Shown: in pieces, positions 1 to 54,624 of the stretch
Layout of the letters: every line of letters starts with the position of its first letter
How positions within the stretch are numbered: position 1 is the stretch's first letter
DNA from: an uncultured Lachnospiraceae bacterium
GTDB taxonomy: Bacteria; Bacillota; Clostridia; Lachnospirales; Lachnospiraceae
Direction of reading: 5' to 3'
Assembly (NCBI GenBank): GCA_947625015.1
Contig: CANQMR010000023.1
Location: forward strand, 1 to 54,624
DNA length: 54,624 nucleotides
Notes under the pieces: generated by a model
What the model was told of the DNA's origin: nothing
What the model saw: the letters and a program-made list of their open reading frames with translations, nothing else
The model's database searches: none
Translations under genes and position numbers: made by a program

Positions 1-180
1 CAAACATGCTGACTTAGAGAAAAACATTTATATATAAACTCTCAAAGAAATATAGTGCTAAATCCTAAAGACGGGGATTTCTTAAAACCGATGACAGTGC
101 GGGAAAATGGGAAGGAATTATCCTGTGGCGGTATTAGATTAATATAGCGGAATATATGGAAAGAGAGGCCGCAGGAGGCA
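1..180. repeat. Long palindromic intergenic element, copy 1 (right arm only, cut by window start)
   Basis: Sequence shared with two complete copies at 15187-15699 and 41168-41717. CAAACATGC (1-9) and GGATTTCTTAAAACCG (75-90), then CAGTGC (95-100) and a GGGAAAATGGGAAGGAA block, occur in the same order as in the right arms of the other copies. Between the first two blocks this copy holds about 65 bases, against roughly 17-20 in the others, and that stretch is AT-rich. The left arm would lie outside the window. The outer limit (about 180) is approximate because the arm cannot be checked against its partner. Nothing else was seen in 1-230. Confidence 0.7.
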
Positions 181-237
181 GGGCGCAAATTTATTTGGGA
201 GGAATTGGAATAGCGGGGAAGGTTTGGAAGAATTTGC

Positions 238-267
238 TTGTCAGCGGGTTATAGATTGTTGTAAAAT
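238..267 (+). promoter_or_regulatory. Promoter for pyk
   Basis: TTGTCA (238-243), 18-base spacer, TAAAAT (262-267): a sigma-A type promoter about 40 bases before the pyk start. It lies just beyond the right arm of the palindromic element. Confidence 0.5.
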
Positions 268-308
268 GGGGGAGAATTGAAATTAGGAAGATGGGAAAGG
301 ACAGGGAT

Positions 309-2048
309 ATGCGAAAAACAAAGATTATTTGTACATTGGGACCGGCAACGGAGGATGACGGGGTTTTACGGCAGCTTATGACAGAGGGCATGAATGTGGC
401 AAGATTTAATTTTTCCCATGGGGATCATGCGCAGCATGCCAGAAATTTAGAGAGGGTAAGGTCTTTAAGGGAGGAATTGGGACTTCCCATTGCCGCCCTT
501 CTTGATACAAAAGGACCGGAAATCCGGGTGGGAGATTTTAAAGAAGGAAAGGTTCAGCTAGCGGACGGACAGAAATTTACGCTGACCACAAGAGAGATTG
601 TGGGAGATCAAAACGAGGTTTCCATTACCTATAAGAACCTGATTCATGATATTGAGGTGGGAACCAGAATTTTAATTGACGACGGCCTGATTTCCATGCG
701 GGTGGAGTCCATGACGGATACGGATATTGTCTGCGTGGTGGAAAACGGCGGACCGGTGTCCAACCACAAGGGAGTAAATGTGCCCAATGTGGCGTTATCT
801 ATGCCCTATGTCAGTGAAAAGGACCGGGCTGATATCATTTTTGGCATTGAACAGGGCTTTGATTTCATTGCCGCTTCCTTTGTGCGGACGGCGGACGACA
901 TTTTGCAGATTCGGGATATTTTGAGCCAGCACAACTGCAATTTTATCAATATTATCGCAAAGATTGAGAATATGCAGGGCGTGAACAATATAGATGAGAT
1001 TATCCGGGTTTCCGACGGCGTGATGATTGCCAGAGGCGACATGGGCGTGGAGATTCCTTTTGAGGATGTGCCCTCTATTCAGAAGATGATTATCAAAAAG
1101 GTGTACAATGCGGAAAAGATTGTGATTACCGCAACCCAGATGTTAGATTCCATGATGAAGAACCCAAGGCCCACAAGGGCGGAGGCAACAGATGTGGCAA
1201 ACGCCATATATGACGGCACGTCGGCGATTATGCTCTCCGGCGAGACGGCGGCGGGACTGTATCCTGTAGAAGCCCTTAAGACTATGGTGCGGATTGCGGA
1301 GCGGACAGAAGCGGATATTGATTTGGTGAAGCGGTTTAACAGCAGGGAAAATCTGGTGAATCCGGATATTACCAACGCCATTGCCCATGCTACCTGTACG
1401 ACAGCCATGGATTTAAACGCGGCTGCCATAGTGACGGTGACGAAATCGGGAAAGACGGCCCGCATGATTTCCAAATACCGGCCCTCCTGTCCCATTATCG
1501 GCTGCACGCCCTATGAAAATGTGTGGCGGCAGTTAAACCTTTCCTGGGGCATCCGTCCCCTGATGGTGGAGGAAAAGGACAACACAGACGAACTGTTTGA
1601 GCACGCCATTGAACTGGCGGAGAAGGAAGGCTATGTAAAGCAGGGAGAGATTACGGTTATTACCGCCGGAGTGCCGCTTGGCGTATCCGGCACCACCAAC
1701 CTGATTAAGGTTCATGTCGTGGGCCATATTCTGGTTAAGGGCAGGGGTGTCAACAACCGCAAGGTTACGGCAAGCCTTTGTGTCGGCAAGGATGAGATGG
1801 ATATTGTAGATAATTTCAAAGAGGGAGACATCATTGTATTGCCGGAAACCAGTAATGATATTATGGACGAGCTGCGGCAGGCCTCCGGTATCATTGTGGA
1901 GAAGGAAGGACATAATTCCCATGCGGGAATTGTGGGGCTAAGCCTCGACATTCCGGTAATCCTCGGGGCGGAAAACGCCACAGACATTTTGAAGTCCGGT
2001 GCAGTTGTGACGATGGATGCGGAGAAGGGGATCGTTTCCTCTAATTAG
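309..2048 (+). CDS. pyk: Pyruvate kinase with C-terminal PEP-utilising-type domain
   Basis: Cytoplasmic enzyme of the last ATP-yielding step of glycolysis (PEP + ADP to pyruvate + ATP). The protein opens with the family's RKTKIICTLGPA, has the catalytic-lysine strand IIAKIENMQG and the signature MIARGDMGVEIP. At 579 residues it exceeds the roughly 470-residue core because of an extra C-terminal domain (about the last 110 residues, with GHNSHAGIVGLSLDIP) like the mobile PEP-utilising domain of Bacillus-type enzymes. The ATG at 309 is preferred: AAAGG sits about 8 bases upstream and the family sequence begins there. An in-frame ATG at 291 lies directly against its AGGAAG. The gene appears monocistronic, since the next gene has its own promoter-like sequence. 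Confidence 0.97.
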   Translation: MRKTKIICTLGPATEDDGVLRQLMTEGMNVARFNFSHGDHAQHARNLERVRSLREELGLPIAALLDTKGPEIRVGDFKEGKVQLADGQKFTLTTREIVGDQNEVSITYKNLIHDIEVGTRILIDDGLISMRVESMTDTDIVCVVENGGPVSNHKGVNVPNVALSMPYVSEKDRADIIFGIEQGFDFIAASFVRTADDILQIRDILSQHNCNFINIIAKIENMQGVNNIDEIIRVSDGVMIARGDMGVEIPFEDVPSIQKMIIKKVYNAEKIVITATQMLDSMMKNPRPTRAEATDVANAIYDGTSAIMLSGETAAGLYPVEALKTMVRIAERTEADIDLVKRFNSRENLVNPDITNAIAHATCTTAMDLNAAAIVTVTKSGKTARMISKYRPSCPIIGCTPYENVWRQLNLSWGIRPLMVEEKDNTDELFEHAIELAEKEGYVKQGEITVITAGVPLGVSGTTNLIKVHVVGHILVKGRGVNNRKVTASLCVGKDEMDIVDNFKEGDIIVLPETSNDIMDELRQASGIIVEKEGHNSHAGIVGLSLDIPVILGAENATDILKSGAVVTMDAEKGIVSSN

Positions 2049-2052
2049 CATT

Positions 2053-2079
2053 TTGACAGGCGGATACCGTCGGTATAAT
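2053..2079 (+). promoter_or_regulatory. Promoter with palindromic operator-like core before the CpXC gene
   Basis: TTGACA (2053-2058) and TATAAT (2074-2079) are both consensus but only 15 bases apart; TAATTT (2076-2081) would give a 17-base spacer. ATACCGTCGGTAT (2064-2076) is a perfect 13-base palindrome between the two boxes, touching the -10. It could be a repressor or activator site. A short spacer with a palindrome is the layout of promoters remodelled by MerR-type activators, but no MerR gene is nearby. Confidence 0.45.
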
Positions 2080-2112
2080 TTGTATCATAATGGATACCAT
2101 AAAGGAGAAAGC

Positions 2113-2805
2113 ATGGCGGAGATAAAAAAGCAGACCATTCCCTGTCCGAAGTGCGGCAGGCCGCTGGAAATCGATATGTGGGACAGTGTTGAACTTCCGA
2201 GGGACAGGGAACAGAAAGAAAAGATAATGAACAATCATTTTTTCGGTGCGGAATGTGGTACCTGCGGAGAGTTTATTCCTGTGGGGTATCAGTGCACCTA
2301 CAATGATATGGAGAGAAAATATTTTCTCTGGCTCCTGCCAAAGTTAGGGGAAAAGGAACAGCAGGCGGTACTGGAATATAATGAACGGCTGGCAGGGGAC
2401 AATCCGTTCCGGCTGGCCAGAAGCGGATACCGGCACCGGGTTGTGCAAAGCGTGGGAGAGCTCCGGGAAAAGATTCTCATTTTTGACGAGGGGTTAGACG
2501 ACCGTTATATTGAACTGATGAAAATGGCGTATGCCCCGGTAATCCGGCAGCGTCTACAGACGGAGAGCAGGATAACGGATATCCGGTTTCAAAAGCAGCC
2601 GGACGGAGAGTACAGCTTTCTGGTAATTTTTGATGACCGGCCGCCGGCCAATGTGCTTGTGGATATGAATACCTACAAGGGGACCGGGAATCGGATGGAA
2701 AACCGGCTGGGACCGGAGACGCCGGGGAACCTTATATGCGTCAATGCAGGATGGGCGGCGGAGGTTATGGGGATTGCCCCGGACAGGCAGCAGAGCAGCA
2801 AATGA
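2113..2805 (+). CDS. CpXC-domain zinc-binding protein, function unknown
   Basis: A 230-residue protein with a CpXC-type N-terminus: Cys11 and Cys14 (CPKC) and Cys48 and Cys51 (CGTC) should make one zinc site. The rest shows no recognised catalytic motif. CpXC proteins are common in Clostridia and have no settled function. The ATG at 2113 was chosen because AAAGGAGAAAGC precedes it; an earlier in-frame start would run into pyk and has no ribosome site. The gene sits between pyk and trxA and may be cotranscribed with trxA (40-base gap, no terminator seen between them). Confidence 0.75.
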   Translation: MAEIKKQTIPCPKCGRPLEIDMWDSVELPRDREQKEKIMNNHFFGAECGTCGEFIPVGYQCTYNDMERKYFLWLLPKLGEKEQQAVLEYNERLAGDNPFRLARSGYRHRVVQSVGELREKILIFDEGLDDRYIELMKMAYAPVIRQRLQTESRITDIRFQKQPDGEYSFLVIFDDRPPANVLVDMNTYKGTGNRMENRLGPETPGNLICVNAGWAAEVMGIAPDRQQSSK

Positions 2806-2845
2806 TTTTTATAGAATTATTTTATGATATGAGGAGGCTTAATTT

Positions 2846-3151
2846 ATGGCAGTGGTAAATGTGACAAAGGATAATTTTGAGGAAGAGATTTTAAAGGCGG
2901 AACAGACAGTGCTGGTGGATTTCTGGGCGGGCTGGTGCGGCCCCTGTAAAATGTTAGGCCCGATTGTCGACCAGGTTGCGCAGGAACACCCGGAGATTAA
3001 GGTCTGCAAGATAGACATTGACGAACAGACGGAACTGGCTATGCAGTATAAGGTTATGAATATCCCAACGCTTCTGGTGTTTAAAAATGGTGAGGTTGCC
3101 AATCAGAGCGTCGGCGTGATTTCTAAGAACGAAATTTTGGAACTGCTGTAA
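2846..3151 (+). CDS. trxA: Thioredoxin
   Basis: Small cytoplasmic dithiol oxidoreductase that reduces protein disulphides and is itself reduced by thioredoxin reductase. The 101 residues cover a complete thioredoxin fold, with the active site WCGPC (Cys31, Cys34) and the cis-proline in MNIPTLLVF (Pro74). AGGAGG lies a few bases before the ATG. No thioredoxin reductase is nearby. A clear terminator follows at 3177-3216, ending the transcript. Confidence 0.96.
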   Translation: MAVVNVTKDNFEEEILKAEQTVLVDFWAGWCGPCKMLGPIVDQVAQEHPEIKVCKIDIDEQTELAMQYKVMNIPTLLVFKNGEVANQSVGVISKNEILELL

Positions 3152-3176
3152 GCAGGCGGGAAATATGGGGGTCACA

Positions 3177-3216
3177 AAACTGCCGGGGCATGAATCAGCG
3201 CTTTGGCAGTTTTTTT
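3177..3216 (+). terminator. Intrinsic terminator after trxA
   Basis: AACTGCC (3178-3184) pairs with GGCAGTT (3205-3211) and the hairpin runs into a T tract, 26 bases after the trxA stop. Confidence 0.85.
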
Positions 3217-3365
3217 CATAATTTCTCTCACTGTCCTGTTTTTGGGACAGTTAATTCTGTAAAATAGTCTTATCAAAGGACTGGATTGAAAAATCAAACC
3301 TGTACTTTGACAACTGAAAATGGTTGGATAAGTCTAATTTACTTTTACAGAAGGAGGAAGGGAAT

Positions 3366-4235
3366 ATGATGAATTATCAGAGAGAGAAAGAACGAAGGAT
3401 TGGCGTCTTTGAAGACACGATGCAGTTATGTGAGAGGGAGCCGTTTCTGGCACAGGCGATTTTTGCAACGCAGAGGAAGACCGGAATATATAAGGCTCCG
3501 CTGGAAGAACTGGACAGGCCGGAACCATTGAACCGGAACTGCCGGATTACCGTCTCTGCGAGGCGGACGTTAGAGGCGGCTTGCAAGCTGGCCGGGGAAT
3601 ATCCGAATAGCAGGATTGGCGCGCTTAACTTTGCTTCCGCCACGAATCCGGGAGGCGGGGTAATCCGGGGCAGCAACGCGCAGGAGGAGTGCATTTGCCG
3701 CTGTACTACCTTATATCCATGCCTGAATGTGGATAAGCTGTGGAAGGATTATTATAACGTTCACCGCCAGAGACATTCTGCGCTGTACACCAACGCATGT
3801 ATTTATACGCCGGATATTGTTTGCATGAAGTCCGATACGGCGTGGCCGGATCTTCTTCCTAAGGAGCAGTGGCTTACCTTGGACATGATAAGCTGCGCCG
3901 CCCCGAATTTAAGGGCAAGATCCTTTAGCAACATGAATTTGTTTGCCGGAGATGCAGCGGATATTACAGATGAAGCGTTAGAAGAATTGTTAACGGAGAG
4001 GGTTAAGGGAATTTTTCAGGTTGCGGTCTGCCATGGTATAGACGTCCTGGTGCTTGGCGCCTTTGGCTGCGGGGCCTTTTGCAACCCGCCTGAGGTGACG
4101 GCGAGAGCCTTTGCGGTAGCTTTGGCGGAATACCGCGCTTATTTTCAGGCTGTGGAATTTGCGGTATATTGCAGTCCGAAGGACATGCATAATTACAATG
4201 TGTTTGAGGAAGTGTTTTCACCTTTGGAACCATAG
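3366..4235 (+). CDS. TIGR02452-type poly(ADP-ribose) glycohydrolase-like macrodomain protein
   Basis: A 289-residue protein of the bacterial PARG family (TIGR02452), which removes ADP-ribose polymers or related ADP-ribose adducts. The PARG signature GGG-X7-QEE is intact (Gly96-98, Gln106-Glu108), followed by ECICRCTTLYP; the distal macrodomain loop reads VLGAFGCGAFCNPP. The ATG at 3366 is used because AAGGAGG lies 8 bases upstream; an in-frame ATG at 3324 has no such site. No ADP-ribosyltransferase gene is visible in the window, so the substrate is unknown; NAD metabolism, an unlinked transferase and phage defence are all possible. The neighbours (trxA, spoIIID) give no functional hint. Confidence 0.85.
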   Translation: MMNYQREKERRIGVFEDTMQLCEREPFLAQAIFATQRKTGIYKAPLEELDRPEPLNRNCRITVSARRTLEAACKLAGEYPNSRIGALNFASATNPGGGVIRGSNAQEECICRCTTLYPCLNVDKLWKDYYNVHRQRHSALYTNACIYTPDIVCMKSDTAWPDLLPKEQWLTLDMISCAAPNLRARSFSNMNLFAGDAADITDEALEELLTERVKGIFQVAVCHGIDVLVLGAFGCGAFCNPPEVTARAFAVALAEYRAYFQAVEFAVYCSPKDMHNYNVFEEVFSPLEP

Positions 4236-4264
4236 GCATAACCCTTGAGAATAGTTCATACAAT
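4236..4264 (+). promoter_or_regulatory. Sigma-E-type sporulation promoter for spoIIID
   Basis: GCATAAC (4236-4242), 14-base spacer, CATACAAT (4257-4264). The -10 is a perfect match to the sigma-E -10 consensus CATACAnT and the upstream ATA element is correctly spaced. In Bacillus spoIIID is known to be sigma-E dependent in the mother cell, which agrees with this reading. Confidence 0.7.
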
Positions 4265-4281
4265 GTATAAAAGTATTCTCA
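4246..4281 (+). promoter_or_regulatory. Inverted repeat straddling the spoIIID -10 region and transcript start
   Basis: TGAGAATA (4246-4253) is the exact inverse of TATTCTCA (4274-4281), separated by 20 bases that contain the sigma-E -10 box. The right half abuts the AGGGG ribosome site of the TTG start. It could be a binding site pair or the weak terminator of the preceding gene (TTTT follows at 4287). Confidence 0.4.
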
Positions 4282-4291
4282 GGGGATTTTC

Positions 4292-4546
4292 TTGAAAGCA
4301 TATATTGAAGAAAGAGCAATGGAGATTGGAGCATATATTATTAACTCCAATGCAACGGTAAGACAAACTGCCAGAAAGTTTGGGGTAAGCAAGAGTACGG
4401 TGCACAAAGACGTCTCTGAACGCCTCGTTTACATTAACCCGGCCCTTGCCAGCGAAGTGCGCAAGGTGTTGGATGTGAACAAGGCGGAGCGGCATATACG
4501 GGGCGGTCTTGCCACAAAAGAAAAATATCTGCATCAGAAAGTATGA
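4292..4546 (+). CDS. spoIIID: Sporulation transcriptional regulator SpoIIID
   Basis: An 84-residue DNA-binding protein that switches mother-cell gene expression between the sigma-E and sigma-K stages. It begins KAYIEERAMEIG and has a helix-turn-helix at about residues 21-42 (ATVRQTARKFGVSKSTVHKD). Full length for the family. The start is TTG at 4292, six bases after AGGGG; the family sequence begins exactly there and no ATG is available upstream. A sigma-E promoter lies directly upstream. Its presence marks the organism as an endospore former or a descendant of one. Confidence 0.93.
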   Translation: MKAYIEERAMEIGAYIINSNATVRQTARKFGVSKSTVHKDVSERLVYINPALASEVRKVLDVNKAERHIRGGLATKEKYLHQKV

Positions 4547-4664
4547 AAAATTGGGGATTTAGAGTAAAGTATAATATAGAGAATCTTAAAAAAATCTGAA
4601 AATCGATGAAAAGTTATTGTATTTATAGGAAAAATATGAGAAAAAGACTACTATATGGGAAAAC

Positions 4665-4693
4665 TTGCTTATAAATCCTTCACATGCTATAAT
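4665..4693 (+). promoter_or_regulatory. Promoter for the metallophosphoesterase / ATPase / PBP operon
   Basis: TTGCTT (4665-4670), 17-base spacer, TATAAT (4688-4693). Transcription would start near 4700, giving a leader of about 117 bases. Confidence 0.65.
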
Positions 4694-4707
4694 ATAATGA
4701 ACGCAAA

Positions 4708-4742
4708 GAAAACAAATTGCGCTTAAGGCGGCATTTGTTTTC
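4708..4742 (+). promoter_or_regulatory. Leader hairpin upstream of the metallophosphoesterase gene
   Basis: GAAAACAAAT (4708-4717) pairs with ATTTGTTTTC (4733-4742), with GCGC/GGCG pairs continuing inside the loop. It begins a few bases after the expected transcript start. There is no T tract, so it is more likely a 5' stabilising or regulatory hairpin than a terminator. Confidence 0.5.
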
Positions 4743-4816
4743 CTGTGTCATTTACAAATTAACAGGCTGTAAGCATAGTATGTCTGTTGCGGAAAGAAAA
4801 AGAGGCAGGTGCGAAG

Positions 4817-5875
4817 ATGAAATTTATACACATGGCGGATGTTCATTTAGGGGTACAGCCGGATAAGGGCAAGCCTTGGAGTGAAGATAGGGAAAGAGAG
4901 ATAAAGGATACATTTGTTAAGGTTATCAAAAGAGCGGAGGAACAACAGATTGATCTGTTGATGATAGCAGGAGACCTGTTCCATATGCCTCCTTCAGAAG
5001 GAATGTTAAGGGATGTGGACTATATTCTCTCCAAACTTACCAAAACAAGGACAATTATGATTGCGGGTAATCGTGATTATATGAAACCTGACAGTCCGTT
5101 AGCTAATTATAAGTTTTCATCCAGGACAATTTGTCTGTCAGCGGAAAAGATCAGTAATGTATACATGAAAGATATTAATACCTGTGTTACCGGCTTCTCT
5201 TATGATAGCAAAGAGAATGAAGATGATATTCTTAATCATATCAAGCCGGCAAAGCAGGGCGCTTTTAATATTTTGCTGGCGCATGGAGGCGACGCCAAAC
5301 ATCTGCCGTTTAATAAGAAGGTGCTTAAGGAGTCTAATTTTGATTATATCGCTCTTGGACATAACCACAAGCCGGAGATCATCAAAGAAAATGCAGTGAT
5401 AATGTGTGGCTCTTTGGAACCGATTGATCCTACGGATACAGGAACAAGAGGGTATATATATGGCGAAGTAACCGATGGAGTTCTTAAGACAGAGTTTGTA
5501 CCAGTGGCGCAAAGAGCATATATGAATCTTCTGATTAATATTAAGCCGGACCATACACCGCCTGCAATATTAGATTTAGTGGACCGCCAAATCCAAAATT
5601 TAGGCACGCAGCATATTTATCGGATTTTGGTAAGAGGGCATAATCATAACCATGATGTGTTTGATTTTACAAGTTTAACACAGAAATATAATATTTATGA
5701 AGTGATTACGGATACTGATGAACAATATGATCTCGGAAAACTTTATGAAGAAAATCAGGATAATTTGATTGGGAAATTTATTAATCAGTTATCTGATCAT
5801 TATTATGGAGATGAGATTTGTAAAAAAGCCATCCATTATGGTTTGGATGTATTACTAAAGACGGGAGAGCAGTAA
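4817..5875 (+). CDS. SbcD/YhaO-like metallophosphoesterase, altered GNHD motif
   Basis: A 352-residue calcineurin-like phosphoesterase of the Mre11/SbcD/YhaO group, expected to be the nuclease half of an SbcCD-like complex with the ATPase encoded next. Visible metal-site motifs: Asp8/His10 (ADVHLG), Asp53 (AGDLFH), Asn85 (AGNRD), an AHGG motif and GHNH (ALGHNHKP). The usual GNHD motif reads GNRD, so the conserved catalytic histidine is Arg86. The ATG at 4817 follows an AGG seven bases upstream; the in-frame extension to 4787 lacks family similarity. The next gene starts two bases after the stop, so the two are translationally close. The gene is AT-richer than pyk or murC. Confidence 0.85.
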   Translation: MKFIHMADVHLGVQPDKGKPWSEDREREIKDTFVKVIKRAEEQQIDLLMIAGDLFHMPPSEGMLRDVDYILSKLTKTRTIMIAGNRDYMKPDSPLANYKFSSRTICLSAEKISNVYMKDINTCVTGFSYDSKENEDDILNHIKPAKQGAFNILLAHGGDAKHLPFNKKVLKESNFDYIALGHNHKPEIIKENAVIMCGSLEPIDPTDTGTRGYIYGEVTDGVLKTEFVPVAQRAYMNLLINIKPDHTPPAILDLVDRQIQNLGTQHIYRILVRGHNHNHDVFDFTSLTQKYNIYEVITDTDEQYDLGKLYEENQDNLIGKFINQLSDHYYGDEICKKAIHYGLDVLLKTGEQ

Positions 5876-5876
5876 T

Positions 5877-7541
5877 ATGAGAATAGATAAGCTGCATTTG
5901 CAGGATTTTGGACAATTTCACGAAGAGGATATCTCGTTGGCGCCGGGAATTAATGTGATTTGTGGCGGCAGTGATACGGGAAAAACCACAATCAAAGATT
6001 TTATCGTGGATATGATATATGGAATTAACAGAGAACCGGGTGCCGGTGTGCGTATTGATCACTATGAAAAGACCAGGCCGATCAATGGTTCCGGGTTTTC
6101 GGGCGCGATGGAGTTTTGCGTGGAAGGTGAGGCTTATCAGGTTGAGCGGAATTTTTTGCAGCAGGATAAATCTACAAAATTACGTGATTTGGATGAGAAC
6201 AAAGATATGGCGCTTCAGGAAGAGCATAGTCTTAAGGGAACTTTGCTTAATACATCTAAGAATATATATGAAAGCACATTATGCATGGGTCACAATGAAC
6301 TTGCAGTTGGCAAGGATTTAATGGAGGAATTAGATCGCTATATTATTAGCAAGGCTTCGACAAAAGTGGGCGATATTAATGTTTCTGCCGCGCTTGACGA
6401 ACTCGAACAGAAGAAAAAGAGTTATTCTAATACAGAACTTGCAAAAAGAGAGAAAGAGTTGACGGCAAAACTTTCTCTCGAAAGGGATTTTGACGGGGAA
6501 ATTGAGGCTATCAGGAAAGAATATGAGAAAGTCGAAGCCTCGGTTAAAGATGGTAAAGAAGAGAAACTTCAATTTACGCCAATCAAGAATCCCGTAACCG
6601 AGTCAAGAATGGAAAATGCCGCCAAGAAGCAGGATGATGAGCCTGAACAGCCTGCGACTAAGCGGGAAAGAGACATTCAAATGCTTCAGGGAATGGGAAA
6701 GAAAAGTATTTTGGATAATGTATTTGTTATCTGGTTTCTCTCTCTGGCGCTAATTGCGGTTTTTGTTGCAATAGCACAGATTGTTCCGGTAAATATTCCG
6801 GCCCTGAAAATGGGAATTATAGGTTTTGGAATAGTTTTGGTACTCATGACTACATTTCAGGTTTTGTCAAGACGTTCAAAACTTCATCTGCTATTAGAAG
6901 ATATGGAAATCGAACAGGGATTTCGGGATGCCAAAGCTGGAAATACCCGGTCTGCGGACTGGGAGGAAGCCCAGAAACGTTTAACTGAGTTACGCTTGAA
7001 AGAGCAGAATACGATAAAAGAGCGCAGCCAGCAGGAAAAGGCAATGGCTGAATTAGATGGAATAAAGACGCAGATGCAGGCTAATGAGATTGAATTGGAA
7101 GCATTGTCTTTAGCGATCAGTACAATCAGAGATTTATCAGATGATATATATGATTCCTATGGAAGTGTATTAAATGCTAGAGTATCACAATTAGTAGACA
7201 GAATTACACTCCACAGATACCAGGAAGTGAAGATAGACGATCAGTTAAGGATTTTAGTTAAAAAGGACAATTCGTTTATCAGTGTTGATTATCTGAGTGT
7301 AAGTACTATAGAACAGATATATTTTGCATTGCGTTTGGCTTTGGCTGAACTGGTGTTAAAAGATAATATGCCAATTCTCATAGATGACATTTTTGCCAAC
7401 TATGATGAACAAAGATTAAAAGAAACACTAAGCTGTTTAAGTGAATATCTGCAACATCAGATTATTATATTTACGGTTAATCCTGATGTTCAGCAGTTAT
7501 TTACTGACTTGGGAATGGAGAGCAGATATATTGCGCTTTAG
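5877..7541 (+). CDS. Compact YhaN/SbcC-like ATPase with internal membrane segments
   Basis: A 554-residue ATPase, the likely partner of the preceding phosphoesterase. N-terminus: RIDKLHLQDFGQF then Walker A GGSDTGKTT (Lys36). The middle has a charged coiled-coil-like stretch (about residues 175-265) and then two hydrophobic segments (VFVIWFLSLALIAVFVAIA and IIGFGIVLVLMTTF, about 280-325) that look membrane-spanning. A second coiled coil follows, then the signature region LSVSTIEQIYFALRLA and Walker B MPILIDDIFANYD. B. subtilis YhaN is about 960 residues, so this one is strongly shortened in its coiled-coil arms, but the reading frame is intact. Start at 5877 has GGGAG 9 bases upstream. Confidence 0.8.
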   Translation: MRIDKLHLQDFGQFHEEDISLAPGINVICGGSDTGKTTIKDFIVDMIYGINREPGAGVRIDHYEKTRPINGSGFSGAMEFCVEGEAYQVERNFLQQDKSTKLRDLDENKDMALQEEHSLKGTLLNTSKNIYESTLCMGHNELAVGKDLMEELDRYIISKASTKVGDINVSAALDELEQKKKSYSNTELAKREKELTAKLSLERDFDGEIEAIRKEYEKVEASVKDGKEEKLQFTPIKNPVTESRMENAAKKQDDEPEQPATKRERDIQMLQGMGKKSILDNVFVIWFLSLALIAVFVAIAQIVPVNIPALKMGIIGFGIVLVLMTTFQVLSRRSKLHLLLEDMEIEQGFRDAKAGNTRSADWEEAQKRLTELRLKEQNTIKERSQQEKAMAELDGIKTQMQANEIELEALSLAISTIRDLSDDIYDSYGSVLNARVSQLVDRITLHRYQEVKIDDQLRILVKKDNSFISVDYLSVSTIEQIYFALRLALAELVLKDNMPILIDDIFANYDEQRLKETLSCLSEYLQHQIIIFTVNPDVQQLFTDLGMESRYIAL

Positions 7542-7583
7542 GTAAATTCGCAAGTTTTATGGCTAGGGAAATGAGGGAATAGT

Positions 7584-10004
7584 ATGGCTGATAACAAAAA
7601 ATCTACGCCAGATAAAAGCGGATACTCCCGTACTGCAACCAACAGCAGTCAAACTACCGCAAAGAACATGGCACAGAAAAATGTAAACCGAAGTAAGTCT
7701 TCACAGGATGCACAGCAGGCTCGGCTTAAGAAAGAGAAGCGGGAACGACGGAGAAAGAGAAGAAAAGTGAGGAGGATTATCTTATCTTACCTTTTTCTTA
7801 TTGTGTTGCTGATCGGCGTTATAGGCGGGTATATATTTTATGAAAAACTAGGCAAACAGCTTTTGGTTTATCGTCAGGAAGCAAAAGAGTTGGTTGCGAA
7901 CTCTGACGAAAGCACTTTCCGGCAGGATGAAAGTTCTATCGTTTATGATGCGAAGGGAAAGATGATTCGGGAGGTTACAGGAGAAAAAGAGGTTTATTAT
8001 AAGACCTATGATGAGATTCCTGCATATTTTGTAGAGGCAATGGTGTCGGTAGAGGACCGGAGATTTTATGAACATAATGGCGTAGACTATGAGGGCATTG
8101 CCAGGGCGGCGTACATTCTTTACAAAAATGATTTTAATATTACCCAGGGTGCAAGCACGATTACCCAGCAGCTTGCAAGGGGAATCTTTTTGTCTAATGA
8201 TATAACCTATCAGCGTAAATTCAGAGAGATCTTTTTAGCATGGGAATTGGAGAAAAAGTACACCAAACAGCAGATTTTGGAGTTTTATTTAAATACGATT
8301 TTCTTTTCTAATGGCTATTATGGCATTGGCGCTGCGGCCAAAGGATATTTTGACAAGGATTTGGACGAGCTTTCCGTTTCGGAAGTTGCTTTTTTGTGTG
8401 CAATTCCGAATAGCCCGGTATATTATGATCCGCGGACGAATTATGATCATACGATTGAACGGCGCAATAAGATTCTCAATGATATGTACGAATTGGGGTA
8501 TCTGAATGATTTGGAACTGCAAATGGCTCTGGATGAAAAGATTGAATTGGCAGAAGAGAAAAAGATAAGCCATGATTATGTGGAGACGTTTACCAATTTC
8601 TGCGCAACTGAGGCGCTTATGGAAGCGGCCGGATTTAAGTTCCAGTATAAGTTTGATACGATTGAGGAGCAGCATAAGTATAACGAGCAGTACAGAGAAA
8701 AATATGACGAATTTTATGCAGCACTTTACACAGGCGGTTATCGTATCTATACCTCTATTGAACCAAAGAAACAGAAACTATTACAAAAAACCATTGATGA
8801 GGTTTTGTCTGTTGACGAGAATAAGGACAGCGAGACAGGTATCTATGAATTGCAGGGGGCTTCTACCTGCATTGACAACTCTACAGGCAGGGTTGTAGCC
8901 ATTGTAGGCGGACGGACCCAGAACGAACTGGAGGGATATAGTCTTAATCGTGCGTATCAAAGTGCAAGGCAGCCGGGAAGTACGATTAAACCGTTAATTG
9001 TATATACGCCGCAGTTGGAACGGGGGTATACACCGGCTACACGAGTGGATGATACAGATTTTGAAGATGCGAAGATGCCGGAAAATTCCGGACGGTCTTA
9101 TTCCGGAATGATTTCGTTAGCACAGGCAGTTGCCGCTTCTAAGAATGTGGTGGCTTATCGGTTATATGGGCAGTTGACACCGGAAGTGGGCGTAGATTAT
9201 CTGTTAAACATGAATTTTAATTACCTTACGATTGAGGATCGGCAGAATATGGCCGGTTGTCTTGGGGGATTGACATATGGAGCAACAACAGTGGAGATGG
9301 CTTCCGGGTATGCGACTATTGAAAATGATGGTGAGTTCCGTAAGCCAACCTGTATTGTTCAGATTACAGATGCGCAGGGCAATGTTATTGTAGAAGACAA
9401 ACAGAAATCAAAAAGAGTATATGAGATGAATGCTTCACGTATGATGATTTCCATGTTAAAGGGAGTATTTACAGGAGGTACTGCCAGCGGATTGGGGATT
9501 CCGGGAATGTCTTGTGCAGGAAAAACCGGAACGACTGATAATAATACGGATGGATGGTTCTGTGCCTTTACCCCGTATTATACGACCAGTGTTTGGGTTG
9601 GTTATGATACCCCGCAGGCAACGAGAGGATTGTGGGGCTCTACTTATCCGGGAAGGATTTGGCATGACTATATGACTGCGATTCATGATGGCTTACAGGA
9701 TCTGAAGTTCCCGGATTACGAGTGGGTACGTTCTACTAAGGATTGGAAGGATACCCGTTCTAAATCTGAAGACTCGGAAGATGATGACAAAAAGAAAAAG
9801 AAGAAGAAAACAGAGAAGACAACGGAAGTGCCTGATTCGATTCCGCCTGAACAACCGGTTGTGCCGCCGGTAACCAGTGAACAGCCGGCTACGACATTAC
9901 CGACTGAACCGCCAACGCCGGTGCCATCTGAACAGCCTACAACACAGCCGCCTGTTCAGGATACGACGCAAGCCACAACGGGTTCGGAGACGACAGCACC
10001 ATAA
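7584..10004 (+). CDS. Class A penicillin-binding protein (PBP1A type)
   Basis: Bifunctional peptidoglycan glycosyltransferase/transpeptidase of 806 residues anchored in the membrane. A basic cytoplasmic N-terminus (KKEKRERRRKRRKVRR) is followed by one transmembrane helix (about 68-88). The glycosyltransferase domain has EDRRFYEHNGVDYEGI and TQGASTITQQLARG. The transpeptidase domain has the SxxK serine at 466 (PGSTIKP), an SxN motif (SKNVVAY) and KTG at 647-649 (AGKTGTTDNN). The C-terminal tail is a lysine run followed by a long Pro/Thr-rich extracellular stretch of low complexity. It follows the ATPase gene by 42 bases, probably in the same operon, and ends at a bidirectional terminator. Confidence 0.95.
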   Translation: MADNKKSTPDKSGYSRTATNSSQTTAKNMAQKNVNRSKSSQDAQQARLKKEKRERRRKRRKVRRIILSYLFLIVLLIGVIGGYIFYEKLGKQLLVYRQEAKELVANSDESTFRQDESSIVYDAKGKMIREVTGEKEVYYKTYDEIPAYFVEAMVSVEDRRFYEHNGVDYEGIARAAYILYKNDFNITQGASTITQQLARGIFLSNDITYQRKFREIFLAWELEKKYTKQQILEFYLNTIFFSNGYYGIGAAAKGYFDKDLDELSVSEVAFLCAIPNSPVYYDPRTNYDHTIERRNKILNDMYELGYLNDLELQMALDEKIELAEEKKISHDYVETFTNFCATEALMEAAGFKFQYKFDTIEEQHKYNEQYREKYDEFYAALYTGGYRIYTSIEPKKQKLLQKTIDEVLSVDENKDSETGIYELQGASTCIDNSTGRVVAIVGGRTQNELEGYSLNRAYQSARQPGSTIKPLIVYTPQLERGYTPATRVDDTDFEDAKMPENSGRSYSGMISLAQAVAASKNVVAYRLYGQLTPEVGVDYLLNMNFNYLTIEDRQNMAGCLGGLTYGATTVEMASGYATIENDGEFRKPTCIVQITDAQGNVIVEDKQKSKRVYEMNASRMMISMLKGVFTGGTASGLGIPGMSCAGKTGTTDNNTDGWFCAFTPYYTTSVWVGYDTPQATRGLWGSTYPGRIWHDYMTAIHDGLQDLKFPDYEWVRSTKDWKDTRSKSEDSEDDDKKKKKKKTEKTTEVPDSIPPEQPVVPPVTSEQPATTLPTEPPTPVPSEQPTTQPPVQDTTQATTGSETTAP

Positions 10005-10023
10005 TGAAATAATATCTTAATAT

Positions 10024-10060
10024 AAAAAAGAGACTGCCGATTTAAGGCAGTCTCTTTTTT
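10024..10060. terminator. Bidirectional terminator between the PBP gene and prs
   Basis: AGAGACTGCC (10029-10038) pairs with GGCAGTCTCT (10046-10055), flanked by an A run on the left and a T run on the right, so it can end both converging transcripts. Confidence 0.92.
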
Positions 10061-10070
10061 ATGTGTTATA

Positions 10071-11264
10071 CTAGAAATTCTCCCGTATTGTATGCTTTGC
10101 GCGGTACTCGTTGATGCGGTCCTGAATCCGGTCGGTTGGATCTAAGATATCAGAGATGGATGCATCATGGTTTAAGTGGTCGATCAGCAGCGCAATGTAT
10201 TTGCTCATATCTGCGGAGATATACCAGTCTCTTGAAAGCAAATCCGGCGTCTGATAGGTAAGATTGGTGGTAATTACCTTTTCGATGAGTCCTTCTTCTT
10301 TGGCTTTGTCAAATACCGCTAAGCCGTTGGTAAAGAGGCCGAAGGTACATACGCAGAACACCCGCTTTGCCTTACGGCTTTTAAGCTGTCTTGCGACATC
10401 AATCATGCTTTCTCCCGAAGCAATCATGTCATCCATAATGATTACATCTTTCCCCTCGACGGAATCTCCTAAAAATTCATGGGCCACAATGGGATTTCTT
10501 CCGTCAACAATCCGGCTGTAATCTCTCCGCTTGTAGAACATTCCCACATCTACGCCCAATATGTTGGCAAAGTATATGGCCCGGTTCATCGCACCCTCGT
10601 CAGGGCTGATAACCATTAAATGTTCCTTGTCCAATTCCAGATCGTGGGTGGATAACAAAAGCGCCTTTAAAAACTGGTAGGTTGGCCGGATGTTTTCAAA
10701 TCCATGTCTTGGAATGGCGTTTTGCACTCTTGGATCGTGGGCGTCAAAGGTAATGATGTTGTCTACGCCGAGGCTGGCCAGCTCCTGAAGGCACAGGGCG
10801 CAGTCCAAAGACTCCCGCTTGCTTCTCTTGTGCTGGCGGCTTTCGTATAAGAAAGGCATAATGACGGTAATTTTGCGCGCCTTCCCGCCGCAGGCGGCAA
10901 TGACACGCTTGATGTCAGCATAGTGGTCGTCCGGCGACATAGGGCAGTTTCTTCCGTACATGGAATACTCGATGCTGTAATTTGTCACATCTACCATGAT
11001 ATATAAATCTTTACCTCTGACAGATTCTAATAGTTCTCCCTTTGCTTCTCCGGAACCAAAGCGGGGGCAGACGGAGTGCACAAGATAGGACTCCTTTTCG
11101 TAGCCGTTAAATGCAATGGTGGATTTTTCTGCATTATTTCTTGAAGAACGCCACCGCGATAAATAGGAGTCTACACGCTGACCGAGCGAGGTGCAGCTCT
11201 CCATGGCGATGATGCCTAAGGGGCCTACGGGTATGGTTGATAATAAATTACTGTCGTTTGGCAT
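10071..11264 (-). CDS. prs: Ribose-phosphate pyrophosphokinase (PRPP synthetase), long variant
   Basis: Makes PRPP from ribose 5-phosphate and ATP for nucleotide, His and Trp synthesis. The PRPP-binding loop reads VIIMDDMIASGESM and the catalytic flexible loop YKRRDYSRIVDGR is present; the subunit-contact motif FDAHDPRVQ is clear. At 397 residues it is about 80 longer than ordinary Prs, with an N-terminal extension (to about residue 65) and a longer inter-domain part, and the PRPP loop differs from the usual DMIDTGGT. This long form occurs in Clostridia. AACGGAGG precedes the ATG. It is the last gene of a dnaD-dnaC-prs run (gap to dnaC 24 bases). Confidence 0.88.
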   Translation of the reverse strand: MPNDSNLLSTIPVGPLGIIAMESCTSLGQRVDSYLSRWRSSRNNAEKSTIAFNGYEKESYLVHSVCPRFGSGEAKGELLESVRGKDLYIMVDVTNYSIEYSMYGRNCPMSPDDHYADIKRVIAACGGKARKITVIMPFLYESRQHKRSKRESLDCALCLQELASLGVDNIITFDAHDPRVQNAIPRHGFENIRPTYQFLKALLLSTHDLELDKEHLMVISPDEGAMNRAIYFANILGVDVGMFYKRRDYSRIVDGRNPIVAHEFLGDSVEGKDVIIMDDMIASGESMIDVARQLKSRKAKRVFCVCTFGLFTNGLAVFDKAKEEGLIEKVITTNLTYQTPDLLSRDWYISADMSKYIALLIDHLNHDASISDILDPTDRIQDRINEYRAKHTIRENF

Positions 11265-11288
11265 GATTTTTCCTCCGTTATAAATGCG

Positions 11289-12287
11289 TTATTTTTGGAT
11301 TGCCTTTTTTCTTTTGGCCAGCCGTATATTGCTGCCATAAAAGTTAAAAACCTTGTATTCAGCGATAATGCGGGTAGTAATCCGGTCGGAATAGCGTTCT
11401 GTTAATTCCTGTAGATTCAAATTAGTGGAAATCAGGGTTGATTTCCTGTCTCGCATCCGCGTATTTAATATATGATAAAGCTCAGAAGACACAAAGGAAT
11501 TAGTGTATTCTGTGCCAAGGTCATCGATAATCAGCAGATCGCAGCTATAGAGATAGCGGTAGGTCTCCTCATTTTGCGGATTCCTGCCCTTGTTCATCAC
11601 AGCGTCGCTGCAAATATCTTCAAATAAATGAATAGAGGACTGGTATAAGACGGTATGGTGCGTGTCTAACAGCGCTTTGGCAATACAGTGTGAAAGAAAG
11701 GTCTTGCCAAGGCCGGTTCCGCCATAGAATAGCAGATTTCCGCCGGCATTATCAAAGGAGCTTACAAATTCCTTTGCTTTGCTTAAGGTATTGCTCATAT
11801 TTTCGTAGGAAGAATAAGGATGGCTGTCATCTGTATCTTTTGGGTAATACGATAAGTCAAAATGTTCAAAATTCTCTGTCTGTAAAACCTGTTCCAAGTT
11901 GGACTGCTGGTAGAGAAGGGATATGGCGGCCTGTTCAAAACAGGAACAATACCGGGTTCCCACCCGCCCTGTATCCTGGCATAGCGGACAGGTATAGATA
12001 GGCTGAAGGTAATCCTCGGAATATCCGTTGGCCTGTAATAAGGCTTTTTTCTCTGCAATCAGTTTGTGATTCTTTTCCTTGGCGGATCCGGTAGTATCAT
12101 TGCCATGATCTAACCGCTCGCGGATTGCATGGATGGAAGAAGCGGCGATTTCCTGATCAATCTCCCGAATCCGGGGCAGTTTTTCATAGACCTCCGCTTT
12201 CCGGTCCTTAAGCGTCAACTGGTTTTCAATTTGTGTCTGCGCGTACCTGTCCATAAGGTCAGTGTACTGGAAACTGTTAAGGGGCAT
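11289..12287 (-). CDS. dnaC: DnaC/DnaI-like helicase loader ATPase
   Basis: A 332-residue AAA+ protein that loads the replicative helicase onto DNA. The N-terminal half has a zinc-binding cluster (CPLC ... CSCF, about residues 98-115) as in DnaI. The ATPase half has Walker A GGTGLGKTF and Walker B LLIIDDLGTE, then sensor residues STNLNLQEL. AGAGGAAAA lies 7 bases before the ATG. It begins 15 bases after the dnaD-family gene stops, the usual primosome pairing in Firmicutes (DnaB/DnaD with DnaI), so the two are surely cotranscribed and act together in helicase loading. Confidence 0.92.
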   Translation of the reverse strand: MPLNSFQYTDLMDRYAQTQIENQLTLKDRKAEVYEKLPRIREIDQEIAASSIHAIRERLDHGNDTTGSAKEKNHKLIAEKKALLQANGYSEDYLQPIYTCPLCQDTGRVGTRYCSCFEQAAISLLYQQSNLEQVLQTENFEHFDLSYYPKDTDDSHPYSSYENMSNTLSKAKEFVSSFDNAGGNLLFYGGTGLGKTFLSHCIAKALLDTHHTVLYQSSIHLFEDICSDAVMNKGRNPQNEETYRYLYSCDLLIIDDLGTEYTNSFVSSELYHILNTRMRDRKSTLISTNLNLQELTERYSDRITTRIIAEYKVFNFYGSNIRLAKRKKAIQK

Positions 12288-12302
12288 ATTGTTTTCCTCT
12301 TT

Positions 12303-13424
12303 TTATTGGTTGTTTTCCTGTAAAAACAGAGATTCAAATTCACTTACCGCATCGCCGTCTGTAGAGCTTTTGTATTGGTTAAACTGGTTGCCGGAGCTCT
12401 TCTTCCTTGCGGAGCTTTTTTTCTTTTCTGACTCCCACTGCTCATCTAAGGCGTCGATATCAGATAGTTTTTTTACATTCTGCTGATACCACTTTTCTAA
12501 AATGCCGTTGACATATTTAAAATTCGCCGACTGGGGCCGGTTGGCAATAGCCCGCCGACAGGCGGCTACAATAATATTCTTGTCAAAAGCAAAGGTGTGA
12601 TACCAGGTATTGATAAAATCGGTTTCCGCCGGAGTAGGTACCCGCCTGGGAATACCTAATTCCTTTAGAACCGTCACATATATGGAGTTGTAATTCTTAG
12701 AGGCGGCCTTGGCGTCTTCCACAGAAGTAATATTATGCTTATACCATTCCAACGCCACTGCTTCAATGTAACGGCAGCTCTTTTTGCCGATAGAGACGCA
12801 GTATTCCACCAGATATTCCAAAAGCTCCGGTGAGAAATGAAGCTCCTCATATATATAGAGCAGGGAGTTAACGTCGCTCTGGGTTAGCTGTTTTGCAAAA
12901 TAAGTTTCTGTCTGGTACAGCAGGTTTCCAAAGTCCTCGTCATTTTTTTTCTCTGCAATAAATGCCGGTTTATAGGTTACTTTCTTGGGAATGACCGCAG
13001 AGGTCCGAATGGCTTCGGCTGTGGCCGCCGCCTCCCGGTCGGGCTGTTTCTCTTTTTTCTCCGGCTCTGTGGCGTCGTCTACTCCGAGCATGGATAACAG
13101 GGAGGCTTCTTCCCGGTTGGGTGCCTTTGGAGTGAGGGGCAGCAGGGTAATGCCGGTCAAAATCTTATCTGTGGTATATTGCAGCTGCAACACGCCCTGT
13201 TTAATCCAATAGCGGATAGCCCGGCAGATATCCTTTTCTGTCAGGTTAAAATGGTCGGCAATGTCCGCTATGGTAACGGCCCGTCCGCTGCTTAACAGGC
13301 GCACCAGATAGAGATATACCTTCACAAACTCTCCGTTTGCCTCTGTCATATAGTAGTCGATAAAGAAGTTGGAAACAGCAGAATAAGTCTCATGATTTTT
13401 AGTTGTAATGGTAATGCTTTCCAC
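12303..13424 (-). CDS. DnaD/DnaB-family primosome protein
   Basis: A 373-residue replication initiation protein. The N-terminal winged helix (about residues 15-110, FIDYYMTEANGEFVKVYLYLVRLL) and two C-terminal DnaB_2-type domains (one ending YKHNITSVEDAKA, the other around YVNGILEKWYQQNV) fit the DnaD/DnaB family. An acidic, basic low-complexity linker separates N- and C-terminal parts. The start is GTG at 13424, preceded by AAAGGAGGG at the right distance; no ATG fits. It is the first gene of dnaD-dnaC-prs, with an extended -10 promoter and a leader hairpin upstream and DnaA-box-like sequences beyond. Confidence 0.88.
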   Translation of the reverse strand: MESITITTKNHETYSAVSNFFIDYYMTEANGEFVKVYLYLVRLLSSGRAVTIADIADHFNLTEKDICRAIRYWIKQGVLQLQYTTDKILTGITLLPLTPKAPNREEASLLSMLGVDDATEPEKKEKQPDREAAATAEAIRTSAVIPKKVTYKPAFIAEKKNDEDFGNLLYQTETYFAKQLTQSDVNSLLYIYEELHFSPELLEYLVEYCVSIGKKSCRYIEAVALEWYKHNITSVEDAKAASKNYNSIYVTVLKELGIPRRVPTPAETDFINTWYHTFAFDKNIIVAACRRAIANRPQSANFKYVNGILEKWYQQNVKKLSDIDALDEQWESEKKKSSARKKSSGNQFNQYKSSTDGDAVSEFESLFLQENNQ

Positions 13425-13451
13425 TGAATCTCCCTCCTTTTATGCGGTGTC

Positions 13452-13483
13452 ATGGGGAACGGAAACAGTTCCGTTTTCCCCAT
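13452..13483 (-). promoter_or_regulatory. 5' leader hairpin of the dnaD-dnaC-prs transcript
   Basis: ATGGGGAACGGAA (13452-13464) pairs with TTCCGTTTTCCCCAT (13469-13483) apart from a two-base bulge. It occupies the first bases of the predicted transcript (start near 13486) and has no T tract. Confidence 0.6.
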
Positions 13484-13492
13484 AGCAAAGGC

Positions 13493-13501
13493 ATTATAAC
13501 A
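13493..13501 (-). promoter_or_regulatory. Extended -10 promoter of the dnaD-dnaC-prs operon
   Basis: On the minus strand TGTTATAAT is a perfect extended -10. The -35 region 17 bases upstream (TTTTCT) is poor, as is usual for extended -10 promoters. Confidence 0.6.
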
Positions 13502-13556
13502 CAGTGTTTTTAAAAAGAAAATAGAACACCTGTTTCAAGGGACGGGCGGGAAAAAA

Positions 13557-13583
13557 TGTGGAAAATGTGGAAAATGTGGAAAG
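13557..13583. repeat. Three head-to-tail DnaA-box-like 9-mers
   Basis: TGTGGAAAA (13557-13565), TGTGGAAAA (13566-13574) and TGTGGAAAG (13575-13583) follow one another without gaps. The first two differ from the DnaA box TGTGGATAA at one base and the third at two. They lie 60-90 bases upstream of the dnaD-operon promoter. A further two near-consensus boxes are found at 13669-13717. Confidence 0.5.
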
Positions 13584-13668
13584 CGTGTTGACATAATATG
13601 ACGCACCGGAGAAAGAGCCTGTCACATCGGCATTTTCCTTTTTTTACCCTCAGATTATGTAAATAAAT

Positions 13669-13717
13669 ATATCCACAATCCATTCCTGTCAAGAGGAAAA
13701 AATAGGATTGTGGATAT
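13669..13717. promoter_or_regulatory. 13-bp inverted repeat holding two DnaA-box-like sequences; possible murC terminator
   Basis: ATATCCACAATCC (13669-13681) is the exact inverse of GGATTGTGGATAT (13705-13717). Each half contains ATATCCACA, 8 of 9 to the DnaA box TTATCCACA. It starts 10 bases after the murC stop, so it may serve as a murC terminator, although no good T tract follows on the minus strand and the loop is 23 bases. Confidence 0.5.
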
Positions 13718-13726
13718 TGTGCAAAA

Positions 13727-15106
13727 CTATTTTCCGAGGAGCTCTTCGCCTACTAAATACACATCTCCGGCCCCCATAGTTATCAACAAATCATTTTTTT
13801 TACAATTTTTTAACAAATAATTTTCAATTGCGGGGAAGGAACTGAAATATTTTACATCTGTGCCGTATTCCCTAATCCGGTTCGCCAGGTCTTTGGCGTG
13901 TACTAAGCCGGTGTCGGCCTCTCTGGCCGCATAGATATCCGTTACGATGACATGGTCAAATCCCTTCAGGGCGTCGGCAAACTCCTCCAACAGAGCCTTT
14001 GTCCGGGTGTAGGTGTGGGGCTGGAACACAACCCACAGCTCATGATGGGGCGTATGGGTGGCTGTGGCCAGCGTGGCCTTAATCTCTGTAGGGTGGTGGG
14101 CGTAATCATCAATGACAGTCACATTTCCTAAAGTTCCCTTTTTTTCAAACCGCCTGTGGGCGCCGCCAAAGCAGGCAAGCCCCGCAAGGATATGTTCTCT
14201 GTCAATGCCGAGCAAATCCGCTGTGGCAATGACGGACAGGGAATTGGTAATGTTGTGGGTGCCGCCGATATTTAAGTGAACCCGCTCCTGTGGGCGGCCG
14301 TCTACAACCAGGGTGTAGTTCATATGTCCCTGTTCGTCCGCTTCTATATCGGTCGGATAATACCGGTTGGTGTCCTTCATTCCGAAGGTGATAATGTTGC
14401 AGGAAAGTTCTCTTGTCACCTTTGGCAGGCAGTCCATGTCTCCGTTTACAATCAGGGTTCCCTCTTTGGAGAGGTTGCCGGCAAAGGTGTGAAAACTTTC
14501 TATAATCTCATCTATGCCGCTGAAGAAATCCAGATGGTCCGCATCTACATTTAAAATGATACTGATATATGGATAAAATGCATGATAGCTGTTAGTGTAT
14601 TCGCAGGCCTCCGCCACAAAATAGGGTGAGCTTCCCACCCGCACATTGCCGCCGATAGAATCCAATACGCCGCCGACGGAGACAGTCGGGTCCACGTCAG
14701 CTTCCATAAATACCTGACTTAACATGGAGGTTGTGGTCGTCTTTCCATGCGTGCCGGCAACGGCAACGGAATATTGGTAGTTGTTCATAATCTGTCCCAA
14801 AAGCTGCGCTCTGGTCAGCATGGGGAGCTTCTTTGCCACGCAGGCGGCAAACTCCGGATTGTCCTTGTGGATTGCGGCGGTATAGACCACTAAATCAATG
14901 TCGTCGGTGATATTTTCCGCGCACTGGCCGATATTAATTCTGGCTCCCATGGCAATCAGATTATCAACGATATCGGAGCCCTTGGCGTCTGAGCCGCTGA
15001 TCGTAAACTTCTCCTTCAGCAAAATCTCAGCCAGACCGCTCATGCTGATACCGCCAATCCCGATAAAATGCACATGGATGGGCTTTTCAAAATTAATCTG
15101 ATACAT
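13727..15106 (-). CDS. murC: UDP-N-acetylmuramate--L-alanine ligase
   Basis: Cytoplasmic Mur ligase adding L-alanine to UDP-MurNAc, the first amino acid of the peptidoglycan stem. At 459 residues it is full length. N-terminal Rossmann domain HFIGIGGISMSGLAEIL, ATP loop GTHGKTTTTSM (about residue 110), and the C-terminal domain with DDYAHHPTEI and FQPHTYTRT. AAGGATAACGCT precedes the ATG. It is transcribed alone from a promoter that overlaps the edge of the palindromic element at 15187. Confidence 0.97.
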   Translation of the reverse strand: MYQINFEKPIHVHFIGIGGISMSGLAEILLKEKFTISGSDAKGSDIVDNLIAMGARINIGQCAENITDDIDLVVYTAAIHKDNPEFAACVAKKLPMLTRAQLLGQIMNNYQYSVAVAGTHGKTTTTSMLSQVFMEADVDPTVSVGGVLDSIGGNVRVGSSPYFVAEACEYTNSYHAFYPYISIILNVDADHLDFFSGIDEIIESFHTFAGNLSKEGTLIVNGDMDCLPKVTRELSCNIITFGMKDTNRYYPTDIEADEQGHMNYTLVVDGRPQERVHLNIGGTHNITNSLSVIATADLLGIDREHILAGLACFGGAHRRFEKKGTLGNVTVIDDYAHHPTEIKATLATATHTPHHELWVVFQPHTYTRTKALLEEFADALKGFDHVIVTDIYAAREADTGLVHAKDLANRIREYGTDVKYFSSFPAIENYLLKNCKKNDLLITMGAGDVYLVGEELLGK

Positions 15107-15165
15107 AGCGTTATCCTTCTTCCCTCAAACTTTGCAGGCACCAGTCCGTACCCGCTATTCTCTTC

Positions 15166-15194
15166 ATTATATAATATGAACCACCGTTTTACAA
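15166..15194 (-). promoter_or_regulatory. Promoter for murC
   Basis: On the minus strand TTGTAA (complement of 15189-15194), 17-base spacer, TATAAT (complement of 15166-15171). The -35 box falls on the left tip of the palindromic element. Confidence 0.6.
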
Positions 15195-15699
15195 GTGCGT
15201 ATACCGCCGAATTGAACGGCTTTCCCCTTCGTCTGCCGTAAATATCAGCGCCTGCCGCCGGGGAGAAATCCTGTCCCCTTTTTCCTGACACGCGGTTTTT
15301 TAGAAATCCGCCGCCCGCCTGACCTGCTTGCCGCACGCGCGCAGAAGTGTCTGAGCGCCGGGGTTGGGGTATTGGGCAAACATCATGCAGCCACGCTTGC
15401 GCTCTGTTAAAAACGCAGCGGTACATAAGCGGAGGGTTTCATAAACTTTATAATGAGATAAGTTTTGATACCCTCCGCAAGTACCGGCGTTTTTAAAGGG
15501 GCTGCTGATGTTTCCCAATTACCCCTCCCCGGTGCGAGTTCTTCGGGAGCGCGTGCAATCAAACAAGCAGGCCGGGCGGCAGGATTTCTTAAAACCGAAA
15601 CCAGTGCAGGAAAAAGGGAACAGGATTTCTCTTCGGCGGATATGCTATAAAAAGCGGCAGATGAAGGGAAAAGCCGTTCCAATCGGCGGATATGTAAAA
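15187..15699. repeat. Long palindromic intergenic element, copy 2 (complete)
   Basis: A 513-base imperfect palindrome filling the murC/ABC transporter intergenic region. TTTTACA (15187-15193) mirrors TGTAAAA (15693-15699). Inward, GAACGGCTTT mirrors AAGCCGTTC, GCCGCCC mirrors GGGCGGC, CCTGCTTG mirrors CAAGCAGG, and the centre pairs GGAGGGT (15431-15437) with ACCCTCC (15470-15476). The outer and middle arms are unlike those of the copy at 41168, yet pair within this copy. Blocks shared by the two complete copies include CACGCTTGCGCTCTGTTAA (15392-15410), AAGTGTCTGAGC and GGATTTCTTAAAACCG (15582-15597). Small open frames here are not genes. Confidence 0.9.
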
Positions 15700-15704
15700 T
15701 ATAT

Positions 15705-15733
15705 TTGACAAATTGTAAAATAAGTGTTATGTT
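15705..15733 (+). promoter_or_regulatory. Promoter for the ABC exporter operon
   Basis: TTGACA (15705-15710), 17-base spacer, TATGTT (15728-15733), six bases outside the right tip of the palindromic element. Confidence 0.65.
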
Positions 15734-15797
15734 TGTAGAGACAAGAGGAAATGGCAGGTCGGTTTGTTTGGGTATGGAAGGATAGGAGGTTTGGAGA

Positions 15798-16718
15798 ATG
15801 AAACTGGAGGTTAAGAATATTACGAAGTCTTTCGGAGACAAGGAAGTGTTAAAGGGAATTTCCTTTTCGGCGGAGGGTGGAAAGGCGCTGGGGCTTTTAG
15901 GGCGGAACGGCGCCGGGAAGACCACCACGATACGGATTTTGATGGATGTGTTTCATGGGGACGGCGGCGAAATCCTGTTAGACGGGAAGCCGTTTGAGCC
16001 GAGAAAGGTGCAGATTGGGTATCTGCCGGAGGAGAGAGGGCTGTACCCCAAGCGGGAGATTTTAGAGCAGATGGTCTATCTGGCCAGACTGCGGGGGCTT
16101 AGCAAGAGCCAGGCGGAGAAGAATGCCAGAAAGTGGCTTGACCGGTTACAGGTGGACGCTGACGGGAAGAAGCTGTTGGAAACTTTATCTAAAGGGAACC
16201 AACAGAAGGTGCAGTTGGCCTCCACTTTAGTGTGCAATCCGGACATGGTGATTTTGGATGAGCCCTTCAGCGGATTAGACCCGGTCAATTCCCAGATTTT
16301 GCAGGAGGTGGTAAAGGAGTTGATTGCCGAGGGGAAGATTGTGCTCTTTTCCAGCCACCAGATGAGCTATGTGGAGGAATTTTGCCAGGAGATAGTGATT
16401 ATCAATCATGGCGAGATTGTCTTACAGGGAAATTTAGAGGCGGTTAAGCGGGAATTTGGAGAGAATCAGTTAGTTGTAGGCGGGGTTGGTCTTTCCGGCG
16501 AAGATATGGAAAGACTGATTAAGGAGCAATTTGCAGAAATGGTGGAGATTACCGGAAGGGATAGGGAAGACGTCATTGTAAGGCTGCTGCCGGGGATAAC
16601 CAGAACGGAGCTGTTTCGCCGGCTGGGAAATGTGCAGGGCTTGGAAGTGGAACATTTTGAGACTTATAAACCGTCCTTAAATGATATTTTTGTGGCAAAG
16701 GTAGGTGAAGAGAGATGA
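15798..16718 (+). CDS. ABC transporter ATP-binding protein (NatA-like)
   Basis: A 306-residue ATPase that should drive the permease encoded next. Walker A GRNGAGKTTT (Lys41), signature LSKGNQQK, Walker B MVILDEPFSGLDP and switch His in FSSHQMSYVEE. The last 80 residues form the C-terminal extension typical of NatA/YhaQ exporters. NatAB-type systems export sodium or other toxic compounds; the substrate here is not evident. AGGAGG lies 9 bases before the ATG. The last four bases overlap the permease start (ATGA), so the two are translationally coupled. Confidence 0.9.
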   Translation: MKLEVKNITKSFGDKEVLKGISFSAEGGKALGLLGRNGAGKTTTIRILMDVFHGDGGEILLDGKPFEPRKVQIGYLPEERGLYPKREILEQMVYLARLRGLSKSQAEKNARKWLDRLQVDADGKKLLETLSKGNQQKVQLASTLVCNPDMVILDEPFSGLDPVNSQILQEVVKELIAEGKIVLFSSHQMSYVEEFCQEIVIINHGEIVLQGNLEAVKREFGENQLVVGGVGLSGEDMERLIKEQFAEMVEITGRDREDVIVRLLPGITRTELFRRLGNVQGLEVEHFETYKPSLNDIFVAKVGEER

Positions 16719-18052
16719 AGCGGTTATGGACTGTAATGGAATTTGAACTGTTAAGTTATATGAAAAATAAGGGTTTTGTGATTACTTCTGTGCTGATTAT
16801 GCTGTTAGCCGGAGGACTCACCTTTCTTCCCCGGGTAATCGATATGTCGGATATTCTGGGAATCGAGGCGGAAAGCATGGAGACAGAAGAAGTGGAGACG
16901 AAAAAGGCAGAAGGCGCCGGGACAGATAGAGCGGAGACGGAAAATGCTGCGGAAGGCGTGAAGACAGAAGACGCCGGGGACGGGGAAGATGTCTCGTCCG
17001 ATATGCTACGGTTGGGGTTAGTTGATGAGAAGGGATATCTGCCGGACAAACAGGAGTTGGAAAAGTTTTTTGAAGATGCGGAATTTGTTTATCTGGACAG
17101 TGAAAAGGAATTAAAGGAGGCTGTGGAACAGGACAAGGCGGACGCAGGATTTTTAGTAGTGGATGACATAAGCTACCGGTATTATGTGATGAACAAGGAA
17201 ATGTCGGATGATAACCAGATGCGGTTTGAACAACTGCTTTCTGAAGTACACAAACAGCGGTATTGCGAAGCAAACGGGATAGATTATGAAAGCTTCGTGG
17301 CACAATATGAGGCGCCGGTGCAGTGTGAGGAGACGGTGCTTGGCAAGGATGCGTCCAACAATTTCTGGTACTGCTATGTTCTTGTGATTGGAATCTTTAT
17401 GCTGATTGTCTTATATGGCGTTACGATTGCCACCTCCATAACCACAGAGAAAAGCAACCGGTCCATGGAGGTGTTGATTACCAGTATCAATGCCGAATAT
17501 CTGCTCTTTGGCAAGGTGTTCGCCGGAGTAGTGGCGGTAATCGTACAGGTTTCCCTGATTTTAGGGGCGGCTTTGGCCGGTTATGCAGTCAACCGTTCTT
17601 ACTGGGGAGGCGTTCTGGATCCTCTTCTGGACATACCGGGAGAAGTGTTAGCCGCCTTTGCCGTATTTGGCGTTGGAGGTTTTGTGTTCTATGCGTTTTT
17701 ATATGGGGCGATGGGGGCTTTGGTTTCCAAGACCGAGGATATGAGTAAGGTTACCGGGCCGCTGCAGATGGTCATTATGCTGGTCTATGTGGGTTCCCTG
17801 CTGCAATTGGAAAATCCGGATGGCGTTATGATGAAAATTTTTTCCTATCTTCCTGTCTCCTCTTATTCCGCCATGTTCGTCCGGATTGGCATGGGAAAGG
17901 TGGAAATGTGGGAGGTCCTTTTATCAGGGGGGATTTTATTGGTATCCATTTTCGCTGCGGGCTGGCTGGCGGCGAAGATTTACCGGATGGGAACCCTTCG
18001 GTACGGAAATCCTGTCAAGCTGAGCAGGGCGCTGAAGGAATTAAAAATGTGA
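16715..18052 (+). CDS. ABC transporter permease (NatB-like) with acidic low-complexity insert
   Basis: A 445-residue ABC-2 family permease and partner of the preceding ATPase. One N-terminal membrane helix (about 20-38), a large extracytoplasmic loop (about 40-225), then five or six helices (from about residue 225 on, with ITTEKSNRSMEVLITS in between, a hallmark of this family). Right after the first helix there is a repetitive Glu/Thr/Ala-rich stretch (about residues 48-92, repeats such as METEEVETKK and RAETENAAEG) not usual in the family. It may be a surface-exposed spacer or slippage-expanded sequence. Full length otherwise. Confidence 0.87.
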   Translation: MKRLWTVMEFELLSYMKNKGFVITSVLIMLLAGGLTFLPRVIDMSDILGIEAESMETEEVETKKAEGAGTDRAETENAAEGVKTEDAGDGEDVSSDMLRLGLVDEKGYLPDKQELEKFFEDAEFVYLDSEKELKEAVEQDKADAGFLVVDDISYRYYVMNKEMSDDNQMRFEQLLSEVHKQRYCEANGIDYESFVAQYEAPVQCEETVLGKDASNNFWYCYVLVIGIFMLIVLYGVTIATSITTEKSNRSMEVLITSINAEYLLFGKVFAGVVAVIVQVSLILGAALAGYAVNRSYWGGVLDPLLDIPGEVLAAFAVFGVGGFVFYAFLYGAMGALVSKTEDMSKVTGPLQMVIMLVYVGSLLQLENPDGVMMKIFSYLPVSSYSAMFVRIGMGKVEMWEVLLSGGILLVSIFAAGWLAAKIYRMGTLRYGNPVKLSRALKELKM

Positions 18053-18118
18053 AACGATACGGGAAAACAAAATTAGTTGACATAATATAGGATGATCAAG
18101 AGAGAGGAGAAAAGCGTC

Positions 18119-18784
18119 ATGAAAAATAAGAATATAATGACAAGGTTGACAATCGGGTGCTGCGTAGGCGCCCTGGCCGGTATTTTGACTCAGGAGAAAA
18201 ATATACAGCAGGTGGCAGGAGATAAAGAAAAATTGGTTTTGCTGTTGTCTACGGTTGCGGGGGTAATATGCGGAATCTGCCTGGCGGCGGTGGCTGTGCT
18301 GATTATAAAAAAGCTGGGAGGAAAAATGGACGGCTTGTACAGGGAAGACGGCTATGACGAACGGCAGTTGGCGGTAAGAGGTCTGGCCTATAAGGCGGCG
18401 TACGGCACGCTGATGTGGTATGTGGGCATCATTTCGCTCTTATCGGAAATACTGGACATATCCTGGTTTATGTCTTTTTCCGGAATGTGGCTGGGCATCT
18501 GCCTTTCCATTCTGGTCTTTACCGTATTGTGTATTGTCAAAGACGCCTATATGTCTTTTTACAGCAACGCCAAAGGTATCTTAATGATTAGTTCCTTTGT
18601 CGGTCTTATTAATCTGGGAATAGGAATCGGCGTAATTTTGAACCGGAATCCCCTTTTGGTCGACGGAAAACTTTCCAGCCTGTATATCAATTTGATTGTG
18701 GGAATACTTTTTTGCATTACGACGATTACATTTTTAGGGAAAATCATTTATAATAGGAAACACAGGGAAGAAGACGAGGAGTAG
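18119..18784 (+). CDS. Multi-pass membrane protein paired with an XRE regulator
   Basis: A 221-residue protein with about five or six hydrophobic segments and little else; no family motif recognised. The middle carries the charged YREDGYDERQLAVRGLAYK, seen in small membrane proteins of Firmicutes that sit next to a short YozG-like regulator. The ATG at 18119 is used (AGAGAGGAG upstream); an in-frame ATG at 18092 has almost no ribosome site. Three bases separate its stop from the regulator's start, so they form a pair, possibly an immunity or stress module controlled by the regulator. It follows the ABC exporter by 66 bases. Confidence 0.7.
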   Translation: MKNKNIMTRLTIGCCVGALAGILTQEKNIQQVAGDKEKLVLLLSTVAGVICGICLAAVAVLIIKKLGGKMDGLYREDGYDERQLAVRGLAYKAAYGTLMWYVGIISLLSEILDISWFMSFSGMWLGICLSILVFTVLCIVKDAYMSFYSNAKGILMISSFVGLINLGIGIGVILNRNPLLVDGKLSSLYINLIVGILFCITTITFLGKIIYNRKHREEDEE

Positions 18785-18787
18785 CCT

Positions 18788-18988
18788 ATGAAGAATCTGA
18801 AAATGAAATCTGCCCGCGCTGCGCTGGATATGTCCCAGCAGGATTTAGCCGATGCAGTACAGGTTTCCAGACAGACCATTAATGCGATTGAAAAGGGGGA
18901 TTACAATCCCACCATTAACCTGTGCCGCTCCATCTGCCGGGTGTTGGGAAAGACGCTTGACGACCTGTTCTGGGAGGAGGAGAAATAG
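18788..18988 (+). CDS. Small XRE-family transcriptional regulator (YozG-like)
   Basis: A 66-residue protein that is almost only a Cro/CI-type helix-turn-helix: KSARAALDMSQQDLADAV then VSRQTINAIEKGDYNPTI (recognition helix about residues 26-34) and an acidic end DDLFWEEEK. The length is normal for YozG-type regulators, which usually control the adjacent membrane-protein gene. The ATG follows a weak GGAGTAG overlapping the upstream stop, suggesting translational coupling. Confidence 0.88.
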   Translation: MKNLKMKSARAALDMSQQDLADAVQVSRQTINAIEKGDYNPTINLCRSICRVLGKTLDDLFWEEEK

Positions 18989-19003
18989 ACGGGAATCCGA
19001 ATC

Positions 19004-19384
19004 TTATTTCCGCGTAAACTGCATATGTTCCTTTAACAGTTCTCTATATAGCTGCTCGGCGCTCCAGAAAATGTTATGGGCAGTGACAACAGCCTTCAGG
19101 CCGATTGGCGGCAGGGAGGCTTTTTTATATGCTGCCAAAAAGGCGTCCACCTTATCCGAATCCATACCGGAAAACACCATCATTTCCGAAGGGAAATCCG
19201 GTCCGGAATAGGCAGCGTTTTCTCTGGCAAAGCCGATAATGCCTGCTAAGTAACCTAATTTCTGGCTGTAGTCGGCAGGGGCGGGCTTTATGAGGGTTAC
19301 ATCAAGGTCCGCGCAGATTTGGCGGATGCTATTCTCTTTTGCAGATGATACATGAAATAAAAGTACGGTTGCTGCGGACTGCAT
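19004..19384 (-). CDS. DUF3783 family protein
   Basis: A 126-residue cytoplasmic protein ending in the DUF3783 domain (about residues 65-120: MVFSGMDSDKVDAFLAAYKKA then PIGLKAVVTAHNIFW). Function unknown; the family is widespread in Clostridia as a lone gene. AAAAGGAG lies 7 bases before the ATG. It converges with the XRE gene with only 15 bases between them and no clear terminator. Confidence 0.75.
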   Translation of the reverse strand: MQSAATVLLFHVSSAKENSIRQICADLDVTLIKPAPADYSQKLGYLAGIIGFARENAAYSGPDFPSEMMVFSGMDSDKVDAFLAAYKKASLPPIGLKAVVTAHNIFWSAEQLYRELLKEHMQFTRK

Positions 19385-19462
19385 GGGGTTACTCCTTTTG
19401 GTATAATATATTTCTGAAAACGGTTTCCTATTAATATTTCTGGTTGTTGAAAAATTGATTTT

Positions 19463-19490
19463 ATTATAGCATCATATAAGAAAAAAGCAA
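19463..19490 (-). promoter_or_regulatory. Promoter for the DUF3783 gene
   Basis: On the minus strand TTGCTT (complement of 19485-19490), 16-base spacer, TATAAT (complement of 19463-19468). Confidence 0.5.
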
Positions 19491-19608
19491 AATATAACTT
19501 TTGTGTCACAAATCGAGGAATTCCCGGGGGTGGAATTGTTGGTGATTGTATGTATATATGGAGAGACGATTGAATTATATGAATATGAAACTTGACAGAA
19601 AATCATTA

Positions 19609-19657
19609 GTTTTTGAAGAAAGGGTTATGTTTTTGGAAGAAAAGGTTATATTTTTTG
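19609..19657. repeat. Imperfect 20-21 bp tandem repeat upstream of the GNAT gene
   Basis: GTTTTTGAAGAAAGGGTTAT (19609-19628) is followed at once by GTTTTTGGAAGAAAAGGTTA and a partial third unit (ATTTTTTGG from 19650). It lies directly upstream of the -35 box, so it may bind a regulator. The rest of 19385-19728 holds only the two promoters. Confidence 0.6.
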
Positions 19658-19658
19658 G

Positions 19659-19687
19659 TTGACGAAAAAGAGTACGAATGATAGAAT
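19659..19687 (+). promoter_or_regulatory. Promoter for the GNAT / unknown / SecB-like unit
   Basis: TTGACG (19659-19664), 17-base spacer, TAGAAT (19682-19687), immediately after the tandem repeat. Confidence 0.6.
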
Positions 19688-19728
19688 TATTATACTTTTC
19701 ATAAGATTTTGTATAAAGGGAAGGATAA

Positions 19729-20271
19729 ATGGAAACATTACAGTTTAGAAGGGTGACTAGGAATGTTGAAAATGTACATTTTGAATGTGGAAAAGAATCT
19801 ATTGATGAATATGTGAAAAATTCATATTTTCCAACAATAATACAACATGCGTATGCATATAGTATTATGAAGGATGATATAATTCTTGGTTATTATCAGA
19901 TTTTATTTAGAGAAATTGAATTGACAGACTTTCCGGAAGATATTTCTGAGTATGAAGCTGGAATAAGAGATGGAAAAATATCGTCATTGCATATTAGGTT
20001 TATTGCCATAGATAGATTGTATCAGAGACATAAAATAGGAACAGCTACTTTAAAAACGATCATCAAGGATGTTAAAGAATTGGCAAATCAGTGGCCAGTT
20101 CGGGTGATTACGATAGATGCTGCGACTGAACTTCATAAGTGGTACGAAGAAATGGGGTTTATTGATATGGAAAAAAATACTCCGGGTCAGGATGGAGTGA
20201 CGGTAGCCATGTATTTAGATTGTCACAAATTTGCAAGTGAGTTAAATAATTATGTTGGAAGTATGGTGTAA
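19729..20271 (+). CDS. GNAT-fold acetyltransferase, possible toxin
   Basis: A 180-residue GNAT-family protein. Residues 87-112 form the acetyl-CoA strand-loop-helix (LHIRFIAIDRLYQRHKIGTA), with a somewhat degenerate pyrophosphate loop. Residues 136-144 (HKWYEEMGF) supply the usual C-terminal tyrosine, Tyr139. The opening CGKESIDEYVKN resembles the start of TacT/AtaT-type toxins, which acetylate aminoacyl-tRNA. It is the first gene of an AT-rich three-gene unit followed by an unknown small protein and a SecB-like chaperone. Reading it as a toxin is inference; an ordinary N-acetyltransferase remains possible. Base composition differs from the flanking DUF3783 and condensin genes, suggesting transfer. 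Confidence 0.78.
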   Translation: METLQFRRVTRNVENVHFECGKESIDEYVKNSYFPTIIQHAYAYSIMKDDIILGYYQILFREIELTDFPEDISEYEAGIRDGKISSLHIRFIAIDRLYQRHKIGTATLKTIIKDVKELANQWPVRVITIDAATELHKWYEEMGFIDMEKNTPGQDGVTVAMYLDCHKFASELNNYVGSMV

Positions 20272-20298
20272 AAATTTAGTATAAAAGGGGTGTTTTAT

Positions 20299-20664
20299 AT
20301 GAGTAATAATCTAGTTGGAACAATCAGATTGTCTGGTGAGGAATCAATAAATTTGGTAAATGCATTGTTTAGACCGTCACAAGAGATGATAGAAAACAGA
20401 AACAGGATTCTGGACAATATTGACTCAACAATTGTAATAAGAAGAAACAGAGACGGATTTGAAGCAGATATTGATGATTTGGATTTGTCTTTTTTAGAGA
20501 ACAATGATTCCAGGAAGATTAGTATGATGACCACTGTAAAGCTGAATACATCAAAGAATTTTTATTTAGAGGAAGATATTATAGATAGCACAACAGTTGT
20601 CGTTAGAGATAAGGAAATGTATATTGAAATATTTAATGATTTATGTATGAATAGTGCTGCATAG
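20299..20664 (+). CDS. Unknown small protein between GNAT and SecB-like genes (candidate antitoxin)
   Basis: A 121-residue acidic protein that I do not recognise. It begins SNNLVGTIRLSGEESINLVN and contains a repeated Asp/Leu stretch (DIDDLDLSFLENND). No helix-turn-helix or ribbon-helix-helix is obvious, no signal peptide, no membrane segment. Its place between a GNAT gene and a SecB-like gene, with 9 bases to the latter, makes it the natural candidate for the antitoxin or client of the chaperone. The ATG at 20299 follows AAGGGG by 8 bases; a GTG at 20290 is an alternative. Confidence 0.6.
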   Translation: MSNNLVGTIRLSGEESINLVNALFRPSQEMIENRNRILDNIDSTIVIRRNRDGFEADIDDLDLSFLENNDSRKISMMTTVKLNTSKNFYLEEDIIDSTTVVVRDKEMYIEIFNDLCMNSAA

Positions 20665-20673
20665 GAGAATAAT

Positions 20674-21072
20674 ATGAAAACGAGTGCCTTTCAATTTAAA
20701 AATCCTGTTTTGATGGAATTAGAATTTGGAATTAATAAAGAGTTTTTAAACCAGTCTGATAATGAGCAACAGATTAGTGTTAATATGGAAGTTCAAGTAC
20801 ATAGGAAGAAAGAAGAAACAGAAGCAGAAGTATCTCTAAAATTTAGATTAGGCGATAAGGATGAATTAAATCCATTTTATATAATTGCTACAGAAAAGGC
20901 GGACTTTAAATGGAAAGATGGATTGAAAGAAGATGCAGTTAAACAGTTGCTTAATCAAAATGCCCCATCATTATTGTTATCCTATTTGAGACCTATTATT
21001 GTCCAGATTACTGCCGCATCGCCATATAATGCATTTAGTATTCCATTTGTAAATTTCACTAGTGAGGAATAA
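20674..21072 (+). CDS. SecB-like chaperone
   Basis: A 132-residue protein with the SecB fold pattern: beta strands ISVNMEVQVHRKKEE and EAEVSLKFRLG, then the C-terminal helix and loop NAPSLLLSYLRPIIVQIT followed by PYNAFSIPFVNF, which matches the NILFPYARE...LAPVNF region of SecB. True SecB is rare in Firmicutes; solitary SecB-like proteins in such hosts are usually part of toxin-antitoxin-chaperone systems such as Rv1957 and CmdC. Its position as third gene after a GNAT protein and a small unknown protein fits that. AGGAG lies 8 bases before the ATG. A terminator follows at 21112. Confidence 0.75.
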   Translation: MKTSAFQFKNPVLMELEFGINKEFLNQSDNEQQISVNMEVQVHRKKEETEAEVSLKFRLGDKDELNPFYIIATEKADFKWKDGLKEDAVKQLLNQNAPSLLLSYLRPIIVQITAASPYNAFSIPFVNFTSEE

Positions 21073-21111
21073 GTAGTATACGATAAAGGGTCTGTCAGGA
21101 AATAGGTAGTT

Positions 21112-21164
21112 TTTAGTAGCGAAGACTGCGGCATACACAAGTCACAGTCTCCGCTAAATTTTTA
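21112..21164 (+). terminator. Intrinsic terminator after the SecB-like gene
   Basis: TTTAGTAGCGAAGACTG (21112-21128) pairs with CAGTCTCCGCTAAA (21145-21158), with a 3-base bulge and one mismatch, then a T run. It closes the GNAT unit and separates it from the condensin genes. Confidence 0.75.
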
Positions 21165-21260
21165 TAAATATAGAATTGAACAAGAAAATGAAAATATTAC
21201 GGATAAGCTGGATATTGAAATTGGAAAGCATCAAGAATGATTTAACAGGGGAAGATTGTC

Positions 21261-22814
21261 ATGGCAGAGAAGTACATTATGATTCACGACATTATGAGTG
21301 AGCATAAGGACCGCATGTTAAACTTAAAAAAATATTATCCGTTTTTTGCGCTGTGTGAAACCACCTTTTCCCAGTACAAGGAAGGAAAATATATGGATTT
21401 GGATATGGGTTACATCACCATGGCAACCCTGCGTTTTTTTATCAATGAGAATAATTTTCATGAGAGTGAGATTACCTATGAGCAGTACGAGGAGTTCCTT
21501 AGGGAGTTGCTGCGCCGGGAGTTTTGCCTGCAAGAGGAACCGGAGGAGGAAAAAGAACTCATCGGCTATATTTTTGACAAGATAAAAAATGAGGGCAGGG
21601 CGTTTACCTTTTCCTATTTTGACCCGGAGGAGAAGAAGAAAAAGACGGCGAGGGTAAAACTTTTGGACAGCCGCATTGTGGACGGGGTGGTGCTTTATCA
21701 TGTAACGGCGGACGGCATAGAGTTTTATTTAGACACCAAGGAGATGAAGGAGGAGAGCAGCATTTCCGTACAGCAGCTTCTGCTGGAAAAAATGATACAG
21801 GCGGAGAATTTTGCCGGCGGCATTGAGGTGGTGCAGCGTATCAACAACGAGGTGAGCAAGCTGGTTCTGAAGAAGAAGGAAGTATTGGAGCTGTTAAGCT
21901 ATGATGTGTTCTCCGGCGCTAAGGCCAGCGAGGAATATATGGGGACGGTGGCCAAGTGGTTTGATGAGGAGTCCAGACTGTTTGAGAAAAACCGGGCGCT
22001 GATTGATAAGGCGTTCGCAAGGGCAAACGCCGGCCGGAAGGATATGCCGGATTCCGGCGCCGTTTCTCCACTGCTGTCGGAGATACACCGTCTGGATACG
22101 GAGCTTAAAAAGACCATTATCCGCCATGGGGAATTGATACGGGAGACTATTGAACTGCAAAATGTGGCAGATGAGATGATTGCCGGGGCAAAACTTAGAA
22201 AACTCCGGCCGGTCTTTGATTTTCGGGATGTTTTGGCAAAGGCTATGGAGATTAACCGGGCAGATGCGCTGGGTATGTTGGCAACGCCTCTTTTTATGCC
22301 GAAGCTTACGAAGACATTTGGCGTGGAGGGCATTGACCGGATGTTAGAAGGCCGCAGGGATTTGGCGGACTACGGGGAAAAGGTGGAGAAAAAACAGGTA
22401 GACGCGGAGCATGTCTTTGAGGACGAACTAGAGGAGCGGCGGATTGGAGAAAATTACAGCAAACTTTTTGCCGAACTGCTAGAGCAGCTCTGGAAACATG
22501 GACAGACTACCCTTTCCGAACTGATGGCAATCTACGAGCTGAAATTCGGAAAAGAAATCTACAAAAACGGCGATGTATATTCCTTTTTAGTGCATTTGGC
22601 CCAAAAGGACAGCTACAGTTTAAAGGCCATGCAGGAAAAGCAGGACACCTTTTTAGAGGGACTGGTTATGTCCGGTCTCACCGTAGATAAGAAAGATCAG
22701 TACGGCAGTATGGCGTTTACAATCGCTTACAATATGGACGAGACGCTCAATTTCGGCGGCGCAGAGGAAGCGTTTATTATCACAGATATGCATTTTACGA
22801 TGCAATCGTCCTGA
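21261..22814 (+). CDS. Wadjet/MukF-like kleisin subunit (JetA-like)
   Basis: A 517-residue soluble protein, first gene of a set that continues with the small subunit (23654) and the giant SMC-like ATPase (24384). The N-terminal part (ALCETTFSQYKEGKYMDLDMG and YEQYEEFLRELLRREF) looks like a winged-helix region. The middle is helical and charged (about residues 190-310) and the C-terminal part again looks winged-helix, which suits a MukF/MksF/JetA kleisin. I recognise it mostly by context; no catalytic motif is present or expected. GGGGAAG precedes the ATG. An antitoxin/toxin pair interrupts the operon just downstream. Confidence 0.65.
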   Translation: MAEKYIMIHDIMSEHKDRMLNLKKYYPFFALCETTFSQYKEGKYMDLDMGYITMATLRFFINENNFHESEITYEQYEEFLRELLRREFCLQEEPEEEKELIGYIFDKIKNEGRAFTFSYFDPEEKKKKTARVKLLDSRIVDGVVLYHVTADGIEFYLDTKEMKEESSISVQQLLLEKMIQAENFAGGIEVVQRINNEVSKLVLKKKEVLELLSYDVFSGAKASEEYMGTVAKWFDEESRLFEKNRALIDKAFARANAGRKDMPDSGAVSPLLSEIHRLDTELKKTIIRHGELIRETIELQNVADEMIAGAKLRKLRPVFDFRDVLAKAMEINRADALGMLATPLFMPKLTKTFGVEGIDRMLEGRRDLADYGEKVEKKQVDAEHVFEDELEERRIGENYSKLFAELLEQLWKHGQTTLSELMAIYELKFGKEIYKNGDVYSFLVHLAQKDSYSLKAMQEKQDTFLEGLVMSGLTVDKKDQYGSMAFTIAYNMDETLNFGGAEEAFIITDMHFTMQSS

Positions 22815-22841
22815 GACGGATTTTTGGCTGTTGCAGACGGC

Positions 22842-22870
22842 TTGAAAGATGAGACAAAATAATATATAAT
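22842..22870 (+). promoter_or_regulatory. Promoter of the inserted antitoxin-toxin pair
   Basis: TTGAAA (22842-22847), exact 17-base spacer, TATAAT (22865-22870). It begins 28 bases after the kleisin-like gene ends, so the pair has its own promoter. Confidence 0.75.
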
Positions 22871-22916
22871 TGGTGCATTGATTGAGAGAAACATTGACAG
22901 AATGGAGGTGTATTCT

Positions 22917-23141
22917 ATGACGGCAATTCGAAAAGAGGCTATGGAAATGTTGGAAAGAATACCGGAAGATAAATTAGGCTATGTGATTCAAATTATGCAG
23001 GGAGTGAATGGGCTTCTGGAGGAAAAGGAGCGAAAGGTGAAAAAATCAATTGACCTTGAGCAGTTTGTTATGCCTGCAACAGAGCGTGGAAAGGACGCAG
23101 ATGCTTATATAAGGGAGTTGAGGAATAATGACAGAATATAG
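22917..23141 (+). CDS. Antitoxin of a PIN-domain toxin
   Basis: A 74-residue protein beginning TAIRKEAMEMLERIPEDKLGYV, a helical start seen in antitoxins paired with PIN toxins, and ending in a charged tail (ERGKDADAYIRELRNN) of the kind that wraps round the toxin. The family is not identified more closely. GGAGGTG lies 6-7 bases before the ATG at 22917; an earlier in-frame start at 22878 has none. The last 14 bases overlap the toxin gene, as is usual for such pairs. Confidence 0.72.
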   Translation: MTAIRKEAMEMLERIPEDKLGYVIQIMQGVNGLLEEKERKVKKSIDLEQFVMPATERGKDADAYIRELRNNDRI

Positions 23142-23559
23142 GAGAGTGTTTCTTGATACAGCGCCGATTATTTATTATCTTGAGAACAATGCGCAATATA
23201 AAGATTTAATTAAGGATTTTTTTGCTAAATGTTTGAAGAACAATGTTCAACTAGTAACATCTGCAATAACTATAGAAGAGTATCTTGTTTTTCCATATGG
23301 AAGTGGTAACATGGAACTTGTTCACAACTTTAAAAAATTTTTGGAATATACGGATATTGAGGTTGTGGATATTAATGCAGAAATTGCAGAGCAAGGCGCA
23401 AAAATAAGAGGCGGGTATGAGTATTTCAAGGCTATGGATACCTTGCAGATTGCCGCTGCTGTTATGAGCGGATGTGATATGTTCTTTACGAATGATAAAC
23501 AATTAAAACAGGAGAAGGGGATTCCCTGTATAACTATTGATGATTTAAATCAGAAGTAA
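23128..23559 (+). CDS. PIN-domain ribonuclease toxin (VapC-like)
   Basis: A 143-residue PIN-domain protein. The acidic metal site is complete: Asp10 (FLDTAPIIYYLE), Glu50 or Glu51 (SAITIEEYL), Asp104 (KAMDTLQIAAA) and Asp123 (FFTNDKQL). PIN toxins cut RNA, often tRNA or rRNA, until bound by the cognate antitoxin encoded just before. It overlaps the antitoxin gene by 14 bases and lies between the kleisin-like and MukE-like genes. It is AT-richer than those, which supports insertion of a mobile toxin-antitoxin cassette. Confidence 0.88.
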   Translation: MTEYRRVFLDTAPIIYYLENNAQYKDLIKDFFAKCLKNNVQLVTSAITIEEYLVFPYGSGNMELVHNFKKFLEYTDIEVVDINAEIAEQGAKIRGGYEYFKAMDTLQIAAAVMSGCDMFFTNDKQLKQEKGIPCITIDDLNQK

Positions 23560-23564
23560 CAGTG

Positions 23565-23623
23565 AATGAAATGAATCACTTTCATTAGACATGGGTTGTC
23601 TGACAAAAGGGGTTCATTTCATT
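23565..23623. promoter_or_regulatory. Nested inverted repeat after the PIN toxin gene
   Basis: AATGAAATGAA (23565-23575) is the inverse of TTCATTTCATT (23613-23623), and within the loop AGACA and TGTCT form a second small hairpin. It starts 6 bases after the toxin stop and may end the toxin transcript or mark the cassette boundary; no T run is present. Confidence 0.5.
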
Positions 23624-23653
23624 TATCATATAGATGCATATGAGGGCCTTTTT

Positions 23654-24373
23654 ATGGAAATGAAGAATTTAGAACGAGCCGTCGACATATACGCCAAGCT
23701 GCTTACCGGCGAGGAAATCAGCCAGGGAGGAGCCAACGCAAGCCTCTATGACGCCTATTACAGCAATGCGGAGGTCTATGAGATTGTCGGGCTTATTTTG
23801 AAAAAACTGAATCTGAATCTTTACGAGTACAAGGAAAGCCTGTTCTTATCGGCAGGCGAGGGCAACCGGCTTTTCGGGTACACCAACGAGGAGTTAAAAC
23901 GGAGCATGGGGCTTCGGTACAACAGGGAGTTGTATCTTTGTTATTTTATTATGTACCAGATTCTGCTGGCCTTTTATTCCGACTCGGCCACCTATCAGTT
24001 TAAGGAGTATATTAAATTGGAGACGGTAATGGAAGAAGTCACAAAGGCCCTGTCGGTTTTTACGAAAGACATTGCCATATATGATATGGAGGAGGAGCAG
24101 GAGGAGAGCTTTCAGACGGTGGCCCTGCTTTGGGATGAACTTCCCGCCAGCACAGGGGAAAACCAGGAGGACATCAAGGCTTCGAGAGCCTCTAAAGCCA
24201 GCTTTGTCAAGCTCACCTTTAACTTTTTAATCGGGGAGAATCTCTTTGTGGAGGTGGACAGAAGATATTATCCCACAGAGCGGTTCCGGGCGTTGGTGGA
24301 GCATTACTTTGAAGATTACCGGGGGCAGATTTATGAGGCCCTCTCAAGCACGAAGACAGAAAGCGATAGTTGA
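23654..24373 (+). CDS. Wadjet/MukE-like small subunit (JetB-like, DUF6063-type)
   Basis: A 239-residue soluble protein lying directly before the SMC-like gene (10 bases apart). It starts EMKNLERAVDIYAKLLTGEE and is predicted mostly helical with winged-helix-like segments, ending in VKLTFNFLIGENLFVEVDRRYYPTERF. Size, order and pairing with the SMC-like gene fit the MukE/JetB role of bridging kleisin and DNA. I recall the family as DUF6063 but could not verify this. The ATG at 23654 has GAGGG 7 bases upstream; the in-frame extension to 23591 runs through the inverted repeat after the toxin and is unlikely to be translated. Confidence 0.65.
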   Translation: MEMKNLERAVDIYAKLLTGEEISQGGANASLYDAYYSNAEVYEIVGLILKKLNLNLYEYKESLFLSAGEGNRLFGYTNEELKRSMGLRYNRELYLCYFIMYQILLAFYSDSATYQFKEYIKLETVMEEVTKALSVFTKDIAIYDMEEEQEESFQTVALLWDELPASTGENQEDIKASRASKASFVKLTFNFLIGENLFVEVDRRYYPTERFRALVEHYFEDYRGQIYEALSSTKTESDS

Positions 24374-24383
24374 GGACAGGAAT

Positions 24384-27300
24384 ATGCCAAATATTAACCG
24401 GATTCGGGTAAATAATGTAAAATATAATTTCGGAACCCAGAGCTATGACGATTTTTCCATGCGCATGTATGGGAAAAATACGCTGTATGACCTGGCAAAC
24501 GGCGGCGGAAAAAGCGTGCTGATGCTGCTTTTGCTGCAAAATTTAATTCCCAACTGTACCCTAGACGACAAGCAGCCGGTGGAGAAACTGTTCCGCACAG
24601 GGGGAGGCAATACGACAATCCATTCCCTGATTGAATGGCGCTTAGACGATAAGGATATCAGGGAGGGTTTCCGCTATATGACGACAGGATTTTGTGCCAG
24701 AAAGGCAAAAGATACCGAGGAGTCCCAGCGGGGACAGATGGCGATAGAATATTTTAACTACTGTATTTTTTACAGGGATTACAATGAAAATGATATTATC
24801 AATCTTCCCCTGCACAACAGCAAGGAGAGGATTACTTATTCCGGCCTCAAAAATTATTTAAAGGAGCTTTCAAGAAATAACTTAAATCTCCGGGTGCATA
24901 TTTTTGAGCGGAAAGGGGAGTACCAGCGGTTTATCAGCCGGTACGGCCTGTTTGAAAGCCAGTGGGAGATTATCCGGGGCATTAATAAGACGGAGGGACA
25001 TGTCCGCACCTACTTTGAGACGCATTATAAAACCACCCGCAAGGTAGTGGAGGATTTGCTGATTGAGGAGATTATCGAAAAGGCGTTTCTGGTTAAGACA
25101 GAGCAGAACGACGTCAACGAGGATATGGCAAAGACCTTATTGGATATTAAGGATAAGCTAGTGGAGCTCTCCCGCAAGAAGAGCGAAATCGCTAATTTTG
25201 ATAAGGAAACGGAGCTTATGCAGTTGTTGGAAGGGAGGGTGTCTTCCTTTCTGGCGTTGTATGAGCAAAAGGATTCCGTTGCCGGAACCCTTGGGGATAT
25301 CTATGTCACCGGTGAGGCCCTAAGAAAGCAGGGAGAAACGGAAATTGCAGCCATGGAGCAAAAGCAGGGCGCTTATGAAGACAGGCTTTTGCATGAGCAA
25401 AAACGGCTGGAAGGATTAAAGATTGTAAAGGACCGCTATGATTTAAATGAGAGAAAACAGGAGCTTGCGGAGTTGAAGGAACAGGCGGCGGCAGCGGAGC
25501 AGGAGCAGGCAAGGGCTAAGGCGGAATTGGATTTAAAGGAAAGTATCAACGACTATCTCCGTTATTTAAGCAGCGAGGCCCAGCTTAAGGAAAATCAGGC
25601 GATGCTGGCGGCCTTTGCGGACGCCAACACAGACCAGGTGGGAAAACTGCGCCGGTATGCCTGTGTCAGGAAACAGTTAGATGATGAAAAGTTAAAGGGT
25701 ATGCGCAGACGGCTGAAGGAAAAGACAAAGGAGCTTACGGAGATTTCCCAAAAGGCCGATTCCCAGTCCCGTATTCTGGAGGAAGGCCGGCTGGCGCTGG
25801 CCGTTGCCAAAAGCCACAGGGAACATTTTTCCGGGGAATATGAAAAGCGCATGGAGGAGATTCGGAATGTCCGCAAGGAAATTTCCATACTGGTGTTGAC
25901 GGATCTTAAGGATTTAATGGAGGCCTTAGAGAAAGAGGAGCAGGAGCTTACGGAGAAAAAGGAACAGGCGGAAGTCTCTTGCCTTTCCGATTTGCAGAAG
26001 GAAAATGAGACAAGGCGGACGCTGTATGAGGAGCAGGAAAATTTACGGGCCTTAAAGGCTTCTTTTGCCGACGCGGAAAAACGCTGCCAGATATATAAGG
26101 ATAATGAAGAACGGCTTAACAATATGTGCCGGGTGTATGGCGTGAAAGAGGCGGAGGAGTTATACGATACCATTAAAGAGCGGGCTTTTGAACACCGGGT
26201 TTCCATGGCGGAATTGGAAAAGGATATGGAGGCGGTGTCCCGCCATTTAGAGCAGGTGAAGGAGGGCAGGATTCTGGCGGAATCCGAGGCCGTTACCAGA
26301 GTAAAGGATTATCTGGAAAGCCGCCATGGGGAGTTTGCCCTTTCCGGGGTGGATTATCTGTCGGCTTTGCCTAAGGCGAACAGGGAAGAGCTTTTGAACA
26401 GGTTTCCGCTGCTGCCTTACGGCGTGGTGACAAAGGAATTTGACAAGATTTCAGAGGATGAGCGGATACAAACCCTTGATCTGGGCAGTCAGGCGGTGCC
26501 GGTTTTTGACCGGAACAGTCTGGAGTCGCCCTATGTTCCGGAGGAGCCGGAGGGTGTTTTACTGCTTTGCAAGGATAAAACTATTTTTCTGGAGGAAGAT
26601 TCTCTGGCCATGGAGGCGTCAAGGCTTCAGAAGAAGTATGATGAGCTGAAGGAGGAGTTAGACCGGGCGGGCGAGATGCAGGCTGTCTATGGGGACGACA
26701 TGGAGTATGCAGTCCGGCTGACCGGCGCAGATTTTCTGCATGTCAGGGAGGATATGCAGGTTTTGCAGGAGGATATTTTAGCGCAGGAAAAAAAGGTAAA
26801 ACAACTCTTAGCGGAGGCGGAGCGGCTTGCCGCTCATGGAAAGGCCCAGAGGGAAGCGGCGGCGCAGGCGGAGGAAACCCTTGCCGCCAACCGGACAGAG
26901 CAGAAGAAGCTGGCGGGCATCCGGGGGATCAGCGACCTTGCAGACGAGACAAAGGCGCAGTTAGACTTTTATGACGGAGAGGTCAGACGGCTGCAAAAGG
27001 AGACGGACAGGCTACAAAAGGAGCAGGCGGAGGCGGAGCTCAGACGGGAAGAACTGGGCAGCCAGACAACGCAAATGCAGCAGCAGATTGACGAGGTGTT
27101 GACGGACTGGAACACGATTTATAAAGCGTACTATGTGGAGGGAGAACCCGTAACTGCGGTTGATCTTTCAGAGGAAGAGTTAAAGGCGGAATTTTTAGCG
27201 GCAAAGGCCGTTGTGGAACAGGCGGAAATTGCGCTGGACGACAAGAAGAAATTGATTGCCGCCCTTTCGGAAAGCATGGAGCGGGATTTAAAAATGATTA

Positions 27301-28787
27301 AGCGGAGGGGCGTTGCTATAGAAGCCTTGGAACAGCTTAAGAAGGAAGGAGAGCTTCACGAGGCGCCGGAGGAGTTTATCAGCCGCTTAAGCGCCCATTT
27401 ATCCGGGCTTTCCGTACATTGCGGACAGGTGCAGGAGGAATATAAGAAAAAGGAGCATGAGACCGCTAAATTAGAGGGCCGGGTAGAGCAGGCGGTTTCG
27501 GCGCTTAAGGAGCGGTTTGGCGGCGACGCGGAACCGGACGACACAGTTGCGAAGGAAGAGGCGGTTCAGGCCATAGCGGAGGGAGACCGCATTTTAAGGG
27601 GAATGAAGGAGGAGCTTAAGCAGTTCAGGGACGAGTACCGGAAGTATGTAAAAAATCATGAAGTGATTATTGATTTGTATAAAGATGTGAAGCGGATTGT
27701 GGACAGCGAGGGGATTGAGACCAAGGACGCAAAGGTGCTGATGGAGGATCAGGATACCATACGCGCGGTTTTTGAGGACAGTCTTTTGGCCTACGACAAG
27801 AGTACGAAAGCGTTGGCAAGGGCAAGGCAGGAAATGATGAATTACAAGACGCAGACAGCCAATACCTTTTTTGCCATGGGGGCCGTCGCTCTTTCCGAGT
27901 CCGTAAAGGATGATGTGCAGATTCCGGAGACTTACGGGGAGGCAAAGGCGCTGCTTGCCAATATCCGGGAGATGATATCGTATATTGCGCTGGAAAAGGA
28001 GCGGGTAGCTAAAGGCATTGAGGATATGGAGGCCGTTAAGAATCATTTTGAGAACCAGTGTATTGAGCGGTGCCGGGATGTGCGCACAGAGCTTGAGAAG
28101 CTGCCCAAGCTGTCCCGTATTCAGCTAGACGGCGAGATGATTCAGATGATTAATCTGTCTATTCCCTATGTGAAGGATGAATTTATCAAACAGCGGATGT
28201 CCGATTATATTGACGAGGTGGTAAAGGGAGCGGACAGCTTTACAGATGATAATGACCGCATGAAATACATGAAAAGCCACCTGCTGTTGAAGAAATTGTT
28301 TGGCGTGATGGTTACTGATATGAACGCCATTAAACTTAAACTTTACAAGCGGGAGCGGATGAAAGAGCAGAGCCGGTATCTGCGGTATGAAGAAGCGGTG
28401 GGAAGCACCGGCCAGTCACAGGGAATCTATATCCAGTTTTTGATTTCCATTATCAATTATATTTCCGGCATGTATGCGCCGGGGGCGGAGACCGACGCCC
28501 TAAAAAAGGTAATCTTTATTGATAATCCTTTTGGCGCGGCCAAGGACATCTATATCTGGGAGCCGATTTTTGCCCTGCTTAAGACCAACAATGTACAGCT
28601 TATCGTACCGGCAAGGGGCGCAACGCCGGCCATCACCAGCCGGTTTGATGTGAACTATATCTTAGGGCAGCAGATGGTGAACGGAAGGCAGCAGACAGTG
28701 GTGGCGGATTACCGGAGCCAGGTGGAGCAGGATGAGGTGGAGTATGAGAATCTGGAATACAGCCAGGGGACTTTTGATTTCATTTGA
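24384..28787 (+). CDS. Giant SMC/MukB-like ATPase (JetC-like)
   Basis: A 1467-residue SMC-family ATPase, the motor of the condensin-like complex. N-terminal head: NRIRVNNVKYNFG then Walker A NGGGKS (residues 39-44). A very long coiled coil (about 290-1250), rich in Glu, Lys, Gln and Ala, is broken by a hinge-like region around residues 640-760. C-terminal head: signature GSTGQSQGIYIQF, then Walker B VIFIDNPFGAAKD. The Walker A and Walker B forms resemble MukB/MksB/JetC more than canonical SMC. The start at 24384 follows AGGACAGG; a longer frame to 24246 overlaps the small subunit and is not real. No JetD-like nuclease follows. Confidence 0.82.
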   Translation: MPNINRIRVNNVKYNFGTQSYDDFSMRMYGKNTLYDLANGGGKSVLMLLLLQNLIPNCTLDDKQPVEKLFRTGGGNTTIHSLIEWRLDDKDIREGFRYMTTGFCARKAKDTEESQRGQMAIEYFNYCIFYRDYNENDIINLPLHNSKERITYSGLKNYLKELSRNNLNLRVHIFERKGEYQRFISRYGLFESQWEIIRGINKTEGHVRTYFETHYKTTRKVVEDLLIEEIIEKAFLVKTEQNDVNEDMAKTLLDIKDKLVELSRKKSEIANFDKETELMQLLEGRVSSFLALYEQKDSVAGTLGDIYVTGEALRKQGETEIAAMEQKQGAYEDRLLHEQKRLEGLKIVKDRYDLNERKQELAELKEQAAAAEQEQARAKAELDLKESINDYLRYLSSEAQLKENQAMLAAFADANTDQVGKLRRYACVRKQLDDEKLKGMRRRLKEKTKELTEISQKADSQSRILEEGRLALAVAKSHREHFSGEYEKRMEEIRNVRKEISILVLTDLKDLMEALEKEEQELTEKKEQAEVSCLSDLQKENETRRTLYEEQENLRALKASFADAEKRCQIYKDNEERLNNMCRVYGVKEAEELYDTIKERAFEHRVSMAELEKDMEAVSRHLEQVKEGRILAESEAVTRVKDYLESRHGEFALSGVDYLSALPKANREELLNRFPLLPYGVVTKEFDKISEDERIQTLDLGSQAVPVFDRNSLESPYVPEEPEGVLLLCKDKTIFLEEDSLAMEASRLQKKYDELKEELDRAGEMQAVYGDDMEYAVRLTGADFLHVREDMQVLQEDILAQEKKVKQLLAEAERLAAHGKAQREAAAQAEETLAANRTEQKKLAGIRGISDLADETKAQLDFYDGEVRRLQKETDRLQKEQAEAELRREELGSQTTQMQQQIDEVLTDWNTIYKAYYVEGEPVTAVDLSEEELKAEFLAAKAVVEQAEIALDDKKKLIAALSESMERDLKMIKRRGVAIEALEQLKKEGELHEAPEEFISRLSAHLSGLSVHCGQVQEEYKKKEHETAKLEGRVEQAVSALKERFGGDAEPDDTVAKEEAVQAIAEGDRILRGMKEELKQFRDEYRKYVKNHEVIIDLYKDVKRIVDSEGIETKDAKVLMEDQDTIRAVFEDSLLAYDKSTKALARARQEMMNYKTQTANTFFAMGAVALSESVKDDVQIPETYGEAKALLANIREMISYIALEKERVAKGIEDMEAVKNHFENQCIERCRDVRTELEKLPKLSRIQLDGEMIQMINLSIPYVKDEFIKQRMSDYIDEVVKGADSFTDDNDRMKYMKSHLLLKKLFGVMVTDMNAIKLKLYKRERMKEQSRYLRYEEAVGSTGQSQGIYIQFLISIINYISGMYAPGAETDALKKVIFIDNPFGAAKDIYIWEPIFALLKTNNVQLIVPARGATPAITSRFDVNYILGQQMVNGRQQTVVADYRSQVEQDEVEYENLEYSQGTFDFI

Positions 28788-28877
28788 TGGTAATGAGGGG
28801 AAACCTAGATGTTCGGTTTTAAATCAGTGCAGAGAAAAGTGGGCGATTAGAAGATAATGAAAAACATAGAGAATAGG

Positions 28878-28905
28878 TTGTGAATTTTTGGGGATTTGCT
28901 ATAAT
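28878..28905 (+). promoter_or_regulatory. Promoter for the lipoprotein gene
   Basis: TTGTGA (28878-28883), 16-base spacer, TATAAT (28900-28905) preceded by TGC, giving an extended -10. It lies 90 bases after the condensin operon. Confidence 0.6.
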
Positions 28906-28947
28906 GAGAGCATGGCAACATTTTGGCAACAAATAGGGGGTGTGACA

Positions 28948-29850
28948 GTGAAGAGAAGATATGCCTGGATGCTTACATTGGCTCTGATGGCAGGGGTTAT
29001 GGGTTGTACCCGGAATAATTCGGAGATGCCGGAGAATGAACCAGTGGTAACTCAGAAAGAAACGGAACGGCAGGAGCAAACAGAAGATAATACAGATGAG
29101 ATAGTTTCGAAGGATACGGAGAGCGGACAGACAGAAGGCAGCGGGACGGAGAACAGAAATGAAGAGAGCAAGACAGAAGATAAGGCAGGGGAGGTTTTGG
29201 TTTCCTATGAGGATAAGGAAGACAACAGAATTCTGGATGACGGTACGGTTATTGTGTATGTGTCCTATCAGCGGCCGACAGTAACTGTTTCTGGCAATGA
29301 AGAAGCCCAGGAAGCTATCAATCAGGATTTTGACAGTGATGAGGAAGATTTTTGGATACGGGCTGATGAGGTTGAGACAGAAAGGAGGGGGAATGGAACA
29401 CTGGAAGGCGGTTCGGAATGGGCTTATGCCTATGAAGTAGAGTATGCGGATAAGAGGACAGATGGGAGAGTGATTTCCTTTGTGAGATATAACTACTCTG
29501 ATTTTGGCGGACTTCATGGGATAACCTATACCAATGGTGTCAATTATGATGCTACTACAGGGACGAGACTGAATTTGTCAGATATTACTGAGGATAGGGA
29601 AGCATTTTTGGCGGAGGCAAAGGAATATATTTTAATGCTTGGTGAGTCCGAGGAGTTCAAGGACCGGCTGAGTCCGAACTATGCGAATTATATAGATAAT
29701 ATATTACAGGAGGATTTATGGTATTTTGATGAGGAGGGCATCACCTTTATTGCCAATACCTATGAACTGGCATCCTATGCCGCAGGAATCTTTTACTTTA
29801 CTATTCCTTATGACAAATTGACGAATATAAAATCCCAGTATCTGAAATAG
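28948..29850 (+). CDS. Secreted lipoprotein with DUF3298-type (RsiV/PdaC-like) domain
   Basis: A 300-residue exported protein. Signal peptide with basic start (KRRYAWM), hydrophobic core and a lipobox-like GVMGC, so Cys19 should be lipidated. A long acidic Glu/Thr/Ser-rich linker (about 20-85) leads to a C-terminal DUF3298-type domain (GGLHGITYTNGVNYD and FTIPYDKL), found in RsiV and PdaC and thought to bind cell-wall sugars or lysozyme. The start is taken as GTG at 28948, seven bases after AGGGGG; GTG at 28942 is an alternative. It stands alone with its own promoter. Confidence 0.8.
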   Translation: MKRRYAWMLTLALMAGVMGCTRNNSEMPENEPVVTQKETERQEQTEDNTDEIVSKDTESGQTEGSGTENRNEESKTEDKAGEVLVSYEDKEDNRILDDGTVIVYVSYQRPTVTVSGNEEAQEAINQDFDSDEEDFWIRADEVETERRGNGTLEGGSEWAYAYEVEYADKRTDGRVISFVRYNYSDFGGLHGITYTNGVNYDATTGTRLNLSDITEDREAFLAEAKEYILMLGESEEFKDRLSPNYANYIDNILQEDLWYFDEEGITFIANTYELASYAAGIFYFTIPYDKLTNIKSQYLK

Positions 29851-29912
29851 GCGGCTTAAGAAGACACGATTAACTATATCAGGATGTGTCAAACTTAAAA
29901 AGGAGGATATGT

Positions 29913-30788
29913 ATGCAGGCAGTAATTGAAAATGAACAGTTAAAAGTAACCATTAACCATTTTGGGGCGGAGCTTTCGAGTATAGTAAACAAGGCAACGG
30001 GCGCAGAATATATGTGGAATGCCGACGAGCGGTTCTGGAAACGAAGCGCGCCGGTGCTGTTCCCCTTTGTGGGCAGCCTTAAGAACAAGGAATTTCAGTA
30101 TGAGGGAAAGGCGTATCCCATGGGGCAGCATGGTTTTGCCAGAGACATGGAGTTTTCCCTGGTATCTAATGACGGAGGGGAGGTCTGGTTTTCATTGAGC
30201 TCGGATGAGAGCACTTATGAAAAATATCCGTTTGCCTTTACCTTAGAGCTTGGATACCGGTTAGCGGGAAAGAAACTGACGGTTTTGTGGCGGGTGGTAA
30301 ATGAGGACGATAAGACCATGTATTTTTCCATCGGCGGACATCCGGCATTTATGTGTCCGCTTGATGGGGAGGGAACGCAGACCGATTATTACCTTCAGTT
30401 TGATACGGACAAAAATTTAACCTATTCCAAGTTAAGCGACAACGGGCTGGTTTATAAAAAAGACAATGTTCTCGATATCAATGGCGGAACCATGCGGATT
30501 ACGGAGCACCTTTTTGACGAGGACGCTTTGGTGGTAGAAAATGGACAGGCCCACCGGGTATCCCTTTGTAAGCCGGACCGGACGCCGTATCTGACGGTGG
30601 AATTTGACGCGCCGCTGTTCGGGCTTTGGTCCCCGGCGAAGAAGAACGCGCCTTTTGTCTGCATTGAGCCATGGTATGGCCGCTGTGACAGCGAAGATTT
30701 CACCGGCAGCCTTGCGCAGCGGGAGTATGGACAGGCTTTGGACGCAGGGGAAAATTTTAAGGCGTCCTATACAATAACAGTATTTTAG
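29913..30788 (+). CDS. Aldose 1-epimerase family protein (LacX-like)
   Basis: A 291-residue protein of the galactose mutarotase superfamily, LacX branch. It opens with VIENEQLKVTINHFGAELSSI; conserved pieces include GQHGFARD, the His of SIGGHPAF and PYLTVEFDAP. It should interconvert alpha and beta anomers of a hexose or hexose-6-phosphate; the substrate is not clear. AAAGGAGG lies 6 bases before the ATG. It is followed by murT after 22 bases, so the two may share a transcript, though their functions do not connect. Confidence 0.9.
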   Translation: MQAVIENEQLKVTINHFGAELSSIVNKATGAEYMWNADERFWKRSAPVLFPFVGSLKNKEFQYEGKAYPMGQHGFARDMEFSLVSNDGGEVWFSLSSDESTYEKYPFAFTLELGYRLAGKKLTVLWRVVNEDDKTMYFSIGGHPAFMCPLDGEGTQTDYYLQFDTDKNLTYSKLSDNGLVYKKDNVLDINGGTMRITEHLFDEDALVVENGQAHRVSLCKPDRTPYLTVEFDAPLFGLWSPAKKNAPFVCIEPWYGRCDSEDFTGSLAQREYGQALDAGENFKASYTITVF

Positions 30789-30810
30789 CGAGCAGGAGAC
30801 AGAGTAAGGG

Positions 30811-32193
30811 ATGAGTGCAAGAGCAGCGCTGGCAGTGATGGCCGGTAAATTGACAACCATGATATTAAAGCTGATGGGAAGCGGCGGGACCTCCCTGCCC
30901 GGCAAGGTGGTGTTAAAACTTTGCCCGGACATTTTGGGCCGTCTGGCGAAGGACATGAAGATTATCTGCGTGACCGGAACCAACGGGAAAACCACTACCT
31001 GCCATGTAATCCGGGACATGATTGAGGCGGAGGGAAAGACGGTGTTTTGCAATGATGCGGGAGCCAACCTCTTAGGCGGCGTGGTGTCGGCTTTTGTCAG
31101 CGCCTCCACCTTGGGCGGCAGGGTAAAGACCGATTACGCCCTGTTGGAGTGTGACGAGGCGGCCTTAAAATCCATTGTGGAACATTTTGGCGAACTGGAT
31201 GTGACGGCGGTGGTGACGAATGTGTTCCGGGACCAGTTAGACCGCTATGGGGAAGTGCTGACCACAGTCAATAAGATACGGGCCGGATTGGAGCAGCTAC
31301 CCAATGTAAAGCTGGTGTTAAATGCGGACTGTTCCCTGACCACCTCCTTAAACGACCTGCCAAACAGCGGAATCTATTATTTCGGAATGAATGCGCCGCT
31401 CTATGAGGGAACCTCTTCGGATATTTCCGACGCTGTGTATTGTATTCACTGTAAAGCCAAGTACCGGTACCGCTATCACACCTTCGGGCATCTGGGCGGT
31501 TTTTACTGCGAACAATGCGGCTATCAGCGGCAGGAGCCGGATGTTGCTTTAACGAAGGTGCTGGAATGGAAGGACGGCTCCGAGGTCGTGGAGATGAATG
31601 TATTTGGCAAGCCGGTGAAAGCGGAGGTTATGCTGCCGGGAGGCTATAATCTGTATAACGCTTTGGCGGCGGTTACCATTGCCCATTTAACAGGGCTTAA
31701 TGAGGATAGCATTGTCACCGTCTTAGGCGGCCTTACCACTCATTTTGGAAGAATGGAGCAGGTGCAGCTTGGAGACAGCAGCCTGAATCTGGTGTTAGTC
31801 AAGAATCCGGCGGGCTTTAATGAGGTGTTGCAGTTCTTGATACAGCAAAAACCCACCGGCAATATTGTCTTTGGCCTGAATGACAACTATGCCGACGGCA
31901 AGGACATTTCATGGATTTATGATGTGGAGTTTGAACGGCTGACCGGGGCGGCAGCGGGAGCGAAGGGGTATTATTTTACCGGGAAACGCGCCTTTGATAT
32001 GCAGCTTAGGTTGAAGTACGCCGATTTTGATACGGACAAATTCCATGTAGAGAAGGATTATAAAGCGTTGATTACCCGGCTAAAGCAGGAGGGAGAACAG
32101 ACCTTTTTAGTTCTGTCCTATACCTGTATGCTGGAATTTCGGGATAAATTAAGCGAATTTGTCCCCTTAAAAAAATATGCCAGGGAGCAATAG
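30811..32193 (+). CDS. murT: Lipid II isoglutaminyl synthase, Mur ligase subunit
   Basis: With GatD, amidates the alpha-carboxyl of D-Glu in the lipid II stem peptide, which Gram-positive transpeptidases need. The 460 residues carry the Mur ligase ATP loop TGTNGKTTT (Lys60), a four-cysteine zinc ribbon (CIHC and CEQC) typical of MurT, and a C-terminal domain with LVKNPAGFNEVL and the NDNYADGKDISWIYD stretch that contacts GatD. The start follows AGGAG by 12 bases. gatD begins 51 bases later, the standard pairing. Confidence 0.95.
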   Translation: MSARAALAVMAGKLTTMILKLMGSGGTSLPGKVVLKLCPDILGRLAKDMKIICVTGTNGKTTTCHVIRDMIEAEGKTVFCNDAGANLLGGVVSAFVSASTLGGRVKTDYALLECDEAALKSIVEHFGELDVTAVVTNVFRDQLDRYGEVLTTVNKIRAGLEQLPNVKLVLNADCSLTTSLNDLPNSGIYYFGMNAPLYEGTSSDISDAVYCIHCKAKYRYRYHTFGHLGGFYCEQCGYQRQEPDVALTKVLEWKDGSEVVEMNVFGKPVKAEVMLPGGYNLYNALAAVTIAHLTGLNEDSIVTVLGGLTTHFGRMEQVQLGDSSLNLVLVKNPAGFNEVLQFLIQQKPTGNIVFGLNDNYADGKDISWIYDVEFERLTGAAAGAKGYYFTGKRAFDMQLRLKYADFDTDKFHVEKDYKALITRLKQEGEQTFLVLSYTCMLEFRDKLSEFVPLKKYAREQ

Positions 32194-32244
32194 AAGGAAC
32201 CGGTTTTTCATCATTGGGGAACCGGTATGGAAAGGAAATGGGCC

Positions 32245-32985
32245 ATGAGTGAAAAAAGTTTACACATCTGCCATCTGTATTATGATATATTGAACCTTTA
32301 CGGGGATAACGGCAATATTCGTACCCTGGAAAAACGCCTGGCGTGGCGGGGGATTGGCTGCGAGATTACCCGTCTGTCCTTCGGCGAGGTGGACCGGTCG
32401 GCGGATTATGACATAATCTTTATCGGGGGCGGACAGGATTTTGAACAGGAACTTTTAGTAAAGGATTTATTTGCCTATAAGGCGGAATGGCTGAAAAATG
32501 AGATTGAAAAGGGAACGGTCATTTTAGGAATCTGCGGCGGCTATCAGATGCTTGGAAACTATTATGAGGCGGCGGACGGGACGAAGGTGGAATTTTTGGG
32601 CGGCATTGACGTCCATACTACGGCTTCAGACCAGCGTATGATCGGCAATTTTGTCTTCGACTACCGCGGGGAGGACGGAGAGTCTTTTTCTGTGGTGGGC
32701 TTTGAGAACCATAACGGAAAGACCTGGCTTGGAGAGGGGGTAAAGCCGCTTGGGAAAATCGTTAAGGGCTACGGCAATAATGGAGAGGATGGAACGGAGG
32801 GGGCAAGGTACAAAAATGTATTTGCCACCTATTCCCATGGCCCCCTGCTTCCTAAAAATGCAAGACTGGCCGACGAGCTTTTGTCGATTGCCTATGCGCG
32901 CAGATATGAGGAACCTTTGGCGCCTTTGGAGCATATAATGGAAGATGCAGCCTTAGAGGATATCCGCAGGCAGTTAGGGGCGTAA
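32245..32985 (+). CDS. gatD: Lipid II isoglutaminyl synthase, glutamine amidotransferase subunit
   Basis: Class I glutamine amidotransferase (246 residues) that supplies ammonia to MurT. Nucleophile Cys97 in LGICGGYQMLG; the His of YSHGPLLPKN completes the triad site; the N-terminus SLHICHLYYDILNLYGDNGN is characteristic of GatD. The ATG at 32245 has AAGGA 8 bases upstream; an in-frame ATG at 32227 would add six residues. It forms an operon with murT. Confidence 0.94.
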   Translation: MSEKSLHICHLYYDILNLYGDNGNIRTLEKRLAWRGIGCEITRLSFGEVDRSADYDIIFIGGGQDFEQELLVKDLFAYKAEWLKNEIEKGTVILGICGGYQMLGNYYEAADGTKVEFLGGIDVHTTASDQRMIGNFVFDYRGEDGESFSVVGFENHNGKTWLGEGVKPLGKIVKGYGNNGEDGTEGARYKNVFATYSHGPLLPKNARLADELLSIAYARRYEEPLAPLEHIMEDAALEDIRRQLGA

Positions 32986-33008
32986 ATAAATGCGGCTTGC
33001 GCTAAGCT

Positions 33009-33045
33009 GCCCCGGCATGTCTGCAAAAGCCGGAGCCGGGGCTTT
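33009..33045 (+). terminator. GC-rich hairpin after gatD
   Basis: GCCCCGGC (33009-33016) pairs with GCCGGGGC (33035-33042), followed by only three T bases. A weak terminator or attenuator ahead of the cation efflux gene. Confidence 0.5.
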
Positions 33046-33072
33046 GACAAAAAGCAGGAAGCAGGAGGAGAT

Positions 33073-34227
33073 ATGATTACAGTATTATCCCATATTTTTA
33101 TCAGGCAGCGGGAGGGAGCCGCCGGGCGGCGGGCCTACGGAACGCTTTGCAGTATAGTGGGAATTTTGTTGAATATTTTGTTGTTTGCCGGTAAATATGC
33201 GGCGGGAACGGTAAGCGGCTCGGTGGCCATTGTGGCGGACGCTTTTAACAATCTTTCTGACGCAGGTTCGTCCGTCATTACACTGGTGGGCTTTGTCTTT
33301 GCCGGAAAAAAGCCGGATTCGGATCATCCTTTCGGCCATGGGCGTGTAGAGTATGTGTCCGGATTTCTGGTGGCCATGGTTATTCTGCTCATGGGACTGG
33401 AACTTTTGCAGGATTCGATTTATAAAATTATTCACCCGGAGTCGGTGGAGACCGGCGCTTTGGTAATTGCCATGCTGTTGGCATCGATTCTGGTAAAGCT
33501 CTATATGGCGTTTTACAATTATGCCATAGGAAAGCGGATTGATTCGGCGGCTATGGCGGCGACGGCAACGGACTCCCTGTCGGATGTGGCTGCAACCTCT
33601 GTGGTGCTTGTGGCTGTACTGGTTATGAAATATACCGGCGTCAATGTGGACGGCATATGCGGCGTGGTGGTAGCGTTGTTCATTCTGTATGCCGGTTATT
33701 CTGCGGCAAAGGATACGTTGGATCCACTGCTGGGCCGGGCACCGGATCCGGAATTGGTGGACCGGATAAAAGAGATTGTGTTGGAGCACGAAGGAGTGTT
33801 AGGCGTCCACGACCTGCTGGTACACGACTATGGGCCGGGCAGAAGGGTGGCTTCTATCCATGCCGAAGCGCCGGGAAACCGGAGCGTGTATGAAATACAT
33901 GAAATCGTTGACCATATCGAAAGGGAAATCAAGGAAAAGTTGGACTGCGACATGGTAATCCATGTAGACCCGGTGGACCCGGATAATGCGGAGACCAAAA
34001 GGCTGAAAGCAATGGTGGAGACAATGGTAAAATCCATTGATGAGCGAATGACAATCCATGATTTTCATGTAGTGACTTCCATCAATGTAAAGCGGCTGAT
34101 TTTTGATGCGGAAGCGCCCTACGACCTTAAAATGGATGTGGAAGAGATCAAGAACAGGCTGGAAAAAATGGTGAAGGAATCAGAGGGGAATTATATGGCG
34201 ATGGTCAACGTGGACCGGGTAGATTAA
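33073..34227 (+). CDS. Cation diffusion facilitator family transporter
   Basis: A 384-residue proton-driven exporter of divalent metals (Zn, Mn, Fe or Co). Six membrane helices in the first ~215 residues, with the metal site DAFNNLSD in helix 2 and the family motif DSDHPFGHGR before helix 3. Helix 5 has the paired site ATDSLSDVAAT. The C-terminal cytoplasmic part is a ZT-dimer domain (DLLVHDYGPGRRVASIHAE) with an additional ~80-residue ferredoxin-like repeat. The start has GCAGGAGGAGAT directly upstream. It seems monocistronic. Confidence 0.94.
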   Translation: MITVLSHIFIRQREGAAGRRAYGTLCSIVGILLNILLFAGKYAAGTVSGSVAIVADAFNNLSDAGSSVITLVGFVFAGKKPDSDHPFGHGRVEYVSGFLVAMVILLMGLELLQDSIYKIIHPESVETGALVIAMLLASILVKLYMAFYNYAIGKRIDSAAMAATATDSLSDVAATSVVLVAVLVMKYTGVNVDGICGVVVALFILYAGYSAAKDTLDPLLGRAPDPELVDRIKEIVLEHEGVLGVHDLLVHDYGPGRRVASIHAEAPGNRSVYEIHEIVDHIEREIKEKLDCDMVIHVDPVDPDNAETKRLKAMVETMVKSIDERMTIHDFHVVTSINVKRLIFDAEAPYDLKMDVEEIKNRLEKMVKESEGNYMAMVNVDRVD

Positions 34228-34387
34228 AAATGCGAAAATATTCACAGGATGAACACATATTTTGTATATGGTATAGGTTAATGTAAAACCGATTGAGTAA
34301 TAAAAAATGACTTTGCACATAATATACTTAAAAGGCAGTGTCAGGCAGCTTATGAGAACAAGTACTTAAGAAATGGAGGAATGGAAT

Positions 34388-35191
34388 ATGCTTAGTTTAG
34401 CTTTGGCGGGATTCGCCGGATTTATGGAGACGGCCGGAAATCTGGTTATGGGCGCTTATCATTATGGCTATCATTACGGATATGGTTATGGCGGAGGTTA
34501 TCTGTCGTATCTCATTTTTATGCTTCCGGCTCTTTTGCTGGGACTGTGGGCCCAGGCGAAGGTGTCTACGACCTTCAACAAATATAACAAAATTAACAAT
34601 TCCAGAGGCATGACGGGAGCGGAAGCGGCAAGAATGGTGTTAGACCAGAACGGGCTTTCCTATGTCCGCATTGAACATGTCAATGGAAAGCTGACGGACC
34701 ATTATGATCCGAGAGATAATGTAATCAGGCTGTCTTCGGCGGTCCATGATTCCACCTCCATTGGGGCTATCGGGGTTGCCTGCCATGAGGCGGGACACGC
34801 AGTACAGCATGCGGAGGAATACACGCCGATTCGGATTCGGAGCGCGATTATTCCGGTCTGTAATTTCGGTTCTGCCTTAGGTCCGATTTTAATTGTAATC
34901 GGCTGTCTTTTTGCGGGGAACAAATTCGGTCTGACTCTGGCGTTTGCGGGGATTCTGCTCTATTCCTTAGTGGCGCTCTTTCAGCTTGTCACCCTGCCGG
35001 TGGAATTTGACGCTTCCGCCAGGGCGCTTAAGGTGCTTGGCAACAGCGCAATGTTTGCGGATCAGGATTACAAGGGAGCCAAAAAGGTGTTAAGCGCGGC
35101 GGCTATGACTTATGTGGCAGCCTTAGTCACCACTGTTTTGCAGATTTTGTATTATGTTATGGTTATATTTGGCTCCAGAAGAAACGATTAA
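34388..35191 (+). CDS. Membrane zinc metallopeptidase (YugP-like)
   Basis: A 267-residue integral membrane protein with the zinc protease motif HEAGHAVQH, expected to act at the inner face of the membrane. Four or five hydrophobic segments flank it; residues 17-40 are Tyr/Gly/His-rich (YHYGYHYGYGYGGGY), which is typical of this family. The conserved LTDHYDPRDNVIRLS precedes the active site. The ATG at 34388 is used (GGAGG 8 bases upstream); the in-frame ATG at 34373 is embedded in that ribosome site. Substrate unknown. Confidence 0.88.
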   Translation: MLSLALAGFAGFMETAGNLVMGAYHYGYHYGYGYGGGYLSYLIFMLPALLLGLWAQAKVSTTFNKYNKINNSRGMTGAEAARMVLDQNGLSYVRIEHVNGKLTDHYDPRDNVIRLSSAVHDSTSIGAIGVACHEAGHAVQHAEEYTPIRIRSAIIPVCNFGSALGPILIVIGCLFAGNKFGLTLAFAGILLYSLVALFQLVTLPVEFDASARALKVLGNSAMFADQDYKGAKKVLSAAAMTYVAALVTTVLQILYYVMVIFGSRRND

Positions 35192-35257
35192 ACGGGCGAA
35201 TGAAGATGAATTAATATTTGTAACAAAATTGCAAGAATTTGTTTAGAAAGTATTTAT

Positions 35258-35286
35258 TTGACTTTTGTTCGGGGTACTGATATGAT
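35258..35286 (+). promoter_or_regulatory. Promoter for the DUF1002 gene
   Basis: TTGACT (35258-35263), exact 17-base spacer, TATGAT (35281-35286). Confidence 0.65.
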
Positions 35287-35376
35287 AACAGAGTTATATG
35301 TAGTTGGTGCGGCGGAGTTTGCGGCGCAGAGATGAAGAGCGGGCGGATTGCGGTCTGCCTGTCAGGGAGGAAGAAT

Positions 35377-36285
35377 ATGAAGAAGAGATTATATAAGCGT
35401 GTGACGGCAGTGGCGCTTGCAGCCGCAATGCTGTTATCATTACCGGTAGCGGGACTTCAGGTGAAGGCGGATGCAGTGGCAGATGCGGATCCATCAGATG
35501 TGTATGTGTCCTTTGGCGCAGATCTAAAGGATAGTGAGAAAGAGACGGTAATGGATCTTTTGGGAATTACCGAGGATGAGTTGGAAGATTTTACGGTAGG
35601 CGAGATTACCAATGAAGATGAGCACAAATATCTTGGGGATTATCTGGACAGCAGTGTGATTGGCTCAAGGGCCCTGTCTTCTGTTATCGTTGTGCTTGGC
35701 GAAGACGGCGACGGCATTGATGTGGAGACAAAGAATATTTCTTACTGTACTTCGGGCATGTATACCAACGCCCTGATTACTGCGGGCATTGAAAATGCAG
35801 ACGTTGTTGTGGCAGGTCCTTTTGAGATTACGGGTACTGCCGCATTAGTAGGCGCCATGAAGGCGTATTCCGAACTTACCGGCGAAGAGATTTCCGAGGA
35901 GAGCATGGATACAGCGGTGAATGAACTGGTAGTTACCAGTGAGATGGCGGAGGGCATTAATCCGGAAGATGTTGAACAGTTGATGGCTTTTGTCAAGGCA
36001 AAAGTTGTGGAAGGCGGTTTGGACAGTGATGAAGCAATCAGCGAGGCTATTGACGAAGGCGCGGAGCAGTTGGGCGTTTCCCTTACCGAGGAGGAAAAAC
36101 AGACCATCATATCGCTGATGAAGAAGATTGGAGATCTGGATTTGGATCTTGACAGCATGAAAGAACAGGCAAAAGATCTGTTCAACAAGTTAGAGGATAT
36201 GGGAATTGACAAGGAACAGGCCAAGAATTTCCTGCAAAAGATCTGGGAAGCAGTGAAGGACTTCTTTACCAATCTCTTTGGATGA
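35377..36285 (+). CDS. Secreted DUF1002 family protein (YpuA-like)
   Basis: A 302-residue exported protein with a signal peptide (KKRLYKRVTAVALAAAML, cleavage probably after QVKADA). The mature part has the DUF1002 pattern: YVSFGADLKDSEKETVMDLLG, GSRALSSVIV and DVVVAGPFEITGTAALVGAM. The C-terminal third is acidic and helical and could be a coiled coil. The function is unknown; B. subtilis YpuA is a cell-surface protein. The ATG at 35377 is used (AGGGAGG upstream, signal peptide starts there). Own promoter upstream and strong terminator downstream. Confidence 0.88.
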   Translation: MKKRLYKRVTAVALAAAMLLSLPVAGLQVKADAVADADPSDVYVSFGADLKDSEKETVMDLLGITEDELEDFTVGEITNEDEHKYLGDYLDSSVIGSRALSSVIVVLGEDGDGIDVETKNISYCTSGMYTNALITAGIENADVVVAGPFEITGTAALVGAMKAYSELTGEEISEESMDTAVNELVVTSEMAEGINPEDVEQLMAFVKAKVVEGGLDSDEAISEAIDEGAEQLGVSLTEEEKQTIISLMKKIGDLDLDLDSMKEQAKDLFNKLEDMGIDKEQAKNFLQKIWEAVKDFFTNLFG

Positions 36286-36346
36286 TGAAGAATAAACATG
36301 AATTAAGTGTGAAAATAATTGTAATTTTTACAAATAGTGGTAGAAT

Positions 36347-36382
36347 AACCATGGTAATTTAATTTACCATGGTTGTTTTTTT
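36347..36382 (+). terminator. Intrinsic terminator after the DUF1002 gene
   Basis: AACCATGGTAA (36347-36357) pairs perfectly with TTACCATGGTT (36364-36374), loop of 6 bases, followed by a T-rich tract. Confidence 0.93.
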
Positions 36383-36420
36383 CATTTTCGTACATACTAC
36401 ATTTAATAAGGTGAAAAGGA

Positions 36421-37341
36421 ATGGAGTATGTTATGTTTTACGAATTAAAACGGGGAAGGGCAGGTTTGATTACCTTTCAGGAACTTCAGGACGATTATGT
36501 GATGTACGGCTTTCCGGAAAAAACGGTGGAGGAATGTAAGCGGAATCTCTATAACTTCCGGAGCGACGCCATGGTCGCTTCCAATCTGGTTTTTGTTGTA
36601 TTGGATCTCTTGAATTTTCAGGATGTTTTTGGGGAAAAGGATAGAGTGGCAATCTATATGCGTAACGACTTATGTCTGATTGTGGATATTAAAGATGAGG
36701 ATGAAAGCATAAGAAAACTTTTTGAAGATACGGTAAAACGCTACGAAACGGAAGGACAGGGCATCAAGGAGACCGTACCGGAAAAGTTTCTCTATCATTT
36801 TATGAATAACTTAGTCCGGGAGGATAAGAAGTTTTTAGAGAACATGGAGTTTCACATGAGCGTGTTAGAGACGCGGATTTTAAAAGAACACGTGAACCCC
36901 GGATTTATCAATGAGATTCTGTCCCTGCGGCGGGAACTGATGTATATCTGGAATTATTACGAGCAGTTGATTGACGTGGGAGAAGTGCTCAAGGATAATG
37001 AAAATGATCTGTTTCCGGAGGAAAATGTCCGGCGGTTTTCCCATTTTGCAGAGAGGACGGCCAGGCTCAGCGAGAATGTGAAGCATTTAAAGGAGTATTC
37101 GGTACAGCTGCGGGAGACGCATGACGCCATGCTCGATTATAACCTGAATAATATTATGAAGCTCTTTACGGTAATTACCACCATTTTTCTTCCGTTGACG
37201 CTGATTGCCGGCTGGTATGGAATGAACTTTGAGTATATGCCGGAGCTTCACTGGCGGTATGGTTATCTGGGGGTAATCGTGTTTTCTACGGTGGTCGTGT
37301 TAATCTGCATTGTGGCGTTTAAAAAATATAAATTATTATAA
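36421..37341 (+). CDS. CorA-family magnesium transporter
   Basis: A 306-residue divalent cation channel of the CorA/2-TM-GxN family. A soluble alpha/beta N-terminal part, a long helical stalk (about residues 150-250) and two C-terminal membrane helices joined by the selectivity motif YGMNF ([13 protein letters not shown]). The C-terminal tail is basic (KKYKLL). Full length. The ATG at 36421 follows AAGGTGAAAAGGA; an ATG four codons later (36433, FYELKRG) is closer to the usual family start and is an alternative. Confidence 0.92.
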
Positions 37342-37388
37342 ATTATATGAATACCTGGGAAAACTCAGGGAGGATTTAGGAGGTACCC

Positions 37389-39752
37389 ATGATAAATGAG
37401 ATATTGACAGGCTTGGCAGTGTTATTCATACTGTCTGCCATAGCGGGAATTGTGACAAAACGAATCGGCGGGAAATTGTTTTTCCTGGTGCTTGATACCA
37501 TCGGGCTTTCGATGCTGACTTTTGCCCAGGGAGGCGTTGCCCGGACCGGAGGCGTGATGCAGGGAATCTTCCTGCTTCCGGCGCTGCTCGGATTTGTGCT
37601 GCTGGTATATGCTGTCTGCCGGACAAATCATATTGAGACAGTGGACCAGCTTACCGGCGTAAGACAGGGAATGCCTTATGTCTTTGCGGCAGCGGTGGTA
37701 TTTGCCGTAGTGATTACAGGGCTCCCCGGTACGGGAAGCTATGTGGGATATTTCTTTTCCGTTTCCGTCCACTTAGCGGCAGAGGGCGGCATTTTGTCCT
37801 GGATTGGTCTGGCAGGGGTGGCGCTTGGCTTTGTCAATGCCTGTCTGATTACTTTTTCTATCCTCAAACCGGCATATCTGCCGGGGGAGAAGAAGAAAGG
37901 CCTGCCGGTATGGGCCGGGGCCATTTTTGTTCTGCTTGCTTTAGCGCTCATCGCCGGCGGTATGTTCCACACCCAGATCTTTGCCCTAAACGGGTTTAAG
38001 GGAGAGAATAATTACGGTCTGCTGATTTTATGGCTGTTCCCTGTGCTTGGGGGAATAATTGCCTTTGCTTTGGGAAAAAAGAGCCATTCCACGAGAAATG
38101 ACTGGGTGGATATTATGATGTTTGTGGAAACGGTCATGCTGGTCTGCATGGGATATGAACTGGTAAAGAACTGGTCTAATTTGTCGCTTGACTTTAACAG
38201 CTTCTTTGTGCTGGGCTTTCATATGAGCATGGATTCCGTAAAACTTTTGCTCTGCGCCGTCTTCGTCTTCCTGTTCGGCGTTGTAAGCTGCTTTATGAAG
38301 GAGTCTTTGAAGCGGGAAAAGGGAAGTAACCGCTACATACTTCTCTATATGGGACTGTTTAGCATGGCGTTGGGCGCGCTGCTGACGGAGGATTTCTTTG
38401 AATTTACCATGTTTACCGGTTTTTCTCTGCTTATGGCTTATCCGTTGATGATACATAGAAATAACGCCAATGAATTAAAATATACGGGTCATTATATCCT
38501 GTTTTCCATGCTGGCAATTTTTCTGATGATGGGCGGCTTTTTGACTGCCCTGGTCTATGTGGGCGCAACGAAATATGTGAATTTTTATTCCTCCGTTATC
38601 TTGAACGGTTACAATAAGCTGGAGTTTGCCGGTGGGATTTTGATGTTTTTAGGCTTTGCCATCTGCGCGGGCCTGTTTCCCCTGCATTTTCCTGTGGCGA
38701 AAGCCAACTCGTACTGCCTGATGGAGACTTCGGCAGTCTACACCTGCGGGATTTCTAAGTTAGGCGTGTTGGGCGTTTTGCTGTTAGGAGCCAATTTCTT
38801 AAACGGTAGCGGCATTTATGGGAAAACTTTGCTTGTTATGGGAATCGCAACGGCAGTCTGGGGAATCGGTACGACCATGACTTCAACGGATATCCGCAGG
38901 ATTTTGATGGGGCTGAATATGGCGGCGAACGGGGTGATTACCCTGTCTGCGGGGCTGATGGTGGTAGGCGGGGATACCAACGCCTATGCGGTAAAGAGCA
39001 GCCTTTATCTGCTGGCGGTGTCTTCTGTGTCGTTAGCAGTTCTCTATATGACGGCATTGGAACTGGTGCGGGAAAAGGATACTTATGAGATAAAAGGATT
39101 GATTGCCGCCGGGAAACCGCATAAACTGTTGACCGTTGCCGGTTTTCTGGCCTGCGCCAGCCTGATAGGCGTTCCCGGAACCGCCGGTTTCCTTGGCTAT
39201 TCCATGTTGTATCAGTTTATCTTAAAGATTGCAGGCTGGAAATGGCTTATGGTATTGTTCCTGATTCTGTGGGCGTTTTTTGCCACAGCGGTAGTCCGGG
39301 TATTTATGAAATTTTTTGTCAGCGAGAAAGATAAGACGATAAAAATCCTGTCGGAAGAGGAACATTCTGTGGAGAATGAAGCAGATGGCGGCGAGGAAAA
39401 GCCGCAGGAAAAAACGCCTGCCCCCTACAGGACGGGAGAAGTGCTTTTGCTCATTTTTGGGCTTTTGCAGGTGGCGGTGGGCCTGTTCCCAGCGTTTACC
39501 GTTGAGAAATTATCCGAGGCAGTGAACCTTTATTTTAAGGGGAGAGAGCTTTCCGGCGCAGTTGCTTATTATACAAAGGAAATGTGGATTGTCTTTGCAA
39601 TTGTGGCTGTACTGTGCCTGATTCTTTACGTCAATCTGGTGCATGGGATTTTGCTTAGGGCAGTACGCAACAAAAAGAACCGGAAATTGCAGGAGGAGAA
39701 CGCCGGACAGCAAGAGGAAGGACAGGAGGAAAACGGGCAGGAGAATCGTTAA
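37389..39752 (+). CDS. Orphan complex I/Mrp antiporter-like membrane subunit
   Basis: A 787-residue, highly hydrophobic protein (about 18-20 helices) of the proton-conducting membrane transporter family (NuoL/M/N, MrpA/D). The central part has the pair typical of this fold, HFPVAKANSYC and TCGISKLGVLGVLL (conserved lysine), then GVPGTAGFLGYSMLYQ. An earlier GLPGTGSYVGYFF (about residue 115) echoes that last motif, so the N-terminal 190 residues may derive from a second, truncated antiporter unit. The C-terminus is a charged Glu/Gln-rich tail. No other complex I, Mrp or hydrogenase genes are near. AGGAGGTACCC precedes the ATG. Confidence 0.82.
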   Translation: MINEILTGLAVLFILSAIAGIVTKRIGGKLFFLVLDTIGLSMLTFAQGGVARTGGVMQGIFLLPALLGFVLLVYAVCRTNHIETVDQLTGVRQGMPYVFAAAVVFAVVITGLPGTGSYVGYFFSVSVHLAAEGGILSWIGLAGVALGFVNACLITFSILKPAYLPGEKKKGLPVWAGAIFVLLALALIAGGMFHTQIFALNGFKGENNYGLLILWLFPVLGGIIAFALGKKSHSTRNDWVDIMMFVETVMLVCMGYELVKNWSNLSLDFNSFFVLGFHMSMDSVKLLLCAVFVFLFGVVSCFMKESLKREKGSNRYILLYMGLFSMALGALLTEDFFEFTMFTGFSLLMAYPLMIHRNNANELKYTGHYILFSMLAIFLMMGGFLTALVYVGATKYVNFYSSVILNGYNKLEFAGGILMFLGFAICAGLFPLHFPVAKANSYCLMETSAVYTCGISKLGVLGVLLLGANFLNGSGIYGKTLLVMGIATAVWGIGTTMTSTDIRRILMGLNMAANGVITLSAGLMVVGGDTNAYAVKSSLYLLAVSSVSLAVLYMTALELVREKDTYEIKGLIAAGKPHKLLTVAGFLACASLIGVPGTAGFLGYSMLYQFILKIAGWKWLMVLFLILWAFFATAVVRVFMKFFVSEKDKTIKILSEEEHSVENEADGGEEKPQEKTPAPYRTGEVLLLIFGLLQVAVGLFPAFTVEKLSEAVNLYFKGRELSGAVAYYTKEMWIVFAIVAVLCLILYVNLVHGILLRAVRNKKNRKLQEENAGQQEEGQEENGQENR

Positions 39753-39804
39753 GGCAGTAAGAGAAGGCCGGAAAGAAAAGGAGAATGAGGGAGGATAAGT
39801 AGAG

Positions 39805-41154
39805 ATGAAAGGTTCCATGGAGCTGGATATGACGGAAGGAAAGCCCCTGCGGCTGATTCTGTTGTTTTCCCTGCCGATTTTGTTCGGAAATCTGTTCCAG
39901 CAGTTTTATAATGTGACGGATACAGCCATTGTGGGAAATATTCTGGGTGACGACGCCTTGGCGGCAGTGGGGGCGTCCGCTCCCTTTTTCAGCCTGATGA
40001 CCGGGCTGGCGGTGGGTGCAACAAATGGATTTTCCATGATTTTGGCAAGGTACTATGGGGCGAAAGATTCGGCTGCCCTCAAAAAAGCGGTCTATATGAC
40101 GTATGTGTTGTGCGGCGTGATTGGCGTGGTCCTTACGGTGGCGGCGCTTTTGGGAATACGCCCTTTGCTTTTGGTGCTCGGCACGCCGGCCTCCATTATG
40201 GAAGATGCAGTGGCCTATCTCCGGATTGCCATGGGCGGTCTTTTGATTACCCTTGCCTATAATATGTTTGCCGGGATGATGCGCGCCATCGGCAATAGCG
40301 TGATGCCTTTGGTGTTTCTGGTGATTGCATCTTTAGTGAATATCGGATTGGATTTTCTGTTTGTGGCAGGCTTTCACATGGGAGTCGGAGGCGCCGCTTT
40401 GGCGACGGTGCTGGCGCAGTTAGTCTCTGTTATTGCCAGTCTGTGGTATCTGCTTGTCCGCTGCCCGGAGCTTAAGATTCAGAAGGAATATATGGTGTTT
40501 GAGAAAAAGGCGGCCGTCGATCTGCTGTCCACTGCTTTTTCCATGGCGCTTATGCTGGCAGTGGTATCTGTGGGTACCGTAGCTTTGCAAAGTGCAGTCA
40601 ACAGCTTTGATAAAGATGTGATTGCCGCTCATACCGCCGCCCGCAAATTAGACGAACTCTTTATGATTCCGTTGTCCACTTTTTCCATTACGGCTTCCAC
40701 CTACGGCAGCCAGAATTACGGCGCAGGCCGCATTGACCGCATAAAGGAGGGAATCTTTTGTACCTTTATGCTGGGCTTTATCTGGTCTACGGTCGGCGTA
40801 TTGGCCGTATATGGGGCGGGTCCCCTTATGGCGAAGTTAATCACCGGCTCCGACAATGCGGTTATCATCGATACGGCCGTTCAGTATATGCGGATTAATA
40901 TTCCGTTTTTCTACTTTTTGGTGCCCCTTTTAGTCCTGCGCTCTACCCTTCAGGGGCTTGGCCGCCGGGTAGTGCCGGTAATCGGAAGCGGCATTGAACT
41001 GACAGGCAAATTCCTGGTGGTTTTACTCCTTGCTCCCCGCTTAGGCTACTTAGGCGTCTGCATTTCCGAACCCATCATCTGGATTGTGTGCATGTGCCTT
41101 GTCATGTGGGACTTCTATACCCACATCCTCCATGCCCCTCCCAATCCCGCCTAA
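39805..41154 (+). CDS. MATE family efflux transporter
   Basis: A 449-residue drug or cation antiporter with 12 membrane helices. The family start is clear (PLRLILLFSLPILFGNLFQQFYNVTDTAIVG) and the second half repeats it (ELFMIPLSTFSITASTYGSQNYGAG). Substrate not predictable. GGGAGGATAAGTAGAG precedes the ATG. The gap to the preceding antiporter gene is 52 bases. The left tip of the third palindromic element starts 14 bases after the stop. Confidence 0.93.
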   Translation: MKGSMELDMTEGKPLRLILLFSLPILFGNLFQQFYNVTDTAIVGNILGDDALAAVGASAPFFSLMTGLAVGATNGFSMILARYYGAKDSAALKKAVYMTYVLCGVIGVVLTVAALLGIRPLLLVLGTPASIMEDAVAYLRIAMGGLLITLAYNMFAGMMRAIGNSVMPLVFLVIASLVNIGLDFLFVAGFHMGVGGAALATVLAQLVSVIASLWYLLVRCPELKIQKEYMVFEKKAAVDLLSTAFSMALMLAVVSVGTVALQSAVNSFDKDVIAAHTAARKLDELFMIPLSTFSITASTYGSQNYGAGRIDRIKEGIFCTFMLGFIWSTVGVLAVYGAGPLMAKLITGSDNAVIIDTAVQYMRINIPFFYFLVPLLVLRSTLQGLGRRVVPVIGSGIELTGKFLVVLLLAPRLGYLGVCISEPIIWIVCMCLVMWDFYTHILHAPPNPA

Positions 41155-41167
41155 ATCAACACACTCC

Positions 41168-41717
41168 TATATCCATTTTCCCGCCCGTACAGTTCCGGCC
41201 CGGCTTCACCGCCTCATCCCCGCCTACCCGCCCCGGAATGTCCCATTATACCGCCGAAAGAAAATTCCCTTCCTCTTTTTCTGACACGCGGTTTTTTAGA
41301 AATCCACTGCCGGGTTGTCCTGCATGAAGCACGTGCGGAGAAGTGTCTGAGCACCGGGTTTGGGGTGCTGGGCAAACATCTTAAGCCACGCTTGCGCTCT
41401 GTTAAGAACGCAGCGCTACTAAGCGCAGGACATGAAAACAACACGCACAAAAATTTTTATGTCCTCCGCAAGTACCGGCGTTCTTAAAGGGGCTTTAGAT
41501 GTTTCCCAGTCACCCCTTCCCGGTGTGAGTTCTTCGTAAGCACGTGCAATCAAACATGCAGGACAACCCGGCAGCAGGATTTCTTAAAACCGAAACCAGT
41601 GCAGAAAAAAGAGGAAGGGATTTTCTGCGGCGGTTTCTATGGAATACAGGGCGGATAAGCGGGGATGAGGCGGTGAAGCCGGGCCGGAAAAGTGATGCAG
41701 GCGGGAAAATTGATATA
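41168..41717. repeat. Long palindromic intergenic element, copy 3 (complete)
   Basis: A 550-base imperfect palindrome filling the gap between the MATE and acyl carrier protein genes. The outer arms include a perfect 29-base inverted match (41195-41223 against 41659-41687). The middle arms include a perfect 18-base match around GCCGGGTTGTCCTGCATG (41309-41326). The centre pairs AGGACAT (41427-41433) with ATGTCCT (41459-41465). None of these arms matches the corresponding arms of the copy at 15187, but the order and the conserved blocks are the same: GCGGTTTTTTAGAAATCC, CACGCTTGCGCTCTGTTAA (41387-41405), CTCCGCAAGTACCGGCGTT and GGATTTCTTAAAACCG (41577-41592). Confidence 0.92.
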
Positions 41718-41745
41718 AAATGTGGAATTATTTTTATTTTTTTTA

Positions 41746-41774
41746 TTGAACATTGGGTGCATTCGTATTAAAAT
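41746..41774 (+). promoter_or_regulatory. Promoter for the acyl carrier protein operon
   Basis: TTGAAC (41746-41751), exact 17-base spacer, TAAAAT (41769-41774), 28 bases outside the right tip of the palindromic element. Confidence 0.6.
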
Positions 41775-41828
41775 AGGGTTATGAGCGACTAACGCAGTTG
41801 TCGGACTATTTTATGGAGGTTACAGAGA

Positions 41829-42080
41829 ATGGAAAAGAAAGAGATTAAGGAGAAGTTATTGGAGATTATTGAGGAAGAGCTGCCAACCGTAGAGATTGAC
41901 AAGCTGGACACTCACGCTGCTTTTGCAGATGAATATGGGGTGGATTCCGTATCGCTGATTAAGATGATTGTGGATGCGGAGCAGACCTTTGATATCAAGT
42001 TTGACGACAGGGAGCTTGCCCTTAACAAGTATGCAAGCTTTGATGACGTCATTGATACAATCGAAGAAAAGTTACAGTAA
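41829..42080 (+). CDS. Acyl carrier protein
   Basis: An 83-residue acidic carrier protein. The phosphopantetheine attachment serine is Ser40 in YGVDSVSLIKMI. It is not beside fatty-acid genes; it opens a three-gene unit with a BtrH-like acyltransferase and a Sfp-type phosphopantetheinyl transferase, so it is probably a dedicated carrier for a specialised acyl group. GGAGG lies upstream of the ATG at a normal distance, and its own promoter sits at 41746. Confidence 0.92.
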   Translation: MEKKEIKEKLLEIIEEELPTVEIDKLDTHAAFADEYGVDSVSLIKMIVDAEQTFDIKFDDRELALNKYASFDDVIDTIEEKLQ

Positions 42081-42100
42081 TAGAAGGAGGAATATATATT

Positions 42101-43147
42101 ATGGCTAATAAAGTAGTTTTACCGGTTAAATATCCTGCAATCACATCATGGCAGTGGCATGCAACCCTGTTTTCCATTCTTGGTGATGATGAGAACGCCA
42201 AGAAGTGGATTTACAGCAACTACATTCAGCTGCGTTGCTACAATATTCCGGAATACACCAGCGGGGACGAGATTCTGCTGTGCGATATGATGCCGGGCAG
42301 CAGTTCCATGAAGGAGTGTCCGTATCTGATCTTTTCTCTGATTACCAAGCCCCAGATTGAGAACTATTGCGGGGATGTAATAGATTTCATTATCAAGACT
42401 ATTGATATTGGCGGCTATGTGTACGGCGCTTTTGATGAGGCGAGAATGATCAGTAATGTCGGAGTGGATTACAAGTTCTCCCACGAGCTGTTTATCTATG
42501 GTTACAATACGGACGAAGAGATTTTCTATGTGGGCGACTTTACCTTTAAGGACAAATATGCTTATACAACAGTTTCTTTTGATGCGGTAAAGAGAGGTTT
42601 TGACGTTCTGACGCCCAGAGAGGATCACGTATTTAAGGATGATTATAAGGGTACCCGCGGTTTGTATGTGATTCAGAAGAACGTGGATAATAAGTATTAT
42701 GATATCGATCCGGTGCTGATTAAGCGGACTTTGGAGGAATATTTAGAGTGTAAGGACACCAAGGATCATTTCCGGATGATGCGGAACCGGTTCTCTGATA
42801 CTGTGTTTGGCGTGAATGTATATAATGCCCTGAAGGACAGAGTACATAAGCAGTTAGAGGCGGAGGAGCCGGATTTTGATATCCGGGCTTTGCATATTGC
42901 CTATGACCATAAGGTGCTGATGTTAGAGCGGCTTAAGTATTTGATGGCGAACGAAGTTATTCCGTTTGACCAGACCATGCTTGACGAGTATGCGCAGGTG
43001 GTTGACGATATGCTGACAGCAAGGAATCTGTTAGTCCGTATTTCCATTACCGGCGAGATTGAGGCGGGCGCAAGAATTGCCGGCTATCTTGATTCTGCAA
43101 AGGAGAAAGAGGTTGCGATTCTTGGTAAAGTGGTAAAACAGCTTTAA
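42101..43147 (+). CDS. BtrH-like acyltransferase (papain/C39-like fold), lacks the usual Cys
   Basis: A 348-residue soluble protein. The part up to about residue 180 resembles BtrH N-terminal domains: ITSWQWHATLFSIL, then the His motif FSHELFIYGYNTDEEIFYVGDF and a following Tyr-rich strand. BtrH of butirosin synthesis moves an acyl group from a carrier protein onto an aminoglycoside. Here the expected HC nucleophile pair reads HA (WHATL), so cysteine chemistry is doubtful. The C-terminal ~140 residues are helical and unknown. It lies 20 bases after the carrier protein gene and 24 before the phosphopantetheinyl transferase, so the three likely work together on an unknown product. Confidence 0.65.
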   Translation: MANKVVLPVKYPAITSWQWHATLFSILGDDENAKKWIYSNYIQLRCYNIPEYTSGDEILLCDMMPGSSSMKECPYLIFSLITKPQIENYCGDVIDFIIKTIDIGGYVYGAFDEARMISNVGVDYKFSHELFIYGYNTDEEIFYVGDFTFKDKYAYTTVSFDAVKRGFDVLTPREDHVFKDDYKGTRGLYVIQKNVDNKYYDIDPVLIKRTLEEYLECKDTKDHFRMMRNRFSDTVFGVNVYNALKDRVHKQLEAEEPDFDIRALHIAYDHKVLMLERLKYLMANEVIPFDQTMLDEYAQVVDDMLTARNLLVRISITGEIEAGARIAGYLDSAKEKEVAILGKVVKQL

Positions 43148-43171
43148 TCCGGCGGCAAACCAGAGGTTGAT

Positions 43172-43930
43172 ATGATACACATATATTATATGAATTTAAG
43201 CAGTGACTGCTCTTACGAGCAGTCACTTATCTTATACGGGATTCTTCCGCCGGAACGGCAGGAGAAAGTAAAGGCGGCAAAGCGGGAGAAAGTCGCAAGA
43301 AAACGGTTGTATACCGGGGCTTTTCTGCAATACGTCATTTCCCTGGAGACGGGGATACCCATGAAACATATTACGTATACCTACGGCGTCCGGGGGAAAC
43401 CGGAACTGGACTGCCACAATTTGGAAAAATTGTTAAAATGTGAAACTACTAATATAGAAGAAAAATTTTCACATGGATTTTATTTTAACCTTTCCCATTC
43501 CGGAGATTATGCTGTGCTGGCCGTTAGCGACGGCCGGATAGGGATTGATATTGAGTATAAGAAGAATAATTATGAAGCTGTGGCAAAACGCTGTTTTTGC
43601 AAAGAAGAGTATGCAGATATTATGTCGGCCGAAACAGTTGTAGAACAACAGCAAAGATTCCTTCAATATTGGACCATGAAAGAAGCATATATTAAGTACA
43701 CAGGGGAGGGACTTGGCATTTCTCTTGCTTCCTTCAGGATTATCCGTCAGGAAAAAGGACTTTCAAACGCTGGCGATCGCCGGCAATGGTTTGCCAGTAT
43801 GCGGTTGGACGGAATGAGGCCTTACTATGTTGCGCTGTGCAGCAGTCAAAAAAAAGATTTGGCGGAAATGAATGAAAAAGAATTAACAGATGTCTGGACA
43901 GAAGTAAATGTTGGTAATATTTACTATTAA
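43172..43930 (+). CDS. 4'-phosphopantetheinyl transferase (Sfp type)
   Basis: A 252-residue enzyme that attaches phosphopantetheine from CoA to carrier proteins, here presumably the one encoded two genes upstream. The magnesium-binding motif IGIDIEYKK and the catalytic motif YWTMKEAYIKYTGEG are intact, and FNLSHSGDYAVLA is the conserved substrate strand. The Sfp type (rather than AcpS) is usual for secondary metabolism. The start follows AGAGGTTGAT by a few bases. No clear terminator follows. Confidence 0.93.
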   Translation: MIHIYYMNLSSDCSYEQSLILYGILPPERQEKVKAAKREKVARKRLYTGAFLQYVISLETGIPMKHITYTYGVRGKPELDCHNLEKLLKCETTNIEEKFSHGFYFNLSHSGDYAVLAVSDGRIGIDIEYKKNNYEAVAKRCFCKEEYADIMSAETVVEQQQRFLQYWTMKEAYIKYTGEGLGISLASFRIIRQEKGLSNAGDRRQWFASMRLDGMRPYYVALCSSQKKDLAEMNEKELTDVWTEVNVGNIYY

Positions 43931-44064
43931 GCGGCCTTTTTTGAAAAGAAGTTTGGTCGGAATACATAAATGTTTCCTTGATTTTCTTGCTGTTTGGCGA
44001 ATGTTCTGTTTTAAAGTAACAAATCAGAAAGTTTAAGTAAGCAATTTTTTGACCTGAAAAATGC

Positions 44065-44093
44065 TTGACATATGCAGGGAAAAATAGTATCAT
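44065..44093 (+). promoter_or_regulatory. Promoter for the BIG2 surface protein gene
   Basis: TTGACA (44065-44070), exact 17-base spacer, TATCAT (44088-44093). Confidence 0.7.
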
Positions 44094-44096
44094 ATG

Positions 44097-44121
44097 ACAC
44101 GAAACTAAGTGAGATTCGTGT
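44097..44121 (+). promoter_or_regulatory. 5'-end hairpin of the BIG2 transcript
   Basis: ACACGAA (44097-44103) pairs with TTCGTGT (44115-44121). Transcription should start near 44100, so the hairpin sits at or next to the 5' end, where it could stabilise a highly expressed mRNA. Confidence 0.4.
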
Positions 44122-44221
44122 GGCAGCATACGAATTAAGGAAAGATTGCCGAGGATAAATGAGACAATGTTTCCAAAAAAATACGGTGCGGGTTATGCGC
44201 CAGACAGAAAAAGGAGAGGAA

Positions 44222-45397
44222 ATGATGAAGAAAATCACAAAAATGTTAGTTCTTGCTCTCGCATTGGTGGTATCATTCAGCGTTGGGGCAGGTTCTACAG
44301 CACAGGCAGCAAAGAAGGCAAAGAAGACAACCGTTACGAGCGTTGTTGTAACTGACAAGTACACCGGCGAGACATTTAAGTACAGCAAGAACAAGGTAAA
44401 TATTACCCTTGGTGCGGAAGGTAAGGCATATTTAAGTGCAAGTGTTAAATTAAAAAATGCCAAGGCAAAATATTTAAAACCGACATCTTCATACCAGAAG
44501 GTTAGTTATTCTAGCAGTAACAGTAGCATTGCCAAAGTAAGCAAGTCAGGTATAATTACTGCTTCTAAGAGCAAGACAGGTAAAGCTACAATTACAGTTA
44601 CTTCTAAGAAGAATACCAAGAAGAAGGCTAAGTTAGTTGTTAAGGTTGTAAAGGGTAAAGTTACGAGTGTCAAATTGGATAAGAAGGAAGCTACAGTTGA
44701 AGAAGGCCAGCAGATTACATTGAAGGCAACTGTTAAGACAACCAAGAAGGCAAAAGCTAAGAAGACAGTTATCTGGACCTCTTCTGATGAGACTATTGCT
44801 ACAGTTAACAACAAGGGTGTTGTTACAGCATTGAAAGCTGGTACAGTTACCATTACAGCCAGAGCTAAGTATAACGAGAAGGCTAAGGATACATGTAAGG
44901 TTACCGTTACTGCTAAGCCGGCACCGGTACCAACTACATTTACCAAGACAATTGTTCCTACTAATGGTGCGGAAGCTACAGCTACAGTTGTATTTAACAC
45001 AACAGATGTGAGTGTTGTTACGGCAGATATTGTTAAATTCGCAGGGCTTGCTAAGAAGGAAGAAGTTACTGCTGAGATTAATGGTAACCCTCGTAAAGTA
45101 GTTGTTAAAGACGGTAAAGTTACTGTTGATGGTAAGGAACTTACAAATGTAAAAAGCATTACTGTCACAGCTAAAATTAAGGCCTCTGAAATTGGTCCGG
45201 CTCTTGTGTTTGCTCCTGCATCTGTTGCTTCTGTAACAGTTGATGGTGTTGAGTTTACAGGGATTACCGATACGAAAGTTAACATTGCTGGTAAGACATA
45301 TGATTATAAAGTAAATGCTGACGGAAGTATTACCGTAACCGGTACAGATGATCCGACAAATACACTTGCCGCAATAAAGTGCGTAACTGTTAAGTAA
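44222..45397 (+). CDS. Secreted lysine-rich protein with BIG2 (bacterial Ig-like) domains
   Basis: A 391-residue exported protein. Signal peptide KKITKMLVLALALVVSFS with cleavage probably after AQA. Two BIG2-type domains follow (about 30-145, and 146-235 with TVEEGQQITLKATV and WTSSDETIATVNNKGVVTAL), then a C-terminal beta-rich region (about 240-391) with no family I know. No LPXTG anchor, so it may be retained by charge (very Lys-rich) or by polysaccharide. Adjacent ATGs at 44222 and 44225 both fit AAGGAG. It lies just upstream of the exopolysaccharide genes and ends at a very strong terminator, so it is transcribed separately. Confidence 0.85.
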   Translation: MMKKITKMLVLALALVVSFSVGAGSTAQAAKKAKKTTVTSVVVTDKYTGETFKYSKNKVNITLGAEGKAYLSASVKLKNAKAKYLKPTSSYQKVSYSSSNSSIAKVSKSGIITASKSKTGKATITVTSKKNTKKKAKLVVKVVKGKVTSVKLDKKEATVEEGQQITLKATVKTTKKAKAKKTVIWTSSDETIATVNNKGVVTALKAGTVTITARAKYNEKAKDTCKVTVTAKPAPVPTTFTKTIVPTNGAEATATVVFNTTDVSVVTADIVKFAGLAKKEEVTAEINGNPRKVVVKDGKVTVDGKELTNVKSITVTAKIKASEIGPALVFAPASVASVTVDGVEFTGITDTKVNIAGKTYDYKVNADGSITVTGTDDPTNTLAAIKCVTVK

Positions 45398-45438
45398 TTG
45401 AATTGAAAGTTTGACGTCAGTCAATCATAGGATATTTT

Positions 45439-45480
45439 GATTAGGCTGTTAGACGGCATGTCTAACAGCCTAATCTTTGT
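45439..45480 (+). terminator. Strong intrinsic terminator after the BIG2 gene
   Basis: GATTAGGCTGTTAGAC (45439-45454) pairs perfectly over 16 bases with its inverse (45460-45475), 5-base loop, then TTTGTT. Confidence 0.9.
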
Positions 45481-45501
45481 TAAAGAAAAGGAGAAGGTTT
45501 C

Positions 45502-46962
45502 ATGAGAGGGAAACAGAATCATACAGGATTATTGTTTATATTAGGGCTGGTGATGGCAGCCGGTATTTTAAGTCCTAAGATGATTACATTTGCAGGAGGA
45601 ATCAATGGCAATGAGGCAAGGGTGATTGCTGCTGCAAGTGGCACGTTTTCCTATGAGGGCAAAACCTATCGGGCAGGGACTTCCTATATTAATTCTCTGA
45701 CCGGTTATCTGTCGGATGATGACGTGGAGTTGACGGCGGAGCAGGCGGATGAGGCGATTGCCACAATGTATGCCAATATAGGTGAAGGCGTGGCGCAGGG
45801 ATATCTCTATGAGGTTGGAGGCAGTTCAGAAGAGGCCAGTACGGAAGCAGATTCCCAGAAGACGACAGAAGCAGACGCCCGTAAGAAGAAAAAGGATAAG
45901 GAAAAAGAGGAAACGGAAAACACAACGGCCTCCCCGGATGATTTAGACGTCTGGGACGCTATGTCGGAGCCCACTGAGAATAAGCAGAAGCTGAAAGAAA
46001 GACCGGAAAAGGCGGAAGCGGCAGCGTCGGTTGCACTTGAGGAGGACGATATTGTTGTTGTTACCAAAGACAAGGAAAAGATTAGCATTTCAAAAAATAA
46101 GCAGTTAATTCCGGCCTATATGCAGCAGGTAATTAATGGGATATCCATAGTTTTGCTTGCAATTACCCTTGTATGTGGTGTAATCTTATTAGTGAAGAAA
46201 TGTATGAGTTTCCGCAAACCCAAATATAGAAGAGCAAGGCCGGGGCATAGCAAGCGCCGCAAGGTGCGAAGGCATACGAGAAATATACTGACGGTCACAA
46301 CGGCAATTAGTCTGTTGGGCGTGTTTGTTCTGCTGGCAATGTACATCAGTCTTTTTAACAAAGAGGCGATTATGCAGAGTATGCAGAGCAGCGGTTATTT
46401 CCGATATGCTTATTCCGAATATATTGCAGATATGGCGAAACAGGCGGCAGATAATTTCCGGAATGGGAAAGGACTGATGCCTGCAGATGAGATACAGAAT
46501 TATGAGGAATATTTGTTTACCATTAAACAAAATTCTTTAAAGATTTTGAACGGGTATACGGAAACGCCTATTCCGGACAGTAATGTAACGCCGTATATAT
46601 ATAATCTAAAGACAGGTTTTATGAAGATATTTTCGGTTTCCGGTTTGGGAATGCTGCTTAGCGCGGTTATCGGAATCATTTTGATGATTTTTATGGACCA
46701 GCGCCGGGAAAGAGGCGTTAAGCATACTGCTGTGGCAGTGCTCATTGCAAGTACGGTTATGATTATCCTGACGGCAGTTATGGCGGTAAATAAACCGTAT
46801 TTACATCTATATGTGGAGCCGGATTATTTGTATCTGTTCCTGATGGAGTACATTCAATGGAGCGTAAGGGTAATGACCAGCGTAACCGCTTTTGGCATTG
46901 TAGTTGGCATGATTTTGATTGGCGTATTTAAGACTATAAAAAATAGCCGGACAGATGAATAG
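45502..46962 (+). CDS. Unknown multi-pass membrane protein at the head of the exopolysaccharide operon
   Basis: A 486-residue protein I do not recognise. It has an N-terminal signal-like helix and an external domain to about residue 110 (FSYEGKTYRAGTSYINSLT). An acidic Glu/Lys-rich linker runs to about 195. Then come one helix (ISIVLLAITLVCGVILLV), a strongly basic cytoplasmic loop (RRARPGHSKRRKVRRHTR) and four further helices. AAAAGGAGAAGG precedes the ATG. It stands 18 bases before the CpsB phosphatase gene, so it is likely part of the same operon and may take part in export or sensing of the polysaccharide. Confidence 0.7.
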   Translation: MRGKQNHTGLLFILGLVMAAGILSPKMITFAGGINGNEARVIAAASGTFSYEGKTYRAGTSYINSLTGYLSDDDVELTAEQADEAIATMYANIGEGVAQGYLYEVGGSSEEASTEADSQKTTEADARKKKKDKEKEETENTTASPDDLDVWDAMSEPTENKQKLKERPEKAEAAASVALEEDDIVVVTKDKEKISISKNKQLIPAYMQQVINGISIVLLAITLVCGVILLVKKCMSFRKPKYRRARPGHSKRRKVRRHTRNILTVTTAISLLGVFVLLAMYISLFNKEAIMQSMQSSGYFRYAYSEYIADMAKQAADNFRNGKGLMPADEIQNYEEYLFTIKQNSLKILNGYTETPIPDSNVTPYIYNLKTGFMKIFSVSGLGMLLSAVIGIILMIFMDQRRERGVKHTAVAVLIASTVMIILTAVMAVNKPYLHLYVEPDYLYLFLMEYIQWSVRVMTSVTAFGIVVGMILIGVFKTIKNSRTDE

Positions 46963-46980
46963 ATATGACAGGAGAAAAGA

Positions 46981-47709
46981 ATGGACTATTTTGATATACA
47001 TAGCCATATCCTGCCGGGAGTAGATGACGGGGCTTCCACAATGGAAGAATCCTTGGCCATGCTGGGTGTTGCATATGGCGAAGGAACCCGCAGTATATTA
47101 CTGACCCCGCATTATACCAGAGGCAAGAACAGCTATACACGTGAAGAACTGCATAACATATTTGTCAATCTTAAAACAGAAGCGGAAAAGCAATATCCCG
47201 GGCTGAAACTCTATCTGGGGAATGAGATTCTCTATGAGGAGGGAATTGTGGATGACCTGAAGAACGGATTGATTCAGACCATGAATGATACAAAGTATGT
47301 TCTGGTTGAATTTAATATCCGGATTTCCTATAATCAACTGTACGAGGCCGTTCGTAAGCTGACCAACGCCAGATTCCGGCCAATTATTGCCCATGTGGAG
47401 CGTTACCGGTGTCTGTTCAAGCATATTGAGCGGATAGATGAGCTGGTGGGCATGGAGGCCTATTTGCAGATGAACATTTCCAGCGTGTACGGCGGCTTGA
47501 TGGATGAAAACGCGAGATGGTGTAAGAAACTGGTAAGAGAAGAATATATCAGCTTTTTTGGGACCGACGCCCATGATTTGGAGGAGAGAGCCCCCTACAT
47601 CAACGATTATGCGGCATGGATAAGAAAAAAATGCGGAGAAGACCTTTTAGAACAGCTTTTTGTGAAAAATCCGCAGAGAATGATAGAAAATAAATATATT
47701 GTTGAATAA
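46981..47709 (+). CDS. CpsB/YwqE-type tyrosine-protein phosphatase (PHP fold)
   Basis: A 242-residue metal-dependent phosphatase that dephosphorylates the CpsD kinase encoded two genes on. PHP metal motifs are all present: HSHILPGVDDG at the N-terminus, TPHY, the Glu of LGNEILYEEG, AHVERYR and GTDAHD. AGGAGAAAAGA precedes the ATG. Together with the Wzz-like protein and kinase it forms the usual polymer-length control module of Gram-positive capsules. Confidence 0.94.
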   Translation: MDYFDIHSHILPGVDDGASTMEESLAMLGVAYGEGTRSILLTPHYTRGKNSYTREELHNIFVNLKTEAEKQYPGLKLYLGNEILYEEGIVDDLKNGLIQTMNDTKYVLVEFNIRISYNQLYEAVRKLTNARFRPIIAHVERYRCLFKHIERIDELVGMEAYLQMNISSVYGGLMDENARWCKKLVREEYISFFGTDAHDLEERAPYINDYAAWIRKKCGEDLLEQLFVKNPQRMIENKYIVE

Positions 47710-47731
47710 AAAGAAAACAGGAGATATGCGT

Positions 47732-48532
47732 ATGAACGACGAAAGAAATGAAGAAATTGAAATTGATCTGAGGGAATTATTCTATGTGCTGCTTAGTAAG
47801 ATTTGGATTATCATACTGGTAACTGCACTGGGACTGGGCATTGCGGCGGTCTGGACGACGGCATTTATACAGCCGGTATACAGTTCCACATCCATGCTGT
47901 ATGTGAAGTCAAAAACGACCAGTATCACTTCTTTGACGGACTTACAGATTGGCTCTTCCCTGACAGAAGATTATCAGGTATTTATTATGAGCAGACCTGT
48001 AGTGGACAAGGTAATAGACGAATTGGAACTGGATATGACTTATGAAGAATTTGTAAAAAATGTATCTGTAGAGAATCCAACCAATACCCGCTTTATCTAC
48101 ATTACGGTGAACAATCATGATGCATATATGGCCAAGACCATTGTCGATAAGCTGACAGATGTATCCAGGGAACGCATGGGTACAATCATGGAGACGCAAC
48201 CGCCGAATGTAGGCGATTACGGACATATTCCCGAACATCAGACCAGCCCGAGTCTTACAAAAAATGCATTGATTGGCGCAGTGCTTGGGTTCGTTCTGGC
48301 GGCAGCATTTATCATTATTATCCACCTGATGAATGATGCAATTCAGACGACGGAGGATGTAGAAAAATATCTGGGTATCAATACGCTGGGCCTTATTCCG
48401 CTGGAAGAGGGAGTTTCCAAGAGAGGGACCAGAGGACATGATAAAGATGCAGCGAGAGCCAGACGGGCAAAAAGAAAGGCTCAGCGCAAGGCCAGACGGG
48501 CAAAAGCGGAGACGGACGCACAGGAGGAATAG
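47732..48532 (+). CDS. Wzz/CapA-type chain-length and kinase-activator protein
   Basis: A 266-residue membrane protein with two helices (about 22-42 and 178-198) and an external loop between them, the Wzz topology (IDLRELFYVLLSKIWII and QPVYSSTSMLYV). It activates the cytoplasmic tyrosine kinase and sets polysaccharide length. The C-terminal tail is strongly basic (ARARRAKRKAQRKARRAK). The ATG at 47732 is preferred because AGGAG is 8 bases upstream; ATGs at 47726 and 47699 are too close to a ribosome site or lack one. Confidence 0.9.
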   Translation: MNDERNEEIEIDLRELFYVLLSKIWIIILVTALGLGIAAVWTTAFIQPVYSSTSMLYVKSKTTSITSLTDLQIGSSLTEDYQVFIMSRPVVDKVIDELELDMTYEEFVKNVSVENPTNTRFIYITVNNHDAYMAKTIVDKLTDVSRERMGTIMETQPPNVGDYGHIPEHQTSPSLTKNALIGAVLGFVLAAAFIIIIHLMNDAIQTTEDVEKYLGINTLGLIPLEEGVSKRGTRGHDKDAARARRAKRKAQRKARRAKAETDAQEE

Positions 48533-48584
48533 CAAACAGCTACAGATAATGATAATTGGTTACGTTAAATAAGGAAGGTAAGGT

Positions 48585-49304
48585 ATGAAAGTTAATTTTG
48601 AAAAAAGAAAAGAATTAGATTTTAAGACAAACGAAGCATATAAGACATTGCGTACCAACATCAGCTTCTCCGGAGATGATGTCCGGGTGATTGCGATTAC
48701 CAGTTCTGTACCAAATGAAGGAAAATCGGCAGTTTCCTTTAATCTGGCATATTCACTGGCCGAAGATGGGAAAAGGGTGCTGTACATTGATGCAGATATC
48801 CGTAAATCCGTAACCATCGCCCGGTACGGCGTAGATATTGAAACAAAGGGACTAACGCACTATCTTAGCGGACAAAGTGATTTGTCCAACATAATATATG
48901 AAACCAATATTGAGAATTTCAGTATTATTTTTACCGGACAGACGGCGCCTAATCCCTCTGAACTGTTAGGCAATGCCCGATTCAGAACGCTTATTCAGAC
49001 GGCAAGGGAAGAGTATGAATATGTAATTATTGACTGTCCGCCTCTTGGAAGTGTAATTGATGCAGCGATTGTGGCAAAGGAATGCGATGGCGCAATTATT
49101 GTTATTGAAACGGATAACGCCAGTTATAAGATCGTGCAGAGAGTGAAGAAACAACTTGAACAGAGCGGCTGCCGGATACTTGGCGCAGTGCTTAACAAAG
49201 TGGAAATGGGCGGAAAAGGTTATTATGGTAAGGGCTATTACGGCAATTACTATGGACGTTATTACGGAGATTACGGAAGCTATGGAGAATCCCGGGGGGG
49301 GTGA
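48585..49304 (+). CDS. CpsD/CapB-type tyrosine-protein kinase
   Basis: A 239-residue cytoplasmic bacterial tyrosine kinase. Walker A SSVPNEGKSAV (Lys47), Walker A-prime RVLYIDADIRKS, Walker B VIIDCPPLGSV. The C-terminal tail is a Tyr/Gly cluster (about the last 30 residues, KGYYGNYYGRYYGDYG), the autophosphorylation site that controls polymer synthesis. GGAAGGTAAGGT precedes the ATG. Works with the preceding Wzz-like protein and the CpsB phosphatase. Confidence 0.95.
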   Translation: MKVNFEKRKELDFKTNEAYKTLRTNISFSGDDVRVIAITSSVPNEGKSAVSFNLAYSLAEDGKRVLYIDADIRKSVTIARYGVDIETKGLTHYLSGQSDLSNIIYETNIENFSIIFTGQTAPNPSELLGNARFRTLIQTAREEYEYVIIDCPPLGSVIDAAIVAKECDGAIIVIETDNASYKIVQRVKKQLEQSGCRILGAVLNKVEMGGKGYYGKGYYGNYYGRYYGDYGSYGESRGG

Positions 49305-49376
49305 TTCCGGAAATTAGTGAATTATCTGGCGATATAGCAGAATTTAATTCGGGAGCAGATGAAAGGGAGGAATTGG

Positions 49377-50915
49377 ATGTATCAGAGAAATCAAAAAAGA
49401 TGGTATAAACATTTTGATTTTATGCTGTTGGATTTCCTGTGTATGGAGATAAGTTTCTGTCTGGCATATGTATTTCGGTTTGGGAGTGAGCAGGCAGCAG
49501 AGTTGTTGCCGGGTTCACAACAGGCGGCCCCGTATCATCGGATTATGTTAATGATCCTGGTTTTGCATATTGCATTGGTTTTGTTTATATCACCATATTC
49601 CGGAATCCTAAGAAGGACTGCCGCAGAGGAAGTAAAAAAGGTTTTACAATATAATGTATATATACTGGTTGGTATTGTATTTCTGTTTTTTATTGGACAA
49701 TCTTCAGAACTGTATTCCAGAATCGTCGTGTTTGGCTTTGCGATAATTGATATTATCCTTATGACAGCTTATCGGTATATGTATAAAAAATCCCTCCGCC
49801 GCAAGATTAATGACGAGCGGAACCAGGATCATATGCTTTTGATCGCGCCGTATGGACAGATTAACGGTATATTGCACAAGTTTTATAAAAATAAAGTAAG
49901 TACGGTTAAGATTGCAGGGATTATATTAACGGATGATATGGCAGAGTTAGAGGCGGCAGCCACAGATAATATAGTAGAGATGCCCGAAGAAAAAACTGCC
50001 CCAAAGATTGGACAGGAGCAGTCTATGGCTTTTCCGCTGGAAGAAAAGGCGGTTCGCGGTATTCCTATTGTTGGAACGCTTTCTGATATGTATGAGTATG
50101 CCAGAACCAATGTGGTAGATGAAGTATTAATCTGTATGGAGGGCAGCGAAGTAGAAGAAATTGCCGCCCGCTTTATCAGTATGGGTATTACCGTTCACGT
50201 CAGTATCCAGAATTTGATTCAGATTCCCAAGGCAACGGTGAACCGGGTAAACGGCATTTCCGTCATTACAGCCAGTGTAAATACGGTGACGGCGCAGCAG
50301 CTTATGATTAAGCGGCTGGTTGATCTTTTTTTTGGGTTCATGGGTTCTATAGCCACCATTTTACTTACGATTATTATTGCCCCTATGATCTGGATTGCCG
50401 ATCCGGGGCCGGTATTTTTCCGTCAGGAACGGGTGGGCAAGAATGGAAGAACCTTCCGGATCTGGAAGTTCCGAACCATGTATAAGGATGCAGAGGCCCG
50501 TAAGGCGGAACTGATGGAGCAGAATAAAATGTCCGGCCTGATGTTCAAGATGGATGACGATCCCAGAATTATCGGCTACGGGAAGAAGTTTTCCCTTGGT
50601 AAATTTCTGCGGGAGACTTCCATTGATGAACTGCCCCAGTCTTTTAATATACTGGCGGGCAGCATGAGCGTGGTGGGCACCAGACCCCCCACAGTCAAAG
50701 AGTATGAGCAGTATGAGCTTCATCATAAAGGACGGCTGGCCACAAAGCCGGGACTTACAGGAATGTGGCAGATTAGCGGCAGAAGTGATATTACAGATTT
50801 TGAAGAGGTAGTCCGGCTGGACAAGGAATATATTGATAACTTTTCATTGGGACTAGATTTGGAGATTATACTAAAGACCTTTAAGGTGGTATTGGGCAGG
50901 AAAGGCTCTGTGTAA
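49377..50915 (+). CDS. Polyprenyl-phosphate sugar-1-phosphate transferase (exopolysaccharide initiation)
   Basis: A 512-residue WbaP/CpsE-type enzyme that transfers the first sugar phosphate onto undecaprenyl phosphate. Four or five N-terminal helices (about 15-140), a central nucleotide-binding-like domain (about 150-310), one further helix (FFGFMGSIATILLTIIIAP) and the catalytic domain with RVGKNGRTFRIWKFRTM, LRETSIDELPQ, VVGTRPP and KPGLTGMWQISGRS. The ATG at 49377 follows AGGGAGG by 6 bases; an in-frame ATG at 49359 precedes that site. The sugar cannot be told from sequence. Confidence 0.94.
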   Translation: MYQRNQKRWYKHFDFMLLDFLCMEISFCLAYVFRFGSEQAAELLPGSQQAAPYHRIMLMILVLHIALVLFISPYSGILRRTAAEEVKKVLQYNVYILVGIVFLFFIGQSSELYSRIVVFGFAIIDIILMTAYRYMYKKSLRRKINDERNQDHMLLIAPYGQINGILHKFYKNKVSTVKIAGIILTDDMAELEAAATDNIVEMPEEKTAPKIGQEQSMAFPLEEKAVRGIPIVGTLSDMYEYARTNVVDEVLICMEGSEVEEIAARFISMGITVHVSIQNLIQIPKATVNRVNGISVITASVNTVTAQQLMIKRLVDLFFGFMGSIATILLTIIIAPMIWIADPGPVFFRQERVGKNGRTFRIWKFRTMYKDAEARKAELMEQNKMSGLMFKMDDDPRIIGYGKKFSLGKFLRETSIDELPQSFNILAGSMSVVGTRPPTVKEYEQYELHHKGRLATKPGLTGMWQISGRSDITDFEEVVRLDKEYIDNFSLGLDLEIILKTFKVVLGRKGSV

Positions 50916-50967
50916 TACATAAACCAAAAAAGGCTGGCAGTAAGCGCCGCAGGCAGGAGGTTATCAT

Positions 50968-51477
50968 ATGTGGTACGTTGTACAGGTGATGAGCGGCAAG
51001 GAGCATAATATAACAGAACTATGCAGGACTTACCTCTTAGATGAGGAAGAGGAAGTATTCGTTCCTCTGTATGAGAGAAAGAAGAAAATCAGGGGGAAAT
51101 GGGAGACTTATCAGGCAATCCTTTTTCCCGGATATGTGTTTTTCATGACGAATCAGGTGGAGGACTTGTTTTTCCGCCTGAAAAAAGTGAATGGCCTGAC
51201 AAAAGTTCTCCGCACCGGAGAGGATTTTACGCCCTTACATGAGACAGAGGTAAAATTCCTTCAGGATTTTGGCAAAAAAGAGCATGTGGTGGAAATGTCC
51301 ATCGGCTATATCGAAGGCGACCAAGTAATCATTACCTCCGGTCCGATGACTGACTGGCATGGAAAAGTCAAGAAGATTGACCGGCATAAAAAGACTGCAA
51401 TTTTAGAGATAGAATTTTTTGGAGGAAGGCTTACAGAGGTCACTGTGGGTCTGGAGATTGTGGAGAAGAGGGCGTAG
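50968..51477 (+). CDS. loaP: NusG paralogue LoaP (antitermination factor)
   Basis: A 169-residue NusG-family protein: NGN domain WYVVQVMSGKEHNI ... LFPGYVFF and a C-terminal KOW domain (YIEGDQVIITSGPMTDWHGKV). Its place beside exopolysaccharide genes marks it as LoaP, which in Firmicutes suppresses termination in long polysaccharide and antibiotic operons by binding a leader hairpin. The next 357 bases hold a promoter, a structured leader and a strong terminator before the MBOAT gene, the expected target. GCAGGAGG precedes the ATG. Confidence 0.88.
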   Translation: MWYVVQVMSGKEHNITELCRTYLLDEEEEVFVPLYERKKKIRGKWETYQAILFPGYVFFMTNQVEDLFFRLKKVNGLTKVLRTGEDFTPLHETEVKFLQDFGKKEHVVEMSIGYIEGDQVIITSGPMTDWHGKVKKIDRHKKTAILEIEFFGGRLTEVTVGLEIVEKRA

Positions 51478-51572
51478 GCTTATGTGCAGGGCGGTTGCTG
51501 ACGGGGAGGCAGATGGTATATTTTGCCAAGCCATGTGGCATTATTTCCTAATGAGAAATTGTGTCAAAAACA

Positions 51573-51601
51573 TTGACAAATTGTGAAAAGTAAGATACTC
51601 T
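51573..51601 (+). promoter_or_regulatory. Promoter of the leader upstream of the MBOAT gene
   Basis: TTGACA (51573-51578), exact 17-base spacer, TACTCT (51596-51601). Transcription should start near 51608, giving a leader of about 227 bases. Confidence 0.6.
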
Positions 51602-51607
51602 ACTAGA

Positions 51608-51834
51608 GTTGAAATAAACGGAGTCAATTTCATTGGCCGATTAGAATCGAATATTTAAGAAGTTATGAAGTAGGATCGTCGCCTGGTGCGCGTTTTATGG
51701 AGTAATGGACATAAGAGAATCACCCTGATTCAAGGTGCGTTTGCCACGTTGGAATGGCGAAGCTATATCTTGATGAGGGGTGATTTTTTTGTGTGCATGA
51801 TTTTTAGTGCCTAGATAAGTCGGGGAGGAACATA
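51608..51834 (+). promoter_or_regulatory. Structured leader, candidate LoaP target
   Basis: An untranslated stretch between the promoter and the MBOAT start with an internal terminator at its 3' part. Inside the terminator loop, TCAAG (51730-51734) pairs with CTTGA (51769-51773) and TTTGCCA pairs with TGGCGAA, so the loop itself is a compact stem. The first 110 bases show no clear pairing by eye. That LoaP acts here is inference from gene context. Confidence 0.55.
51718..51790 (+). terminator. Intrinsic terminator within the leader of the MBOAT gene
   Basis: AATCACCC (51718-51725) pairs with GGGTGATT (51778-51785), followed by a T run to 51790, 45 bases before the MBOAT start. Without antitermination it would block the downstream genes. 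Confidence 0.8.
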
Positions 51835-53268
51835 ATGATTTTTTCAAGTTTTGAGTTTGTTTTAGGATTTTTTCCAATTGTTTTTATCGGGTATACTTTA
51901 TTAAATAAGTGTCATTTTGAACAACTTGCTAAAGTGTGGTTAGTCTGTGCCTCTCTCTATTTTTATGCACAGGGAAGTTGGGAGTTTTTCCCTTTTTTTA
52001 TTGGAAGTATTTTTGCTAATTATGTTATTGGATGTGTTTTGGGAAAGCTGCATTCAAGTGAAGGTAACGCAAGACAAGGAAAAATTCTGCTGATAATCGG
52101 AATAATGGCGAATGTGGCATTGTTAGGATACTATAAATATACTGACTTTTTTATTGAGAATTATAATTATATAACCAAAAGTAATCTTCCGCTCAAAAAT
52201 ATTATTTTGCCGATTGGTATTTCATTTTTTACCTTTCAATTAATTGCGTTCCTGGTAGATTCATACCGGGGAGAATGTGAAAATTATGATGTATTGGATT
52301 ATTTACTTTTTATTACTTTTTTCCCTCAATTAATTGTAGGTCCAATTGTACATCATGCAGAGGTGATTCCACAGTTTAATAAACCGGATAATTCAAAATT
52401 AAACTATAATAATGTTGCCAGAGGGCTCTTTTTATTTTCTATTGGCTGTTTTAAGAAAATATATTTTGCAGATATATTAACAAATAATGCACAGCTATAT
52501 TTTGATGGGATTACAGCGGATTCAGTTCTCAATATTGTTGACACATGGTATCATTCCATTGAATATACGGTTTCTTATTATTTTGATTTGTCCGGTTATG
52601 CTGATATGGCTATAGGGTTGGGGCTAATGTTCAATATTATAATACCGCACAATTTTAACTCTCCATATAAAGCGAGAAATTTTCAAGATTATTGGCGAAG
52701 ATGGCATATGACCTTGTCAAGGTTTTTGGGAGATTACATATTCAGAAGTGTGTACCGCAAAAATGATAAATATCGTAATTTTTATGTCGCAACAATGATT
52801 ACCTTTCTGGTATCCGGATTCTGGCATGGAGCAGGCTGGACCTTTGTCGTATGGGGATTGATAAACGGTCTTTTTGTATGTACTGCCTCATGGATGAAAC
52901 GACATGATAAGCGTTTTCCTTCGGTTATAGCATATCCTTTGACTGCATTAGGAGTGATTTTGACAAGGGTGTTATTTATTTCACCATCTTTTGCTTATGC
53001 AAAGAATGTATATAGAGGTATGCTTAATTGGCAGGGAATTAAAGAAGTTGGCTATAAGCTGCAAGTGCTTTTAGAAGGAAATAAGGCTAAGGCGACATTT
53101 TTGATTTTACTTACAGGTATATTGGTATGTTGGATGTTGCCCAATTCTAAGGAATTGGAAGAACGGTTTAAACCGACTGCTTTGACAGTGGGATTTGCTG
53201 TTTTTTTATTTGTTTTGTGTATTTTTCGTATGGGTACTACATCATCATTTTTGTATTTTCAGTTTTAG
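51835..53268 (+). CDS. MBOAT family O-acyltransferase (AlgI/DltB type)
   Basis: A 477-residue membrane protein with about 11 helices that moves acyl groups across the membrane for O-acylation of an extracellular polymer. The family's N-terminus (FSSFEFVLGFFPIVFIGY), the conserved YWRRWHMTLSRFLGDYIF and the catalytic His in SGFWHGAGW are present. With the following SGNH-like protein it forms the usual AlgI/AlgX-type pair, here probably O-acetylating the exopolysaccharide. CGGGGAGGAAC precedes the ATG. The gene and its neighbour are more AT-rich than the cps genes upstream, a sign of separate origin. Confidence 0.93.
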   Translation: MIFSSFEFVLGFFPIVFIGYTLLNKCHFEQLAKVWLVCASLYFYAQGSWEFFPFFIGSIFANYVIGCVLGKLHSSEGNARQGKILLIIGIMANVALLGYYKYTDFFIENYNYITKSNLPLKNIILPIGISFFTFQLIAFLVDSYRGECENYDVLDYLLFITFFPQLIVGPIVHHAEVIPQFNKPDNSKLNYNNVARGLFLFSIGCFKKIYFADILTNNAQLYFDGITADSVLNIVDTWYHSIEYTVSYYFDLSGYADMAIGLGLMFNIIIPHNFNSPYKARNFQDYWRRWHMTLSRFLGDYIFRSVYRKNDKYRNFYVATMITFLVSGFWHGAGWTFVVWGLINGLFVCTASWMKRHDKRFPSVIAYPLTALGVILTRVLFISPSFAYAKNVYRGMLNWQGIKEVGYKLQVLLEGNKAKATFLILLTGILVCWMLPNSKELEERFKPTALTVGFAVFLFVLCIFRMGTTSSFLYFQF

Positions 53269-53287
53269 GAAGGAGACTAAACAAAAA

Positions 53288-54460
53288 ATGAAGGATACAA
53301 AAAATAAAGAACATATATTAAGAAGATATTTAAGTATAATGAACAGTAAATTTCCTATTGAAGGAGCAAACTGGACAAAATTGTTTATAATTGTTGCGGC
53401 CTTAGGGATAGTATGCCTTGGCATGTATAATTATTTTATGGATCCTTTCAATTATTTTAAAGAAGATTATACTGGAATTAGAAGTTGCTCACAATACTAC
53501 AAAGTTAAATATGTACTGAATAATCCCAATAAGTATAATTGCTTTATAATTGGAGGATCTAATTCTGGTGTATTAGATCCTGAATATATAGAAAAATATA
53601 CGGGATGTAAAACTTATTCAATGACATTTGAAACAGGAAACTGGTATAACTATTATAACTATATTAATTTTTTAGTTAAACATACTGATGCAAAACGTAT
53701 AATTTTACATTTAAGTAGCACAGAATTAGATGATGATATAGAATATATAGAGTCAATGGATAATTTAAGGCCACCGGCAATTTTGAAGGAAGATGTTTTT
53801 GCACAATTAAAAGAAACAAGTGATTTTTTGTTAAAAAATCTTGCAGCAGGAAAGATTTTAAGCCATGAAACTATAACATGTAAGAAAAATGGAATGTATG
53901 ATTGGTCAATATTGAAAAAAAAATATGACGATGATCCATTAATGTATATCAACGAATATGTCTTGAAGGATTATAACAGTAAAATGTCTGAGATAAAAGA
54001 ATTGTCATTAGAAGATGAAAAAATTACAGTAGCTTTAAAGTATGCGAGTGCTATTAAAGAATTGTGCGATGATAATGAAGTGGAATTAATTGTAATTTGT
54101 GGTCCTGTATTTATTTCCAAAAGAGCAGAATTTGAGTGCGATGAATATTATGATTATTTACAACGGCTGACTAATATTATGGATATATATGACTTTAGTG
54201 ATATTTCGGATATAAATGCAAATCCATTTAATTTTTATGATGACAACCATTACAATGATATCGTGGCACACAAGCTTATTAATATAGTGTTTAATGAAGA
54301 TGATTCAATAAAAGATTTTGGTATTAAGTTAACTTCAGCCAATATAAATGAATACATAGAAAATCGCAAAGATAAATGGGAAAAAATGATAGAGGAATAC
54401 GAAGTTACAGGAACAATTAAATATCAATCTTATTATAGTGACAGCAGATTATGTGAATGA
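53288..54460 (+). CDS. SGNH-hydrolase-like acyltransferase partner of the MBOAT protein
   Basis: A 390-residue protein with one N-terminal membrane helix (about 36-55, LFIIVAALGIVCLGMYNYF), placing the catalytic part outside. GGSNSGVLDPEY resembles the SGNH serine block and DDNHYNDIVAHKL near the end supplies the Asp-His pair, as in DltD/AlgX/AlgJ-like partners of MBOAT proteins. The ATG at 53288 fits AAGGAG (about 11 bases upstream); an ATG at 53340 is an alternative. A longer frame from 53195 overlaps the MBOAT gene and is not supported. Very AT-rich. Confidence 0.78.
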   Translation: MKDTKNKEHILRRYLSIMNSKFPIEGANWTKLFIIVAALGIVCLGMYNYFMDPFNYFKEDYTGIRSCSQYYKVKYVLNNPNKYNCFIIGGSNSGVLDPEYIEKYTGCKTYSMTFETGNWYNYYNYINFLVKHTDAKRIILHLSSTELDDDIEYIESMDNLRPPAILKEDVFAQLKETSDFLLKNLAAGKILSHETITCKKNGMYDWSILKKKYDDDPLMYINEYVLKDYNSKMSEIKELSLEDEKITVALKYASAIKELCDDNEVELIVICGPVFISKRAEFECDEYYDYLQRLTNIMDIYDFSDISDINANPFNFYDDNHYNDIVAHKLINIVFNEDDSIKDFGIKLTSANINEYIENRKDKWEKMIEEYEVTGTIKYQSYYSDSRLCE

Positions 54461-54583
54461 AATTTATAATGTCATATTAAAATTATTTTTTTCTGGTAGT
54501 GTCAAGTGACATATGAAAAACTGAGCTGAAAAAAACAGGCTCTGATAAACCTTGAAAAATGCAGATATTGATGTCATAAGACC

Positions 54584-54624
54584 TTGGGGCGTTGCCCCAA
54601 ACCCCACAAGGGACCAGTCCCTTG
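54584..54624. repeat. Pair of short perfect hairpins (REP-like), cut at window end
   Basis: TTGGGGC (54584-54590) with GCCCCAA (54594-54600), loop of 3; then CAAGGGAC (54607-54614) with GTCCCTTG (54617-54624), loop of 2. GC-rich units like these, in an otherwise AT-rich tail, resemble dispersed REP-type repeats of Clostridia. The run continues past the window edge. The rest of 54461-54583 holds nothing identified. Confidence 0.55.

Follow-up and report, generated by a model that had tools for sequence, protein, structure and literature searches.

Near-palindromic, transposon-like repeats of Lachnospiraceae whose arms are probably kept complementary by DNA-level copying around a constrained core

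The window, that is, the whole 54,624-nt stretch of contig CANQMR010000023.1 analysed here (uncultured Lachnospiraceae bacterium, GCA_947625015.1), contains two near-palindromes of about 500 nt each in the genome's own contig, at 15196-15696 (copy 1) and 41175-41710 (copy 2), each of which folds into one single rod. RNAfold gave -308.0 kcal/mol for copy 1 (z -23.2) and -334.4 kcal/mol for copy 2 (z -21.6), and for each 0/100 shuffles were as good. The interval 41309-41576 marked by a first-pass annotation is only the inner part of the copy 2 hairpin (~41175-41710). The interior of copy 2 (41175-41710) holds no ORF of at least 80 aa, and copy 1 is partly overlapped by two minus-strand ORFs (15040-15426 and 15407-15928); the element, with lengths of ~240-540 nt, is short and without coding capacity. 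Copy 1 sits between divergent genes. The four genes adjoining the two copies match the MatE, phosphopantetheine carrier, Mur ligase and ABC transporter families, and there is no recombinase among them (7 proteins examined near the window copies). Two cores in the window match our core model R1 (E<=0.1). The features are as follows.

15196 to 15696, plus strand: complete copy 1, bounded by the outermost pairs of its fold; inverted relative to its orthologue in the sister genome G023
15386 to 15508, plus strand: apical core of copy 1, core model R1 match of 62.1 bits
15392 to 15410, plus strand: conserved asymmetric block CACGCTTGCGCTCTGTTAA of copy 1, left arm only, from conservation among copies and genera
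15290 to 15309, plus strand: conserved block ACGCGGTTTTTTAGAAATCC in the left arm of copy 1, slowly diverging, string located
15582 to 15598, plus strand: conserved block GGATTTCTTAAAACCGA in the right arm of copy 1, slowly diverging, string located
15323 to 15330, plus strand: variable stem of copy 1, left side, CCTGCTTG, pairing with 15564-15571
15564 to 15571, plus strand: variable stem of copy 1, right side, CAAGCAGG, partner of CCTGCTTG
15431 to 15437 and 15470 to 15476, plus strand: stem GGAGGGT / ACCCTCC of copy 1, strings located
41175 to 41710, plus strand: complete copy 2, from its fold
41381 to 41499, plus strand: apical core of copy 2, core model R1 match of 55.3 bits
41387 to 41405, plus strand: conserved asymmetric block CACGCTTGCGCTCTGTTAA of copy 2, left arm only, from conservation among copies and genera
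41193 to 41233, plus strand: outer arm of copy 2, left side, 41 nt, 95% complementary to 41649-41689
41649 to 41689, plus strand: outer arm of copy 2, right side, partner of 41193-41233
41289 to 41326, plus strand: inner arm of copy 2, left side, including the variable stem GTCCTGCATG at 41317-41326
41555 to 41592, plus strand: inner arm of copy 2, right side, including CATGCAGGAC at 41555-41564
41427 to 41433 and 41459 to 41465, plus strand: stem AGGACAT / ATGTCCT of copy 2, strings located
65 to 121, plus strand: third copy, truncated to its right end, the remainder lying beyond the contig start

The strings quoted in the first-pass annotation are all present and paired as it described (positions checked in both copies), and folds and alignment confirmed its observation that pairing is conserved while stem sequence differs between copies. 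The exact reverse complement of CACGCTTGCGCTCTGTTAA is absent from the whole window, and CACGCTTGCGCTCTGTTAA is thus confined to the left arms.

The window's genome (G000, 47 contigs) contains ~30 long copies, and G023, a sister genome of the same genus, about as many. G023 was binned from a metagenome, and assemblies of short reads can be unreliable across palindromes. A search of 60 genomes (the window's own and relatives, with at most 12 candidates scored per genome) found long-element matches in four, over full length in G000 and G023 and over 35-40 nt only in G005 and G014. Because the BLAST strand misleads on near-palindromes, copies were oriented by the asymmetric block GCCACGCTTGCGCTCTGTT, which decided 29 of 30; each was then given the orientation that best fitted three copies already oriented. 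In the oriented alignment, left arms of the long version are alignable over 206-280 positions; blocks in both arms are nearly invariant, and the intervening and outer stems vary yet remain paired. The flanks of L017-L019, L021 and L024 are re-paired in G023 (at L046, L059, L061, L066, L068 and L073), as if copies had recombined. We do not claim chromosomal rearrangement between these copies, since L018 and L019 are identical over 333 nt, which makes misassembly possible.

A shorter element with the same apical core was found by pattern in 14/299 genomes of the family; the reversed pattern had 0 matches. The shared part is an asymmetric hairpin of ~92 nt. A covariance model built from 23 cores matched 159/397 Lachnospiraceae genomes, representing 140/334 genera (E<=0.001, with 10 candidates per genome scored). 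Of 291 genomes sampled from the class, an unstated share of which lie outside the window's family, seven matched at E<=1e-5, all of them in that family. Core matches numbered 57 each in G000, G023 and G250, 44 in G100, 30 in G378, 22 in G033, 19 in G180 and at least 150 in G065. Plasmid and phage collections, queried with one core each, gave no match. Eight viral contigs matching the core pattern (L105-L112) were set aside as probably chance, being by eye an apparent single protein-coding stretch without the hairpin. Titles and abstract openings of the papers listed yielded no description of this repeat family, and PMC11234323 is without words for inverted repeats, palindromes, gene conversion or transposons. 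As further observations, the left arm and part of the core are seemingly tandem-duplicated just upstream of the core in L077 (G110), and other dispersed repeats like AAGATTCTTCGCTTCGCTCAGAATGACA and CGGTGGCTCCGCCACCCTGAGG adjoin many copies in the L160-L169 flanks (G378).

Such a family could be a structured noncoding RNA that is copied around the genome while ordinary compensatory selection keeps its stems. The very stable fold of both window copies speaks for this reading, as do internal loops conserved across genera and the covariation of the core. We aligned 94 matches in 86 chosen loci (73 distinct), fitted to the structure: 97.0% of cells are paired, two-sided cells number 202 vs 51.7 +- 6.7 when shuffled, and the covariation score is 0.422 vs <=0.093 when slid. 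The A of an AG bulge and the bases next to a small CGCTYTCGCT hairpin are among the unpaired positions that are conserved. Core mismatches comprise 51 G·U vs 22 A·C; two pairs account for 44 of the 51 G·U, and two apical pairs of uncertain alignment for 16 of the 22 A·C. Pair 40-107 (24 G·T, 0 A·C) and pair 30-114 (20 G·T, 1 A·C) tolerate G·U and hardly A·C, as an RNA would, and unlike the arms these two pairs look strand-specific. Against an RNA stands pair 33-111, which is C-G in 42 cases and T-A in 29, T·G and C·A each occurring once: a switch with intermediates nearly missing, as arm copying would produce. The homologue collection and covariance model proposed in the first-pass annotation gave strong core covariation by counts, and an RNA cause is not thereby established.

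The outcome of the Rfam scans also counts against the RNA reading: in Rfam 15 no family matched over the element at the gathering cut-off (window and 25 loci, 26 sources). A scan of five loci at E<=5 gave eight matches, all below cut-off, including MIR9486 with 25 bits (cut-off 100) over the L002 core; a scan of 20 loci gave T-box, TwoAYGGAY and tRNA only, none over the core. Two of these known elements lie near core copies: a TwoAYGGAY RNA in L119 (1228-1389, minus strand), ~110 nt from a core copy starting at 1501, and a T-box leader in L127 (927-1177, plus strand), ~320 nt from a core copy starting at 1501.

In the arms, selection on one RNA strand would be expected to leave many more G·U than A·C mismatches; a small control of 14 tRNA acceptor stems showed 4 G·T and 0 A·C. 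For the count, each left arm was aligned with its right arm read backwards, under ordinary DNA scoring. In copies of the long version (52/60 located copies, 8 short ones being left out) 10213 arm positions were Watson-Crick, and the mismatches comprised 291 G·T, 255 A·C and 1029 of other kinds. Short copies from 64 loci in several genera, after removal of 6 long copies, repeated identical cores, loci with short flanks and 2 without arms, comprised 2893 Watson-Crick, 102 G·T, 91 A·C and 384 other combinations. G·T is about as frequent as A·C among arm mismatches, indicating that no RNA strand is favoured.

Orthologous copies pointed in the same direction. Sites in G000 and G023 were matched via flanks of ~1 kb, and changes were counted in 18 of the 21 assigned pairs (L003, L029 and L030 were left out; L010/L072 and the truncated L015/L067 were never assigned as orthologues, and L001 and L012 had no flank match). 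Over 3426 aligned base pairs, one-sided changes from or to Watson-Crick numbered 50 through G·U, 42 through A·C and 35 through other states. Two-sided changes from one Watson-Crick pair to another numbered 29, and ~0.4 would be expected from independent changes by our own arithmetic from the one-sided counts. A further 22 two-sided and 16 one-sided changes are between states of which at least one is not Watson-Crick; several of these 22 lie in inverted pairs and look as expected if a mismatch had been flipped. In the 12 same-orientation pairs, co-change was 27 at the true partner vs 2-12 at partners shifted by 1-6 positions. In the 6 inverted pairs it was 52 vs 24-41, a signal blurred because outer arms beyond the inversion are mis-compared.

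Individual copies display the same concerted change. Both outer arms of L005 read CACCG, and both arms of its orthologue L042 read CACAG; both arms of L025 carry TTTTTCTG where L063 has TCTTTCTA, and L020/L051 likewise show a concerted arm difference. Near-identical copies within G250 and within G100 already differ by paired arm changes (by eye). In L013, ~25 nt of one flank match an inverted copy of the other flank, and its orthologue L045 is unrelated there; this appears to be arm growth at the flank's expense, with the direction inferred without an outgroup. The palindrome arms of L042 are ~50 nt longer than those of L005, each side being a slightly different copy of the same flank; as it lies at a contig end, this extra-long palindrome was left unused as evidence.

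The arms copy each other at the DNA level. The lack of a G·U over A·C bias, the excess of two-sided changes, the concerted arms and the flips described below do not support selection on RNA structure, the cause proposed in the first-pass annotation, for the arms, where covariation is a mutational by-product. Its alternative, gene conversion between arms, fits the concerted change, the two-sided excess and the in-place flips. Covariation by itself does not separate RNA from DNA causes in this element.

Comparison of orthologous sites also demonstrated inversion in place. Among 16 pairs matched by both flanks, 10 have the same orientation and 6 are inverted (L004, L008, L016, L022, L026 and L027); window copy 1 is L026. 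The inverted copies are 95-98% identical in their own orientation and 55-58% in flank orientation, which shows that the same copy has been flipped. Five further pairs were assigned by one flank, three with the same orientation and two inverted, one of the two with just 70% flank match. The long version thus occupies the same site in both orientations, as an invertible element does. None of seven short-version pairs is inverted (two of them matched by one flank only), so flipping is not shown across the whole family, and by our arithmetic 0/7 vs 6/16 is not a significant difference. Copy 2 could not be compared in orientation with G023, because its adjoining genes have no orthologue in that assembly: each gene searched alone, with all candidates scored, gave weak matches of 58 nt and 31 nt only, and thus neither an orthologous nor an empty site of copy 2 in the G023 assembly. 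No empty site of copy 1 was found in 26 genomes of the same genus; outside G000 and G023 the two flanking genes were never observed joined.

The flips bear on two of the alternatives. Since the element faces its neighbouring genes the other way round in 6/16 pairs, transcription from a fixed promoter outside it would not yield the same strand every time. We regard a structured RNA maintained by compensatory selection as improbable for the element as a whole. In-place inversion, together with the position of copy 1 between divergent genes, might instead suggest a site-specific inverton acting as a phase switch with a dedicated recombinase. Break points in the pairs inspected lie in the copy-specific outer arms, unlike a fixed recombination site, and the four genes adjoining the window copies include no such enzyme; we consider an inverton very unlikely.

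Past transposition of the element is shown for one lineage, that of G100. The element end TTCATGGGGTGGGGAAA occurs there 40 + 35 times (<=1 mismatch), with 0 in the control. Flanking repeats of 8 bp accompany 5/20 elements at <=1 mismatch vs 0/380 swapped pairs, and 9/20 at <=2 mismatches vs 1/380; the signal stands at one of 16 offsets tested, and the 8-bp length and offset of this anchored test were chosen after examples from the same genome. A strict duplication test in six genomes was positive at 1/65 loci, in G100 (0/542 swapped), and at none in the window's genome or the other four. For the short version in the window's genome, 7/12 loci had both ends and there was no consistent duplication offset; two loci had 2 mismatches, each at single offsets. 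By eye, L177 and L180 (G100) have longer flanking repeats of 16-19 nt, against a fixed 8 bp. The G100 ends may resemble those of IS66-type elements, which are accompanied by 8-bp duplications. Among the 75 ends in G100, inspected by eye, no inward-facing pair spans a gene-sized interval as a helper transposon would; pairs in which each end had a nearer partner were set aside, and ends with >1 mismatch escape detection. The same genome contains mini-palindromes of 42-107 nt with the same ends and without the core, some with 8-bp flanking repeats, which are probably internal deletions:

L187, L193, L195, L198, L201, L204, L211 and L213: mini-palindromes of G100

In the other lineages the copies, the window's own included, may also have arrived by transposition. 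The transposition signature in G100 would suit ordinary transposon copies with decaying arms, whose pairing is left from insertion. Such arms would not differ between copies yet stay complementary, nor would both arms change in concert once the species had separated; decay destroys pairing and does not restore it, and the two-sided orthologue changes contradict this reading, which we find barely credible. It is doubtful as well whether a recently copied transposon would look different, as the first-pass annotation states, given that a relative has terminal inverted repeats with 8-bp duplications and that near-identical copies in relatives already carry paired arm differences.

We measured where divergence is low in 15 of the 16 both-flank pairs (L030 was left out). 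Ten conserved blocks changed at 39/2606 sites (1.5%; 5.3% for block L2), the rest of the 300-nt element at 83/2157 (3.85%), the apical stem-loop at 57/781 (7.3%) and the outer arms at 231/2055 (11.2%); the flanks, which include coding sequence, changed at 79/2352 (3.4%) and 86/3553 (2.4%). The blocks were picked for conservation among copies, and their rate since the species split is a separate measure. Their slow divergence, which an RNA under selection would also show, suggests selection on copies in place. The comparison of blocks (1.5%) with the apical loop (7.3%) makes the core, not the arms, look functional. Cross-genus conservation and slow divergence at fixed positions likewise support the proposal of the first-pass annotation that blocks such as CACGCTTGCGCTCTGTTAA are the functional part.

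On a crude ORF map that placed 26 of 29 long copies, 20 lie in tandem gene pairs, 5 in divergent and 1 in convergent pairs. In the tandem pairs the ~325-nt body starts 77-125 nt past the upstream stop in 19/20 cases and 296 nt past it in the other, and the distance to the next gene is 67-498 nt. Around copy 2, 0 terminator-like sites were found vs 1.3 expected by shuffling, and promoter-like sites numbered 4 vs 1.1 expected, including one on the minus strand within the element. These counts decide nothing, but they lend no support to a plain intrinsic terminator.

Taken together, we hold with considerable confidence that the element is a transposon-like near-palindromic repeat whose arms are kept complementary by DNA-level arm copying and whose core is constrained. 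Arm-to-arm copying would proceed by template switching during replication or by recombination between the inverted arms; the same process would sometimes invert the interior in place, and could extend the arms by placing a copy of one flank on the opposite side. We infer template switching or recombination as the cause of copying and flipping, and likewise the enzymes responsible. The constrained part would be the ~92-nt asymmetric hairpin core with some conserved blocks of the long version, and the core most likely acts as a folded nucleic acid, either RNA or single-stranded DNA. This folded core is probably the working part; a core working as RNA and a core working as a DNA hairpin to which a mobilising or host protein binds seem to us about equally plausible. 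More tentatively, and with somewhat less than an even chance of being right, the core may be a new Lachnospiraceae-specific functional nucleic acid carried on palindromic mobile units, with purifying selection at each site, arm renewal and flips, and serving as an orientation-independent module just downstream of genes.

Several known systems resemble the element in part. In miniature elements of the MITE type, the ends are the shared part. Like a MITE, the element is short, non-coding and dispersed, with terminal inverted repeats and, in G100, 8-bp target duplications; it differs in that an asymmetric middle is common to 140/334 genera whereas ends and arms differ by lineage and copy, and in that the arms of the long version (206-280 positions) renew themselves. 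REP sequences and REPINs, the latter described as REP doublets linked to RAYT transposases (PMC3116915), are likewise intergenic hairpin repeats in which two-sided compensatory changes are common, but the element here is ~500 nt long and has a conserved core. Template switching at quasipalindromes shares arm homogenisation, spacer inversion and arm extension (PMC8604942 and PMC8794818). Template switching homogenises inverted-repeat arms and inverts spacers (PMC8604942), and RNA hairpins, with their compensatory changes, can be both generated and preserved by it (PMC8794818). The events described there have arms of ~5-16 bp, separated by no more than a few bases of spacer or loop, with homogenisation of long repeats mentioned as known; here, by contrast, inversion involves interiors of ~300 nt and affects many copies in each genome.

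Conserved RNA structure is usually proved by covariation. This family offers a natural example, with many copies, of DNA copying between arms giving rise to strong arm covariation. A simple test separates the causes, namely G·U vs A·C mismatches and one- vs two-sided changes in orthologues. The analysis also brings out a repeat family present in 159 of the 397 genomes sampled, with 19 to at least 150 core matches in each of the eight genomes counted. Repeats of this kind are likely to fragment assemblies of these gut bacteria and to mislead searches for RNAs in them.
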